Source of the DNA: an uncultured Chthonomonas sp.
GTDB lineage: Bacteria; Armatimonadota; Chthonomonadetes; Chthonomonadales; Chthonomonadaceae
Direction of reading: 5' to 3'
Assembly (NCBI GenBank): GCA_903859705.1
Contig: CAIONQ010000066.1
Location: 1-49,664, forward strand
DNA length: 49,664 nucleotides
Made by a program: the position numbers and the translations under genes. The stretch's first letter is position 1, and the number at the start of each line of letters is the position of its first letter. Shown here piece by piece: positions 1 through 49,664 of this stretch. Under the pieces are notes generated by a model. It was not told the origin of the DNA and did not search any database. It worked only from the letters and a program-made list of their open reading frames with translations.

Positions 1-564
1 AAAATTAAGGAGAACCAGAACCATCCGGAAACGGCATCGCAAACGGCAATGGCTCCAGGAACGCAGGGCGTCCCGCAACGTACCTCAACGGGATTGGCGG
101 CCAATCCGTTCTGGACAGACTATGCAATAGATTCCATACACAAGGCTGCGGCCCAGGCCCACGCCGGTGTGAACCCGAGCGCAGGCGGGCAAAAATCCGG
201 GATTGGCGGCACACAACCCGCAGCTGTTTCACCGCCGCCCACGGCAGATCTTTCGCTGTTGGGAATAGTAACCGATGGCACATCAATGGCCATTGTTAAA
301 GTGGGTGAAGATACGCGCTACTTGCCGGTTGGAGGCAGCATAGATCCAATTACCAGAGTGGTGGCTATAGAGCCGGGCAGGGTAACAATAGCAGAAGGTG
401 TTAAATTGCGGGATTTGATTCTGGGGCAAACACTGGTGCGTGCCGCTGCACCGCAAACGCGGCGCACTGCAGACAACGAAACCGTGCCCATTCCTCCAAC
501 ACTTCCCGGTTTTGCTGAGCCGCAATCTCTGCCAGCAGAACAAAAGGTAAACGCCGGCTTCTAA
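1..564 (+). CDS. PilP/GspC-like periplasmic protein, 5' end missing
   Basis: The frame is open from base 1, so the gene is probably truncated by the window edge; the first internal ATG is at 49. The visible 187 residues have a low-complexity Ala/Pro/Gly linker followed by a compact beta-rich domain with LSLLGIVTDG, MAIVKVG, YLPVGGSI and GRVTIAEG. This is the usual pattern of the PilP/GspC homology region, which links an inner-membrane pilus or secretion subcomplex to the secretin. A polar tail follows. The family call rests on pattern only. A second protein of this type (16602-17327) sits in the main pilus operon, so this copy may belong to another cluster upstream. Two hairpins follow the stop. 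Confidence 0.6.
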   Translation, partial: KIKENQNHPETASQTAMAPGTQGVPQRTSTGLAANPFWTDYAIDSIHKAAAQAHAGVNPSAGGQKSGIGGTQPAAVSPPPTADLSLLGIVTDGTSMAIVKVGEDTRYLPVGGSIDPITRVVAIEPGRVTIAEGVKLRDLILGQTLVRAAAPQTRRTADNETVPIPPTLPGFAEPQSLPAEQKVNAGF

Positions 565-627
565 AGAGCAGCCGGCGCAACCAGATGGGGACCGCAACAG
601 GGTCGACGCTATGCGTCGGCCCTGTTG
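552..627. terminator. Two tandem hairpins between convergent genes
   Basis: The first hairpin is CGCCGGC (552-558) with GCCGGCG (571-577), spanning the stop codon of the upstream gene. The second pairs CAACAGGG (595-602) with CCCTGTTG (620-627), and its inner arms CGACGC (604-609) and GCGTCG (613-618) extend the stem to about 15 pairs around a TAT loop. Neither is followed by a U-run, so this is a probable shared 3'-end structure rather than a classical intrinsic terminator. Confidence 0.45.
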
Positions 628-1007
628 TACATGTCTTTGTAACGAACAATATCGTTGGAGTCGTAATGACCGTATGCGATCTCCATGTAGGTACACTCAG
701 CATCCAGCCCATAGGCCCGATGGTGCGCACCGGCAGGGATAAATACACGAGCACCAAAACCGGATAGGCGTATAATTTCACCATCCAGTTCCACATCCAT
801 TTCGCCGTTGACCACAATCCACAGTTCGCTGCGGAGTTTATGGCTCTGCTCACTTAGCGCCTGGTGTGGCTGAACATTCAGGAATGCAACAGATGTAGAT
901 TCGTTGAGTGTGAGCTGTGTCTGGCTTCCCCACAACCTCTTGTCTACAACGATCTCTGGCACTATACTACGGGGGGCGTTTATGGCAGCTTTTAGCTCTT
1001 CACTCAC
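609..1007 (-). CDS. Cupin-domain protein
   Basis: A small single-domain cupin of 132 residues. The centre shows HKLRSELWIVVNGEMDVELD, then the second cupin motif FIPAGAHHRAYG, as in the C-terminal half of type II phosphomannose isomerases and related sugar-nucleotide cupins. The histidines in both motifs could bind a metal. The substrate is unknown. An in-frame ATG lies upstream at 1031, but no ribosome-binding site precedes it. The GTG at 1007 has AGGAG eight bases upstream and is preferred. The 3' end overlaps the large hairpin shared with the convergent upstream gene. Confidence 0.7.
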   Translation of the reverse strand: MSEELKAAINAPRSIVPEIVVDKRLWGSQTQLTLNESTSVAFLNVQPHQALSEQSHKLRSELWIVVNGEMDVELDGEIIRLSGFGARVFIPAGAHHRAYGLDAECTYMEIAYGHYDSNDIVRYKDMYNRADA

Positions 1008-1220
1008 AACCGGTTCTCCTGTCCGCTTCATGTCGGCATGGCGTCAAAAACCATGATAATTAATGATAGCTCATAGGAGCCACTTACTGCACCTGCTATG
1101 CGCAATTCATGCCCCAAATTGGCACCATATCCGTTGAATTATGGATACGTTTGCGGCAGAAGCAAAGGTACTATTTAACCGTGCAAGCTGTTTACAGCGG
1201 TTTCTTGATTGCTTAACCTT

Positions 1221-3725
1221 ATGATGAATAGAGTGCGAACGGAATCGAGATCTTCGGGTGGTTCAAAAACCGCAGCCCGCAGATTGGCCATAATGGCTGC
1301 CGCTGTTTGCCTGATAGCCGCCACTGGTGTGCGGGCGGGGTATCAGGTGGCGCGGCTACGCGTGGGCAAACAGCCGGATGGCTCCTACATTGTGTCTACA
1401 TTGCAGCGCATAGAGCCAGGTTCGTTTAATTTCCCGGGACGCCCGGTGGATATGGCACTGAGCCCGGATGGGAAGACACTGGCTGTGCTGGATCACCGGC
1501 GTGTATTGCTTGTAACCCGATCTCGCACGGTGACTATTGGGCTGCCAGATGGTGCCGGTTTTCGCGGTGTGTGCTGGCACCCCACGGGCGAAAAGCTTTA
1601 CGTAAGTACGGCATCTGGGATAATTCAAGAGGTAGAACACAGTGCCGGGCGCTGGAACCTACGAGCGCGTTTATCGGTTAAACCCACCGGCGTAAGCAGC
1701 AACCCGCGGCCGGGAGGCATGGTAATAACTGCCGATGGCACGCGCATGTTTGCTGCCGCGTTGGATCGCAATGCCATAGCAGAAATTGACCTTGTAAACC
1801 GCACCTGGATTCGTGAATTCAAGGTGCAGAATCTGCCATTTGAGGTTAAACTCTCTGCCGATGAAAAAACGCTGCTGGTTACTAACTGGGGTGGGAGAGA
1901 AGTAAAAGATGGCGATGACACCGGTATGACCGGGAACGCCGTGATTGTAGTGGACCCACATGGCGCAGCGGCCTCTGGCACTGTGAGCCTCATCAACAGA
2001 GAAACCGCATCTGAACGGCGTTTAACCGTAGGATTGCACCCTACCGCAATTGAGGTGGAGGGAGACAGGGCCTATGTTGCCAATGCGGCAAGCGATTCGA
2101 TTACCGAGATAGCCATAACAGATAGTAAGGTTTTGCGAACCATCAGTTTGCATCAGGCAGGGTTATCGAAGTTCGGTAGCATGCCTTGCGATCTTGTTTT
2201 AAAGAACCATATGGCATATATCTGCTGCGGTGGAGACAATGCCATCTGTGTGCTGGATCTAAATAAGGGCCAGGTACTGGGATTTCGGCCAGCAGGCTTT
2301 TTCCCCATGGCGGTTGCCATCAACGCGGCAGGCAACCGTGCTTATGTTTTAAATACCAAAGGCAACGGATCGGTACTGTTAACATCCCGAGGGCGGCCAG
2401 GCAATGCACATGATTTTCAGGGCACTGTAACCATCCTGGATCTCAGTAAAGATCTGAAAGCTGCTACTTCGCAGGTGACTCAAAACAACGGATGGAACCG
2501 GGATAAGGCCGTGCTTAAACCCAACCTGGCCGTGTACCGTGGAGCCATAAAGCACGTTCTGTATATCATAAAAGAGAATCGTACTTACGATGAGATACTT
2601 GGCGATATGCCAGAGGGCAATGGGGACCCCACACTCTGTGATCTGGGCGAAAATGTAACTCCGAACCACCATTCCCTGGCCCGCCAGTTTGTGCTTATGG
2701 ATAATGCATATGTTACTGGCACCAACAGTGCAGATGGGCATCAATGGTGCACCCAGGCACTGGCTAACGATTACATAGAGCATTTTTATACCGGCTACCG
2801 AACCTACCCCAATAATGGAGACTGTGCCATGGCGGTTTCGGCAAGCGGTTGCCTTTGGGATGCTGCTCTGCGGAGCGGAAAATCATTCCGAGATTATGGC
2901 GAGTTTTGTGATGCCCGCCTGTCTGTTTTTACACCTACTGTCAAAACGTGGTCCGAACTGTGGAAAGATAGGGTAAGCGGGCGCAACAGAATCCGTTCCA
3001 GGGTAACAACGCGGCTGGATAGTTTGCGGCCTTATATAAACCAGGAGCTGTGTTACTGGCCGTTAATTCAGAGTGATCAGAAACGTGCCGATATCTTTAT
3101 TGCTGAGTACTCACACTACAGCAAGCGCAAGGTGGTGCCTTCGCTGATGCTGTTAACGCTGCCCTGTGATCATACCGAAGGGCGAAACCCCGATTTTCCG
3201 ACACCACAGGCTATGGTGGCCGATAACGACCTTGCGCTTGGGCGCGTTGTGGAGGCGATATCTAAAAGCCCGGAGTGGAAGAACACCTGCATTTTTGTAA
3301 TTGAAGATGATGCGCAGTTTGGGCGAGACCATGTGGATGGGCACAGAACGGTGTGTTATGCCATAAGCCCTTATACTCGGCGCAAATATGTGGATCACGA
3401 GCTTTGCGGTACGCTTGGGCTTATACGCTCTATAGAGCTGATGCTTAATATTGAGCCCATGAATCGGTTTGATGCCAACGCGCTGCCGTTTGCGGAATGC
3501 TTTACCGATACTCCGGATTTCAGCCCTTACAATGTGGTTAACAACAAGATTGCTTTGGATGAGATGAACCCACAACTAAAGGCGCTTTCAAAAACAGAGC
3601 AGCCATGGACACGGCTATCTATGTCTCTTGATTGGAGCGGCCCGGATAAAGCAGATCCTAAAAAGTTAAGCGCTATCCTGAATCATACTCTTCACGCTTC
3701 ACCCTCAGATGCACTTCCTCAATAA
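1221..3725 (+). CDS. Secreted YncE-like beta-propeller / phosphoesterase fusion
   Basis: A protein of about 834 residues with an N-terminal signal sequence (RRLAIMAAAVCLIAATGVRA). Roughly residues 50-420 are propeller repeats of the YVTN/YncE kind (MALSPDGKTLAVLD, GMVITADGTRMFAAALD, AYVANAASDSITEI). The remainder is an alkaline-phosphatase-superfamily phosphoesterase with IIKENRTYDEILGD, the GTNSADGHQW region and the metal-site motif FVIEDDAQFGRDHVDGHRT. This matches bacterial proteins annotated as bifunctional YncE/alkaline phosphatase. It probably acts in the periplasm or outside on phosphate esters or phospholipids; the substrate is unknown. The start is uncertain: ATGs at 1221 and 1224 and a TTG at 1209, none with a clear ribosome-binding site. 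Confidence 0.8.
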   Translation: MMNRVRTESRSSGGSKTAARRLAIMAAAVCLIAATGVRAGYQVARLRVGKQPDGSYIVSTLQRIEPGSFNFPGRPVDMALSPDGKTLAVLDHRRVLLVTRSRTVTIGLPDGAGFRGVCWHPTGEKLYVSTASGIIQEVEHSAGRWNLRARLSVKPTGVSSNPRPGGMVITADGTRMFAAALDRNAIAEIDLVNRTWIREFKVQNLPFEVKLSADEKTLLVTNWGGREVKDGDDTGMTGNAVIVVDPHGAAASGTVSLINRETASERRLTVGLHPTAIEVEGDRAYVANAASDSITEIAITDSKVLRTISLHQAGLSKFGSMPCDLVLKNHMAYICCGGDNAICVLDLNKGQVLGFRPAGFFPMAVAINAAGNRAYVLNTKGNGSVLLTSRGRPGNAHDFQGTVTILDLSKDLKAATSQVTQNNGWNRDKAVLKPNLAVYRGAIKHVLYIIKENRTYDEILGDMPEGNGDPTLCDLGENVTPNHHSLARQFVLMDNAYVTGTNSADGHQWCTQALANDYIEHFYTGYRTYPNNGDCAMAVSASGCLWDAALRSGKSFRDYGEFCDARLSVFTPTVKTWSELWKDRVSGRNRIRSRVTTRLDSLRPYINQELCYWPLIQSDQKRADIFIAEYSHYSKRKVVPSLMLLTLPCDHTEGRNPDFPTPQAMVADNDLALGRVVEAISKSPEWKNTCIFVIEDDAQFGRDHVDGHRTVCYAISPYTRRKYVDHELCGTLGLIRSIELMLNIEPMNRFDANALPFAECFTDTPDFSPYNVVNNKIALDEMNPQLKALSKTEQPWTRLSMSLDWSGPDKADPKKLSAILNHTLHASPSDALPQ

Positions 3726-3731
3726 ACCAGC

Positions 3732-5405
3732 CTAGTGTATGCCGTGTGTTGCTGCATCCAGCGCGGCATTGCCCGGGGTTGCGTGTTCTGCCTTCTCTTC
3801 CGGCCCTGTCGCATTTGGAATAAGATCGGTAACATCAGAAAAGCGATCCATATGCTCCGCAGTGGAGTAGTAGCTCTTATCCTTTAGCAGCGGCAGTTTA
3901 ACATCAAACAGTGTGCTTAATACTACTCGGAACGAGTTAACAGGCGATATTGTTGGGTAGAGTTTTTCGCGAACTGAATCTGGCACCAGGTAGGCGTTAA
4001 ATATAGAAAACGCCTCGCGAAGATCCGTTCGCTTCTGGCTGTCCCAATCCACCGTCATTCGGCTGCCATGATCGCCCTGTAGGATAATGATTGGCCTCAC
4101 CTTTGATTTCGCAAGGATAGAATCGATAGCTTGAAGCACGCGTTTATTAACATACTGCAGCTGGCCAGTGTAGCCTCGGATGTAATCTTGCTGAGAGATA
4201 TTTGCCAGCAGCCAGCTGCCATCGGCGAGGCTATAGGTGCCAGCTGGATCCACAGATTCGCCAGATGGGCCAAATACAAACGGTGGGTGGGGCGAAAGAG
4301 CGTGTGCAAACACAAACTTTGGCCCTGGCAACTCGGCGGCTTTTGTCAGGCAATCAAATACACCATTGATTCGGGTTCTGTGTGTATCGTAAAGGCTGTG
4401 CTGAATCTTCTTGCTTCTAACCATTACAGACATCTCAAGTGCTTGCTTTTCAAACGCATTAAGATCCGCGTTGTTGTTGAGAACTGTTTCGGCCGTTTCT
4501 ACCCTGGATACCTCGAGGCCACTCCACACATTGATGTAGTGTCTTCCATGATCTTGCAGAATCTGGGCCACGGCACTGTCGTCGGTGAGTTTGCGCAGGC
4601 CCTCCGGGCTGAGATCCATGCTCTTGGCATCCAGGTAGGCCATGCTGAGGCAGCTGGATAGGCACAGAGGAGTTTGATCGTAGTTTGCTCCGCTGTTTTC
4701 TGCCACATAAAATCCGCGTTTCTTTAGTTCTGCAATAAAGGCAGAGTTATCATAGCCAAAGAACTGTTGAAGCCTATCTGCCCTGCCATATGCATCCAGA
4801 ACAATGTAGTACACATCTGGCGCCTTCTTCTCTGGCACCCCCAGTTTGCGGTGCACTCCGGCAACGGCGGCTACTGGCGCGCCGGCTCCAGCGCGTACAA
4901 TTTGTGGATGGTGGTGGCGTGCCTGATCAACAATTGTATAGGCAGACATACCGGTGAGGGTAAAGGCCATAAGATTAAGCGCAGCGGTGGTATCAAATAG
5001 TGGCTGACGTGTTTTTATTGTTGCTGCAGCAACAGCGATGAGCAGCAGAACACATATTGGGCCAACGATTGGGTGAACAGATTCTGGCGTAAGGTTTAGT
5101 ATGTGGCCGTATGTGAACACCAGCAGGATAGCGGTGGAGGCAAGGATGGCAGCTTTACGCAGGTTGTGCACAAAGATTAGGATTACAGCCCAGAGCCCCA
5201 TACCAACAGCTGCAGCAATACCGAATGTGCGCAGCGATTGCTGAATAGGGGTTTGAGTAAAGTTGCGCGATAGCAAAGCCATAACCGGGTACAGCGCAAG
5301 CAGTACCGGATGGAAGGGGATAGTGCGGCGATTTTTTTGCGGTGCTTCGGCAACAGGCGCGGAGAGCGGTGGCGATTTTAGCGAGGGCTCTACATCACTT
5401 TCCAA
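3732..5405 (-). CDS. Membrane sulfatase/phosphoethanolamine-transferase-like enzyme
   Basis: 557 residues. After a proline-rich cytoplasmic start come four or five hydrophobic helices (about residues 30-165), then a periplasmic alkaline-phosphatase-fold domain beginning at DVYYIVLDAYGRADRL. It contains NYDQTPLCLSSCLSMAYL (the usual nucleophile position) and later ILQGDHGSRM, the metal-binding GDHG of sulfatases. This layout resembles LTA synthase or phosphoethanolamine transferase relatives acting on envelope glycans or lipids. The only start in this frame after the upstream stop is TTG at 5405; its ribosome-binding site is weak. The gene lies 33 bases behind the methyltransferase gene and converges on the phosphoesterase with a 6-base gap. 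Confidence 0.72.
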   Translation of the reverse strand: MESDVEPSLKSPPLSAPVAEAPQKNRRTIPFHPVLLALYPVMALLSRNFTQTPIQQSLRTFGIAAAVGMGLWAVILIFVHNLRKAAILASTAILLVFTYGHILNLTPESVHPIVGPICVLLLIAVAAATIKTRQPLFDTTAALNLMAFTLTGMSAYTIVDQARHHHPQIVRAGAGAPVAAVAGVHRKLGVPEKKAPDVYYIVLDAYGRADRLQQFFGYDNSAFIAELKKRGFYVAENSGANYDQTPLCLSSCLSMAYLDAKSMDLSPEGLRKLTDDSAVAQILQDHGRHYINVWSGLEVSRVETAETVLNNNADLNAFEKQALEMSVMVRSKKIQHSLYDTHRTRINGVFDCLTKAAELPGPKFVFAHALSPHPPFVFGPSGESVDPAGTYSLADGSWLLANISQQDYIRGYTGQLQYVNKRVLQAIDSILAKSKVRPIIILQGDHGSRMTVDWDSQKRTDLREAFSIFNAYLVPDSVREKLYPTISPVNSFRVVLSTLFDVKLPLLKDKSYYSTAEHMDRFSDVTDLIPNATGPEEKAEHATPGNAALDAATHGIH

Positions 5406-5438
5406 AGGGGGGCTCTCAATTCTACCAGTACCGCAATA

Positions 5439-6830
5439 TCAGCGGCGGCACATAAGGTAAAGAGTTCGCTCGGTGCCTGGAACAGGTGCACTGTGCTTTA
5501 TTTCGAATCTGGTGGCAAAAGCCTCTTCAAAGCCGTCTTGCGTATAGCAGGGGAAAATGTCTTCGCGGGATGCCAGCAGGCGTTGAACCTGAGAATCCGA
5601 TTTGGGGACAAATTCAATTATGAGCCAGTTCCCTGCAGATGCCAGATAATCGGCCACTCCGGTAAGCGGAACATTGTTTGAAATGGCAAGGTGATGCACC
5701 AGTGCAAGCGCAAACACCACATTAGCGGGGCCGCGCTGCAGCATAGATTTGCGTTCTTGATGGTTCCAACCAATTGCTGGCGCCGGGTTGGTTAAATCAG
5801 CGGTTAACGGCAGCAGGGCACCTTCACCGGTGCTCTTGCATTGCAGATAATTCTTTTCTACTGCAGCTGGGTCGATATCCCAGGCAACGGTGTTTATGCG
5901 CTGAGTGCTTGCGATCCTGCTAAAAAGGCCCGTGTTTGCACCCAGATCCCACACCAGTTTTGGCGCAGGCTGGATTGTGCCAAGCATCTGCTGTACCAAC
6001 TGTTGTTTGCTTTTTAAAGCGGTATCTGTATAGTTGGTGTTGGCGTAGTAGTTGCCCCACTCGGTGCCGCCAGGTGCCCAGCTAAGTTTGCGGACGGTGG
6101 TTTCCAGGCTATCCACCAGGCCAAGCATGGCCAGTTTGCTTACCCGTGTTTCGGTTGCCCTTTTAGCTTTAGCGCCAGAATCATCGGCATATTTGCTGCC
6201 GGCTGCACCATGAACAAAAATATGCGTGAGCAGGCCGGGGTTCAGCATCAGCTTACGAGGCAGCAGGCTTGCAGCGAGATCCAGTGGGATGCCATCTATC
6301 CATATACGAAGCATCTGGCTGAGGCGGATATCCACATGGGCCATTAGTGCCAGCGGTGCAAGGAAGTGCTGGCAGAACTGGCGGTAGGCCACCCAGGGCT
6401 TGCCTTCGGCGTACGCTTCGAAGGATAGCGTATCGATGAAAACTGGCTTAGCACCCACAAACTGTACGTTGTACGCGCTGGAATCTCGGAGCGACATTCC
6501 TTTTTCAATGGCGCGCTTCTGAATCTCCAGGGTGAGCAAAGCCGCATCTTTAAGCTGGCTGAAGCACCACTCGTAGGGATAGGAGATGAATGGAACCCTA
6601 TCCACAGATAGCACACGATACGCCCCCGGATACGCAGCGAGGCTAATATCTGCCTCAGTGCTCCGTACCAGTAGCCCATCGGTCATCAAAGCTGCGGCGA
6701 GCCCGGATTGCTGCAGCAGATCGTAATTTGCCGCATACGATGGCTGAACCTGCCGGTAGATGTCTCCATCCCGGGTATACACAAACCCGCATGGGTCTCT
6801 AAAAGAACCGGGCTCACGCTGAATCGTCAT
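5439..6830 (-). CDS. SAM-dependent methyltransferase
   Basis: 463 residues. The N-terminal ~290 residues are a family-specific region beginning FRDPCGFVYTRDGDIYRQV, with a conserved-looking centre FISYPYEWCFSQLKDAALLT. The class I methyltransferase fold starts near residue 290 with the SAM-binding loop VWDLGANTGLFSRIA, then TVAWDIDPAAVEKNY and VVFALALVHHLAIS. Such long methyltransferases are found beside envelope polysaccharide genes; the acceptor is not known. The ATG overlaps the stop of the upstream 63-codon gene by four bases (ATGA), so translation is probably coupled. The sulfatase-like gene follows immediately. Confidence 0.75.
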   Translation of the reverse strand: MTIQREPGSFRDPCGFVYTRDGDIYRQVQPSYAANYDLLQQSGLAAALMTDGLLVRSTEADISLAAYPGAYRVLSVDRVPFISYPYEWCFSQLKDAALLTLEIQKRAIEKGMSLRDSSAYNVQFVGAKPVFIDTLSFEAYAEGKPWVAYRQFCQHFLAPLALMAHVDIRLSQMLRIWIDGIPLDLAASLLPRKLMLNPGLLTHIFVHGAAGSKYADDSGAKAKRATETRVSKLAMLGLVDSLETTVRKLSWAPGGTEWGNYYANTNYTDTALKSKQQLVQQMLGTIQPAPKLVWDLGANTGLFSRIASTQRINTVAWDIDPAAVEKNYLQCKSTGEGALLPLTADLTNPAPAIGWNHQERKSMLQRGPANVVFALALVHHLAISNNVPLTGVADYLASAGNWLIIEFVPKSDSQVQRLLASREDIFPCYTQDGFEEAFATRFEIKHSAPVPGTERTLYLMCRR

Positions 6831-7018
6831 TGTCCGCGATGATGGGTGCGGGATATCGATGTCTTAATTCGCTGCCATGCGAGCTTTACAGAGAAAACCA
6901 TTGCAAGCATGCCAGCCATTGCCATCTGCACGATGTAGCTGCCGCTTCCGCCATCAAGATAGGCATGTGCCGGGCGCATAGAAATCAGTAAAAGCGCAGC
7001 AATTGTAAAGTACTTCAT
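6827..7018 (-). CDS. Small secreted/membrane peptide of the YLDPGTGS type
   Basis: 63 residues: a signal peptide (MKYFTIAALLLISMRPAHA), then YLDGGSGSYIVQ, one hydrophobic helix and a basic tail. The motif resembles the YLDPGTGSYILQ motif seen in small proteins of exopolysaccharide and sulfatase clusters. The function is unknown. The ATG has CGGAG about seven bases upstream. It overlaps the methyltransferase by four bases, and the three genes 7018-3732 look like one operon. Confidence 0.65.
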   Translation of the reverse strand: MKYFTIAALLLISMRPAHAYLDGGSGSYIVQMAMAGMLAMVFSVKLAWQRIKTSISRTHHRGQ

Positions 7019-7548
7019 TGTTCTACTCCGGGCCTTAACGCATTAGCACTTGTTGAAGTTGCTATTCCGTATCTGGCCATTCCGATTCGGCTGAAATTGG
7101 TAGCACGTCATCTGCGGCGTCCATGTGCCAATTTTGCAAGCCGAACATTAAATCTACATTAGTGACAACTGATACAGAAGAAATCTTTAGTACCCGTTGT
7201 CCTTCATCATGAGTGACGAGGCAACATGCGGTTTGTTCTTGCCTATTCTGCCGCTGTGATAATGTTCATAACACCGTGCAATCTGCGGTGTTTACCCCGT
7301 CTGCGAACTTTCTTTGTTAACCTGTGAGCATCTCACTTCTTAAATATCATTGCAGGAATAAAGCGCTGCTGCGTCCGCTGGAAGACGTATTTTGGAAGAC
7401 ATATTTGTTCAATTTACTTTGCCTGCTTGCTTGCGGCATTTGGAGACAGGATATTGGCTACAAAAAGACCAAAACAGAGCCGTAACTGTTGCCGAAGCGC
7501 AACGGGGCATTGCCTCGGGCTAACGGCGTGTGTAATGAAGAGGTAGAT
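7019..7548. other. 530-base divergent intergenic region
   Basis: This lies between the minus-strand envelope trio and the plus-strand propeller gene. It is AT-richer than its surroundings. I see a hairpin AACACCG/CGGTGTT at 7270-7292 and one short candidate reading frame (7226-7327), but no convincing tRNA, riboswitch or consensus promoter. Divergent promoters must lie here. Confidence 0.4.
7226..7327 (+). CDS. Candidate 33-residue hydrophobic peptide
   Basis: This short frame begins with ATG, has GAGG about five bases upstream, and encodes a peptide with a hydrophobic first half (MRFVLAYSAAVIMFITP) and a basic second half. It resembles a small membrane peptide or a bare signal sequence. It contains the hairpin at 7270-7292. 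There is no homology evidence, so it may be chance. Confidence 0.2.
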   Translation: MRFVLAYSAAVIMFITPCNLRCLPRLRTFFVNL

Positions 7549-9528
7549 ATGATCCCGGGTATTGCCGCGTTTACCGCTCTGCTTCAGCTTGTTTCCGCAC
7601 CTGCCGGAACAGGCACTTCTGCAGGCACTTTTCCTCAGCTTATGGCCATTAAGTACGGCCTTGCCGATTCTATTCCCGCAGAGGGCCAGGTGCCTCAAGC
7701 GGATTATCAATTTGTGCTTCGCAGCCAACTGCCTGCGGGCTGCACCGTACTCTCGGCAGCAAAGGCCATCAACGGCAAGGTGTGGGTTGTAACAGACGCT
7801 GGCGTATTCCAGCAATCTGGTGGTTCTACGGCTACGGTTGTGGTGCCAACACTCTCTCGAGCCGGACAGATTGAGATTTCGGCCGGCACAAAGATTAATT
7901 GCGTGTGCTCCGATTCTCAGGGGCATATTTGGGCTGCAACCACAAGCGGTGTGTATGTAACGGATGGCGCAAACTGGTGGGAACGCCTGAATCGTAAAGA
8001 CGGCATGCCGTATGATAGCGTGAATTGCGTTCACCTGGCTCCCAATGGGGATGTGTGGGGCGGCACGCCGGAAGGCGCATGGCGCCTGAGGGATGGCAAG
8101 TATCGGTATTTCTGGGGCAAACGCTGGCTACCCGGCAACAATATTGCTTCGATATGGACAGATTCTCGCGGGCACACATGGTTTCAAACCGATGGCGGAG
8201 TTGGCAGCATCTTCGAAGAGAAGATGACGCTGGCGAAGAAGGCCGAACACTTCGATAGTATTACCCAGCAGCGCCATAACCGGCACGGGTACATAGGTTT
8301 AATTCACCTGAAGACACCTGGTGATCCTACTGCGGGGGCTAACTACGAGGCTGCTGATAGCGATGGCCTGTGGACAGCCTATTATGTTGCCGCTCAATGT
8401 TTTCGATATGCCTCTACGCACTCGGCCAATGCTCGGCAAGAAGCAAAAAAATCGTTTGATGCACTTTTGGAGCTGGAACGCGTATCCGGCATACCCGGGT
8501 ATCCTGCCCGATCAATGGTTACCGAAGAGGAGATTAAGGCCGGCATAAAGGGTTTTAATCCTGACGCGCTGGTACATGTGCCAGGAGAAAAAGATAAGTA
8601 CTGGGTTAAATCTCCGGTGGTGAAGGGGCTGTGGCTTAAAACCGATACGTCGTCAGACACATTGGACGGTCACTTCTTCGCCTGGTACCTGTACCATGAT
8701 CTGGTGGCGGACGCCACGGAAAAGAAATACATCGAGGCCCTGGTCCGCCGCTCGATGGATTCGATCATAAAGAACAACTACACACTTATTGGCCACAGCG
8801 GCCGTAAAACGCGATGGGGGGTATGGGGGCCACAGTTCCTGAATGATGATCCTGAGTGGATAGATCAGCGTGGAATCAACTCTCTGGATTTGCTCTCTCA
8901 TCTAAAGCTAAGCTACCATCTTACTGGTGACCGGAAGTACCAGCAAGCCTATGATGAGATGATAGAAAAATACCACTATTTGCAAAACACACTGTTGCTG
9001 CGGCGCGGGAACCTTGGTGATTGGTGGGAAATTAACCACTCCGACGATCAGCTTGCGGCTATCACGTTCTACCCACTGTTGATGTTGGAGAAAGACCCGG
9101 CCAAAAGGCGCATACTGGTGCAAAGCTTTGCCCGCACCTGGGAAGACAATGAAAACGGGGACATAACCCAGCGTGCCGAGCACAGCAGTTTCTACAACTT
9201 CAACTACGGGGCGCTAACAGGTAACTATTGTGATGCGGAGATTGGAGTTCAGGATCTTCAGGATTGGCCATGGGACATGGTGGATTGGAATATAAACAAC
9301 AGCCAGCGCCATGATGTAAAAATATGGCACAAGCCAGGCACCGATTTTGAGCACGACTCTCATCTGGATAGAGTGGTGCCCTCATCAGAGCGGTGGGTAA
9401 AGCGTTGGAATGGCAACCCATGGCAGGGCGATGGTGGAAGCAACGGTGGCATAGAGCAAGATGGCAGCACGTGGCTGATTGCTTACTGGATGGGCGTATA
9501 CCACGGCTTTATTAAGCAAAACCAGTAA
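7549..9528 (+). CDS. Secreted propeller protein with C-terminal helical toroid-like domain
   Basis: 659 residues. A hydrophobic N-terminus (AAFTALLQLVSAPAG) suggests export. Residues ~60-230 contain two-component-regulator-type propeller repeats (GKVWVVTDAGVF, GHIWAATTSGVYV, GDVWGGTPEGAWRL, GHTWFQTDGGVGSI). The rest is helical with aromatic-rich turns (DSDGLWTAYYVAAQCFRYA, RWGVWGPQFLNDD, RGNLGDWWEINHSDDQ), suggesting an alpha/alpha toroid of the kind found in glycan-active enzymes; that assignment is inference. The ATG at 7549 is chosen because AGAGG lies six bases upstream; a TTG at 7489 is in frame but lacks such a site. A bidirectional terminator follows. Confidence 0.65.
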   Translation: MIPGIAAFTALLQLVSAPAGTGTSAGTFPQLMAIKYGLADSIPAEGQVPQADYQFVLRSQLPAGCTVLSAAKAINGKVWVVTDAGVFQQSGGSTATVVVPTLSRAGQIEISAGTKINCVCSDSQGHIWAATTSGVYVTDGANWWERLNRKDGMPYDSVNCVHLAPNGDVWGGTPEGAWRLRDGKYRYFWGKRWLPGNNIASIWTDSRGHTWFQTDGGVGSIFEEKMTLAKKAEHFDSITQQRHNRHGYIGLIHLKTPGDPTAGANYEAADSDGLWTAYYVAAQCFRYASTHSANARQEAKKSFDALLELERVSGIPGYPARSMVTEEEIKAGIKGFNPDALVHVPGEKDKYWVKSPVVKGLWLKTDTSSDTLDGHFFAWYLYHDLVADATEKKYIEALVRRSMDSIIKNNYTLIGHSGRKTRWGVWGPQFLNDDPEWIDQRGINSLDLLSHLKLSYHLTGDRKYQQAYDEMIEKYHYLQNTLLLRRGNLGDWWEINHSDDQLAAITFYPLLMLEKDPAKRRILVQSFARTWEDNENGDITQRAEHSSFYNFNYGALTGNYCDAEIGVQDLQDWPWDMVDWNINNSQRHDVKIWHKPGTDFEHDSHLDRVVPSSERWVKRWNGNPWQGDGGSNGGIEQDGSTWLIAYWMGVYHGFIKQNQ

Positions 9529-9549
9529 TCGGGGGCTAATGAAAACGAA

Positions 9550-9590
9550 AAAAGGGCGGAGAACGGTATAAACCCGGTCTCCGCCCTTTT
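9550..9590. terminator. Bidirectional intrinsic terminator
   Basis: A perfect 13-pair stem: AAAAGGGCGGAGA (9550-9562) with TCTCCGCCCTTTT (9578-9590). The A-run on the left and T-run on the right let it serve both the propeller gene (plus) and queC (minus). Confidence 0.85.
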
Positions 9591-9609
9591 GTGTTTTCAG
9601 CACCGCAAT

Positions 9610-10305
9610 CTACTGGTACTCTGGGCGCACTTCGTACGGTATAGGATCAACCTGCCCGGCACGCGCAAACCCACGCAGGCGTAGTGCGCAGCTATCACAG
9701 AGGCCACAAGCCTTATCACTGCCCTGATAGCAGCTCCAGGTGAGGTGCAATGGGGCATTGAGCGTTAGAGCTCTGGTTACAATTTGATCTTTGGTAAGAT
9801 AGAGAATCGGTGTTTCGATTTGGATATTGCCTGCGGCCGTTCCAACTTTAATCAGCTGGTTAAAGGCAGCATAATACTCTGGTCTGCAATCAGGATAACC
9901 GCTGCTATCCTCATACACCGCCCCAATGTAGATTTTTTTGGCACCAATCACCTCTGCCCAGCTAACAGCAATACTCAGCAGGTGCGCATTTCGAAACGGC
10001 ACATAGGAGGTGGGGATTTCGGTGCTATCTAAATCGGCCTCTGTAACAGGGATATTAGAATCTGTGAGGCTGCTGCCACCAATTGCTGCCAGGTGCGCAA
10101 TGGAGGCCACCAGCCGCTTATGCTCTGGAATCTCATAAAAATCTGCCAGTGCATTAAAGGCTATGAGCTCGCGTGCCTCGGTACGCTGGCCATAGTTAAT
10201 ATGCAGAGCATAAAGATCGTGTCCGGCCTCTCTGGCTATGGCAATTGCTGCGCACGAATCCATACCTCCAGAAACAAGCACGATCGCTCTCGTTTGTTGT
10301 GTCAC
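9610..10305 (-). CDS. queC: 7-cyano-7-deazaguanine synthase QueC
   Basis: 231 residues, normal for the family. QueC converts 7-carboxy-7-deazaguanine to preQ0 in the ATP-dependent queuosine pathway in the cytoplasm. The PP-loop motif SGGMDS is at residues 12-17. Further signatures are [27 protein letters not shown] and, near the end, a zinc-binding cysteine cluster ([17 protein letters not shown]). The start is GTG, with GGAG about seven bases upstream. No other queuosine gene is in the window. It lies 60 bases downstream of htrA. I found no preQ1 riboswitch core in that gap. Confidence 0.93.
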
Positions 10306-10317
10306 ACCCTTCTCCAG

Positions 10318-10340
10318 GCCGCGAGGGGTGGCCCCGCGGC
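10318..10340. repeat. GC-rich bulged hairpin between htrA and queC
   Basis: GCCGC (10318-10322) and GGGG (10325-10328) pair with CCCC (10332-10335) and GCGGC (10336-10340), leaving a two-base bulge and a TGG loop. There is no U-run. It may attenuate readthrough or protect a 3' end. Confidence 0.3.
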
Positions 10341-10365
10341 ATTCTCACCCCCGCTTGTTTGGCCG

Positions 10366-11520
10366 TCAGGGTGCTTCGCCGACCGTCATTTTACCGGTCA
10401 TTTTGTTATTTTCGCGCAGTAGGTCTACAGAAACCGTCTGGCCAATCTTCAGAGTTTTTTCCAACGCTTTGTAATCTTCGGCAGTTTGAACAGATTTACC
10501 ATTAATTTTGGTAATGATATCTCCTTGATGTATTCCTGCCGATGCGCCGGCACCATCGCGGGCAAATCTAACAGCAATCACACCTGCCGCATCTGGCAAT
10601 CCGTTGGAAGATGCTATTTCTCGGGTGTTGGTTATAACCACCATGCCAAGCCATGGCCTTTTAACTCGCCCGAATCGTTTAAGTTCTGCGGCAACGTTTA
10701 GGGCGGTATCCACAGGAATCGCAAATCCAATACCCTGTGCCTGAGAGGCAACGATAGTATTGATTCCTATAACTTCACCATCAATGTTTACCAGCGCACC
10801 GCCAGAGTTGCCGGGGTTGATGGCGCAATCGGTTTGAATCAGGTTTTCGTAGATTCGCCCCTCTTGTTCATCATTTATAGGGCGGCCAAGGGCGCTTACT
10901 ACTCCATGTGTAACGGTAAACCGGTAACCCAGGGGGTTGCCAATTGCCACCGCCATTTGGCCAGGGATAAGGCCCTTAACCGTACCCATGCGTGCTGCAG
11001 GGAGGTTTGTGGCATCGATGTGCACCAGGGCTACATCCGTAACGTGATCGGCACCAATCACCCTCCCCGTGAAAGAACGGCCAGTGCCATCGTTGAGAGT
11101 TACCTTAATGGTTTTACCCTCTTCATTAACGGCACCCACTACATGTTCGTTTGTGAGAATATCTCCGGTAGTGTTAATAATAACGCCCGAACCCTCGCTG
11201 GATTGAACCCGATTGCCGCCACCATAGAAGAACTCATCAAACGGATTGGCGTGAGCACGCTTCAGGGTATCTATGTTAACAACGGATTTACTGCCGATAC
11301 TGGCCGCATGCACATAGATTTCGGAAGGGGAGGTTGGGTGTTGCTTGCCAGGTTCAACAAGTGCAGGGTCGGCATGAGAAAATGGCGATTTCCATGTAAT
11401 TTGAATGCGCGGGCTAATAACCGCTCCCAGCACAAAAGCTACAGCGGTATATAAGGCTGTGCGGCGAATCCGGGCGGTACGCTCGGCGTGCATAGATTGC
11501 GGGTTGTAAGAGTTATTCAT
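10366..11520 (-). CDS. htrA: HtrA/DegP-type S1C serine protease
   Basis: 384 residues with an N-terminal membrane anchor (about 21-36), a trypsin-like domain and one C-terminal PDZ domain (about 285-380). The catalytic triad is visible: His126 in TNEHVV, Asp162 in TDVALV, Ser239 in NPGNSGGALV. These enzymes degrade or refold misfolded envelope proteins. A single PDZ plus a membrane anchor is closer to DegS or HtrA of Gram-positive type than to DegP. The ATG has GGAG seven bases upstream. A TATAAT box on the minus strand (11598-11603) may give it its own promoter, though no good -35 is seen. Confidence 0.92.
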   Translation of the reverse strand: MNNSYNPQSMHAERTARIRRTALYTAVAFVLGAVISPRIQITWKSPFSHADPALVEPGKQHPTSPSEIYVHAASIGSKSVVNIDTLKRAHANPFDEFFYGGGNRVQSSEGSGVIINTTGDILTNEHVVGAVNEEGKTIKVTLNDGTGRSFTGRVIGADHVTDVALVHIDATNLPAARMGTVKGLIPGQMAVAIGNPLGYRFTVTHGVVSALGRPINDEQEGRIYENLIQTDCAINPGNSGGALVNIDGEVIGINTIVASQAQGIGFAIPVDTALNVAAELKRFGRVKRPWLGMVVITNTREIASSNGLPDAAGVIAVRFARDGAGASAGIHQGDIITKINGKSVQTAEDYKALEKTLKIGQTVSVDLLRENNKMTGKMTVGEAP

Positions 11521-11626
11521 CGTATGCTCCAGGCGCGGCGCAATACTACACGTAGAAAGAGCGCTGCCGATAAATAAGTAGAGACTGATACTGGTAAATT
11601 ATACGGACCGAAGAACCAAATGGATT

Positions 11627-12079
11627 TCAGGAAACCGGGTGTGAAGATTCAGAATCCGAATCGTTTGTCTCTTTCAGCGGCTGTGAATCTGGCCCATGGT
11701 GGCCAAAATGCCCGTATGGAAATGGGATTGCAAGAATAAAGGCAGCGGCCCGCAGCAGCTCTAACAGTTGAGAGCGCGTTTCCGCTTTATCTATAGTGCT
11801 GCCCGGTGTAAGCACATCCTCAAGGCGTAAGGGGGGCCAGGGGCCCTTTAACACCCAGAAAGGCAAAAGCACACCGGCCAACAGCAAGTAGATTCGTATT
11901 GGGCTGCGCGTGCGTGTGATGCCTGCAAGGGATAAACCAAGCAGAAAGCCAGCTGCAACTGCCGGAACTGAAACTCTCACAACAGGTATTGGGCCAGTAA
12001 CAACAGCTACCCCGGATGCCGTAGCGAGGGCAAGCACAAGGCAAACCAACCCGGTGGGAACTGCAGATCTCTGAGCCAT
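11627..12079 (-). CDS. Hypothetical multi-pass membrane protein
   Basis: 150 residues, unrecognised. Hydrophobic stretches near residues 8-28, 36-52, 62-78 and 110-122 suggest three or four membrane segments, followed by a polar, histidine/acid-rich tail. The ATG has GAGG five bases upstream. It precedes htrA in the same direction with a gap of about 106 bases. No functional motif is visible. Confidence 0.55.
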   Translation of the reverse strand: MAQRSAVPTGLVCLVLALATASGVAVVTGPIPVVRVSVPAVAAGFLLGLSLAGITRTRSPIRIYLLLAGVLLPFWVLKGPWPPLRLEDVLTPGSTIDKAETRSQLLELLRAAAFILAIPFPYGHFGHHGPDSQPLKETNDSDSESSHPVS

Positions 12080-12274
12080 ATTTCCTCTGTATCAATACCC
12101 GTGCGCTCACAATCCCTCAATTACTCAAAATTGTACCCCGGCATCTTACCAGACATCTGGGCTGTAGACAGGGCACTTTGTGTACTAACGGCGGGCTGTG
12201 CGGTAAACTGTTGCGAGCAGAGAGGGCCACTTGATGCCCACTTGCGCCAATTTGTAACCATCAGGCAATTAATA

Positions 12275-13000
12275 GTGACAACACCACCAGAATCAATACC
12301 AGATAACCTGCAGAACTCAGATGCACCAACAACGCCGGCAAAGGCTGCTGTGCCGCGTAAACGACGTGGCAGAATTGTTGGAATCGTATTTCTGTTTGTG
12401 TTTCTGTTCTGCTGCTACATAGGCGTGTTTGGCGGGAATGTGCGTGTGGTTGAGCCTGGCAAGCTGTACCGAAGCTGCCAGCTAACCGGCAGTGGGTACG
12501 ATGCGGTATCTGCAAGGGCCGTTGGCCACGGGCTAGAATCTGTACTTTCTGCAAACGGAATCAAAACAGTTCTGAATCTGCGTGCGGGGAGTATGAAAGA
12601 CAAACGCTATCGCGAAGAAATAGAGATATGTCAGAAACTGGGCGTAGAGCATATCGACAATACCTTTAGTGCACGATCGCTGCCACCGCCGGATGTGGCT
12701 GCAAAGTTACTGGATATATTCGACCATGCAAAGTACCCGATTCTGGTGCATTGCCAGGCCGGATCGGATAGAACCGGGTTAGCAAGCGCGCTGTACGCGC
12801 ATGTGTACATGAAACAGCCATTGGATGAAGCCACAGGCAGCCAGTTAACATGGCGATACGGCCACTTCCGATTCTCAAACACCAAACCAATGGATATCTT
12901 CTTTGATCTGTACCGGGAAACCGGGCAGGGCATGACTCTGCGAGAGTGGATAAAGAAGAAGTATCCTCAGGTGTATGAAACACATCAGGCACAAAAGTAG
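12275..13000 (+). CDS. Membrane-anchored tyrosine/dual-specificity phosphatase
   Basis: 241 residues if translated from GTG 12275. After a basic segment (PRKRRGR) there is one membrane helix (GIVFLFVFLFCCYIGVF), then a cysteine-dependent phosphatase domain with the P-loop HCQAGSDRTG (Cys160, Arg166). The segment LYRSCQLTG before it resembles the PGKLYRSGQP start of Siw14-like and related bacterial phosphatases. The target could be phosphotyrosine or inositol/polyphosphate; this is undecided. The frame stays open back to GTG 12101, but those extra residues look non-coding, so the later start is chosen with modest certainty. Confidence 0.72.
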   Translation: MTTPPESIPDNLQNSDAPTTPAKAAVPRKRRGRIVGIVFLFVFLFCCYIGVFGGNVRVVEPGKLYRSCQLTGSGYDAVSARAVGHGLESVLSANGIKTVLNLRAGSMKDKRYREEIEICQKLGVEHIDNTFSARSLPPPDVAAKLLDIFDHAKYPILVHCQAGSDRTGLASALYAHVYMKQPLDEATGSQLTWRYGHFRFSNTKPMDIFFDLYRETGQGMTLREWIKKKYPQVYETHQAQK

Positions 13001-13313
13001 TGTGAACATTAGTTTGGCTGGCCGGTAATTGCCAATAGGTGAACCCTGTGGCGTGAGGCAGCAACTAATTTAGCAGATGCCTGAAAGATACGTTCGAAAA
13101 GTTGTCAGAGCCTGCTCAAGAACTGTTGACAGGATATGGCAAAGCTGATACAATGCGGGGTACGTGTGCCGGCATGCCGTCGGTTCGTCACGTCTCAGTG
13201 CAGGTAACAAGAGCGCTCCAAGGAGCGCAAATCAATCGAAAATTAGTCAGGCCAATCTGCCGCTGCATCTGGCAATCACAGGGTGTAGGCGGCCGAATCG
13301 AGGTAGAGACAGC
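13001..13313 (+). promoter_or_regulatory. Leader region of the pilus operon
   Basis: This contains a strong promoter (13126-13154) and about 150 bases of untranslated leader. The leader has a hairpin GCGCTC-CAAG-GAGCGC near 13212-13227. No known riboswitch core was recognised, and specifically no c-di-GMP-I core. Confidence 0.5.
13126..13154 (+). promoter_or_regulatory. Near-consensus housekeeping promoter of the pilus operon
   Basis: TTGACA (13126-13131), a 17-base spacer, and TACAAT (13149-13154). Transcription would start near 13161. Confidence 0.78.
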
Positions 13314-14735
13314 ATGGCGGGTGGTTCATTTGTCGGGCTGGATATCGGCTCCAATCAGATCAAAGTGGCGGAACTTCGCCGCTCTGGCAGCCAGTTGCAG
13401 GTTGTCGCGATGGGTGTTGCTCCAACACCTCTCGAGGCCTATGACAAAAGCGAGATTGTCGATCCCCAACTGCTGGGAACAGCGGTAAAGAACCTGCTCA
13501 AGCAGGCAGGGATTACCTCCAGGGATGTTGTAAGCTCCGTTTCTGGTCAGTCTGCGGTGGTAGTTCGAGTAATCGAAGTACCGCAGATGAATCAGTCTGA
13601 GCTTGCAGAAACCATGAAGTGGGAAGTTGAGCGGCACGTGCCGTTTGCAACCAGTGAAATGGTTATTGACTGGACCCCGATCGACAGGCCGGAAGGCTAC
13701 GCTGAGGGACAGAATATGGAAGTTCTGCTTGCGGTAGCGCAGCAGGACATGATCGACCGGCATGTAGAAATGCTGGCCGCGGCAGGGCTTAAAGCGAAAT
13801 CTATCGATGTTGAGCCGCTTGCTGTGTGCCGCACTCTGCTGGATATCGATCCCAATCAGTCTCAGCCAGGCCACACGGTCACTATTCTGAATATCGGTGC
13901 ATCTTACACCGAAGTTGGTATCTACAGGGATAAGCTTCTGGCTTTCCCACGTACGCTACCGGTTGCAGGTGAAAACCTGACCCGTGCTATTGCGCAGGGC
14001 CTTGGTGTTGATCTGGCAACTGCTGAGAATTACAAGCGCGAATATGGCGAAGTTATTCTGGATCAGTTCGGTGGAGCCGGTGCCCAGCCTGATTTTGGCG
14101 GTGGCGGCGGATTCAACTCCCCTGGCTTCCAGGACTTTTCTGCTCCGGCTGGCAACCCCTTCGGTGCGCCCCCGGATCCATTTGCAGCTCCTGCACCGGG
14201 CGGGCCAATGCCCTTCGAGTTCTCAACTCCCGGTGATGCGATTCCTCAGCCAACCGGTGCTCCGCTAGATGTGTATGAGGCTCCCGCAGCTCCGGCCCCT
14301 GCTCATGCTGAGAACCTGCCCGCTACACCATCCAGCGCTGATCCGGTTCGCGATGCGCTACGAATTCAGGTGTTTTCTGCTATGGCTCCTGTGATTGCTG
14401 AAATCGCACAGGAGGTTCGCCGCTCACTCGATTACTATCGTGGCCGAGCCGGTGATGCGCATATCAATGAGATTCTGCTGGTTGGCGGAACGGCCAAGTT
14501 GAAGAATCTCGACAAGTTCCTGGAAATGGAACTTGGTATACCGACACGCGTGGCGGATGCTCTGCACAATGTGCAGATCACAGCCAAGTCGGTTTCTGCA
14601 CAGTATGCTCAGGATCTTGCTCCGGTGTTCCCGATCAGTGTTGGTCTCGGCCTGCGCGATCTGGTAACAGATCCCAACGCTTCCAAGGGGAAGAGCAAAG
14701 CCAAGGCCAAGACCAAGAGCGCCAAGAAGAAGTAG
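13314..14735 (+). CDS. pilM: PilM-like pilus assembly ATPase-fold protein
   Basis: 473 residues; typical PilM is about 350. The actin-like fold opens with FVGLDIGSNQIKVAEL and continues with MKWEVERHVPF, ILNIGASYTEVGIY and the C-terminal EILLVGGTAKLKNLDKFL, all characteristic of type IV pilus PilM (cytoplasmic partner of PilN). Between about residues 248 and 342 a Gly/Pro/Phe/Ala-rich insertion interrupts the fold just after YKREYGEV, accounting for the extra length. Its C-terminus is Lys/Ala-rich. The ATG at 13314 has GAGG upstream; an earlier in-frame start lies in the leader and is unlikely. It is the first gene of the operon. Confidence 0.88.
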   Translation: MAGGSFVGLDIGSNQIKVAELRRSGSQLQVVAMGVAPTPLEAYDKSEIVDPQLLGTAVKNLLKQAGITSRDVVSSVSGQSAVVVRVIEVPQMNQSELAETMKWEVERHVPFATSEMVIDWTPIDRPEGYAEGQNMEVLLAVAQQDMIDRHVEMLAAAGLKAKSIDVEPLAVCRTLLDIDPNQSQPGHTVTILNIGASYTEVGIYRDKLLAFPRTLPVAGENLTRAIAQGLGVDLATAENYKREYGEVILDQFGGAGAQPDFGGGGGFNSPGFQDFSAPAGNPFGAPPDPFAAPAPGGPMPFEFSTPGDAIPQPTGAPLDVYEAPAAPAPAHAENLPATPSSADPVRDALRIQVFSAMAPVIAEIAQEVRRSLDYYRGRAGDAHINEILLVGGTAKLKNLDKFLEMELGIPTRVADALHNVQITAKSVSAQYAQDLAPVFPISVGLGLRDLVTDPNASKGKSKAKAKTKSAKKK

Positions 14736-14830
14736 TTCCGAACAGTACTCGCCCTGAACAACGGCGTGCTTAGCACATCATAACTCGGGGCGAGGATTGC
14801 TCAGACCTTCCAGGTGGGAGATAAAATACG

Positions 14831-15751
14831 ATGCTGCGCATCAATCTGCTTCCAGACTACATAAACGACAAGAACAAGGTTAGAAACCTCTCCTTTGTGT
14901 GGGGTGGCGTTGTGCTTGCTGCAGTTCTGGGTCTGATGTTTGTAAACTCGCAAGCCATAGCGGCTCGCGATGCGGCCCTGGCCGATCAGCAGGCAAAAGA
15001 AGCCCTGAAAAAAGATACGGACGACTTCAAGTCTAAAACCACAGCCGAGAAAACGAAGCGCGCGGAAATCGAAACCAAGCAGGTTTTCGTTAAGGGCGCT
15101 AACATTTACAATAACGGTTGGGCAGACACCTATGAGCTCGTTCGCGATATCACACCAACCGATACCTCGATCATCCTGAAGTCCGTTTTCCTGGATAAAG
15201 ATCGCAAAACGGTAAACGTTTCTGGGTTTGGTATCAGTGAGCAAGCCATAGTCAAATGGTGGAAGTACCTGCGCGATAATGCCGGGGTTGTAGATCACGT
15301 GAACTTCGCGATGATCCCTCACGCATATCAGCCAGAGTCTCCCGCAGTTGTTTCCGGTGGCGGAATGCCAGGCGGAGCTGCCCCGGGCACAGGTGGCGGC
15401 ATGGCCACTGCGGGCTTCAGTTCCAAAATGGCCAACATGGGTAGCCTGCTGGCAAGCGGCGGTATGCCCGGTGCTGGCCCAACAGGCGGCGGCGGAGCTG
15501 GTGCATCCGATACAGTTGGCAAGGCAGAGCTTCGCGGCAAAAATGGATTTAACTTTACCGCTCAGATAGTTCTTAAAACGGCACATGCTGGCGGCATACC
15601 TACCCCGGTATGGCCCGGTGGTGGCGGTGCACCTGCATCTACCGCCTTCGCAGGATTCGGCGGCGGTGGTGGTGGCGGCAGCACGGCACCAACCGGCGGC
15701 GGCGGTGGGGCTGCATCTGGTAAGTTCAACAAGAAGGATAAGGGAGAGTAG
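14831..15751 (+). CDS. pilN: PilN-like inner-membrane pilus assembly protein
   Basis: 306 residues. It starts with MLRINLLPDYINDKNKVR, the classic PilN N-terminus that binds PilM, followed by a membrane helix (about 22-40), a charged coiled-coil segment (50-85) and a ferredoxin-like domain with ITPTDTSIILKSVF. From about residue 175 it becomes Gly/Met/Ala/Thr-rich, with a second such stretch at the C-terminus ending KFNKKDKGE. GGGAG lies upstream of the ATG. It lies 95 bases behind pilM and 2 bases ahead of pilO. Confidence 0.87.
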   Translation: MLRINLLPDYINDKNKVRNLSFVWGGVVLAAVLGLMFVNSQAIAARDAALADQQAKEALKKDTDDFKSKTTAEKTKRAEIETKQVFVKGANIYNNGWADTYELVRDITPTDTSIILKSVFLDKDRKTVNVSGFGISEQAIVKWWKYLRDNAGVVDHVNFAMIPHAYQPESPAVVSGGGMPGGAAPGTGGGMATAGFSSKMANMGSLLASGGMPGAGPTGGGGAGASDTVGKAELRGKNGFNFTAQIVLKTAHAGGIPTPVWPGGGGAPASTAFAGFGGGGGGGSTAPTGGGGGAASGKFNKKDKGE

Positions 15752-15753
15752 AA

Positions 15754-16560
15754 GTGAAGAAAACATCTCGCCTTACAGCGCTCCATATTCACATTATTGG
15801 AGCCACTGCGCTTCTTCTCGCAAGCCTGATCATCTTCTTCGCGATGATAAAGCCGCGCAACCAGGAAACTGAAACAGCCAAGGCTGCTGGAGCTGCTGCT
15901 GAGCAGGCCGGTGGTTCTGAAACCGCAAAAGCCGCAGCCAAGAAGGACCTTGAGAAATCCAAGCTGGATACCATACAGATCACCAAAGACTGGATGGTTT
16001 ACTCCCGCAAGTATATGCCCACTCTTAAGTGGAGCAAAGACAACATTGACCAGTACTATACGTCCAATGCTGTTAATGATCTGCCTGCACAGTGGGGCCG
16101 CTGGGTAACTGCATGGTACGATGCGCAGCGCACCTCTGGTGTGTCTCGCAGCCTTGGGCAGGTTTTCCCTGTACCATCCCTTGCTTCTGATCCTAACGGC
16201 ATTGCAAACCTAACCTACATCACGCTTCCTTCTGCGAAGGAACCGTGGAAGGTACAGGTAACCTGCAAAAGTTTTGACCAGGCCATGGCACATCTGCGAA
16301 AATTCAATGGAATGCTTCAGCATGGTGTACCCGTCGTAACTAATGTAACCCTTTCAGGCCAGAGCCCCGAGCTACTTATGAGCTACGATCTGGCACTGTA
16401 CATCATCCCCAACACGCCTCCCCCGGCAGTGGATCCCCGCATCGGCGGCGGAGCAGCTCCGGCCGGCGGCGGGTTCGGTGGTGGCTTCGGTGGTGGCATG
16501 GGTGGCCCAATGTCTGGCGGACCTCCTGTTAGCGGCGGTATGTTGGGTAAGGGCAAGTAG
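15754..16560 (+). CDS. pilO: PilO-like inner-membrane pilus assembly protein
   Basis: 268 residues, start GTG with AGGGAGAG six bases upstream. One membrane helix (about 10-31) is followed by an Ala/Lys-rich coiled coil and a PilO-like periplasmic domain (KVQVTCKSFDQAMAHLRKFN). The last ~40 residues are Gly-rich (GGGFGGGFGGGMGG). In type IV pili and type II secretion the PilN/PilO pair forms the periplasmic inner-membrane complex. The position directly after pilN supports the call more than sequence detail does. Confidence 0.82.
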   Translation: MKKTSRLTALHIHIIGATALLLASLIIFFAMIKPRNQETETAKAAGAAAEQAGGSETAKAAAKKDLEKSKLDTIQITKDWMVYSRKYMPTLKWSKDNIDQYYTSNAVNDLPAQWGRWVTAWYDAQRTSGVSRSLGQVFPVPSLASDPNGIANLTYITLPSAKEPWKVQVTCKSFDQAMAHLRKFNGMLQHGVPVVTNVTLSGQSPELLMSYDLALYIIPNTPPPAVDPRIGGGAAPAGGGFGGGFGGGMGGPMSGGPPVSGGMLGKGK

Positions 16561-16601
16561 GGCGGTAGCCTTTTAAGTCCTTCTGGGAGGAAACCTCGGG
16601 A

Positions 16602-17327
16602 ATGAACCGAATCAAGGTCTCAAACAAAGTTATAACGGCTGCTTTCGGCCTGAACCTGGCTATTGGCTTAACAATTGCCGGCGCACAGGTAGCTAAGAAG
16701 CCGCCGTTGGGCCAGGCGAAGGGTCCGCTTGCTAGCGGTGCAGACAAAGCTGCACCTGCTGCAGCACCCGCTCCTGTGGTGGCTCATCACAAGGGGAAAG
16801 ATCCGTTCTACATCCCGTGGACGGTTCCGCCGCCTCCGCCCTATGTATTTGATAGCATCCTACCTGTTCGTGTAGCAGATGAAGAGATTGAAGCACCCCC
16901 GAAGAATCCGGTAACCGTTCGGGAAGAGCCGACTCTCCGTGTCTCCGGCATTATGACTGGAGATGGCGTATTCGCTATTCTTGAGCAGAGCGGCGGCAAA
17001 GTAGATATCGTAAAGCCTGGTAGCTCCGTTGACGTTGGAAACGGACGAACATATATTGTAACCTCCATCAAGGGTGACACCGTCATACTGGAGAGCAAAG
17101 ATGGCCTGGTAACGTATCAGCAGACAGTTCCACTTAGCGATGCCCCGGTAGGCACTTCAAGTGCTTCCTTCGGGGGTGCACCCACTGGCCCCGGCCGTGG
17201 TGCAACCGGCCCCGGATCGTTCGGTGGTGGCCGAATCGGTGGTGGTAAGAAGGGTGGCGGAATGATGACACCCGGTGGTGGTCTTACCCCTGGCGGCGGC
17301 GGCGGTGGTTTCCAGAGCGGAAAGTAA
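16602..17327 (+). CDS. PilP/GspC-like protein with Gly-rich tail
   Basis: 241 residues. A hydrophobic N-terminal segment is followed by an Ala/Pro-rich linker containing GKDPFYIPWTVPPPPP, the kind of proline hinge found in PilP and GspC. A small beta domain (LRVSGIMTGDGVFAILEQ, KPGSSVDVGNGRTYIVTSI, VILESKDGLVTY) matches the GspC homology/PilP fold. The final ~55 residues are Gly-rich. It likely bridges PilN/PilO to the secretin. GGGAGG lies upstream of the ATG, though rather far. The operon position agrees. Confidence 0.75.
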   Translation: MNRIKVSNKVITAAFGLNLAIGLTIAGAQVAKKPPLGQAKGPLASGADKAAPAAAPAPVVAHHKGKDPFYIPWTVPPPPPYVFDSILPVRVADEEIEAPPKNPVTVREEPTLRVSGIMTGDGVFAILEQSGGKVDIVKPGSSVDVGNGRTYIVTSIKGDTVILESKDGLVTYQQTVPLSDAPVGTSSASFGGAPTGPGRGATGPGSFGGGRIGGGKKGGGMMTPGGGLTPGGGGGGFQSGK

Positions 17328-17595
17328 CTGCAGCTAACTGCTGAAGCAATTCGAAACGGTGGATGCTTGTAAGGATTTAGATCAGAATCTGGACTCAAGT
17401 ATCCGCTTGCAGGAGTTCTCGGGTACAATCCCGAAACTTGCAGGGTTAATCGTGCTGAAGAACTGTAAAGGCCATGTGCTTTTACAGACTTATACAAAGT
17501 CACCGACTGAGCGTGGATTACTGATCGACACGCGTATACTGCGTGGCGAAGCTCGAATGTGTGATACGTTTCGCTACCTCGGAGGAATTGGAACC
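17328..17595. other. 268-base gap inside the pilus operon
   Basis: There is a small hairpin TCGGG/CCCGA around 17418-17433 and a TATACT at 17535-17540 without a good -35. The frame of the next gene stays open through the gap, but the sequence looks non-coding. It could hold a secondary promoter for the STN and secretin genes. Confidence 0.35.
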
Positions 17596-18360
17596 ATGTT
17601 GTCAAGGTATGGTAAGGTGGGTCTGGCAGTGATCTCACTGACGGTCCTCGGCGTTGCTACATCGCCAGTTCGCGCCCATGCCCAGGATTCTGGCACGGAA
17701 GCAAATGGCGGAGCAAACGATCCGACCAACAAGAAGATCGACCTCGACCTCGAGTCGACCAACCTGTATTACGGTCTGAAGCTTCTGTTCTCCCAGGTCA
17801 AGGCGAACTTCACGATCGATGAATCTCTTAAGAGCCTCAGCGTAACTGCGCACCTCACCCAGGTGCCTTTCCGTACTGCCCTTGAGACCCTGCTGAAATC
17901 AACCAGCACCCCCCTCACCTATAAGGTTGAGAGTGGCATCTACAGCGTTGTACCCAAAGTGGAAGACGCTGCACCAACCGATGAGGGCAAGAAGGATGAT
18001 ACAACTCCTACTGGCTCCGGCGGCTACAAGTACGGCATGATCCGACCCGTTAACCTCAGTGCAACCGATATTGTCCAGGCGTTCGGCGGTAACGTAGTCA
18101 ACATTGGCTACACTTCCTTCGGCGGCGGCGGACTCGGCGGCGGCATGGGTGGTGGTATGGGCGGCGGTATGGGTGGCGGCATGGGCGGCATGGGCGGCGG
18201 CATGGGTGGTATGGGCGGCGGCATGGGCGGCGGCATGGGTGGTGGTATGGGCGGCGGCATGGGAGGCGGCATGGGAGGCGGTAGCCGTGGTGGCGGCGGC
18301 GGCTTCGGTGGCGGCGGCGGTGGTTTTGGCGGCGGCGGCGGTGGCCGCGGCGGCTTCTAA
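17596..18360 (+). CDS. Short STN-domain protein with Met-Gly repeat tail
   Basis: 254 residues. A signal peptide (VGLAVISLTVLGVATSPVRAHAQ) is followed by one secretin/TonB N-terminal short domain (KIDLDLESTNLYYGLKLLFS, TVAHLTQVPF-like region, LKSTSTPLTYKVESG). A second segment resembles the start of a secretin N1 domain (YGMIRPVNLSATDIVQAFGG). From about residue 175 to the end the protein is almost only Gly and Met, then Gly and Phe (GGGMGGGM repeats). The secretin pore domain is absent. The GGAGG at 17581-17585 fixes the ATG at 17596. It may be an accessory secretin partner. Confidence 0.75.
   Translation: MLSRYGKVGLAVISLTVLGVATSPVRAHAQDSGTEANGGANDPTNKKIDLDLESTNLYYGLKLLFSQVKANFTIDESLKSLSVTAHLTQVPFRTALETLLKSTSTPLTYKVESGIYSVVPKVEDAAPTDEGKKDDTTPTGSGGYKYGMIRPVNLSATDIVQAFGGNVVNIGYTSFGGGGLGGGMGGGMGGGMGGGMGGMGGGMGGMGGGMGGGMGGGMGGGMGGGMGGGSRGGGGGFGGGGGGFGGGGGGRGGF
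18118..18357 (+). repeat. Tandem GGC/ATG glycine-methionine coding repeat
   Basis: About 240 bases of short imperfect repeats, unit roughly GGCGGCATGGGT, encoding Gly-Gly-Met-Gly. Slippage and copy-number variation are likely here. Confidence 0.85.
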
Positions 18361-18389
18361 TTTGCCCGCTCCTAACATCTGATTTGTGG

Positions 18390-18416
18390 AGGGCATGCAG
18401 GATTCAGGCATGCCCT
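18390..18416 (+). terminator. Hairpin between the STN gene and the secretin gene
   Basis: AGGGCATGC (18390-18398), a nine-base loop, then GCATGCCCT (18408-18416). No U-run follows, so it more likely stabilises the upstream mRNA end or causes partial termination. Confidence 0.45.
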
Positions 18417-18591
18417 TCCATAACTGACGTTTAACACAAAAATGAAGCGGCTCGCATATCGGTTTGCTTCAAACCAAATTGGTATCAGATATGCGTGCAA
18501 TCGGCACATGTATTTCAGGATACATGCCGACTTATCCACGATTTAACACGCCCGTTGGCACTACTGAGGCGTGACAAGGGGGGACATCTGT

Positions 18592-20391
18592 ATGGGATTC
18601 CACAGGCAGAAGGGACGCGCTACCGGGCTGCTGTTCGCCAGCGTGCTGAGCGCAGCGCTCCTCAATGGGGCAACCCTTCGCTCCTTCGCGGATGACGACA
18701 TCCCGGCGGGGCAGAAGGCTGCTCAGGTACGAAACAATCCGCTGCTCGATGTTGAACTCAACGACACCTCGCTCCCGGCCGCTATCGCAATTATTCGACA
18801 GCAGCTCAAGTGCAGCTTCGTGTTCCACAACGATAAATCGGAATACGGCAAGGTCACACTTTCTGTTAAGGGTAAGCCTGTCGGTGATGTGCTGAAGCTG
18901 ATTGCTGATTCTGCTGGTGCAGATATCTGGCAGGAAGATGGCGTCTATCACATCGGCCCGAAGGGTTCTCACACAGTCGCTCAGCCAACCGTTGAGCAGG
19001 TGCAGACCTCCGTTGCTCCTCTGGCTCCTGTTTCAACTAAGATCGGTCAGATCCGACTCTACTTTGCAAACGCACAGGATGTCATTGATCAGCTTTCTGG
19101 TAAGGCCGCAACAAGTGTTAGCGTCAATACCCAGGGTTTAATCTCTGGTCTTGCTGGTGCAACCACTCATGTGGATCCCCCGAAGACACTTTCGCTCGTT
19201 CCGGGATATGCAGGCGAGTTTGTTAATCCGGGCGCAGCTTCCACGGCAGCTCCGATCGGCACTAAGGGTACCCCTCAGGACGGAGGCGCTCACCGCGCTG
19301 ATGGTCCAGACTTCAACCGCGGTGGCCAGGCTGGCCTTGGCGGTGGTGGTATGGGCGGCGGCGGCTTCGGCCAGCCCGGCGGTGGTATGGGCGGCGGCGG
19401 CAACGGTGGTTTTGGTGGTGGTCAGGGCGGCGCAGGTAATGGCGGCGTAGGTGGCCAGGGCCAGAATGGCGGTACCGCTCGTGGTCTGTTGCCTGCAGGT
19501 ATTGAGCCGCAGGACCTTACGGCCCTCTCAAACAACAATGTAATCATTGTTCGTTACAAAGATGACGCCGAGGGCGAAGCTGCTTTCCGTGAACTGCAGA
19601 CCCGCATCAGACTGCTTGATATCAAGCCGAAACAGATTCAGGTTCGCGCTCAGTTTGTTACTGTTACGCAGAACGATGCCGATCAGTTCGGTATTAACTG
19701 GCAGTTCCAGAAGGTCAACCTGCTCGGCGTGCTCAACGCTGGATATGCCCCAACGGGTCAGGCGGTCCTTCAGTACGCAACAGGCAACCTGCAGACGCAG
19801 TTGAACTTCGCGCTGACAACCGGTCGCGGTAAAGTGGTTGCTTCCCCGATGGCAACAACGTTTAATAACGTTCCTGCTATCTTCACAAACACCACTGAGT
19901 ACTACTCGTTTATCCCTCAGACCTTCATTGGCCCTGGCGGTGCAGCGCAGACAACGTACTATCCGCAGCAGATCCCGGCCACTTCGGTGCTGGCAATCAC
20001 GCCGCGTATTAACGGAGACAACACGATTACCCTCAATGGTATCTTGATGTTCACCGACCTTAGCGGTACTGCAAAGAGCCCGGATGGTACGGATTACCCG
20101 ATCCTTGTACAGCAGCTCATCCCGTCCGTAACCCGCATCATCCGCAATGGTGATACGATGGTACTGGCTGGCCTGATCCGCAAGCAGGATAACAACGCAG
20201 TGCAGAAGGTTCCGCTTCTGGGCGATCTTCCGCTCATTGGCAGCCTGTTCCGATCTCGCAGCGTTAACACCAACGATTCTGAACTCCTGGTGTTCATCAC
20301 GGCAACGATCCTTCCGGATCCGATCCCCGGCGGCGCTGTTAGTGTAGGCAACGGTCTTACTGCTCCAGTAAGCGGTCCTTCCGGTAACTGA
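18592..20391 (+). CDS. Secretin of PilQ/GspD family
   Basis: 599 residues. A signal sequence (GLLFASVLSAALLNGATLRSFA) precedes an STN domain (LDVELNDTSLPAAIAIIRQQ) and a second N-domain. A Gly-rich linker spans about residues 244-297. The secretin domain follows, with QIQVRAQFVTVTQNDADQFG, GKVVASPMATTFNNVPAIF, ATSVLAITPRINGDNTI and the family signature VPLLGDLPLIGSLFR then LLVFITATIL. It forms the outer-membrane pore for pilus or secretion traffic. The ATG at 18592 is preceded by AGGGGGG at eight or nine bases. It is the last gene of the operon before a strong terminator. PilQ versus GspD is not settled by sequence alone. Confidence 0.88.
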   Translation: MGFHRQKGRATGLLFASVLSAALLNGATLRSFADDDIPAGQKAAQVRNNPLLDVELNDTSLPAAIAIIRQQLKCSFVFHNDKSEYGKVTLSVKGKPVGDVLKLIADSAGADIWQEDGVYHIGPKGSHTVAQPTVEQVQTSVAPLAPVSTKIGQIRLYFANAQDVIDQLSGKAATSVSVNTQGLISGLAGATTHVDPPKTLSLVPGYAGEFVNPGAASTAAPIGTKGTPQDGGAHRADGPDFNRGGQAGLGGGGMGGGGFGQPGGGMGGGGNGGFGGGQGGAGNGGVGGQGQNGGTARGLLPAGIEPQDLTALSNNNVIIVRYKDDAEGEAAFRELQTRIRLLDIKPKQIQVRAQFVTVTQNDADQFGINWQFQKVNLLGVLNAGYAPTGQAVLQYATGNLQTQLNFALTTGRGKVVASPMATTFNNVPAIFTNTTEYYSFIPQTFIGPGGAAQTTYYPQQIPATSVLAITPRINGDNTITLNGILMFTDLSGTAKSPDGTDYPILVQQLIPSVTRIIRNGDTMVLAGLIRKQDNNAVQKVPLLGDLPLIGSLFRSRSVNTNDSELLVFITATILPDPIPGGAVSVGNGLTAPVSGPSGN

Positions 20392-20419
20392 CGCTTCAAT
20401 AACTGAGGCATCAATTCAC

Positions 20420-20462
20420 ACGATCCGCTTCCGGCATTCATGGCTGGAAGCGGATCGTTTTT
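20420..20462 (+). terminator. Intrinsic terminator of the pilus operon
   Basis: A 13-pair stem, ACGATCCGCTTCC (20420-20432) with GGAAGCGGATCGT (20446-20458), ending in TTTTT. Confidence 0.9.
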
Positions 20463-20481
20463 GTAACAGATCTTCTAAGAC

Positions 20482-22203
20482 ATGACAGTTGAGACTTACT
20501 ACACTTTTGAGCATGATTCTGTTCTGACGGCTCTGCGGGAATCCCGCGCTAATCAGCAGGTTCGTGGTACTGGCCTCGTGTTAACCGGAATAATGGGTTC
20601 CGGAAAATCGGTTACAGGGGCCCTGGCTGCGGCTAGTCTTGGGCTACCCTTCGTGGATACCGATGCCGTAATTGAAGCGGAGGCAGGGTGTTCAATATCT
20701 TCGATTTTCTCGGAGCAGGGCGAGGCCGCATTTCGGGCACTAGAGTCCGATGTTATATATCGGGTTACGCAGGGTGCTCCGGCAGTTGTTGCAACTGGCG
20801 GAGGGGCAGCTCTTTCTGTGGAAAACAGAAGGAATATGCGTCGATTTGGGCCGGTATTGTGGCTACATGCCAATAGAAGAGCGTTACAACAAAGATTGTC
20901 TGATTGCGGTACTCGCCCGTTACTTGCTGGCGATATTAGCCCCGCAGATCGTGCTTTGCAGTTGGAGCTGGTAAGATCGCCAGCATATACTGCAGCTGCA
21001 GATGGTGCTGTCGATACAAGCAGAAAGTCACCGGAGAATGCAGCTAAGGCGGTTTGCGAGATATACAATCGCCTTATAGGCCCGCAGGAACATAAACCCA
21101 CTTCGGGGATAGCCCATTTGCACATGGAGTTAGGCGATCGAAGTTACCCTCTATGGCTGGGTGCTGGAATTCTCGGCTCTATTGCAGGGGAGATTGTTAC
21201 GCGTTGTTCTCCCAATAGAGTTTGCATCTTAACTCACCCGGGGCTGGCGGCGCAATATGCCGCTCCAATTGCGAGTCAGTTAGAAGCACTCGGTATTCCT
21301 ACTCAAATTTCATGCATTCCGCCCGGCGAACGATTTAAGAATTTAAACACCATAGCCCGCTTTTACTCTGCATTTGTTGAAGCAAAGCTCGATCGTAAGA
21401 GCCTGGTTATAGCTGTTGGAGGTGGAGTAATAGGAGACATGGCAGGATTTGCTGCCGCATCCTACTTGAGAGGCATTGCGTTTGTTCAGGTGCCCACAAC
21501 ACTGCTGGCACAGGTGGATAGCAGCATCGGCGGCAAAACAGGGGTGGATCTGCCCGAGGGTAAGAATCTGGTTGGTGCCTTCCATCAGCCAAAGGCTGTA
21601 ATTCTGGATACGGATACCCTGAAATCGTTGCCGTTGCGGGAACTCAGATCTGGTCTGGCAGAGGTGATCAAGTATGGTATAATCTCCGATAGCTCGTTTT
21701 TTTACCAGACACAAGACAACCTTCCGGCGATTCTGAAGCGTGAATCTGCGGCTCTTGAGAGGGCTATAGCCCGATCTTGTGAGATAAAGGGAGCTGTAGT
21801 ATCTGCGGATGAAACCGAGCAGGGACTACGAGCCATATTGAACTTCGGACATACCGTGGGCCATGCCCTGGAAACGGCAACCCGCTACAGGCGCTATCGG
21901 CACGGCGAAGCGATATCTATTGGTATGGTATCTGCCTGTCTGGTTGGTGAGGAGCTTGGCATTACCCCCGCCGAAGTTACCTCTCAGGTGGTTAGCTGCC
22001 TTAATGCTGCCGGGTTACCAACGGTATTCCCAGCAGATGTTAGCCTGGATGAGATTCACCGTGGCATGCTGCTCGATAAGAAAACTGTTTCCGGAAAGCT
22101 GAAGTTCGTGCTTGCAGAATCGGTTGGAACGGTAACCGTCGTTTCAGATATCGATGCTTCTGCAGTAACCTCAGCGCTCAACCGTCACCTTAACCTGGCG
22201 TAA
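20482..22203 (+). CDS. aroKB: Bifunctional shikimate kinase / 3-dehydroquinate synthase
   Basis: 573 residues forming a fusion of two shikimate-pathway enzymes. Residues ~29-200 are AroK: P-loop GIMGSGKS (36-43), FVDTDAVIE, TGGGAAL and RPLL. Residues ~205-573 are AroB: GGGVIGDMAGFAAASYLRG, VQVPTTLLAQVDSSIGGKTG, SGLAEVIKYGII and NFGHTVGHALE. Both active-site sets look intact. AroB makes 3-dehydroquinate and AroK phosphorylates shikimate three steps later, so the fusion joins non-consecutive steps. Such fusions are known, for example in Thermotoga. The ribosome-binding site is weak. It starts a long co-directional run. Confidence 0.95.
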   Translation: MTVETYYTFEHDSVLTALRESRANQQVRGTGLVLTGIMGSGKSVTGALAAASLGLPFVDTDAVIEAEAGCSISSIFSEQGEAAFRALESDVIYRVTQGAPAVVATGGGAALSVENRRNMRRFGPVLWLHANRRALQQRLSDCGTRPLLAGDISPADRALQLELVRSPAYTAAADGAVDTSRKSPENAAKAVCEIYNRLIGPQEHKPTSGIAHLHMELGDRSYPLWLGAGILGSIAGEIVTRCSPNRVCILTHPGLAAQYAAPIASQLEALGIPTQISCIPPGERFKNLNTIARFYSAFVEAKLDRKSLVIAVGGGVIGDMAGFAAASYLRGIAFVQVPTTLLAQVDSSIGGKTGVDLPEGKNLVGAFHQPKAVILDTDTLKSLPLRELRSGLAEVIKYGIISDSSFFYQTQDNLPAILKRESAALERAIARSCEIKGAVVSADETEQGLRAILNFGHTVGHALETATRYRRYRHGEAISIGMVSACLVGEELGITPAEVTSQVVSCLNAAGLPTVFPADVSLDEIHRGMLLDKKTVSGKLKFVLAESVGTVTVVSDIDASAVTSALNRHLNLA

Positions 22204-22214
22204 GAACTTAACAC

Positions 22215-22520
22215 ATGCTGGAAACAGAGCAACAAACATCTGAAGACGCCTCAGACGTAGTTCCACCCGCCGTAATTACGGCTGTTGGGGTGCTGTGGCT
22301 ATTGTTGCTGGGTGGCAGGTGGATTCTTACACCAATTCTTCTATTTCTCGATCCCTCCGTATCCAGAAGTGTGGCCGAACAGGACAGAGGAACCCTTCTA
22401 CCCCTGTTTCTGGCCCTGTTTTCCATGATGCTGCTAATTGTTGCACTGCGCTTCGTGCGTAACATGGAATCTTCTCGTAAACAGGCTGGTAAGAGGGCAA
22501 ACGGTGCCAACGGAAGTTGA
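22215..22520 (+). CDS. Small two-helix membrane protein
   Basis: 101 residues, unrecognised. There are two hydrophobic helices (about 19-45 and 62-82), with an acidic N-terminus and a basic C-terminus. It lies 11 bases after aroKB and 35 before the kinase gene, so it is probably co-transcribed. No functional motif is visible. Confidence 0.6.
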   Translation: MLETEQQTSEDASDVVPPAVITAVGVLWLLLLGGRWILTPILLFLDPSVSRSVAEQDRGTLLPLFLALFSMMLLIVALRFVRNMESSRKQAGKRANGANGS

Positions 22521-22555
22521 TCTCAGCTTTCGGCGGTATTCGGAGAGCGTGAAAC

Positions 22556-24433
22556 GTGATTAATCAGATCATAAGTCAGCGCTACGAAATACTTGAAAAA
22601 GCGGGGGATGGCCCCCTCTTCGTAACGTTTAAAGCGCGCGACACGGCTATGGACCGTATTGTTGCCGTAAAGATGCTGCAGCAGCCGTACCTGAGCGATG
22701 CACGGCTCCCGGATGCAATGCGGCTTGCTTTGGAAGAGACGGTGGTGTTAAACCACCCGGGTATTACCCGCTTTTATGAGTATCGAGACGAATCCGATAT
22801 TATCTACACCGTTTCGGAATTTGTGCGCGGTATCAATCTCAAAGAGCGCATTCGCAGGATTGCCCCCTTTACACTTTCGCTTGCAATCGATTTTGCCTGT
22901 GCAATAGCCGAAGCCCTGCAGTATGCACATACACTTGGTAAAGTACATGGAGATCTGCGGCCCCAAAATATCATAGTATCGCCAGAGGGTGTGCTAAAAA
23001 TTGCCTCGTTCGGCGTTCAAAAAGGTGCAACCGCATGCACGGCCGCACAGGAAGCTATTCTTGAGCTATCTGCGCCCTATCATGCTCCCGAGCTATCAAC
23101 AACGCAGCCTGGTTCAACCGCCGGCGATATCTATGCTCTTGGGGCAATCCTGTACGAAATGCTTACAGGGGCAACTCCTTACACAGGCCACACCGCCGAT
23201 GAGCAAAGCGAAGGGCATGCGTTTAATGCAATACCTTCTGCAAGAGTGCTAAACCCGGGAGTGCCGCGGCCCGTAGATGGTATTATCAGCCGTTGTTTGC
23301 AGAAGCGCCCGGAAGAAAGATACCGGAGCGCTGCCGAGCTGCTAAACGATCTGAAATCCGTGCGAGATGCTCTGCGTTTCGGTAAGCCTCTGTCGGGCCT
23401 GGCCTCAGAGCCCATTCCGGAGCCAGCTGCCGCACCAGTTCCATCACCTGTAAAAGCCATTGCTATTGAGGAGCCGGCCGATGCAGAAGTTGCGGAACGG
23501 AAGCATGAGAGGAACAAATTGAGACAGCAGGATGAACGCGTCTCGGTTTACATTAGGGTAGCCATTAGCACGGTAGGCATCATTATTCTGCTGTGTGGCA
23601 TATTTGTTTACGGTATATACCTTGCAAACTGGGTTGTGCCGCCCACAGCTACTGTGCCTGAATTTGTGGGCAAACCCATAGAAGATGTACGTAAAATTGC
23701 CGCAACTAACAAGTTCAGGCTTATGGAGCATGCCGAGTACACGGAAAAACCACGTGGAGTGGTTTATCAATCGGATCAAACGGCCGGCTCCCAACTTCGA
23801 GCTCAGCACATAATCAACGTTTGGTACAGCCGCGGCCCAGAGTACGTAAATGTACCCAACGTAGTAAATATTCCCAGAGAACAGGCAGAGCAGCAGCTTA
23901 AAGATGCAGGCCTCAAAGTAGGCCGCGTAACTCCCGAGTACAGTGATAAAGTGCCGGAAAACGTGGTTATGGCTCAGGATGTATCTTCCAAGAAACGCGT
24001 ATTCCACGATACTGCAGTTAGCCTTACTGTTTCCAATGGCCCTGATCCTGCCAACCCGGCAGCAACGCCGGATAGCGGCGGCACAACTCCTGGCGCACCG
24101 GATACTAATAATCCGGATGCTGGCGCGCAGCCAGGTGCCGATCCGCCTGGCTCGGATGGTGCTGATGCCCAGGATAAAGAAACGCATACATTCTCACGTA
24201 CTATTAGCATCAGCCGTGATGGCCGTGGCCGCAGGCAGGTGCGCGTAGAGTATAAAGATGCCCTTGGCGAGCACCCAGCCGTTATCGATGAGGGGCACGA
24301 AGAGGGCGATAAGATCCTGATTAAGTTTGACTATGTGGGCAAGGCAATCACCCTCACCATTCAATACGATGGTCAGAAAGTGTTTGATAAAACCTTCGAT
24401 CCACAAACTGTTCGAAAGCGCACCATCCAATGA
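22556..24433 (+). CDS. PASTA-domain Ser/Thr kinase-like protein, degenerate DFG
   Basis: 625 residues, GTG start with GGAG upstream. The kinase fold spans about residues 10-270, one membrane helix 334-357, two PASTA repeats about 363-427 and 430-496, then a Pro/Gly/Asp-rich linker and a novel C-terminal beta domain. The ATP-anchoring Lys39 (VAVKM) and HGDLRPQN with Asp133 are present. The glycine loop is poor (AGDGPLF), and the DFG metal-binding aspartate is replaced by serine (KIASFG, Ser151). This points to a pseudokinase or an unusual kinase. PASTA domains bind muropeptides, and murQ lies in the same run. It overlaps rpe by four bases. Confidence 0.87.
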   Translation: MINQIISQRYEILEKAGDGPLFVTFKARDTAMDRIVAVKMLQQPYLSDARLPDAMRLALEETVVLNHPGITRFYEYRDESDIIYTVSEFVRGINLKERIRRIAPFTLSLAIDFACAIAEALQYAHTLGKVHGDLRPQNIIVSPEGVLKIASFGVQKGATACTAAQEAILELSAPYHAPELSTTQPGSTAGDIYALGAILYEMLTGATPYTGHTADEQSEGHAFNAIPSARVLNPGVPRPVDGIISRCLQKRPEERYRSAAELLNDLKSVRDALRFGKPLSGLASEPIPEPAAAPVPSPVKAIAIEEPADAEVAERKHERNKLRQQDERVSVYIRVAISTVGIIILLCGIFVYGIYLANWVVPPTATVPEFVGKPIEDVRKIAATNKFRLMEHAEYTEKPRGVVYQSDQTAGSQLRAQHIINVWYSRGPEYVNVPNVVNIPREQAEQQLKDAGLKVGRVTPEYSDKVPENVVMAQDVSSKKRVFHDTAVSLTVSNGPDPANPAATPDSGGTTPGAPDTNNPDAGAQPGADPPGSDGADAQDKETHTFSRTISISRDGRGRRQVRVEYKDALGEHPAVIDEGHEEGDKILIKFDYVGKAITLTIQYDGQKVFDKTFDPQTVRKRTIQ

Positions 24434-25098
24434 CCCAACCTTCCATAATTATTGCTCCCTCCCTGCTTGCAGCCGATTTTGGCAGGTTTGCCGAAGCCGC
24501 TATCGCATGCGAACAGGCCGGTGCAGAATACCTGCACTTTGATGTAATGGATGGCAGGTTTGTGCCAAACATAACCATGGGGCCAGCTGCGCTGAAGAGC
24601 CTACGGCCAGTTTCGAAGGCGTTTTTCGATGCGCACCTCATGATTGTAGAGCCAGAGCGTTACATAGATGCGTTCCTTGCTGCGGGTGCCGATGGCATCA
24701 CCGTTCAGGCCGAAGCATGCACCCATCTTCAGCGTACGCTTGCACAAATTCGCGCTGGCGGAGCCCGTGCCGGAGTTGCGCTAAATCCAGCCACCCCGCC
24801 CGATATGCTCCCCTATGTGCTGGAAGATCTGGATCTCGTGCTGGTGATGACAGTAAACCCCGGTTTTGGTGGCCAGGCCTTCTTGCCAGCTACCCTGCGT
24901 AAAATACGCGAAGTGCGTACATTGATAGAGGATAGCGGCCTACCGATACACATAGAGGTAGATGGCGGCATTACTGCAGAAACTACACCACTGGTAACAG
25001 CTGCCGGCGCAAATGTGCTGGTTGCTGGCACCTCCCTGTTTGCGCACCCCGGCGGCCTTGCACAAGGAATGCTGGCGCTGCGAGCGGCTGCAGTGTAG
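24430..25098 (+). CDS. rpe: Ribulose-phosphate 3-epimerase
   Basis: 222 residues, normal length. It interconverts ribulose 5-phosphate and xylulose 5-phosphate. The motifs IIAPSLLAADFGRF, HFDVMDGRFVPNITMG, AHLMIVEPERY, VMTVNPGFGGQAF and EVDGGI carry the metal ligands and catalytic aspartates. Its ATGA overlap with the kinase-like gene suggests translational coupling. It supplies the ribulose phosphate pool used downstream in riboflavin synthesis, though that link is only contextual. Confidence 0.95.
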   Translation: MTQPSIIIAPSLLAADFGRFAEAAIACEQAGAEYLHFDVMDGRFVPNITMGPAALKSLRPVSKAFFDAHLMIVEPERYIDAFLAAGADGITVQAEACTHLQRTLAQIRAGGARAGVALNPATPPDMLPYVLEDLDLVLVMTVNPGFGGQAFLPATLRKIREVRTLIEDSGLPIHIEVDGGITAETTPLVTAAGANVLVAGTSLFAHPGGLAQGMLALRAAAV

Positions 25099-25177
25099 AA
25101 GAACATCAAACCAGGTTTGCAGCCTCGTAGTAACCGGGGCTCTGCGATGAAGATGATAAAGCGAGAGGAGCCCGGAA

Positions 25178-25651
25178 TTGGCGCCTGCAGAAACTGCCTA
25201 CAACGCAACCATGGTTTCCCAAAAATCCAGAAGACTGCGCACCATTGCCTCCATCTTGCTTGTGCTCATTGGTGCATTTACGATGTATGGCGTGCTTGTT
25301 TTAATGCCATCGTTACGCCACAATGTCGATAGATACAAGCGGCTTCAGCGTGAAGTTCGATTAGAATCCGCGTATAATTCTCCAGCGACCCCCGATACAC
25401 AAACTGCGCCGGGTAAACACACTACAGTATCCAGGGCAGCAAAATCTGTAAAAGTTCAGGTGCTGTTCATGTATGCATACTGGAGCGTTACGCTTTTGCT
25501 GCTTTCAGCTCTGATAGCCGCAGTATGGTTAGATTTGAGAGAGATAACGCGTCAGTACACAGAACACAGGCTGCGGATGGTGGCTACGGCTGCCGCAGAG
25601 GCAATATCTGCAGAAAAAGAGGCTGCCAATTCTCCCGGGGCCGATGACTGA
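25178..25651 (+). CDS. Hypothetical two-helix membrane protein
   Basis: 157 residues from a TTG start, which is supported by AGGAG seven bases upstream (25166-25170). An internal ATG at 25211 lacks such a site. Two membrane helices (about 21-43 and 95-118) flank a polar loop, followed by a charged helical tail. It is not recognised. Its stop overlaps the ribD start (TGATG), implying coupled translation. Confidence 0.6.
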   Translation: MAPAETAYNATMVSQKSRRLRTIASILLVLIGAFTMYGVLVLMPSLRHNVDRYKRLQREVRLESAYNSPATPDTQTAPGKHTTVSRAAKSVKVQVLFMYAYWSVTLLLLSALIAAVWLDLREITRQYTEHRLRMVATAAAEAISAEKEAANSPGADD

Positions 25652-26766
25652 TGGGCTTTACTACACAAGATACCCGTTGGATGCGCCGCGCGCTGGCTCT
25701 TGCCGCGCGCGGTTTTGCTCCGCCAAACCCCATGGTGGGTTGCGTAATTGTTAAGGATGGATTGCGGGTTGGTGAAGGTTTCCATCCGCTGGCCGGCCAG
25801 CCCCACGCCGAAGTGTTTGCTTTGCGTGCCGCTGGTGCCGCAGCAAGCGGTGCGGTGGCATATGTTACGCTGGAGCCATGCTGCCACCATGGCCGCACAG
25901 GGCCCTGCACTGAGGCTCTGATTGCTGCCGGTATAAAAAAGGTAGTGGTTGCCACACAGGATGTCGACCCACGTGTTGCGGGTAAGGGGATAACACGCCT
26001 GCAGGCTGCGGGCATTGAGGTAGAAACAGGCCTTCTTGCAGAAGAATCGCAGCAGCTTAACGAAGCCTTTTTTCACTTTCACACGGTGGGTAGGCCATTT
26101 GTGGTGCTGAAGGCCGCCATGAGCCTGGATGGTAAAATTGCTGCCCATACGGGAATATCGCAATGGATTACCGGCGAGAAGGCACGGAAGCATGTGCACT
26201 CGTTGCGCGCTCGCAGCGGTGCTGTTATGGCCGGGATAGGCACTGTACTGGCAGATGATCCCTTGTTAACGGCACGCCTTCGGCCAGCCGCTCCCCGCCA
26301 ACCACTGCGTGTGGTTATCGATAGCCATTTACGCCTTCCAAAATCATCAAAACTCGTAACCACTGCCGCACCCAGTACTCCTGTAATCGTAATCTGTACA
26401 GAAAGTGCCGACGCAAATGCCGAAAAAGCACTTGTTAGTGAAGGCCTTGAAGTGGTTCGCGTAGGGCACCAGAATGGCAGAGTGGATCTGAGCGCAGCCA
26501 TGCGGGTGCTTGCCGCCCGGCAGATTATTAGCGTTTTCTGCGAAGGTGGCGGCCAGCTAAATGCTTCTCTGCTTATGGCCGGCCTGGCAGATCGAGCGCT
26601 GTTTTATGTTGCCCCAAGGCTCATAGGTGGAGAATGCGCTCCCACCCCTGTAGAAGGGAAAGGCGCAGAAACTCCACAGCAGGGTTGGAAATTGGGCGAG
26701 CTAAATGTGCTACATTTTGGCAATGATATTGCTATTACGGGGCGCATACTTGGCCAGGGCCAATAG
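25651..26766 (+). CDS. ribD: Riboflavin biosynthesis deaminase/reductase RibD
   Basis: 371 residues, the usual bifunctional length. The N-terminal pyrimidine deaminase carries the zinc motifs HAEVFAL and PCCHHGRTGPC. The C-terminal reductase includes KAAMSLDGKIA, SQWITG, SGAVMAGIGTVLADDP and CEGGGQLNASLL. It catalyses the second and third steps from GTP-derived pyrimidine to riboflavin. It is the first of the two rib genes here. No FMN riboswitch precedes it, because the upstream gene overlaps its start. Confidence 0.95.
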   Translation: MGFTTQDTRWMRRALALAARGFAPPNPMVGCVIVKDGLRVGEGFHPLAGQPHAEVFALRAAGAAASGAVAYVTLEPCCHHGRTGPCTEALIAAGIKKVVVATQDVDPRVAGKGITRLQAAGIEVETGLLAEESQQLNEAFFHFHTVGRPFVVLKAAMSLDGKIAAHTGISQWITGEKARKHVHSLRARSGAVMAGIGTVLADDPLLTARLRPAAPRQPLRVVIDSHLRLPKSSKLVTTAAPSTPVIVICTESADANAEKALVSEGLEVVRVGHQNGRVDLSAAMRVLAARQIISVFCEGGGQLNASLLMAGLADRALFYVAPRLIGGECAPTPVEGKGAETPQQGWKLGELNVLHFGNDIAITGRILGQGQ

Positions 26767-26806
26767 GTGCGAACCCGGGTGCCCGGTTTGTTGAAAGGAT
26801 ATGCAG

Positions 26807-27415
26807 ATGTTTACGGGGCTGGTTGAAGAGGCCGGTAGCGTTACCGAAATTTTGATAGAAGGCCGCACTGCGCGCCTTACTGTGCAGGCAGCCACGGTTC
26901 ATGAGGGTGCCAATGAGGGCGATAGCATTGCAATCAACGGTTGCTGCCTTACTGTGGTGGCCATAGATGGCAACCGCCTTACCTTTGATGCCGTGCCCGA
27001 AACGCTGGCACGTACCAACCTGGGTGGCCTCAAGGCAGGAAGCCGTGTAAATCTGGAGCGCCCTTTGCAAACCGGCGCACGCCTTGGCGGGCATTTTGTT
27101 CAGGGCCATATAGATGGCGTAGGGTATGTAACTGCCGTTCGGCCAGAAGAAAACGCAGTGGTGATAGAGATAGAGCTGCCCCAGGAGCTGGCAAAGTATG
27201 TAGTACAAAAAGGCTCTATTACGGTAGATGGAGTCAGCCTTACCGTGGCAGGAGCGGAAGGCAACCGTTTCAATGTTTGGACAATTCCGCACACCCGAGA
27301 AGTAACAACTCTTGGTGAGCGCATTGTTGGTGATGCAGTAAATCTAGAATGTGATCTGCTGGGCAAATATGTAGAACGCCTGATGCTGGCTGGAGTAGCC
27401 GGAGGCGTTGCCTGA
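26807..27415 (+). CDS. ribE: Riboflavin synthase alpha subunit
   Basis: 202 residues. The start MFTGLVEEAG is the family hallmark. AAAGGA at 26794-26799 lies seven bases before ATG 26807 and only one base before ATG 26801, which decides the start. It has two lumazine-binding repeats, with INGCCLTVV in the first and GHFVQGHIDGVG then GSITVDGVSLTV in the second. It dismutates 6,7-dimethyl-8-ribityllumazine to riboflavin. The stop overlaps the murQ start (TGATG). Confidence 0.95.
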   Translation: MFTGLVEEAGSVTEILIEGRTARLTVQAATVHEGANEGDSIAINGCCLTVVAIDGNRLTFDAVPETLARTNLGGLKAGSRVNLERPLQTGARLGGHFVQGHIDGVGYVTAVRPEENAVVIEIELPQELAKYVVQKGSITVDGVSLTVAGAEGNRFNVWTIPHTREVTTLGERIVGDAVNLECDLLGKYVERLMLAGVAGGVA

Positions 27416-28332
27416 TGGATGCGGGCTTAACCGCTGCCCTGGCTGCGCTTGAAACCGAAGGTGTGAATCCGCGAACAACACATCTGGACCAGCTGAACGC
27501 GCAACAACTGGTGCAGTTGCTGCATTCTGAGAACCACCTGGTGCCAGCTGCACTGGATCCTGTGCTGCCACATATTGCGCTGGCAGTTGAGTGCATTGCG
27601 CAACGTTTGAAAACTGGCGGCAGGCTATTTTACATAGGCGCCGGAACAAGCGGGCGCCTTGGGGTGCTGGATGCCAGTGAGTGCCCGCCAACCTTCAGCG
27701 TGCCTCCCACACTGGTGCAGGGCATTATTGCTGGCGGAGAGGTGGCTCTCACTACCTCCATTGAAGGTGCCGAAGACAGCCCGGAACAGGGGGCATCCGA
27801 TTTGCGTGCGCGTGGTGTTAGCTCAGCCGATGCCGTGGTTGGCATTGCAGCCAGTGGGCGCACGCCATATGTAATGGGTGCGCTGCACTATGCTAAAAGC
27901 ATCGGCGCGGCAGCAATTGCCGTTGCCAATGTAACCGCGCCTGCCATTGGAGCCGAGGCAGATATCGTGATTGCGGCTGTAACGGGCCCGGAGCCGCTCA
28001 CAGGCTCTACGCGCCTAAAGGCAGGAACTGCACAAAAGCTAATCCTGAATCTGCTGAGTACAGGCACCATGGTGCTGCTGGGTAAAACATACGGTAACCT
28101 CATGGTAGATGTGCGGCCAACCAACGTAAAACTGCGTGATAGGGCCATTCGGATAGTAGAAAAGGCAACGGGGGCAATCCGTGCCGATGCGGAGTCCGTA
28201 CTAACCGCCGCCGGCTGGCAAGTAAAGCCCGCGATACTCAGTATTCTGTTGGGCTGCAGCCCTGCAGAGGCAGACACACTGCTTCAAAATAGCGCCGGGC
28301 GCATATCCGAGGCGCTTACTACCCGCCGGTAA
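27415..28332 (+). CDS. murQ: N-acetylmuramic acid 6-phosphate etherase
   Basis: 305 residues. MurQ cleaves the lactyl ether of MurNAc 6-phosphate, giving GlcNAc 6-phosphate in cell-wall recycling. It is a SIS-domain protein with GAGTSGRLGVLDASECPPTF, GEVALTTSIEGAEDSPEQG, AVVGIAASGRTPYV, STGTMVLLGKTYGNLM and the C-terminal helical region. GGAGG inside the end of ribE serves as its ribosome-binding site. No MurP transporter or AnmK kinase is present in the window. Confidence 0.94.
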   Translation: MDAGLTAALAALETEGVNPRTTHLDQLNAQQLVQLLHSENHLVPAALDPVLPHIALAVECIAQRLKTGGRLFYIGAGTSGRLGVLDASECPPTFSVPPTLVQGIIAGGEVALTTSIEGAEDSPEQGASDLRARGVSSADAVVGIAASGRTPYVMGALHYAKSIGAAAIAVANVTAPAIGAEADIVIAAVTGPEPLTGSTRLKAGTAQKLILNLLSTGTMVLLGKTYGNLMVDVRPTNVKLRDRAIRIVEKATGAIRADAESVLTAAGWQVKPAILSILLGCSPAEADTLLQNSAGRISEALTTRR

Positions 28333-28346
28333 CGGGAGGCCCAATC

Positions 28347-28931
28347 ATGAATCTGGATGTGATTGCGCGCGTAGCGGAAGGCAAAATACAAGAGGGAATA
28401 GAAGAAGGCAAGTTCGATAACCTCCCGGGCAAGGGCAAGCCCGTGGTAATCGAAGAAGATTCGTCTACGCCTCCCCACATCCGAATTGCAAACAGGGTTC
28501 TGAAGAATGCGGGTGTGGCGCCGGAGTGGATTCAGATTCGGCAGGATATACTGGAAGAGCGGGAGGTTATAACAGCTTTGCTTGGCCGCCTGGAGCGCGA
28601 AAGCCGTGCTCGCCGAGAGCGTATTACCTCCTCCGATCCTGCGGATCCCTACTTCCAGCGTTGCCTGGCATGGCATCACAAATCAAGAGATGAGTACCTG
28701 CGTCGGCTTAAAAGTGTGAATACCAGTATTCTAAAATTCTGCATGTGCGCGCCACAAACGGCCGATCCCTTTACACCATACAGTATCACAAGAGAAATGC
28801 AGAATTACGATGAGCGCGTAGCGGTGCCTGAAACTGCTCCTCCCACAACAAATGAGGGGCAAAATCGCAGTGGCCTGCTGCGGCTTGCTGCGCTGGCAAA
28901 GTATCAAAAATCCCGCAAATCGCAGGAATAG
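28347..28931 (+). CDS. DUF1992 / DnaJ-homologue subfamily C28-like protein
   Basis: 194 residues. The N-terminal part, IARVAEGKIQEGIEEGKFDN followed by LPGKGKPV, is the signature of the DUF1992 domain found in DNAJC28-like proteins, without a J domain. A charged helical middle and a variable tail follow. The function is not established. GGGAGG lies seven bases upstream of the ATG. It is 14 bases after murQ and 146 before miaB. Confidence 0.85.
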   Translation: MNLDVIARVAEGKIQEGIEEGKFDNLPGKGKPVVIEEDSSTPPHIRIANRVLKNAGVAPEWIQIRQDILEEREVITALLGRLERESRARRERITSSDPADPYFQRCLAWHHKSRDEYLRRLKSVNTSILKFCMCAPQTADPFTPYSITREMQNYDERVAVPETAPPTTNEGQNRSGLLRLAALAKYQKSRKSQE

Positions 28932-29077
28932 CCCTGCTGTTTTTCCCTGTTTTGCGTCTCCATCAGTAACCCTTGCTTTCCGCCCTTTGTTTACACAATG
29001 GTATACTTAAACGCCCACAGTTCAAGGGCAATTTCAACCGCATTTTCACAGTTGCACATCCGCTTTGGAGCGTTCCT

Positions 29078-30604
29078 ATGACGCGCGAGACAGAGCTAAC
29101 AATAGCTGAAGAACTTCCGGTACCCGCCCAGGCATGCAAGCCCGAGCAGGCACCGGGTTACCATATAATGACCTGGGGCTGCCAGATGAATGAAGAGGAC
29201 TCAGAGCAGATGAGCCTTTATCTGGAGCGTCTCGGCTATCGTCCGGTAGACGATGCCGCCAATGCCGAAGTGGTGTTGCTCAACACGTGTTCTGTACGAG
29301 CCAAGCCAGAAGAGAAGGTTTGGAGCGAACTCGGCCGCCTGAGAGACATGAAAGCAGAACGCCCAGAAATGGTGATTGGCGTTTGTGGCTGCATGGCTCA
29401 GGTAGAAAGCAAGGCGCTGAAACGCCGTGCCCCATTTATCGATCTTGTGGTGGGCACAGGCAACATATCGGCCATTCCACAGATGATAAAGGCCGTTAAA
29501 AGCGGTGGCATTATCCCCGAGGAAGAGAGTGGCACCGATTTCACCGAGAAGTTTCAGAGAACTCTGATTCCGCTTGGTGTTACACGCTCTGCTCCTGGCA
29601 CGCACACAATAACAGCATTGGATCTGCCAGAACGCAAAGGCGCCATTGTAGAGGATATCCCGGCGCGTGCTCTGGAGCGCAAAGCAAAGCTCAAAGCGCA
29701 TGTGCCCATCATGTACGGATGTGATAAGTTCTGTACGTTCTGTATAGTGCCTCATACGCGTGGTAGGGAACGCAGCCGCCCAAGCACGGAGATACTACAA
29801 GAGATAGAGAGCCTTGCCGCAGCGGGCACACGTGAAGTAACGCTGCTTGGGCAAACTGTAAACTCCTACGGCAAAAACCTTGCCGAAGGACGAGTGCCTT
29901 TTGCTACTCTGCTGGAAAAAATTGATCAGATACGCGGTATTGCGCGTGTTCGATTTACATCTCCATACCCTCGTGATTTCACCGATGAGCTGATAGATAC
30001 AATCGGCAGCCTTAAATCGGTGTGCGAGCATATCCATCTCCCGTTGCAGGTGGCCGATGATGAGCTGCTTACCGAGATGCACCGGGGCTACACCGTAGCG
30101 CGTTATCAGGAGATTGTAGACAAACTGCGAGAACGCGTACCCGGAATTGCTATCACAACAGATATCATGTTAGGGTACCCGGGTGAAACCGATGCGCAGT
30201 ATGAAAACACGATGCAGTTTATGGAGAAAACCCGCTTCGATTCTGCATTTATGTTTGCCTACAGCCCACGCCAAAACACAAAGGCGGCCGTGATGGAGAA
30301 TCAGGTTGCGCAAGAGGTTAAGATACGTAGGCTCAACGCACTGATAGCGCTTCAAAACAGAATAACCATTGAAATCAATCAGAAGGGAATCGGATCCATT
30401 GTTGAGGTTCTGGTAGAGGGCCCAAGTCAGAAAGATCCCAAGAGGCTCAATGGGTACACCCGCACACTCAAAATGGTGAATTTCTCGGTGCCGGCCGGTG
30501 GTACGCGTTCAGCGGCATCGCTCGTTGGTAAGCTGGTGCCGGTAAGAGTGAAAGAGGCGCTACTTACTGGCTATATTGGCGAGTATGCCGAACCGGAACA
30601 ATGA
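29078..30604 (+). CDS. miaB: tRNA-2-methylthio-N6-adenosine methylthiotransferase MiaB
   Basis: 508 residues from ATG 29078, which has TTGGAG upstream; an in-frame TTG at 28973 is unlikely. The N-terminal UPF0004 domain has the three cluster cysteines in TWGCQMNEED, LLNTCSVRAKPEEK and VCGCMAQ. The radical-SAM motif is CDKFCTFC. LLGQTVNSYG distinguishes MiaB from RimO. A TRAM domain ends the protein. It adds the 2-methylthio group at A37 of tRNAs reading U-starting codons. An insertion after VGTGNISAIPQ (about residues 130-190) is slightly longer than usual. A terminator follows directly. Confidence 0.94.
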   Translation: MTRETELTIAEELPVPAQACKPEQAPGYHIMTWGCQMNEEDSEQMSLYLERLGYRPVDDAANAEVVLLNTCSVRAKPEEKVWSELGRLRDMKAERPEMVIGVCGCMAQVESKALKRRAPFIDLVVGTGNISAIPQMIKAVKSGGIIPEEESGTDFTEKFQRTLIPLGVTRSAPGTHTITALDLPERKGAIVEDIPARALERKAKLKAHVPIMYGCDKFCTFCIVPHTRGRERSRPSTEILQEIESLAAAGTREVTLLGQTVNSYGKNLAEGRVPFATLLEKIDQIRGIARVRFTSPYPRDFTDELIDTIGSLKSVCEHIHLPLQVADDELLTEMHRGYTVARYQEIVDKLRERVPGIAITTDIMLGYPGETDAQYENTMQFMEKTRFDSAFMFAYSPRQNTKAAVMENQVAQEVKIRRLNALIALQNRITIEINQKGIGSIVEVLVEGPSQKDPKRLNGYTRTLKMVNFSVPAGGTRSAASLVGKLVPVRVKEALLTGYIGEYAEPEQ

Positions 30605-30620
30605 TCACTATCCTCAATGC

Positions 30621-30660
30621 GCCGCCCTCCGTGCCGCAGGCACGGTAGGGCGGCTTTTTT
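30621..30660 (+). terminator. Intrinsic terminator after miaB
   Basis: GCCGCCCTCCGTGCC (30621-30635) pairs with GGCACGGTAGGGCGGC (30639-30654, one bulge) around a GCA loop, followed by TTTTTT. Confidence 0.92.
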
Positions 30661-30688
30661 ATGCCTGCCCACTCGTTCAGCTATAAGG

Positions 30689-30694
30689 TATAAT
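30689..30694 (+). promoter_or_regulatory. Candidate -10 box before the sugar ABC operon
   Basis: TATAAT at 30689-30694, 60 bases before the start codon; no good -35 match upstream. It is supported by position directly after a terminator. Confidence 0.35.
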
Positions 30695-30754
30695 CCACCG
30701 TTGCGGTGCACTCTTGCCGAACTATATTCAGCCAATTACCGATCGAGGCACTGA

Positions 30755-32104
30755 ATGGATATCCGGAAACTTACGATGCCAGCAATGGCGCTGGTACTTT
30801 TTTACTGTGTCTATCAGAGCGAAAAGCTTACAAGGGTGGAAAATCCGCCTGGCCCAATACATATTACGTACTGGGAAAAGTGGACCGAGTTTGAAGGCGA
30901 TGCCATCCGGGCTGTTGTGGATGAGTATAACCGCAAGCAAAACAAAGTTCATGTAGACCTTCTTACCGTTTCGGATATCGAAAAGAAGACATTGCTTGCC
31001 GTATCTGGCGGAAACCCGCCGGATGTTGCCGGGTTGTATGGCCCCAACGTAGCGCAATATGCCGATGATCATGCCGTGATGGAGCTGGATGCTTATTGCA
31101 AGCAATACAACATCACCCGTGATAACTACATTCCCATCTATTTCGATATTGGTTACTACAATGGGCATGTCTATTCGCTTCCCACCACGCCAGCATCCAC
31201 TGCTCTGCACTATAACAAGCAGCTGTTTCGAGAGGCCGGCCTGGATCCGGAGAAGCCGCCTGTTACTATAGAAGAAATGGATCAGCTGGCAGAAAAGGTA
31301 GTAACCCGCAAGAACGGCCACATCGATAAATCTGGATTTATGCCTGCAGAGCCCGGTTGGTGGAACTGGGGCTGGGGCTTTGTGTTTGGTGGCAGATTGT
31401 GGGATCCTGCTACCGGAAAGATAACTGCAAACTGTCCCGAAAATATCCGTGCATACAACTGGGTGCGTTCTTACACCGATCGTTATGGGGCTTCAGAGCT
31501 TTCAACATTCCGCAGTGGCTTTGGCAACTTCTCATCGCCACAAAATGCATTTCTATCCGGCAAGGTAGCTATGGAGATGCAGGGTGTTTGGATGTACAAC
31601 TTTATAGATCAGTATGCCCCGGGTATGGAAAAGCCGGTGCTTAACTGGGCTGCCGTACCATTCCCACATCCCGCTGATAGGCCGGATCTGGCAGAGACTA
31701 CCTTTGCCGATGAGGATATTCTGGTAATACCACGGGGCTCCCGACACCCAAAAGAGGCGTTTGAGTTTATTGCATATGTGCAGTCTCAAGAGGGGATGGA
31801 GTTGCTTTGTATGGGCCAACGCAAGCACTCGCCACTGGCAAAGGTTAGCCCAGATTTTATCAAGAAACATCCCAACCCGTACATTACCGTGTTTTCTGAG
31901 TTGCCGAAGAACAAAAACGTAATCTCACCGCCTAAAATTGGCATCTGGCCGGAGTATCAGGCAGAGATGAATGCTGCTTTTGAACAGGTGGCACTGGGCA
32001 AGAAAACTGCAAAAGAGGCACTGGATTATGTTCAGAATCGCGTTAGCCTGATGAACGAAGATTACCAGGCACAGCTCAAGGCACGCAAGGAGGCAGGGCA
32101 ATGA
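30755..32104 (+). CDS. Sugar ABC transporter substrate-binding protein
   Basis: 449 residues. A hydrophobic N-terminal signal or anchor (MPAMALVLFYCVYQ) precedes a family 1 extracellular solute-binding fold: HITYWEKWTEFEGDAIRAVV, SGGNPPDVAGLYGPNVAQYA, FLSGKVAMEMQGVWMYNF and the C-terminal hinge KTAKEALDYVQ. Aromatic clusters (PGWWNWGWGFVFGG) suggest a carbohydrate ligand. There is no classical lipobox. GAGG lies seven bases before the ATG. It overlaps the first permease by four bases. Confidence 0.88.
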   Translation: MDIRKLTMPAMALVLFYCVYQSEKLTRVENPPGPIHITYWEKWTEFEGDAIRAVVDEYNRKQNKVHVDLLTVSDIEKKTLLAVSGGNPPDVAGLYGPNVAQYADDHAVMELDAYCKQYNITRDNYIPIYFDIGYYNGHVYSLPTTPASTALHYNKQLFREAGLDPEKPPVTIEEMDQLAEKVVTRKNGHIDKSGFMPAEPGWWNWGWGFVFGGRLWDPATGKITANCPENIRAYNWVRSYTDRYGASELSTFRSGFGNFSSPQNAFLSGKVAMEMQGVWMYNFIDQYAPGMEKPVLNWAAVPFPHPADRPDLAETTFADEDILVIPRGSRHPKEAFEFIAYVQSQEGMELLCMGQRKHSPLAKVSPDFIKKHPNPYITVFSELPKNKNVISPPKIGIWPEYQAEMNAAFEQVALGKKTAKEALDYVQNRVSLMNEDYQAQLKARKEAGQ

Positions 32105-33027
32105 GCAACTCAAAACGCGAAACCCGCACGGCACTTCTGTTTGTATCGCCATGGATCATCGGATTTCTGGTGTTTCTTGCCTATCCGCTCTCGGCATCCA
32201 TCTATTACAGCTTCTGCAACTATTCCGTGCTTAAAGCCCCTGTGTGGGTTGGCATGGCAAACTACCGTAACCTGGTGCAGGATGATGTGTTTCGCACAAC
32301 GCTGGTAAACACACTGATTTACGCGTTAATGTCGTTGCCGGTTGGCATGGCCGTTGCCATTGGCCTGGCGATGATGCTGAATGCAAAAATAAAGGGCCAA
32401 ACCATTTACCGCACCATCTTTTATGTGCCGTCTCTGGTGCCTGGTGTTCCACTTGCAGTTCTGTGGCTGTGGGTATTTAACGGCAAGCAGGGAATTATCA
32501 ATGCTGTGCTACAACCACTTCTGGATCATGTGGCCTCTGCCCTATCAATAGTTGGCTTCCATGGCCATCTTAACGCTCCGCAGTGGTTGAGCGATGCCGC
32601 ATGGGCAAAACCTGCCCTGGTAATCATGTCTGCCTGGGGTGCGGGCAATGCCATGCTAATCTACCTGGCTGGCCTTCAGGATGTGCCACAGCCGCTTTAC
32701 GAAGCAGCCGATCTGGATGGTGCCGGATGGTGGTCTAAAACCTGGAATGTTACGCTGCCAATGCTCTCGCCCGTTATTCTGTTTAACGGTATTATGGGCA
32801 TCATTGGCGCACTGCAGGTGTTTACCATTCCGTACATAATGTTTCCTGGCGGCAGCCCCGCGCGTTCCACCTATTTCTATGCGATGTACCTGTACGATAA
32901 CGCGTTTGTGTACCTGAAGATGGGGTATGCCTGCGCAATGGGCTGGATTATGTTTGCCATTACCGTGATACTTACGGTGGCGGCACACAAACTGTCCGAT
33001 CGCTACGTGCACTATGGCGGCAGTTAG
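32101..33027 (+). CDS. Sugar ABC transporter permease, MalF/UgpA type
   Basis: 308 residues with about six membrane helices and the ATPase-contacting EAA loop YEAADLDGAGWWSKTWNVTL. The start overlaps the binding-protein stop (ATGA) and has AAGGAGG seven bases upstream. It pairs with the next permease to form the membrane channel of a carbohydrate importer. Confidence 0.9.
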   Translation: MSNSKRETRTALLFVSPWIIGFLVFLAYPLSASIYYSFCNYSVLKAPVWVGMANYRNLVQDDVFRTTLVNTLIYALMSLPVGMAVAIGLAMMLNAKIKGQTIYRTIFYVPSLVPGVPLAVLWLWVFNGKQGIINAVLQPLLDHVASALSIVGFHGHLNAPQWLSDAAWAKPALVIMSAWGAGNAMLIYLAGLQDVPQPLYEAADLDGAGWWSKTWNVTLPMLSPVILFNGIMGIIGALQVFTIPYIMFPGGSPARSTYFYAMYLYDNAFVYLKMGYACAMGWIMFAITVILTVAAHKLSDRYVHYGGS

Positions 33028-33092
33028 TATTCCAGTAATCTACGGCACATATTTCGTTATCGGTGATTGGTGAAGGATTGGGTGTCTGAAAG

Positions 33093-33980
33093 ATGACAAC
33101 AGCAGTGAATACACGCAGAAAAAAAGGTGGCCCGGGTAGGCAGCGCAATGCATGGTTGCTGCACCTGGTATTGCTGGCATTCTCAGTTCTGTTTCTGTTT
33201 CCGCTGGTGTGGTTGGTTTCCACATCACTAAAACGGTCAGATCAGGCCATGCAGATGCCGCCGGTATGGATTCCGCATCCTCTGGAGTGGCATAACTACA
33301 AAGATGCGTTTATGTACCACCATGATGTTCTGGGGTACATTCCGTTTCTGCAGTATGGCGAGAACACTGTGATACTTGCAGTGCTTACTGTTGCCGGTGC
33401 AGTGTGCTCTAACGCACTGGTAGCATATGCTTTTGCACGCCTGCGGTGGAAGGGGCGCGATGCCATATTCGCGCTCACTCTTGCCACCATGATGGTGCCC
33501 TTCCCAGTTACCATGGTGCCCATATACGCACTATACAAAAACCTGGGTTGGGTGGGTACCTTCCGCCCGCTATGGGTTGGCTTCTGGTTTGGTGGGGCAT
33601 TTAACATCTTCCTACTTCGCCAGTTCTTCCGCACTATTCCGTTGGAGCTTTCAGAAGCTGCGAAGATAGATGGCTGTTCTGAGTTTGAAATTTTCCGAAT
33701 GGTGATTTTGCCCCTTGCAAAGCCAGCCCTCTCCGTAGTGGCGCTGTTTACCTTTCTTGGAACATGGAACGATTTTCTTGGCCCGCTTATCTATCTGGTT
33801 AACCCAAAAACGTTTACCCTTGGCCTTGGCCTTCAGGCTTACCAGAATCAGCATGGTGGTACGCCCTGGAACCTGGTAATGGCCGCCACCACTATCGTTG
33901 TAGCGCCTGTAATTGTTCTGTTCTTCTTTGCCCAGAAGCAGTTTATTCAGGGCATAGCAGTAACAGGGCTAAAGGGTTAA
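33093..33980 (+). CDS. Sugar ABC transporter permease, MalG/UgpE type
   Basis: 295 residues, six predicted helices, basic N-terminus (TRRKKGGPGRQR) and the EAA loop SEAAKIDGCSEFEIFRMVIL. The ending FIQGIAVTGLKG is typical of MalG-type permeases. No nucleotide-binding subunit follows, so the importer probably borrows a shared MsiK/UgpC-like ATPase encoded elsewhere. Confidence 0.9.
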   Translation: MTTAVNTRRKKGGPGRQRNAWLLHLVLLAFSVLFLFPLVWLVSTSLKRSDQAMQMPPVWIPHPLEWHNYKDAFMYHHDVLGYIPFLQYGENTVILAVLTVAGAVCSNALVAYAFARLRWKGRDAIFALTLATMMVPFPVTMVPIYALYKNLGWVGTFRPLWVGFWFGGAFNIFLLRQFFRTIPLELSEAAKIDGCSEFEIFRMVILPLAKPALSVVALFTFLGTWNDFLGPLIYLVNPKTFTLGLGLQAYQNQHGGTPWNLVMAATTIVVAPVIVLFFFAQKQFIQGIAVTGLKG

Positions 33981-34336
33981 GCAGCAACAGTAAGCCTGTA
34001 CCGATTCGCTTGTCTAGTCTGGCTGACAGATTATAGCAGGCAAATCAGAATCGAACGGGCGCCATGTTGAAGGGTAAATCCCAGTATTTACGCTCAAATC
34101 TACGCTGTTTGGATGCCCGGAAAAAAACTTTCTGATTCTTTTGTCCAGGTACTTGTCAAATCTGGCTGACATTGATATACTTAATTTGTCAGCCACGCTG
34201 ACAAAGTTTTGCAGAAGTGCTATGTCGACGCGGGGGGCGTCCGATGTAGCCATGTAGCTCAGGCGGCTTGCCGCAGGAGGTGCAGCAAAATGGGGTGGGC
34301 AACTCTGGGGGGATGTGGCCCACTCCGAACATAAAT
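33981..34336. other. Intergenic region with repeated CTGGCTGACA boxes
   Basis: TCTGGCTGACA occurs at 34018-34028 and again at 34161-34171; the second copy is preceded by TGTCA in inverted orientation. A further perfect inverted repeat follows at 34185-34205. I see no convincing gene, tRNA or riboswitch here. The boxes look like binding sites for a regulator. Confidence 0.45.
34185..34205. promoter_or_regulatory. Perfect inverted repeat, probable operator
   Basis: TTTGTCAGC-CAC-GCTGACAAA, nine bases per arm with a three-base spacer. The same GCTGACA core recurs at 34020 and 34163. Confidence 0.5.
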
Positions 34337-34366
34337 CGCGCGAGAACTCAGGTTCTCGCGCGTTTT
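34337..34366 (+). terminator. Intrinsic terminator upstream of the orphan ABC ATPase
   Basis: CGCGCGAGAAC (34337-34347), loop TCAG, GTTCTCGCGCG (34352-34362), then TTTT. It may end a transcript from the 33981-34336 region or act as an attenuator. Confidence 0.8.
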
Positions 34367-34417
34367 CTGTGTTTGGCTGTTTGCTGAATGCATTTCTGTC
34401 TCACAAACACTGCCATG

Positions 34418-34426
34418 TGCTATACT
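34418..34426 (+). promoter_or_regulatory. Extended -10 promoter, likely leaderless start
   Basis: TGCTATACT gives an extended -10 (TGn plus TATACT at 34421-34426). The expected transcription start falls at or next to the ATG at 34435, and no ribosome-binding site is seen before it. Confidence 0.45.
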
Positions 34427-34434
34427 CCACCCAC

Positions 34435-35745
34435 ATGAAACTCTCTGCAGCAAACATCAGCGCCGGGTATGGCGCGGCAGATGTGCTCTCCGGAATATCT
34501 TTTGATCTTGAACCCGGTGAGTTTGTTGGCCTTGTTGGCCCTAACGGTTGCGGAAAATCCACGCTATTGCGCGCTCTCAGCCGCACCTTACCGTTGAGAA
34601 GAGGTACTGTAACACTTGGCGGCCGCTCTGTGTGGGATATGAGCCCGCTTGCGCTTGCGGTAGAAATGGCGTTTGTTCCTCAGCAAGAGCCCGCAAGCTT
34701 CGATTTTACTGTGAGAGAAGTGGTGTTGATGGGCAGATATCCGCACCTTGGGAGGAGGCGGAGTTGTGGTGAAGCCGATTATGCGCTGGCAGCAGAGGCT
34801 CTGAAGGCTGCAGATATTGTTCACCTGGCAGATAGGCAAATAACACGGTTATCTGGCGGTGAGCACAGAAGGGTTCTGCTTGCCCGGGCTCTGGCACAGG
34901 ATACACCCGTGCTGCTATTGGATGAACCAACTGCGCACCTGGATGTTACGCATCAGGCAGAGCTCTTGGCGCTTGTTAGCAAACTTGCCCACCGGCAGGG
35001 AAAGGCCGTGCTGGCGGCCCTGCATGAGCTTAACGATGCGGCCCAGTATTGCGATAGGCTGGCACTCATGCGAGATGGCAGCATAATTGACCAGGGCACT
35101 CCCGAGCACGTGATTACCCCTAAAAATCTTGAGATCGCATATGGAGCCAGCGCCCGGGTAGGGCTTAACCCTGTAACGGGCCGCCCAATGATTCTTTCAC
35201 TGCGCTCTCTGCGTGAGCCGGAAGGCAGCACGCTAGCCGCGCGTGTGCACCTTATCTGTGGGGGTGGCTCCGGCGTTTCCATACTTCATTCCCTCATCCG
35301 GGCCGGCTATTCGGTTACCGCAGGTGTGTTGAATGAGAGCGATTCGGATCACGAAACTGCCAATGCACTGGGGGTAGAGATAGCCGCCGAGCGGCCGTTC
35401 TCTGCCATAACGCATCAATCCCGCCAGGCAGCGGAAGCACTTATGGCAGATGCACACTATGTGCTGGTTGCTGCTGTGCCATTTGGCACGGGCAATCTGG
35501 CAAACTTAGAGCTTGCCGAACTGGCACAGAGCCGCGGTTCCAGAGTGGTGTTGCTTGGTGCGGAAGATATAACCGGCCGAGATTACACTGGCGGGCTGGC
35601 AACTTCTGCTTTCCAGCGGATGCTTGCACAGGGAGCCAGTAGCTTTACCACGGTGGAAGCCTGGATGGCATCTGCAGTAACCAACTCAGGAAATGTGGCG
35701 GCTCAATCCGGCCAGCGTGGTGCCGAGGTCGGCAATTCGCTCTGA
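34435..35745 (+). CDS. FecE/BtuD-type ABC ATPase with extra C-terminal domain
   Basis: 436 residues. Residues 1-250 are a metal-chelate importer ATPase: Walker A GPNGCGKST (35-43), Q-loop FVPQQEP, signature LSGGE (139-143), Walker B VLLLDEP and His197. Residues ~265-420 form a second alpha/beta domain that opens with a glycine-rich loop (HLICGGGSGVSILHSLIRAG) and contains YVLVAAVPFGTGNLANLELA. Such a domain also occurs on some cobalamin/iron-siderophore ATPases, but its role is unclear. No permease or binding protein is adjacent. Its last 60 bases overlap the convergent ADP-ribosylglycohydrolase gene. Confidence 0.82.
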   Translation: MKLSAANISAGYGAADVLSGISFDLEPGEFVGLVGPNGCGKSTLLRALSRTLPLRRGTVTLGGRSVWDMSPLALAVEMAFVPQQEPASFDFTVREVVLMGRYPHLGRRRSCGEADYALAAEALKAADIVHLADRQITRLSGGEHRRVLLARALAQDTPVLLLDEPTAHLDVTHQAELLALVSKLAHRQGKAVLAALHELNDAAQYCDRLALMRDGSIIDQGTPEHVITPKNLEIAYGASARVGLNPVTGRPMILSLRSLREPEGSTLAARVHLICGGGSGVSILHSLIRAGYSVTAGVLNESDSDHETANALGVEIAAERPFSAITHQSRQAAEALMADAHYVLVAAVPFGTGNLANLELAELAQSRGSRVVLLGAEDITGRDYTGGLATSAFQRMLAQGASSFTTVEAWMASAVTNSGNVAAQSGQRGAEVGNSL

Positions 35746-36711
35746 TTCTTCCAGTTCAGCTTTCCAACTGTTAGGCAGTGCTGAGGCACCATGCGCAGCT
35801 CCCACCAGTGCGCCGGTCATACTGCCTATGGTATCGGTTGCACCGCCCGTAAGTCGGATGGCATCCGCAATAGCTTCTGCCGGGTTATCTGGCAAAGAGG
35901 CAAAGGTATATAGTGCTGCAGGCACTGCCTCACGGCACCAGCCAGAGCATCCGATTACACGCAGAGCATCGGAACGATCTACACCATCTGCCAGCAAATC
36001 GGCAGCCATCGTGATGCAGCGGGCCATCTCTTCATAGCCAGGTGAGGCATGGCGCAGTACTTCTTCAATATTTCTCAGGAACCTGGCACCCTGAAAGGTG
36101 CCACTTGTTGGGCTGGGCGCAGCCACCAGCAATGCAATTGCCTCAGCCATCGCAAGTGCGGCAGCCTGAGCATCTGGGTGGCCATGGGTAACAAGTGCCT
36201 GTGTAACCGCCACGCGCCTCCGGGTTTCGGCATCGTGGCAGTATAGCAGGCCAACAGGCGCTACGCGTGCAGCTGCCCCGGAGCCCGCACCATCTGGGTC
36301 CGCTGCCTCATCCCACTCCACACCTCCTGTTCGCAGCTGAAGTGCGGCCTGTATGGTGGAAGTGCCAGAGGATCTTGGTTCTGCATTCACCCAGCGTACA
36401 AGGGCATGCGCCCAGCTTTCGCCAACAAACAGGCCCCCTTCTTCAATAAGTGCCTGCGCAAGAGCAATTGTTAGCTGGGTATCTTCGGTAAATTGGCCGG
36501 CCTCCAGGGGTTGCCCAATTTCTGTTGCGCCATATTCGCCCACTGGCAGGCTGATTGCCATTGAAAAGCCAGTAGCAGGAACATACTGACTGCCGCCACC
36601 TGCCGCCTGTATTTCGGCTGCAGATCTGCCAACATACCCCATGCCGAGCGCATCTCCAATAGCTGTGCCCAACAGGCAGCCGGCAAAGCGGTGTTCCAAC
36701 GAAATAGACAT
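35686..36711 (-). CDS. ADP-ribosylglycohydrolase family protein
   Basis: 341 residues. Motifs are GCLLGTAIGDALGMGY at the start, the metal-site QFTEDTQLTIALAQAL, and near the C-terminus LTGGATDTIGSMTGALVGAA, which supplies the second acidic cluster. The family removes ADP-ribose from proteins or acts on related crystallin-like substrates; the substrate here is unknown. GGAGG lies about eight bases before ATG 36711, which is preferred over the in-frame GTG at 36726. The 3' end overlaps the ATPase gene on the other strand by 60 bases. Confidence 0.87.
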   Translation of the reverse strand: MSISLEHRFAGCLLGTAIGDALGMGYVGRSAAEIQAAGGGSQYVPATGFSMAISLPVGEYGATEIGQPLEAGQFTEDTQLTIALAQALIEEGGLFVGESWAHALVRWVNAEPRSSGTSTIQAALQLRTGGVEWDEAADPDGAGSGAAARVAPVGLLYCHDAETRRRVAVTQALVTHGHPDAQAAALAMAEAIALLVAAPSPTSGTFQGARFLRNIEEVLRHASPGYEEMARCITMAADLLADGVDRSDALRVIGCSGWCREAVPAALYTFASLPDNPAEAIADAIRLTGGATDTIGSMTGALVGAAHGASALPNSWKAELEESERIADLGTTLAGLSRHIS

Positions 36712-36755
36712 CGCACACACCTCCACATCACAACCGTGAACTACTTTGAACTAAC

Positions 36756-36785
36756 TTGACACCTGGAAAAGACAGAAGATACAAT
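36756..36785 (+). promoter_or_regulatory. Promoter of the lipoprotein gene
   Basis: TTGACA (36756-36761), an 18-base spacer, TACAAT (36780-36785); about 85 bases of leader before the ATG. It is the same hexamer pair as the pilus promoter. Confidence 0.7.
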
Positions 36786-36875
36786 CAAGATACCTTTGCC
36801 GCAAGCAGCTGTGGATCACAGGCCTGCAATCGGCTCAATTTGTACCCTGTTTTTTGATAACTGGATAACCTCCGC

Positions 36876-37706
36876 ATGAAAATTACGATTCGCACATTGA
36901 CTCCGCAGCACGCCCGAATTTGTGCTGCCTTAGGCACAGTGGCAGCTTGCCTGCTGGCAGGCTGCAAACCAGATCCGGCAGTAGATGCGTTAAAGCAGGA
37001 AAATGCGATGTTGCGCAAGCAAGCGCAGGAGCACAAGCTTTCCGATGGCCCCCTTACACAGCCGCTGGATGCGGCTCCTATAGGCAGCCTGCCTGCCGCA
37101 GGGAGCGGCACACCGCCCTCTGCCGGTTTGCCCGGCAACGCTGGTACGGCTGCCGTTGTGCCGGGCAATACCGGTGGCGGCGCGCAACCGGGGGGCATCA
37201 AAGGCAAACCCGCGCCAGAGGGCGACGCTAAAGCACAATTACCAGCTACTCTTCCTGATTATCCTGGAGCCGTGCCGGATACACTGGCCGGTATAAAGGG
37301 CACTGCGGATAAGCAGGCAAGCGGAATCAGCCTGCATATGCTTATATCTAGCGATCCACTTGATGCGGTTGTTGCATTCTATGATAAGAAGCTCACCCGC
37401 AATATAGAAGACCCCATGCATGCGGGCTCCTGGATATATCGGCACCCAACCCGCGCGGAACGCGGCAGTGGCAAAAGCCGGCAAGTTCGGCTTTCTGAAG
37501 CACAGGCAGATGGCAGCATGCGCGCTGTGCTTGTTCGCGAAGATAACGGCAAAACATATATTGAACTGATGCAGATAGCAGCAACAGTGAAGGATGTGCC
37601 GGGCACTGTTACCACTACTCCACCAGCGGATGCACCCGCTACTGGCACTGCTCCAGATCCGCTTGCACCACCATCTCTGTTGCCACAAAAGAGTGGCGGA
37701 CGGTAG
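36876..37706 (+). CDS. Hypothetical lipoprotein
   Basis: 276 residues. A lipoprotein signal peptide ends in the lipobox LLAGC (Cys30). A short coiled coil (AVDALKQENAMLRKQAQEHK) is followed by a Pro/Gly/Ala-rich linker and a folded domain of about 110 residues (LPDYPGAVPDTLAGI, SSDPLDAVVAFYDKKL, YIELMQIA). The pattern of a predicted pair, PYPGA followed by a DS.EEVVAFY helix, resembles small lipoproteins of unknown function in several phyla. It has its own promoter. The C-terminus is Pro/Ala-rich. Confidence 0.7.
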   Translation: MKITIRTLTPQHARICAALGTVAACLLAGCKPDPAVDALKQENAMLRKQAQEHKLSDGPLTQPLDAAPIGSLPAAGSGTPPSAGLPGNAGTAAVVPGNTGGGAQPGGIKGKPAPEGDAKAQLPATLPDYPGAVPDTLAGIKGTADKQASGISLHMLISSDPLDAVVAFYDKKLTRNIEDPMHAGSWIYRHPTRAERGSGKSRQVRLSEAQADGSMRAVLVREDNGKTYIELMQIAATVKDVPGTVTTTPPADAPATGTAPDPLAPPSLLPQKSGGR

Positions 37707-37728
37707 ACTTTTTCGTCTGCCGCCCGCC
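37695..37728. terminator. Hairpin between convergent lipoprotein and trxB genes
   Basis: GGCGGACGGTAGAC (37695-37708) pairs with GTCTGCCGCCCGCC (37715-37728), with one mismatch and one G-U pair, around TTTTTC. The stem covers the lipoprotein stop codon. No U-run follows. Confidence 0.5.
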
Positions 37729-37756
37729 ATCAATCCGATGCCCTGGTGATGCCTAA

Positions 37757-38752
37757 CTACCAGTCGGCAGTGGCCTCGTCTACTGATAGTACATTCAGCT
37801 GTTCAAGCAACCGCTCTGCCTGAATTGCAGCCATACAACCAGTTCCCGCTGCTGTAATGGCCTGCCGATACTCGTGATCCTGCACATCGCCAGCGGCAAA
37901 AACGGCAAACTTTGAAGTACGCACATTGTGGTGTGTATTGATGTAGCCGGCATCATCCAGCTCTATTTGGCCAGCAAATACCTCTGTATTCGGCTTATGG
38001 CCAATGGCAACAAACACACCCTGCAATGCCAGCTCTGAAAGCGCTCCGGTAACGGTGTTCCGCAGGGTTACGCCGGTTACCTTGCCTTCTGCGGGATCGT
38101 GGATCTTTTCAACTGCAGAGGTCCACACAAACTCAATCTTGGGATGCTTAAGGGCACGCTCCTGCATAATCTTGCTTGCACGCAGGGTATCGCGCCGGTG
38201 TATTACATATACCTTGGAGGCATGGTTCGTAAGGTAGATTGCCTCTTCCATGGCAGTATCGCCACCGCCGATAACTGCAACCTCTTTGCCACGGAAGAAA
38301 AAGCCATCGCATGTTGCGCATGCCGAAACGCCGCGCCCACCAAGCCCGCCTTCCCACGCAGGCTTTTCCTCATCAAGGCCAATCCACTTTGCGCTTGCAC
38401 CAGTTGCAATAACTACTGTTTTTGCTTCGTAAACGTCGTCGTTTACCCAGATTTTGTAGGGGTAAACGTTGAAGTCTACTCGTGAAACAAGCTCTTCTAC
38501 AACCTCAACACCAAATCGCAGCGCCTGCTTGCGCATAATCTGCATCAGCTCCGGCCCCTGAATGCCGTGCTCAAAACCCGGGTAGTTCTCTACTTCCGTG
38601 GTTATCATCAGCTGCCCGCCAGCGCCAAGCAGCTCTTGTCCCTTACCAACGCCGCCATCAATCATCAGTGGGCCAACATTCGCACGTCCGGCGTATAGCG
38701 CCGTTGTGTATCCGGCTGGGCCAGATCCAATAATCACAAGGTTGTGTACCAT
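37757..38752 (-). CDS. trxB: Thioredoxin reductase
   Basis: 331 residues. FAD-binding VIIGSGPAGYTTALYAGR at the start, redox-active CATC (Cys145 and Cys148), NADPH-binding VAVIGGGDTAMEEAIYL, and the FAD signature FAAGDVQDHEYRQAITAAGTG near the end. It passes electrons from NADPH to thioredoxin. ATG 38752 begins the canonical fold; an in-frame TTG at 38788 would add 12 residues. No strong ribosome-binding site decides between them. Confidence 0.94.
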   Translation of the reverse strand: MVHNLVIIGSGPAGYTTALYAGRANVGPLMIDGGVGKGQELLGAGGQLMITTEVENYPGFEHGIQGPELMQIMRKQALRFGVEVVEELVSRVDFNVYPYKIWVNDDVYEAKTVVIATGASAKWIGLDEEKPAWEGGLGGRGVSACATCDGFFFRGKEVAVIGGGDTAMEEAIYLTNHASKVYVIHRRDTLRASKIMQERALKHPKIEFVWTSAVEKIHDPAEGKVTGVTLRNTVTGALSELALQGVFVAIGHKPNTEVFAGQIELDDAGYINTHHNVRTSKFAVFAAGDVQDHEYRQAITAAGTGCMAAIQAERLLEQLNVLSVDEATADW

Positions 38753-39072
38753 GGCTTGTGTATCGCTTTCAGGAGCGCCATTCGGCAAAACATCGCCGCG
38801 GCAAATCCCGGATCATGCCCGGTGGGCACAATCCCTGTATTTTAATTATCTAAACCGTATCTATTACGTGTGAGATCAGAATGGTGTTACCGGGGCCAAT
38901 GGCGCGGGCCACAACTGCAAAAGCACGGGGCTCGCTACGGCGGCACTGGCTGGCGAAATTATAGCGCAGTGCTTCGCGCAAGTCAACGGGCGTCTATTGA
39001 GGCTGAGGTATCCTGAAACCGTACAATCATTCTCGCAATTGTCTCGTGATGTCGTTGAGGAGGAGCAATCCA
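38753..39072. other. Divergent intergenic region with one promoter candidate
   Basis: This is 320 bases between trxB and the inositol monophosphatase-like gene. On the plus strand TTGAGG (38997-39002) and TACAAT (39022-39027) are 19 bases apart and probably drive the downstream gene. Nothing else is recognised. Confidence 0.4.
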
Positions 39073-40029
39073 ATGGCGTGCACTCTGCATCCGGTTGAAA
39101 TTATATGTGGCCTGGCACAGCATGTAAAGGCTGCGGTAACTCCGCATTTGGGAACCTGGCGCGCTCGCAGAGTTACAGGCATTGCTGCCAGCGGAGATGC
39201 CACCTTTGATATTGATGAAATCGCGGAGCAGGCTGTTAGCCAGTATCTTGTTGAAAATGAGGTGAATGTTGCGTACTACTCAGAAGATAGGGGGCTGGTG
39301 CATCCTCTGGGTGGATCAGAGCCAGAAGGCATCCTGATAATTGACCCCATAGATGGTACCCGCGGGGCCATCGCCGGATTTGAAGCCTGCGTGGTTTCTG
39401 TGGCCTGGACAGCCTTTAAAGCACAACCGGTGCTATCTGATGTTCAGTATGCCGCCCTGGCGGAGATTAAAGGAAGCCGCCTGTTTCTTGCCGAACGCGG
39501 TGCCGGTACCCAGATTCGGGAGGCAGATGGCAGCAGTGTACCTGCAGCTCTATCACCACAAACCGAAATACCCGGGATGGCATGGGCCACTGAAGTGGTG
39601 GGTGCGCCGGTAGATCTGGTTTTTAAGGCATTAGGCGGGTTCGCCAGCCAAACCACTGTGCGTGGTGGGTTGTTTATTTTGAACAGCAGCGCTTTTGAAC
39701 TTACACGCCTGGTATCGGGCCAGCTTGCCGCAGTTGTGGATATTCGCAATCGGCTACTACGCTCTCACCCGCAGTTAAAGCCCACCTTTACAGAATATGG
39801 AGGTGGAAGATTACTTTCTTTGTATGGTTATGATATAGCCGCCGCCGCACTGGTGGTGCAGGAAGCAGGCGGAATAGTAACCGATGCCTGGGGCCGGAGC
39901 CTTGCGAACTGGAACTTACTGGATACTACAGAAGCGAATTTTGGAAGCCTGGTAGCCTGTGCCAACGCCGAATTACACAGCAAGCTGATGGCCGAGATAG
40001 ATGCGAGCTTTGCAAATCTCACCCTATAA
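39073..40029 (+). CDS. Inositol monophosphatase family protein
   Basis: 318 residues. Metal-site motifs are YYSEDRG (residues 69-74) and IIDPIDGTRGA (90-99), followed by a C-terminal GYDIAAAALVVQEAGGIVTD that matches the second family signature. The family includes inositol phosphatases, fructose bisphosphatases and PAP phosphatases; which substrate applies is not clear. GAGGAGGAG lies about eight bases before ATG 39073. The gene stands alone between trxB and relA. Confidence 0.85.
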   Translation: MACTLHPVEIICGLAQHVKAAVTPHLGTWRARRVTGIAASGDATFDIDEIAEQAVSQYLVENEVNVAYYSEDRGLVHPLGGSEPEGILIIDPIDGTRGAIAGFEACVVSVAWTAFKAQPVLSDVQYAALAEIKGSRLFLAERGAGTQIREADGSSVPAALSPQTEIPGMAWATEVVGAPVDLVFKALGGFASQTTVRGGLFILNSSAFELTRLVSGQLAAVVDIRNRLLRSHPQLKPTFTEYGGGRLLSLYGYDIAAAALVVQEAGGIVTDAWGRSLANWNLLDTTEANFGSLVACANAELHSKLMAEIDASFANLTL

Positions 40030-40104
40030 GTGAAACAGTGTGCATATGTTGCATATCTGTGATGATGATTGAGACTTCTGAGCATGGAAGCGGCCTATTG
40101 CGGG

Positions 40105-40110
40105 TATAAT
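40105..40110 (+). promoter_or_regulatory. Candidate -10 of the relA/spoT gene
   Basis: TATAAT at 40105-40110; the -35 region is weak. It lies about 140 bases before the preferred start. Confidence 0.35.
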
Positions 40111-40140
40111 TAGGCCCCTGCACAGCTCCATAATCCGTTG

Positions 40141-40158
40141 CCCTGGCAATTGCCAGGG
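40141..40158. repeat. Perfect 18-base palindrome in the relA/spoT leader
   Basis: CCCTGGCAATTGCCAGGG, fully self-complementary, about 30 bases downstream of the -10 candidate. It could be a DNA operator or an RNA hairpin with an AATT loop. Confidence 0.6.
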
Positions 40159-40250
40159 AAATGTTGGCTAAACGCTGTGCCCACCTGTTTTTGGCGAGCG
40201 CAGTGCAGCGTACTGGTAAGCCAGAACAGGGCCTAAGGAGACTGCCTGCG

Positions 40251-42608
40251 ATGTCGCCGGACTACCTGCCTGGTGCCAATACCTCCTCCGCCAGCACTCC
40301 CGGGGTGATCTCGCATGATGAGGTTATGAACCGCATCGAAGAGATCATGGCGCGTATCCTCACGCGTCTCCGAACCTACCGCCCTCAGGGTGATCCCGAA
40401 TTTGTTAGAAAAGCTTATGAGTACGCCGAGCTAAAGCACCGTGGACAAAAGCGCAAAGGTGGCGAGCCATACATCATTCATCCGGTAGAAGTAACCGAAA
40501 TCCTGACCGATTTTGAGATGGATGAGAAAACGCTTGCTGCCGGCCTTCTGCACGATGTGGTAGAGGATTGCGGCGTTACCCTGGCCGAGTTGGAGCAAGA
40601 GTTTGGCATTGAAGTTGCCAACCTGGTAGATGGTGTTACCAAGCTCCAGATATCTGGCGTAGACGAAGGCAAAATTCGCGATACCGATCCAGAAGAAACG
40701 GCCGATATGAGCGCCGCAGCTATCGAACGATATCGTAAGAATGCGGAAATGGCTAAGAATGCCAACAACCTCCGCAAGCTGTTTGTTGCTATGGCCCGCG
40801 ATCTGCGGGTAATGATTATTAAACTGGCCGACCGCCTCAATAACATGCGAACGCTGGGCGCCCTTTCTCCCGCACGCCAGTTTCGTATGGCCACTGAAAC
40901 TCTTCAGATATTTGCCCCACTTGCCCACCGCCTTGGCCTCTGGAAGCTAAAATCTCAGCTGGAAGATCTCTCATTTAAGTATGTTGAGCCAGAACGGTAT
41001 GTCCAGATATCGCAACAAGTGGCGCAAAAAAAGGAAGAGCGTCAGGCCGATGTTGATGAAGCCATGAGTGTGCTTCAAGCCAAGCTCAAAGAAGAGGGCA
41101 TTGATGCGCAGATTAGTGGGCGGCCCAAGCATCTATTCTCAATCTATAACAAGCTGCAAAAGCAGAAGCTCGAGTTTGCCGATTTGCTGGATCTTATTGC
41201 GCTGCGCGTAATAGTGCATACCCGCCAGGAGTGTTACCACGCCCTGGGTGTTGTAAGCGGCCTCTGGACACCTATTCCCGGCATGTATACCGATTATATT
41301 GCGCAGAGCAAAGCCAACATGTACCAGAGCCTGCACATAAAGGTAATGGGCCCGGCCAACAAACCGCTTGAAGTGCAGATTAGAACCTGGGAGATGCACC
41401 GCACAGCAGAATTTGGGGTGGCCGCTCACTGGCAGTATAAAGAGGGCGGAAAAACCAGCGATGCGTTTGAACGTAGGCTTTCGTTTCTGCGCCAGCAAAT
41501 GTTTGATTGGCAGGCAGAGAGCCGCGATCACAATGATTTCATGCGCAACGTTACCGAGGATCTTTTTACCGATCAGGTATTTGTGCGCACTCCGCGGGGA
41601 GATATCGTTGATCTGCCAGCGGGCTCTACCCCCGTAGATTTTGCTTACCGCGTTCACAGTGATGTTGGCCACCACTGCGTAGGGGCACGCGTTAACACAC
41701 GCATGGTAACGCTTGCTTACCAGTTTGTGAATGGCGATGTGGTAGAGATTATCACTCGGCCAAATGCAAACCCCAGCCGAGATTGGCTTGCATTTGTAAA
41801 AACATCGCATGCCAAGAGCCGCATCAAAGCCTACTATAAAAAGCTGCACCAATCCGAAAATGTGCTGCTGGGCCGTGATTTGCTAGAAAAAGAGCTGGCG
41901 CACCAGATTGAGCGCGATAGCAAAGCCTGGGGAGATGATTGGCGACTCCTGATTAAGGATGAATCGCTGCGTATAGTTGCGCCACTCTTTAATATGCCAG
42001 GCGAAACTGAGCTACTTGCTTCTATTGGTTATGGCACGGTTGCAGCCTCTACGGTGCTAAACAAGCTGAAGCCAAGTGTTCCGCCCCCAACAGGCATACA
42101 GGTTGGTGGCCGCAAATCGGATGATCGCAAGCTGCAGATTATGGCTGGCGGGCTGGAGGCAGATAATGTGCTGTTCCGCCGCTCTCGCTGTTGCCTTCCA
42201 ATCCCGGGAGATGATGTAATAGGCTACGTAACCCGCGGTAAGGGAATGGCGCTGCATCGCAGAGAGTGCCCCAACGCTATGCAGTACTTAAAGCGTGAGC
42301 CGGATAGATGCACTGGCGTTGAATACGTTGGCCACGATGGCCAGGTATACCAGGTGTACCTGATGATTGATACACTTGATAGAACTGGGCTACTTGGGGA
42401 TGTTGGCTCTGTTTTTGCAGAAAACAAAACGAATATTACTGCCGTGAAAACACAATCTCATCGCAATAAAACAGCCACGTTGGAGCTTGCCATTGAGGTG
42501 CGAAACACAGCCCACCTTGCGGCAATTATCGATAAGGTGTATGCCCTTGGCGATATTATTGGGGTACGTAGGGCAACCGGCGGCAGAGAAGAGCCACGGG
42601 TTAAATAG
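40251..42608 (+). CDS. relA: RelA/SpoT (p)ppGpp synthetase/hydrolase
   Basis: 785 residues. The HD hydrolase domain has YIIHPVEV, LLHDVVED and KLADRLNNMRTL. The synthetase domain ends with the signatures MYQSLHIKVMGP and EVQIRTWEMHRTAEFGVAAH. TGS (FVRTPRGDIVDLPAGSTP), a helical region and a C-terminal ACT domain follow. Both catalytic halves look intact, so it is a bifunctional Rel. Within the HD domain an extra ~27 residues rich in Asp, Glu and Ala follow DGVTKLQISG. AAGGAGA lies ten bases before ATG 40251; an upstream ATG at 40161 lies next to the palindrome and is less likely. Confidence 0.93.
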   Translation: MSPDYLPGANTSSASTPGVISHDEVMNRIEEIMARILTRLRTYRPQGDPEFVRKAYEYAELKHRGQKRKGGEPYIIHPVEVTEILTDFEMDEKTLAAGLLHDVVEDCGVTLAELEQEFGIEVANLVDGVTKLQISGVDEGKIRDTDPEETADMSAAAIERYRKNAEMAKNANNLRKLFVAMARDLRVMIIKLADRLNNMRTLGALSPARQFRMATETLQIFAPLAHRLGLWKLKSQLEDLSFKYVEPERYVQISQQVAQKKEERQADVDEAMSVLQAKLKEEGIDAQISGRPKHLFSIYNKLQKQKLEFADLLDLIALRVIVHTRQECYHALGVVSGLWTPIPGMYTDYIAQSKANMYQSLHIKVMGPANKPLEVQIRTWEMHRTAEFGVAAHWQYKEGGKTSDAFERRLSFLRQQMFDWQAESRDHNDFMRNVTEDLFTDQVFVRTPRGDIVDLPAGSTPVDFAYRVHSDVGHHCVGARVNTRMVTLAYQFVNGDVVEIITRPNANPSRDWLAFVKTSHAKSRIKAYYKKLHQSENVLLGRDLLEKELAHQIERDSKAWGDDWRLLIKDESLRIVAPLFNMPGETELLASIGYGTVAASTVLNKLKPSVPPPTGIQVGGRKSDDRKLQIMAGGLEADNVLFRRSRCCLPIPGDDVIGYVTRGKGMALHRRECPNAMQYLKREPDRCTGVEYVGHDGQVYQVYLMIDTLDRTGLLGDVGSVFAENKTNITAVKTQSHRNKTATLELAIEVRNTAHLAAIIDKVYALGDIIGVRRATGGREEPRVK

Positions 42609-42634
42609 CACCGGGCTCTGGCAATTAGAACAAC

Positions 42635-42681
42635 AAACCGAGTGGAGATCCTTTACAGGGTTCTCCACCCGGTTTATTTTG
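42635..42681. terminator. Bidirectional terminator between relA and the exosortase gene
   Basis: AAACCG (42635-42640) and GTGGAGA (42642-42648) pair with TCTCCAC (42662-42668) and CGGTTT (42670-42675), one internal mismatch. A T-rich tail (ATTTTG) follows on the plus strand. Confidence 0.7.
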
Positions 42682-42704
42682 TTACAGAGTAAGTAGTAGA
42701 AATG

Positions 42705-44435
42705 CTACTTCTTTTTCTCGGGCATAATAATGGGCGAATTATCTGGCACACCATTTTTCTCGCCCTTCAATATGGGGCCAATGCTGCTCCACATTCCGGC
42801 GATAAAGTGAACCAGCTGCTGGCGTTTTAGAGTTTCTGCAACCCCCTGATTTTGTGGAATAAAACGCAGGAAGTAAGAGGGCTGGCCAGCATCTCCAAAC
42901 ACCATCTGATGCATGATGGCATTCCTGATCTGGAACTTATCCTGCAAGATCTTGCCTTCTACCACATAGCAGAACATGAACTGGTTACGGGCTGAATCCC
43001 CTGGAATATTATAAGTGGATTCTTGCACCTTAACTGGCCCCAGTGGCGTGGGAAGATCTGGAGTACCAACATCGGTAAGCGCTGCATTGCTGCCAAGCAT
43101 GCAGGAGTGCGGATCGTGGAAAGTCTTTCGGCCAGAGCCAGAAGTCATAAAGAACTGGGAAACGGAACCATCAGATCCTTCATAGATGCGGTTGATTACG
43201 CGTGTTGGGCTCAGCGCCTCGGCAGCTTCATGCGTTAGGCGGTCTACCTGAGGATCCTGCGCATTGGTGGCTGCCTTATAATGCACGCCATCGTAATCAA
43301 ACTCAAACGGCACCTGGAAGGTTGCTATAGGTGGATCTGAGTGAAGCGGCTGGGTAACTGCCTTTTTAAGGCCAATAGCAAGCAGAATCACCAGGTTGAG
43401 CGTAACCATATACGGCATGGCACGCTTCAAAAATTTCTCAGATGGCCGCCAGGTGAGCAGTTCCTGCCACCATTCTGGATCTGGAGTTTTGCCCTTTTTG
43501 GCCGCAAACATTGCTGCATCTCTGGCCTCTTCTTCTTCTGTTAGGGGTATGCCCAGGAAGCGTCGGCACTTAAGTACCCGTGAGAAGTTGAAGAGGAACA
43601 AGAAGGCAAGCGTTAACACTATAAAGCCGCTGTAATCGTGAAACACTGCGGCAGCCTGCTTACTGATAAGCTCACCAACAATGCCAATAAAAGCAATGCG
43701 CAGGCCGTTGATAAACAGGCTGAGTGGCATAGTAACCACAAACAGCGTAACGCGTTTCCACAGCTCGCCCTCTACAAGGTAGCTATATGCGGCCGTGAAG
43801 GTCATAAGCGATATAAGCGTTTTGAAGCCGCTGCAAGGCAATTCCACAGCCATGGAGTAGGTTTCCATTTTTATGGTCGTGCCTTCACAAACGCTCTTAA
43901 GCTGTATAAGGTTAAGCATTGCAGTTGCAAGCTGTGCCGATTTTACTTGAATTGGAAACGCAATTCCGTTGATGATCTGATCTGGCAGAAGCGGCATCAT
44001 CATGATGAGAAACATCAGCGGAAACACTATTATGCGTGTTTTCTTCATGCCGAGCACAAGGGCAGAGAAACCAAGAATAACAAAGAGCACAGAAAACGAT
44101 TTCACAGCCACAACATCCAGCCGCTGTGCCATGAGAAATATGAACATACCAAATAGCAGAATGCCTGCTCCCAGCCAGGAGGGGGTATGTTCGGCGGTAT
44201 CAACACGCTTGCGGTTTTGCCACACCATCGCTGCCGCAAAAAATGGCACAAACATGGCATGGGCATAGAAACTTCCCGGCGCTGTCCATTCATCCCACCA
44301 GGATTGCATGGTTTCACGGTACAGCACACAAAGTAGCACCATTGCAAACATCAATGGTGCAAGCAGTTTCCAGTTCGTTGGCTGTTTATCGGGGATAGCT
44401 GTCATATTGAGTATGGTTGGATTCAAAGCGATCAT
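42705..44435 (-). CDS. Exosortase fused to an EpsI-type domain
   Basis: 576 residues. The N-terminal ~290 residues hold eight or so membrane helices with the exosortase catalytic triad: Cys201 in LPCSGFKTL, Arg246 in NGLRIAFIG, His266 in FHDYSGF. After a linker and another helix near 325, a periplasmic EpsI-like domain of about 210 residues follows, containing KTFHDPHSCMLGSN. Exosortases process PEP-CTERM-type sorting signals and sit in exopolysaccharide loci. No protein with such a C-terminal signal is encoded in this window. The start is uncertain: ATG 44435 or ATG 44405, neither with a ribosome-binding site. Confidence 0.88.
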   Translation of the reverse strand: MIALNPTILNMTAIPDKQPTNWKLLAPLMFAMVLLCVLYRETMQSWWDEWTAPGSFYAHAMFVPFFAAAMVWQNRKRVDTAEHTPSWLGAGILLFGMFIFLMAQRLDVVAVKSFSVLFVILGFSALVLGMKKTRIIVFPLMFLIMMMPLLPDQIINGIAFPIQVKSAQLATAMLNLIQLKSVCEGTTIKMETYSMAVELPCSGFKTLISLMTFTAAYSYLVEGELWKRVTLFVVTMPLSLFINGLRIAFIGIVGELISKQAAAVFHDYSGFIVLTLAFLFLFNFSRVLKCRRFLGIPLTEEEEARDAAMFAAKKGKTPDPEWWQELLTWRPSEKFLKRAMPYMVTLNLVILLAIGLKKAVTQPLHSDPPIATFQVPFEFDYDGVHYKAATNAQDPQVDRLTHEAAEALSPTRVINRIYEGSDGSVSQFFMTSGSGRKTFHDPHSCMLGSNAALTDVGTPDLPTPLGPVKVQESTYNIPGDSARNQFMFCYVVEGKILQDKFQIRNAIMHQMVFGDAGQPSYFLRFIPQNQGVAETLKRQQLVHFIAGMWSSIGPILKGEKNGVPDNSPIIMPEKKK

Positions 44436-44461
44436 CCATGATCATTGTTATAGTCAGCCCT

Positions 44462-45409
44462 CTATTTTGCAGTGGTCTGGGCTTTATCAGGGAAGAGTAC
44501 CCGCTCAATGTTGACGCGGTCTGCAGGGTCATCGAACGAAAGGTTAGCCTTGTTCCAGAGCTCAGACATCAGCTCGGTGGAAGGCCGGGCGCGGCGGCGC
44601 GCTACGCTTATTTTGATCTTCTTAAGTATTGCCGGGTCGGTAAGGTCTGCCCGGTGCCCGGGAATCAGTTCATCAATTCGGATCAGTACTTTGCGGGCAC
44701 CCTGCCTTGCGAGATCTGCAGGCGGATCTTCCACCTTGATGGCTTTCGCTTCCATTTTGAACAGCGAGGCATTGTAATCTGTACCGAACGGCTGTGCGAA
44801 TGTAAAGCGGTAGTTATCGCCAAGAAAAACAACCTCACGGGGGTAGTTTTCCATGATTTTAGCCGGGCTAAAGGGTGGGTTTTGTGAAACTAGCATCCGG
44901 CGGATGTCTTCTACTCTGGCATCTGCCAGCACCACCGCAACGGAGCACTTGGCTTTGTTGGGCGTATCGTACAGGCCGTGATTCTGCTGGTACTCGGTTC
45001 GCACCTCATCCTCAGTAACCTCGGTGCCACGGGTAAGAAGTCTGTCTTCTTCCAGCTGAATCTTAATTTCAGCCTTGGCCTCGTCTGCAAGCCATGGCGC
45101 GCGCATCAGGCGCTGAGCATACGTCCAGTTAAGCTCTTTCTGGTTTTCAAACTGCTCTGTTACTTCGGCTTCAGTAGGTTCTACGCCTTGCTTTTTTGCC
45201 GCCTGCTCCAACAGCACGCGAGCAACAAGGTTGGCTTTGTATTGTGGGCCAAATTGAAGCTCCAGCGCCCGATTCATATCATTTCTGGAAACTGAGACGC
45301 CGTTAACCTGTAAGATTGCTCTGCGGCCCCTTATCTTTACGAGGAGAACGGCATTTAGCAGCACGGATACAGCAATAACAACGCCAAGAAGGGGTTTGAC
45401 AGCCCTCAT
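44462..45409 (-). CDS. SurA N-terminal-like chaperone/peptidyl-prolyl isomerase-type protein
   Basis: 315 residues. One N-terminal membrane helix (about 7-25) precedes a SurA/PrsA-like helical region: ILQVNGVSVSRNDMNRALEL, VARVLLEQAAKKQGVEPTEA and later VTEDEVRTEYQQNHG. The parvulin catalytic domain is degenerate or very short (KAKCSVAVVLADARVEDI), so it may act as a chaperone only. It probably helps fold exported proteins of the exosortase system. AGGAAGAG precedes the ATG, which overlaps the upstream glycosyltransferase stop by four bases. Confidence 0.7.
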   Translation of the reverse strand: MRAVKPLLGVVIAVSVLLNAVLLVKIRGRRAILQVNGVSVSRNDMNRALELQFGPQYKANLVARVLLEQAAKKQGVEPTEAEVTEQFENQKELNWTYAQRLMRAPWLADEAKAEIKIQLEEDRLLTRGTEVTEDEVRTEYQQNHGLYDTPNKAKCSVAVVLADARVEDIRRMLVSQNPPFSPAKIMENYPREVVFLGDNYRFTFAQPFGTDYNASLFKMEAKAIKVEDPPADLARQGARKVLIRIDELIPGHRADLTDPAILKKIKISVARRRARPSTELMSELWNKANLSFDDPADRVNIERVLFPDKAQTTAK

Positions 45410-46566
45410 GAACTCTTCCTTTCTGCTGAAGCCGAGTCGTTGCCGGCGGCAGCAGTTTTCGGCAAATAGGTATCTGGTTTAACGAGTGCAGTCATTGTTT
45501 CCGCAATCCGGGTGGCCCAGCCGTCCAGCGTCATACCAGGGGTATTGAGCAGAGTTTCGCGGCCGCGATCGCCCATGCGCTTTGCCTCTGATGGGTTTTC
45601 CAGCAGGCGGGAAATGGCACTTCGTAACGCGTTTGCATCACCTGCCGGTGTTAACAGGCAGTTCTCCTCATTTATCAAGCCTGGTGCCATGCCATCTGTT
45701 TGTGTGGTAATCACGGGCCGGCCCATGGCCATGGCCTCCAGAATAACCGTGATTCCGGCCTGAAAATCGTTTTGTTTTAGCGGCACCACAACTATTGCGG
45801 ACTCGCTGTACAGTGTGCGGAGTTCCGCATAGCCATACTGCTTTACGCAAACATTGGGGGGCAGTGTTACCCCGCCACCTTCAATACCGCTGGATTGGCG
45901 ACTCCATGGGCTGTGTGCACCTATACACACATTAACATGCAGGCCATCCACGGCACGAAGCAGCGTTGCATAATCGCGCCACTCTAACCCCGCGCTGCAG
46001 ATTGTAGGCATGCCCTGTGGCCCACTGTTGCCGGCACTAAGCGGCCTAAAAAAGCGCTGATCAGCGTGGAACGGTATCAGCAACAGCCTGTTTGCATTCA
46101 ACTGCAGCAGATCTGCCGCGACTTTACGCTGTAGTTCGGAGTATACGAAAACGCAGTGTATACGGGAACGCGCCGCACGTAACAGCAAACGCTTCTTGCC
46201 CGCCGAGAGCCTGTGTCCGATCATCGCATGTACGGGAGATCTGTCAGAAAGGCGAAACAGCAGTGCAAGAGGGATACCGATGTTCTCGGCATTAGAGAAC
46301 ATTATATCATAGTCTTTCCTCCGAGCGTAAGCCAGCAGCGCCAGAGCCCCACAGTTGCTGAAGCGTAATAACAGGCTAACAAGCAACGGCAGCGAGTTGC
46401 CCTCCAGCGCACTCATATCTAAAATATCCGCATTTAACCTGGTTTGCAGGGCATAGAAATCAGCCTGTGGCCTAAGATCATTCGCAGTTAGCGTGCTGGT
46501 ATTGGGCAATATCTTACTGGGGATAATAAGTAAGCTACGAATTGGCACTCCTGGCTGCTCAGGCAT
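45406..46566 (-). CDS. GT4-family glycosyltransferase
   Basis: 386 residues from ATG 46566, which overlaps the end of the preceding glycosyltransferase by eight bases; an upstream in-frame ATG at 46620 would overlap more deeply. It is GT-B-like with a C-terminal Glycos_transf_1 region: YSESAIVVVPLKQNDFQAG then VILEAMAMGRPVITTQTDG and ENCLLTPAGDANAL. The sugar and acceptor are unknown; the context indicates exopolysaccharide assembly on the cytoplasmic face. The C-terminus is Ser/Ala-rich. Confidence 0.85.
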   Translation of the reverse strand: MPEQPGVPIRSLLIIPSKILPNTSTLTANDLRPQADFYALQTRLNADILDMSALEGNSLPLLVSLLLRFSNCGALALLAYARRKDYDIMFSNAENIGIPLALLFRLSDRSPVHAMIGHRLSAGKKRLLLRAARSRIHCVFVYSELQRKVAADLLQLNANRLLLIPFHADQRFFRPLSAGNSGPQGMPTICSAGLEWRDYATLLRAVDGLHVNVCIGAHSPWSRQSSGIEGGGVTLPPNVCVKQYGYAELRTLYSESAIVVVPLKQNDFQAGITVILEAMAMGRPVITTQTDGMAPGLINEENCLLTPAGDANALRSAISRLLENPSEAKRMGDRGRETLLNTPGMTLDGWATRIAETMTALVKPDTYLPKTAAAGNDSASAERKSS

Positions 46567-47659
46567 TGTGTGCCTCCTGCAGGCTGGCAAGTATGGCCCG
46601 GAAGGATCGCAGCGAATCAAAGTGTTGAACAGCTGCTAACCTGCTGCTGGCTCCATGCTCAAGCCTTAAGGCAGGTTCCGCTATATAGGTACCTATAGCC
46701 CGCTCCAGCGCCGATGCATCACGCGGGTTAACCAGGGTGCCATTTTTGCCCGGCACTGCGGCTTCATTTATTGCCCCAACACATGTGGCCACTATCGGTA
46801 GCCCACAGGCCATCGCCTCTAAAATAGCAAGTGGCAGGCAATCTCCCAGGCTTGGAAGCACAAAGATATCGGCGGCCCGGTATAACGCAAGCATTGCCTC
46901 GCTGCCCGGCATGGCATTTGTATGAATATGTACGCCAGGTAAAGATGCTTCTGATGGTGGTGTTGGGCAAACCAGGTTAAGTTCACAATCCAATCCACTT
47001 CCACGCAAATTTGCAAATGCCTGCAGCAGTTCAACTCCACCCTTACGCTTAAAATCGCCACCAACAAATAACAGTTGAACTGGCCCGGTTCTGCCGGTTC
47101 TATTGGTTGCCACAAATAGCGAGGTATCCACCCCCGGGGGGATCACCCGGATTCTTCCCGGATCTATGCCATAACTGGCAATAAGGGAGTTGGCTGCCCA
47201 TTGGCTCCAGCAAACCAGGTACTTTGCAGAAGTAAGGGTGCGTCGCAGCACAAGTTTTTTTACGCGTTCGGCAATGCCACTGGTTGGCATCTGGCCATAC
47301 TCGCTGCCCATCTCATCAATATTCTCAGGGGTGGCATCCAGCGATATAACGGTAGGTATCCGCCGCATCCATGGTTTGCATAGCTGTGAAATGGTTTGCG
47401 TATGTATAAACAGGGCATCTGGGGCAGGGTTGGTAACAAGCTCAGCCGTAAGCAGGCTGCGGGCGCGCAGGCTGCCTCTTAATGTCCAATTGCTGCGTGC
47501 ACCGGGCAGCTGATCATATCCATCCGGTGCTGAGAACGGTACTGGCAGCCACCTGCACTGGATATCGGCAAATTCTGGAGTTGATGAAAGCCGTTGCAGC
47601 GTGTTTGCGTGCACCACGTGCCCAAGGGTCTGTTCCATTAAGAATGCGTATCGGGGCAT
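46559..47659 (-). CDS. GT4-family glycosyltransferase
   Basis: 366 residues, GT-B fold. Clear C-terminal signatures are QLLFVGGDFKRKGGVELLQA, YRAADIFVLPSLGDCLPLA and ILEAMACGLPIVATCVGAIN, with the donor-binding glutamates. The N-terminal half (LMEQTLGHVVHANTLQRL) is the acceptor side. AGGA lies seven bases before the ATG. It is the second gene of the cluster, 23 bases behind the WecG-like gene. Confidence 0.9.
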   Translation of the reverse strand: MPRYAFLMEQTLGHVVHANTLQRLSSTPEFADIQCRWLPVPFSAPDGYDQLPGARSNWTLRGSLRARSLLTAELVTNPAPDALFIHTQTISQLCKPWMRRIPTVISLDATPENIDEMGSEYGQMPTSGIAERVKKLVLRRTLTSAKYLVCWSQWAANSLIASYGIDPGRIRVIPPGVDTSLFVATNRTGRTGPVQLLFVGGDFKRKGGVELLQAFANLRGSGLDCELNLVCPTPPSEASLPGVHIHTNAMPGSEAMLALYRAADIFVLPSLGDCLPLAILEAMACGLPIVATCVGAINEAAVPGKNGTLVNPRDASALERAIGTYIAEPALRLEHGASSRLAAVQHFDSLRSFRAILASLQEAHNA

Positions 47660-47682
47660 CTGTATCCTGCAGCGCGGCGCTG

Positions 47683-48900
47683 TCAGCCTCGTATCGGGTC
47701 TCCAGCACGGTTGCTTCCCAGCCGGGTAGATTGCACCGCGTTGTGGGGCAATGAGGGGGAGTTAATATCCACTGGCAGCCGCATCAGTGTCATCAGTGCG
47801 CCGGGTGTATCGCTTAAAACAATATCTATTCCCATATCACGCAGCGATGCATCCAGCAGAAGAAGTGAGCCAGCAGCCTCGGCATCAGCACTGCCTATGC
47901 CAGCCAGGTTTATAGTGATGCGCCTTGCAGAATCCGCAGGAAAATCTGTTGCTGCCTGCATGGCAACCCGATTCAAATCCCGCATTGTTGCAGCGGTAAG
48001 CGGTCCAACTGCCTTTATGTGAATTGCCACCCCACCTTCAAACCCGTCATCGTCTGTAAGTGTAAGATTAAGCTGCGTACCTGGAGTGATGAGGCGTGCG
48101 GATGCAAGGCGTTCCTCGCGCACTGCGCGGCTAAACTGTCGAAAATCCCGGCTATATCGTGCCCACAGACGTCGGGGATTTAGTGCCAGCCGGTGAAACC
48201 ACTCCAGCCCGCAGTGCTGCATCCATAAGGGGGCGCGCCGCACATCTCCAGCCAAAAAATCGAATGTGCCGCCAACACCCATACACACCGGTACATTGCC
48301 CAGCGCTGCCCGGTTACGGTAAATCCATTTTTCTTGTTTCGGGTTACCAAAGGCTACCAGCAGAATATCCGGCCTGGCCGCGCGGATTGCAGCCAGAATG
48401 CGCGGCGTATCAAGCGAATCGAGATCGGCCATAGGTGGGGCAAGCCTGCCCACAATCTTAATACCAGGGGCCACCAACTCTAACCTCCGGGCGGCGCGGT
48501 GCAGAGTTGCTTCCTGGGCACCCAGCATAAACAGGCGGTAACCACGCTTTGCTGCCAGAGATGCAATATCCGGAACAATATCCGCACCGGTTACGCGCTC
48601 CGGAATATATGAACCCACCAGCCTGGCAGCCCATACTACAGGCATCCCGTCCGCAGTAACCATATCCGAATGCCGAAGTATGTGGGTTAACTCGGGATCT
48701 GATAGCGCATTTACAAGAAAATCTGTATTTGCAGTGGCAACCTGGTGAAACCGGCGCGACTTAACAAACGAATCAATCTTATTCACAGCCTCAGCCCGGC
48801 TCAGGCGGTCAATTGGGGTGCCGGCGATGCAAACTGTGTTTCTGTGTGGCATTTCAGAGGCGCCTGGGCTTTCGTATTCTCTGGGCGAAACGGCAGACAT
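47683..48900 (-). CDS. WecG/TagA/CpsF glycosyltransferase fused to a STAS-like domain
   Basis: 405 residues; the ordinary family length is about 240-260. Residues ~20-265 are the GT26 enzyme: TANTDFLVNAL, TADGMPVVWAARL (Asp84), PERVTGADIV, LVAFGNPKQEKW and GVGGTFDFLAG. These enzymes add a sugar such as ManNAc(A) to a lipid-linked intermediate. Residues ~290-380 form an alternating beta/alpha domain (VAIHIKAVGPLTAATMRDL, ITINLAGIGSADAEAAGSLL) resembling a STAS anti-sigma-antagonist fold. The start may be ATG 48852 instead, because a TATAAT box (48899-48904) overlaps ATG 48900. It is the first gene of the exopolysaccharide cluster. Confidence 0.87.
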   Translation of the reverse strand: MSAVSPREYESPGASEMPHRNTVCIAGTPIDRLSRAEAVNKIDSFVKSRRFHQVATANTDFLVNALSDPELTHILRHSDMVTADGMPVVWAARLVGSYIPERVTGADIVPDIASLAAKRGYRLFMLGAQEATLHRAARRLELVAPGIKIVGRLAPPMADLDSLDTPRILAAIRAARPDILLVAFGNPKQEKWIYRNRAALGNVPVCMGVGGTFDFLAGDVRRAPLWMQHCGLEWFHRLALNPRRLWARYSRDFRQFSRAVREERLASARLITPGTQLNLTLTDDDGFEGGVAIHIKAVGPLTAATMRDLNRVAMQAATDFPADSARRITINLAGIGSADAEAAGSLLLLDASLRDMGIDIVLSDTPGALMTLMRLPVDINSPSLPHNAVQSTRLGSNRAGDPIRG

Positions 48901-49429
48901 TATACAACTCGGGGTAACGGAAGCTATTTAGTAGAACCAGGCAGGGCCGTTTGCCCTAAAGATAACCCTGATTATATGTACGCATGATTATGCCATGTAT
49001 ACACCAGCTATGGAAGCAAAGGCCGGGCTGCAACTAAGGGTGCAGGGAATCCTGTAGGGCGTGCACACAAGAATCAGCTGCTGCGGCCACATAGCGAGCA
49101 CAAACAATTTGTTAAGTTACGCCCATACCACAGGTGGTCTATTAGCCAGCAAGTGCTCAAATTCCCGCACATAAATAGATGCGCGCACGTACGCGAGAGT
49201 AACTGGCTAACCTCCGAGTAAATAACTGCCTTCCCGGAGTGCCAGGAACTGAGCGAATGTTGGATTCTCAACTCGTAAAAACCAAATCCGGCCGATTCAC
49301 AAACTCAACAATCTGTAATTAAATATGAATGAACGAGTACTGCTATCATTAAATAACAAACTGAAGAGTACTTGCAATGCTGGCTTGCTTGATGAGCAAA
49401 CAATCTTCCAACTCTCTTCTCATTTACCC
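48901..49429. other. Intergenic region without recognised genes
   Basis: Over 500 bases upstream of the WecG-like gene. No tRNA, long reading frame or clear repeat was recognised. It probably carries the promoter of the minus-strand cluster near its left end. Confidence 0.4.
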
Positions 49430-49461
49430 TTGACACCCCGGGAATGCTGGAGTACTATACT
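49430..49461 (+). promoter_or_regulatory. Strong promoter near the right end
   Basis: TTGACA (49430-49435), 17 bases, TACTAT (49453-49458); an overlapping TATACT sits at 49456-49461. Transcription would begin near 49465. Confidence 0.7.
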
Positions 49462-49464
49462 GAG

Positions 49465-49567
49465 GCTTTGAGATGAAGGCGCTGAAGTCGAGCGCTGAAG
49501 AGAGTTGAGGAGAGCGGCGGAAGCCGCGAACTGAGATCTCTGAGGTGGTTCAGAGGCGGGGTTTTTT
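49465..49567 (+). ncRNA. Candidate structured leader or small RNA
   Basis: Three successive hairpins follow the promoter: GCGCT/AGCGC (49479-49495), GCGGC-GGAA-GCCGC (49514-49527) and CTCTGA/TCAGAG (49538-49555). A GCGGGG stretch and TTTTTT (49562-49567) come next. The array ends like an attenuator or a short RNA. It matches no family I can name with confidence; a T-box or rRNA leader is possible but not shown. Confidence 0.4.
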
Positions 49568-49664
49568 AATCGAAGCGGACTGGTTATCCCAATGTAGGTA
49601 ACTGCGTTCTGTTTGATCCTTGAGAGTCGCGTGTGACGTTTGATAGAGTTAAACCGAGCATCTG

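Follow-up and report, generated by a model that had tools for sequence, protein, structure and literature searches.

Glycine-rich C-terminal tails of PilN, PilO and PilP resemble one another within genomes in the type IV pilus alignment operon of Armatimonadota

In the phylum Armatimonadota, three neighbouring proteins of the type IV pilus alignment machine, PilN, PilO and PilP, end in glycine-rich tails. By comparing the tails of the same genome with permuted partners, we found that they are more alike than expected, and this matching is a property of the phylum. It is possible, at a little less than an even chance in our judgement, that the matched tails hold the three proteins together by weak like-with-like contacts.

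The window, by which we mean the whole 49.7-kb stretch of DNA analysed, belongs to a 6.24-Mb genome in 179 contigs of the phylum Armatimonadota. Its relatives by name are Chthonomonadaceae/Chthonomonadales and other Armatimonadetes metagenome-assembled genomes (MAGs). Positions 13314-20391 carry six co-directional genes on the + strand, and all features described below lie on this strand. The locus is a type IV pilus alignment operon, pilM-N-O-P, with an extra STN gene and pilQ. A fused shikimate kinase-dehydroquinate synthase (20482..22203) follows pilQ. The same pilMNOPQ-aroK-aroB order is found in E. coli (hofMNOPQ) and Acinetobacter (pilMNOPQ), and the Armatimonadota locus adds one gene to it, STN.

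The actin-like, cytoplasmic PilM (13314..14735, 473 aa) scores 234.5 bits against TIGR01175, above the curated cut-off of 133, and matches PF11104 at 5.9e-51. No meaningful Pfam match was found for PilN, PilO and PilP of the window. PilN (14831..15751, 306 aa) nevertheless has the N-terminal INLLP motif, one membrane/coiled helix and a ferredoxin-like periplasmic domain. INL-P is invariant in 21/21 orthologues, PF05137 is recognised in 8 of these 21, and the PilN profile of 3JC8 matches at 3.5e-17. The best Foldseek matches of the AlphaFold model are the GspL periplasmic domains (PulL/GspL; E 0.017, probability 1.00). The product of 15754..16560 (268 aa) is the probable PilO, judging by operon order, orthologue alignment and weak profile matches: its position, size and single N-terminal membrane helix are as expected, and Pfam PilO and T2SSM each match one orthologue weakly (E ~0.05). 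The beta-domain of the PilP/GspC-HR-like protein (16602..17327, 241 aa) is supported by the profiles of PilP (4AV2, 4.3e-5; 2IVW, 1e-4) and GspC (3OSS, 7.2e-4), and T2SSC is found in 2/17 orthologues. The N-terminal segment of the window PilP has no lipid-anchor cysteine, and the protein is probably anchored through a signal peptide or a helix. For STN (17596..18360), ATG 17596 is the favoured start, since it has a good ribosome site and is followed by a signal peptide. The protein matches PilQ 6W6M at 5.2e-15, and AlphaFold gives an N0 fold at aa 41-114 of the modelled 17614-18360. PilQ (18592..20391) contains N0, N1 and the secretin domain (PF00263, 1.8e-31; PilQ 6W6M, 1.9e-24). Its TIGR02515 score of 131 bits is below the cut-off of 284, and a Pfam search found no AMIN domain. 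Elsewhere in the genome, two loci exceed the TIGR01420 cut-off for PilT, and a distinct T2SS-like locus lies on contig C21. Fimbriae are reported for the related Fimbriimonas ginsengisoli (PMC4072686). Its genome paper, the one examined from the phylum, lists PilB, C, D, Q, M and PilT and no more; pilN, pilP and a probable pilO are now identified in the phylum.

The first-pass annotation had described glycine-rich segments in all six proteins. A composition scan bore out the positions it gave, including the STN segment from residue ~175 if the gene begins at ATG 17596. The description holds for five proteins: the top Gly fraction per 30-aa window is 0.53 in PilN, 0.57 in PilO, 0.60 in PilP, 0.80 in STN and 0.73 in PilQ. 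None of the window's remaining open reading frames (ORFs) of 100 aa or longer exceeds 0.33. A 696-kb sample, drawn from this genome and that of one relative, has 2/542 ORFs with a 30-aa window of at least 50% Gly, and at this background rate the chance of five Gly-rich proteins out of six in one operon is ~1e-11. PilM does not belong to the set. Its low-complexity insert (residues ~246-345, 14049..14348) is real, yet it is Pro/Ala/Phe/acidic with little Gly (maximum 0.33; median 0.23 in 51 complete orthologues). The mean composition of the insert in ten orthologues is 14% Gly, 16% Pro, 14% Ala, 15% Asp+Glu and 9% Phe. A concordance test on this insert spans two families only and is uninformative.

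PilN carries two segments: an internal loop (aa ~174-236, 15350..15538), placed between the final two strands of the periplasmic domain, and, after the last strand, a tail (aa ~250-306, 15578..15748). In the AlphaFold model the core has a pLDDT of ~80-90, the loop mostly 39-58 and the tail ~35-49. The segments of PilO (Gly/Met/Pro-rich, aa ~229-268, 16438..16557) and PilP (aa ~190-241, 17169..17324) are at the C-terminus, as composition and alignment indicate. Those of PilN and STN have low confidence in the AlphaFold models, and the tails are predicted to be disordered. STN consists of N0, the first half of N1 and then Gly/Met/Phe repeats up to the C-terminus (18112..18357, terminal RGGF). 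According to the profile alignment, the PilQ loop (19276..19482) lies between the two halves of N1, and it sits at the same place as the start of the STN tail, after the first helix of N1. STN may therefore be likened to a secretin front cut at the N1 loop. All five Gly-rich segments are predicted from signal peptides and membrane helices to be periplasmic.

On sequence evidence the segments form two classes: the C-terminal tails of PilN, PilO and PilP are rich in Gly/Pro/Ala/Met, and the STN tail and PilQ loop in Gly/Met/aromatic residues. On average, PilN and PilO tails contain 29-30% Gly, 15% Pro, 12-14% Ala and 8-9% Met; STN tails contain 57% Gly, 10% Phe+Tyr, 9% Met and 1% Pro. The ends differ as well. 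The last residue of STN is F, Y, W or R in 64/71 genomes (90%) and 34/38 clades, against a background of 16%; D or E ends 35% of PilN and 33% of PilO, against 10%. Thus, the earlier idea of one feature common to cytoplasmic, inner-membrane and outer-membrane parts survives only in part, because the cytoplasmic PilM insert differs in composition and the others make two classes.

We sought orthologous operons in relatives and aligned the tails, as had been proposed, and both operon and tails recur throughout the phylum. The first set comprised 53 genomes of ~24 families. Only complete genes were counted, and the threshold was a 30-aa window with at least 40% Gly. Such a window is present in 41/47 PilN, 37/46 PilO, 32/44 PilP, 32/33 STN and 29/31 PilQ proteins, and in 1/51 PilM. 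A second set of 28-34 further genomes is less extreme (PilN 22/34, PilO 18/33, PilP 17/31, STN 25/28). Counted by family, Gly-rich PilN occurs in 17/20 families of the first set and 17/23 of the second, the family lists overlapping. The possibility that close relatives lack the tails is contradicted by these counts. In several families the Gly tails of PilO/PilP are weak or missing (e.g. G049, G116), and in G200 the PilO end is polyacidic; the feature is therefore not essential everywhere. Most of the genomes are MAGs, and ~10 contigs end within the STN tail, which makes repeat lengths uncertain. Genomes in a single contig (G003, G087, G104, G107, G111, G134, G139) or very few contigs (G172, G195) are also tailed, weakly in some cases. 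Outside Armatimonadota the comparison covers E. coli and Acinetobacter, whose homologues are free of Gly-rich tails (no 30-aa window above 0.23 Gly; PilN of 179 and 213 aa, respectively). A literature search for Gly-rich or disordered PilN/PilO/PilP tails returned nothing relevant.

To assess matching, we compared own-genome tail similarity with that of permuted partners, taking one genome per family. In the first set, the permutation z was 9.6 for PilN-PilO, 7.3 for PilO-PilP and 4.5 for PilN-PilP, against -0.2 for PilN-STN and 1.1 for PilO-STN. A single run with an independent set (22-23 families) yielded 8.3, 4.1 and 5.2 for the same three pairs and 1.2-2.2 for the STN pairs. The match of STN to the other tails thus appears weak or absent, and a weak signal may be present. 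When partners were shuffled inside families, the observed mean was reached in 0/2000 shuffles each for N-O, N-P and O-P. Residue order counts beyond composition in many genomes: the N-O z exceeds 4 against shuffled sequences in 21/57 genomes. The PilN and PilO tails of the window genome itself show no special likeness (rank 26 of 40). Matching anchored on the C-terminal 12 residues is significant overall and, for PilN-PilO within families, is not (1494/5000); we left it out of the main evidence. In some genomes the tails share tips that are not simple repeats, namely QIKLRLGGG/KIRLRMGGG in G111 and LKGRDA on both PilN and PilO in G177. Genome-wide compositional bias was considered as the source of the matching and discarded, since any match of STN and PilQ, encoded in the same operon, is slight at best and Gly-rich ORFs are as rare as given above.

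The DNA of the tails bears traces of both exchange and selection. Recent sharing of PilN-PilO tail DNA was detected in three genomes: L082 (60 nt at 100% identity, on a 1.7-Mb contig), L067 (111 nt at 94%) and L069 (91 nt at 95%). The PilN and PilO tails are interchangeable enough for repeated copying between the genes. In G001, G014 and G038, the amino-acid match reaches a z of at least 10 and codon identity is at expectation. This means that either the exchange took place long ago or the match arose by convergence, and that the match is held at the protein level. In the majority of close orthologue pairs, the tails have changed more quickly than the cores (e.g. G033/G060, G002/G012). The tail dN/dS for PilN, PilO, PilP and STN is 0.04-0.22 among G022/G023/G026, with synonymous differences of ~0.3-0.6 and few gaps. 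Repeat alignment may lower dN in distant pairs, and we relied only on these pairs for that reason. The tails are thus conserved and under purifying selection rather than products of slippage. Common selection, which the first-pass annotation had suggested, is borne out by the phylum-wide tails, the low dN/dS and the match of PilN, PilO and PilP; it does not extend to PilM or to one single feature.

How could a match of this kind be maintained? In Neisseria and Pseudomonas, PilP binds PilN/PilO and the N0 domain of PilQ, and a role in keeping the PilQ ring together has been proposed for it (PMC3441751). In an assembled ring with about a dozen copies of each protein, matched tails would be locally concentrated underneath the PilP-PilQ contact. 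Weak multivalent like-with-like contacts among them could strap PilN, PilO and PilP to one another and to the base of the secretin, and selection for tail contact would keep the tails alike. A fuller version, which we put forward as tentative and somewhat unlikely, is that the tails of PilN, PilO and PilP are a lineage-specific matched set and form a disordered mesh, in which like recognises like, on the ring in the inner membrane; its sequence would drift between species and be kept alike within each by exchange and selection. Such a matched mesh, if true, would be a new assembly principle for an envelope-spanning machine. Against strapping by contact, likeness derived from exchange could last through separate selection on each tail, and one third partner bound by all three tails would yield the same pattern. 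Isolated Gly/Pro tails are often inert, and two observations given above also count against it: the window's own PilN and PilO tails have no special likeness, and some families have little or nothing of the Gly tails of PilO/PilP.

The third-partner reading supposes that each tail independently tethers its protein to one and the same component of the envelope, be it peptidoglycan, the outer membrane or some unlisted protein, and that the tails converge on a single lineage-specific sequence without touching. It agrees with the within-genome match of the three tails, with the tips of G111 and G177, which are not simple repeats, and with the excess of D/E endings in PilN and PilO. No candidate ligand was found, however, and the match lies mostly in the low-complexity body rather than just at the tip, where anchored PilN-PilO similarity is not significant within families. 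We consider this reading unlikely. It is also conceivable that repetitive Gly/Met DNA simply swaps tails by recombination, that any suitable composition is tolerated and that the likeness is a by-product. The three clear recent exchanges and the tails outpacing the cores in most close pairs speak in its favour. The low tail dN/dS is not in line with it, nor is an amino-acid match that outlasts codon randomisation; moreover, STN and PilQ are equally repetitive and in the same operon, yet match little or not at all. By-product recombination is thus quite improbable.

The first-pass annotation had offered flexible spacing of a thick envelope as a possible role. The PilQ loop and the internal PilN loop are true linkers of folded parts and could act in this way. 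This reading fails for the segments of PilO, PilP and STN and one of the two in PilN, which are free C-termini, join no two folded parts and cannot space them. In addition, no sign of an unusually thick periplasm was found, and a spacer needs length, not matched sequence. Spacing is therefore very improbable. Slippage confined to this genome and devoid of function is scarcely credible. Tandem Repeats Finder (TRF) does detect a 12-nt tandem array within the STN tail, but PilN-PilO-PilP of the window contain no direct repeats of at least 24 nt, and the Gly-rich PilN of so many families and the low dN/dS contradict an origin in this genome only. Interaction between tails had also been suggested in the first-pass annotation, and like-with-like contact of the PilN, PilO and PilP tails remains our preferred explanation at the strength given at the outset.

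Type IV pilus machines have been studied well in a handful of phyla, whose PilN-PilO-PilP homologues, where checked, are without such tails. The Armatimonadota, as a phylum, have extended these parts by tails of tens of residues, predicted to be disordered and matched over three genes. They are a natural experiment on whether tails of this kind can keep a membrane machine assembled, and they make the evolution of bacterial disordered regions, by exchange and co-drift, measurable.

The Armatimonadota version is an altered form of the known type IVa alignment machine. With the PilM-N-O-P-Q complex of Pseudomonas, Neisseria, Myxococcus and Thermus it shares the gene order with aroK/aroB downstream, the actin-like fold of PilM, INLLP and the ferredoxin-like domain in PilN, the beta-domain of PilP, the secretin domain of PilQ and PilT in the genome. 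It differs in the extra STN between pilP and pilQ, in a PilQ without a recognised AMIN domain and in a PilO that Pfam barely recognises. There is also likeness to GspL/GspM/GspC/GspD of type II secretion: the best Foldseek matches of PilN are GspL, and the PilP profile matches GspC. However, the fusion of PilM and PilN that constitutes GspL is absent here; the two are encoded separately in every relative with a complete locus, and the operon scores as PilM. Gly-rich loops occur in the N domains of other secretins. The PilQ loop is of this kind, whereas STN lacks the second half of N1, so that what is a loop in PilQ hangs free as a tail, its end conserved as an aromatic residue or Arg. Low-complexity tails studied for phase separation, such as those of plant GRP2 (PMC13261584), are likewise Gly-rich and disordered. 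The likeness is one of composition and predicted disorder; by contrast, the pilus tails are predicted to be periplasmic, sit on membrane-anchored ring subunits and are matched over three neighbouring genes.

In some lineages the PilN and PilO tails end in a common, non-repetitive tip. It reads IKLRLGGG/IRLRMGGG at the C-termini of both proteins in G111 (locus L240) and LKGRDA in G177 (L235), two related Armatimonadota genomes. These shared sequences suggest that a putative short binding motif lies at the tail end in such lineages. In one family, represented by pilO of the related genome G200 (L239), the Gly-rich PilO tail is replaced by one that is nearly all acidic (EDEEEEEDEEEDEDEDEEDEEEEEDD).

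The STN protein has an orphan paralogue on contig C124 of the window's own genome, G000 (L116:8088-8789, minus strand), with no adjoining pilus operon. It starts with DPSNQKIDLDLESTNLYY, as the STN protein does, and carries a Gly/Met tail ending in GGGRGGF. The STN Gly tail is also a frequent end point of metagenome contigs, which stop inside or near it in the STN genes of loci L067, L076, L077, L081, L086, L092, L097, L104 and L107. The tail repeats seem to break short-read assemblies.

A second, T2SS-like operon is found on contig C21 of G000 (L113:4625-8679, minus strand); its GspC-like protein and secretin contain Gly-rich segments (highest Gly fraction in 30-residue windows, 0.73 and 0.60). 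Contig C16 (L115) carries a third set, of PilM type, that lacks Gly-rich segments.

Downstream of the pilus operon, shikimate kinase and dehydroquinate synthase form a single fused gene (20482-22203). They are unfused in some relatives, and in others chorismate synthase precedes them. A Ser/Thr kinase with PASTA-like repeats, judged by eye, follows the pilus-aro cluster in the window (22556-24433) and in several relatives.

Across the whole of G000 we counted 68 prepilin-type N-methylation motifs, a number similar to the 65 that have been reported in Fimbriimonas ginsengisoli (PMC4072686).
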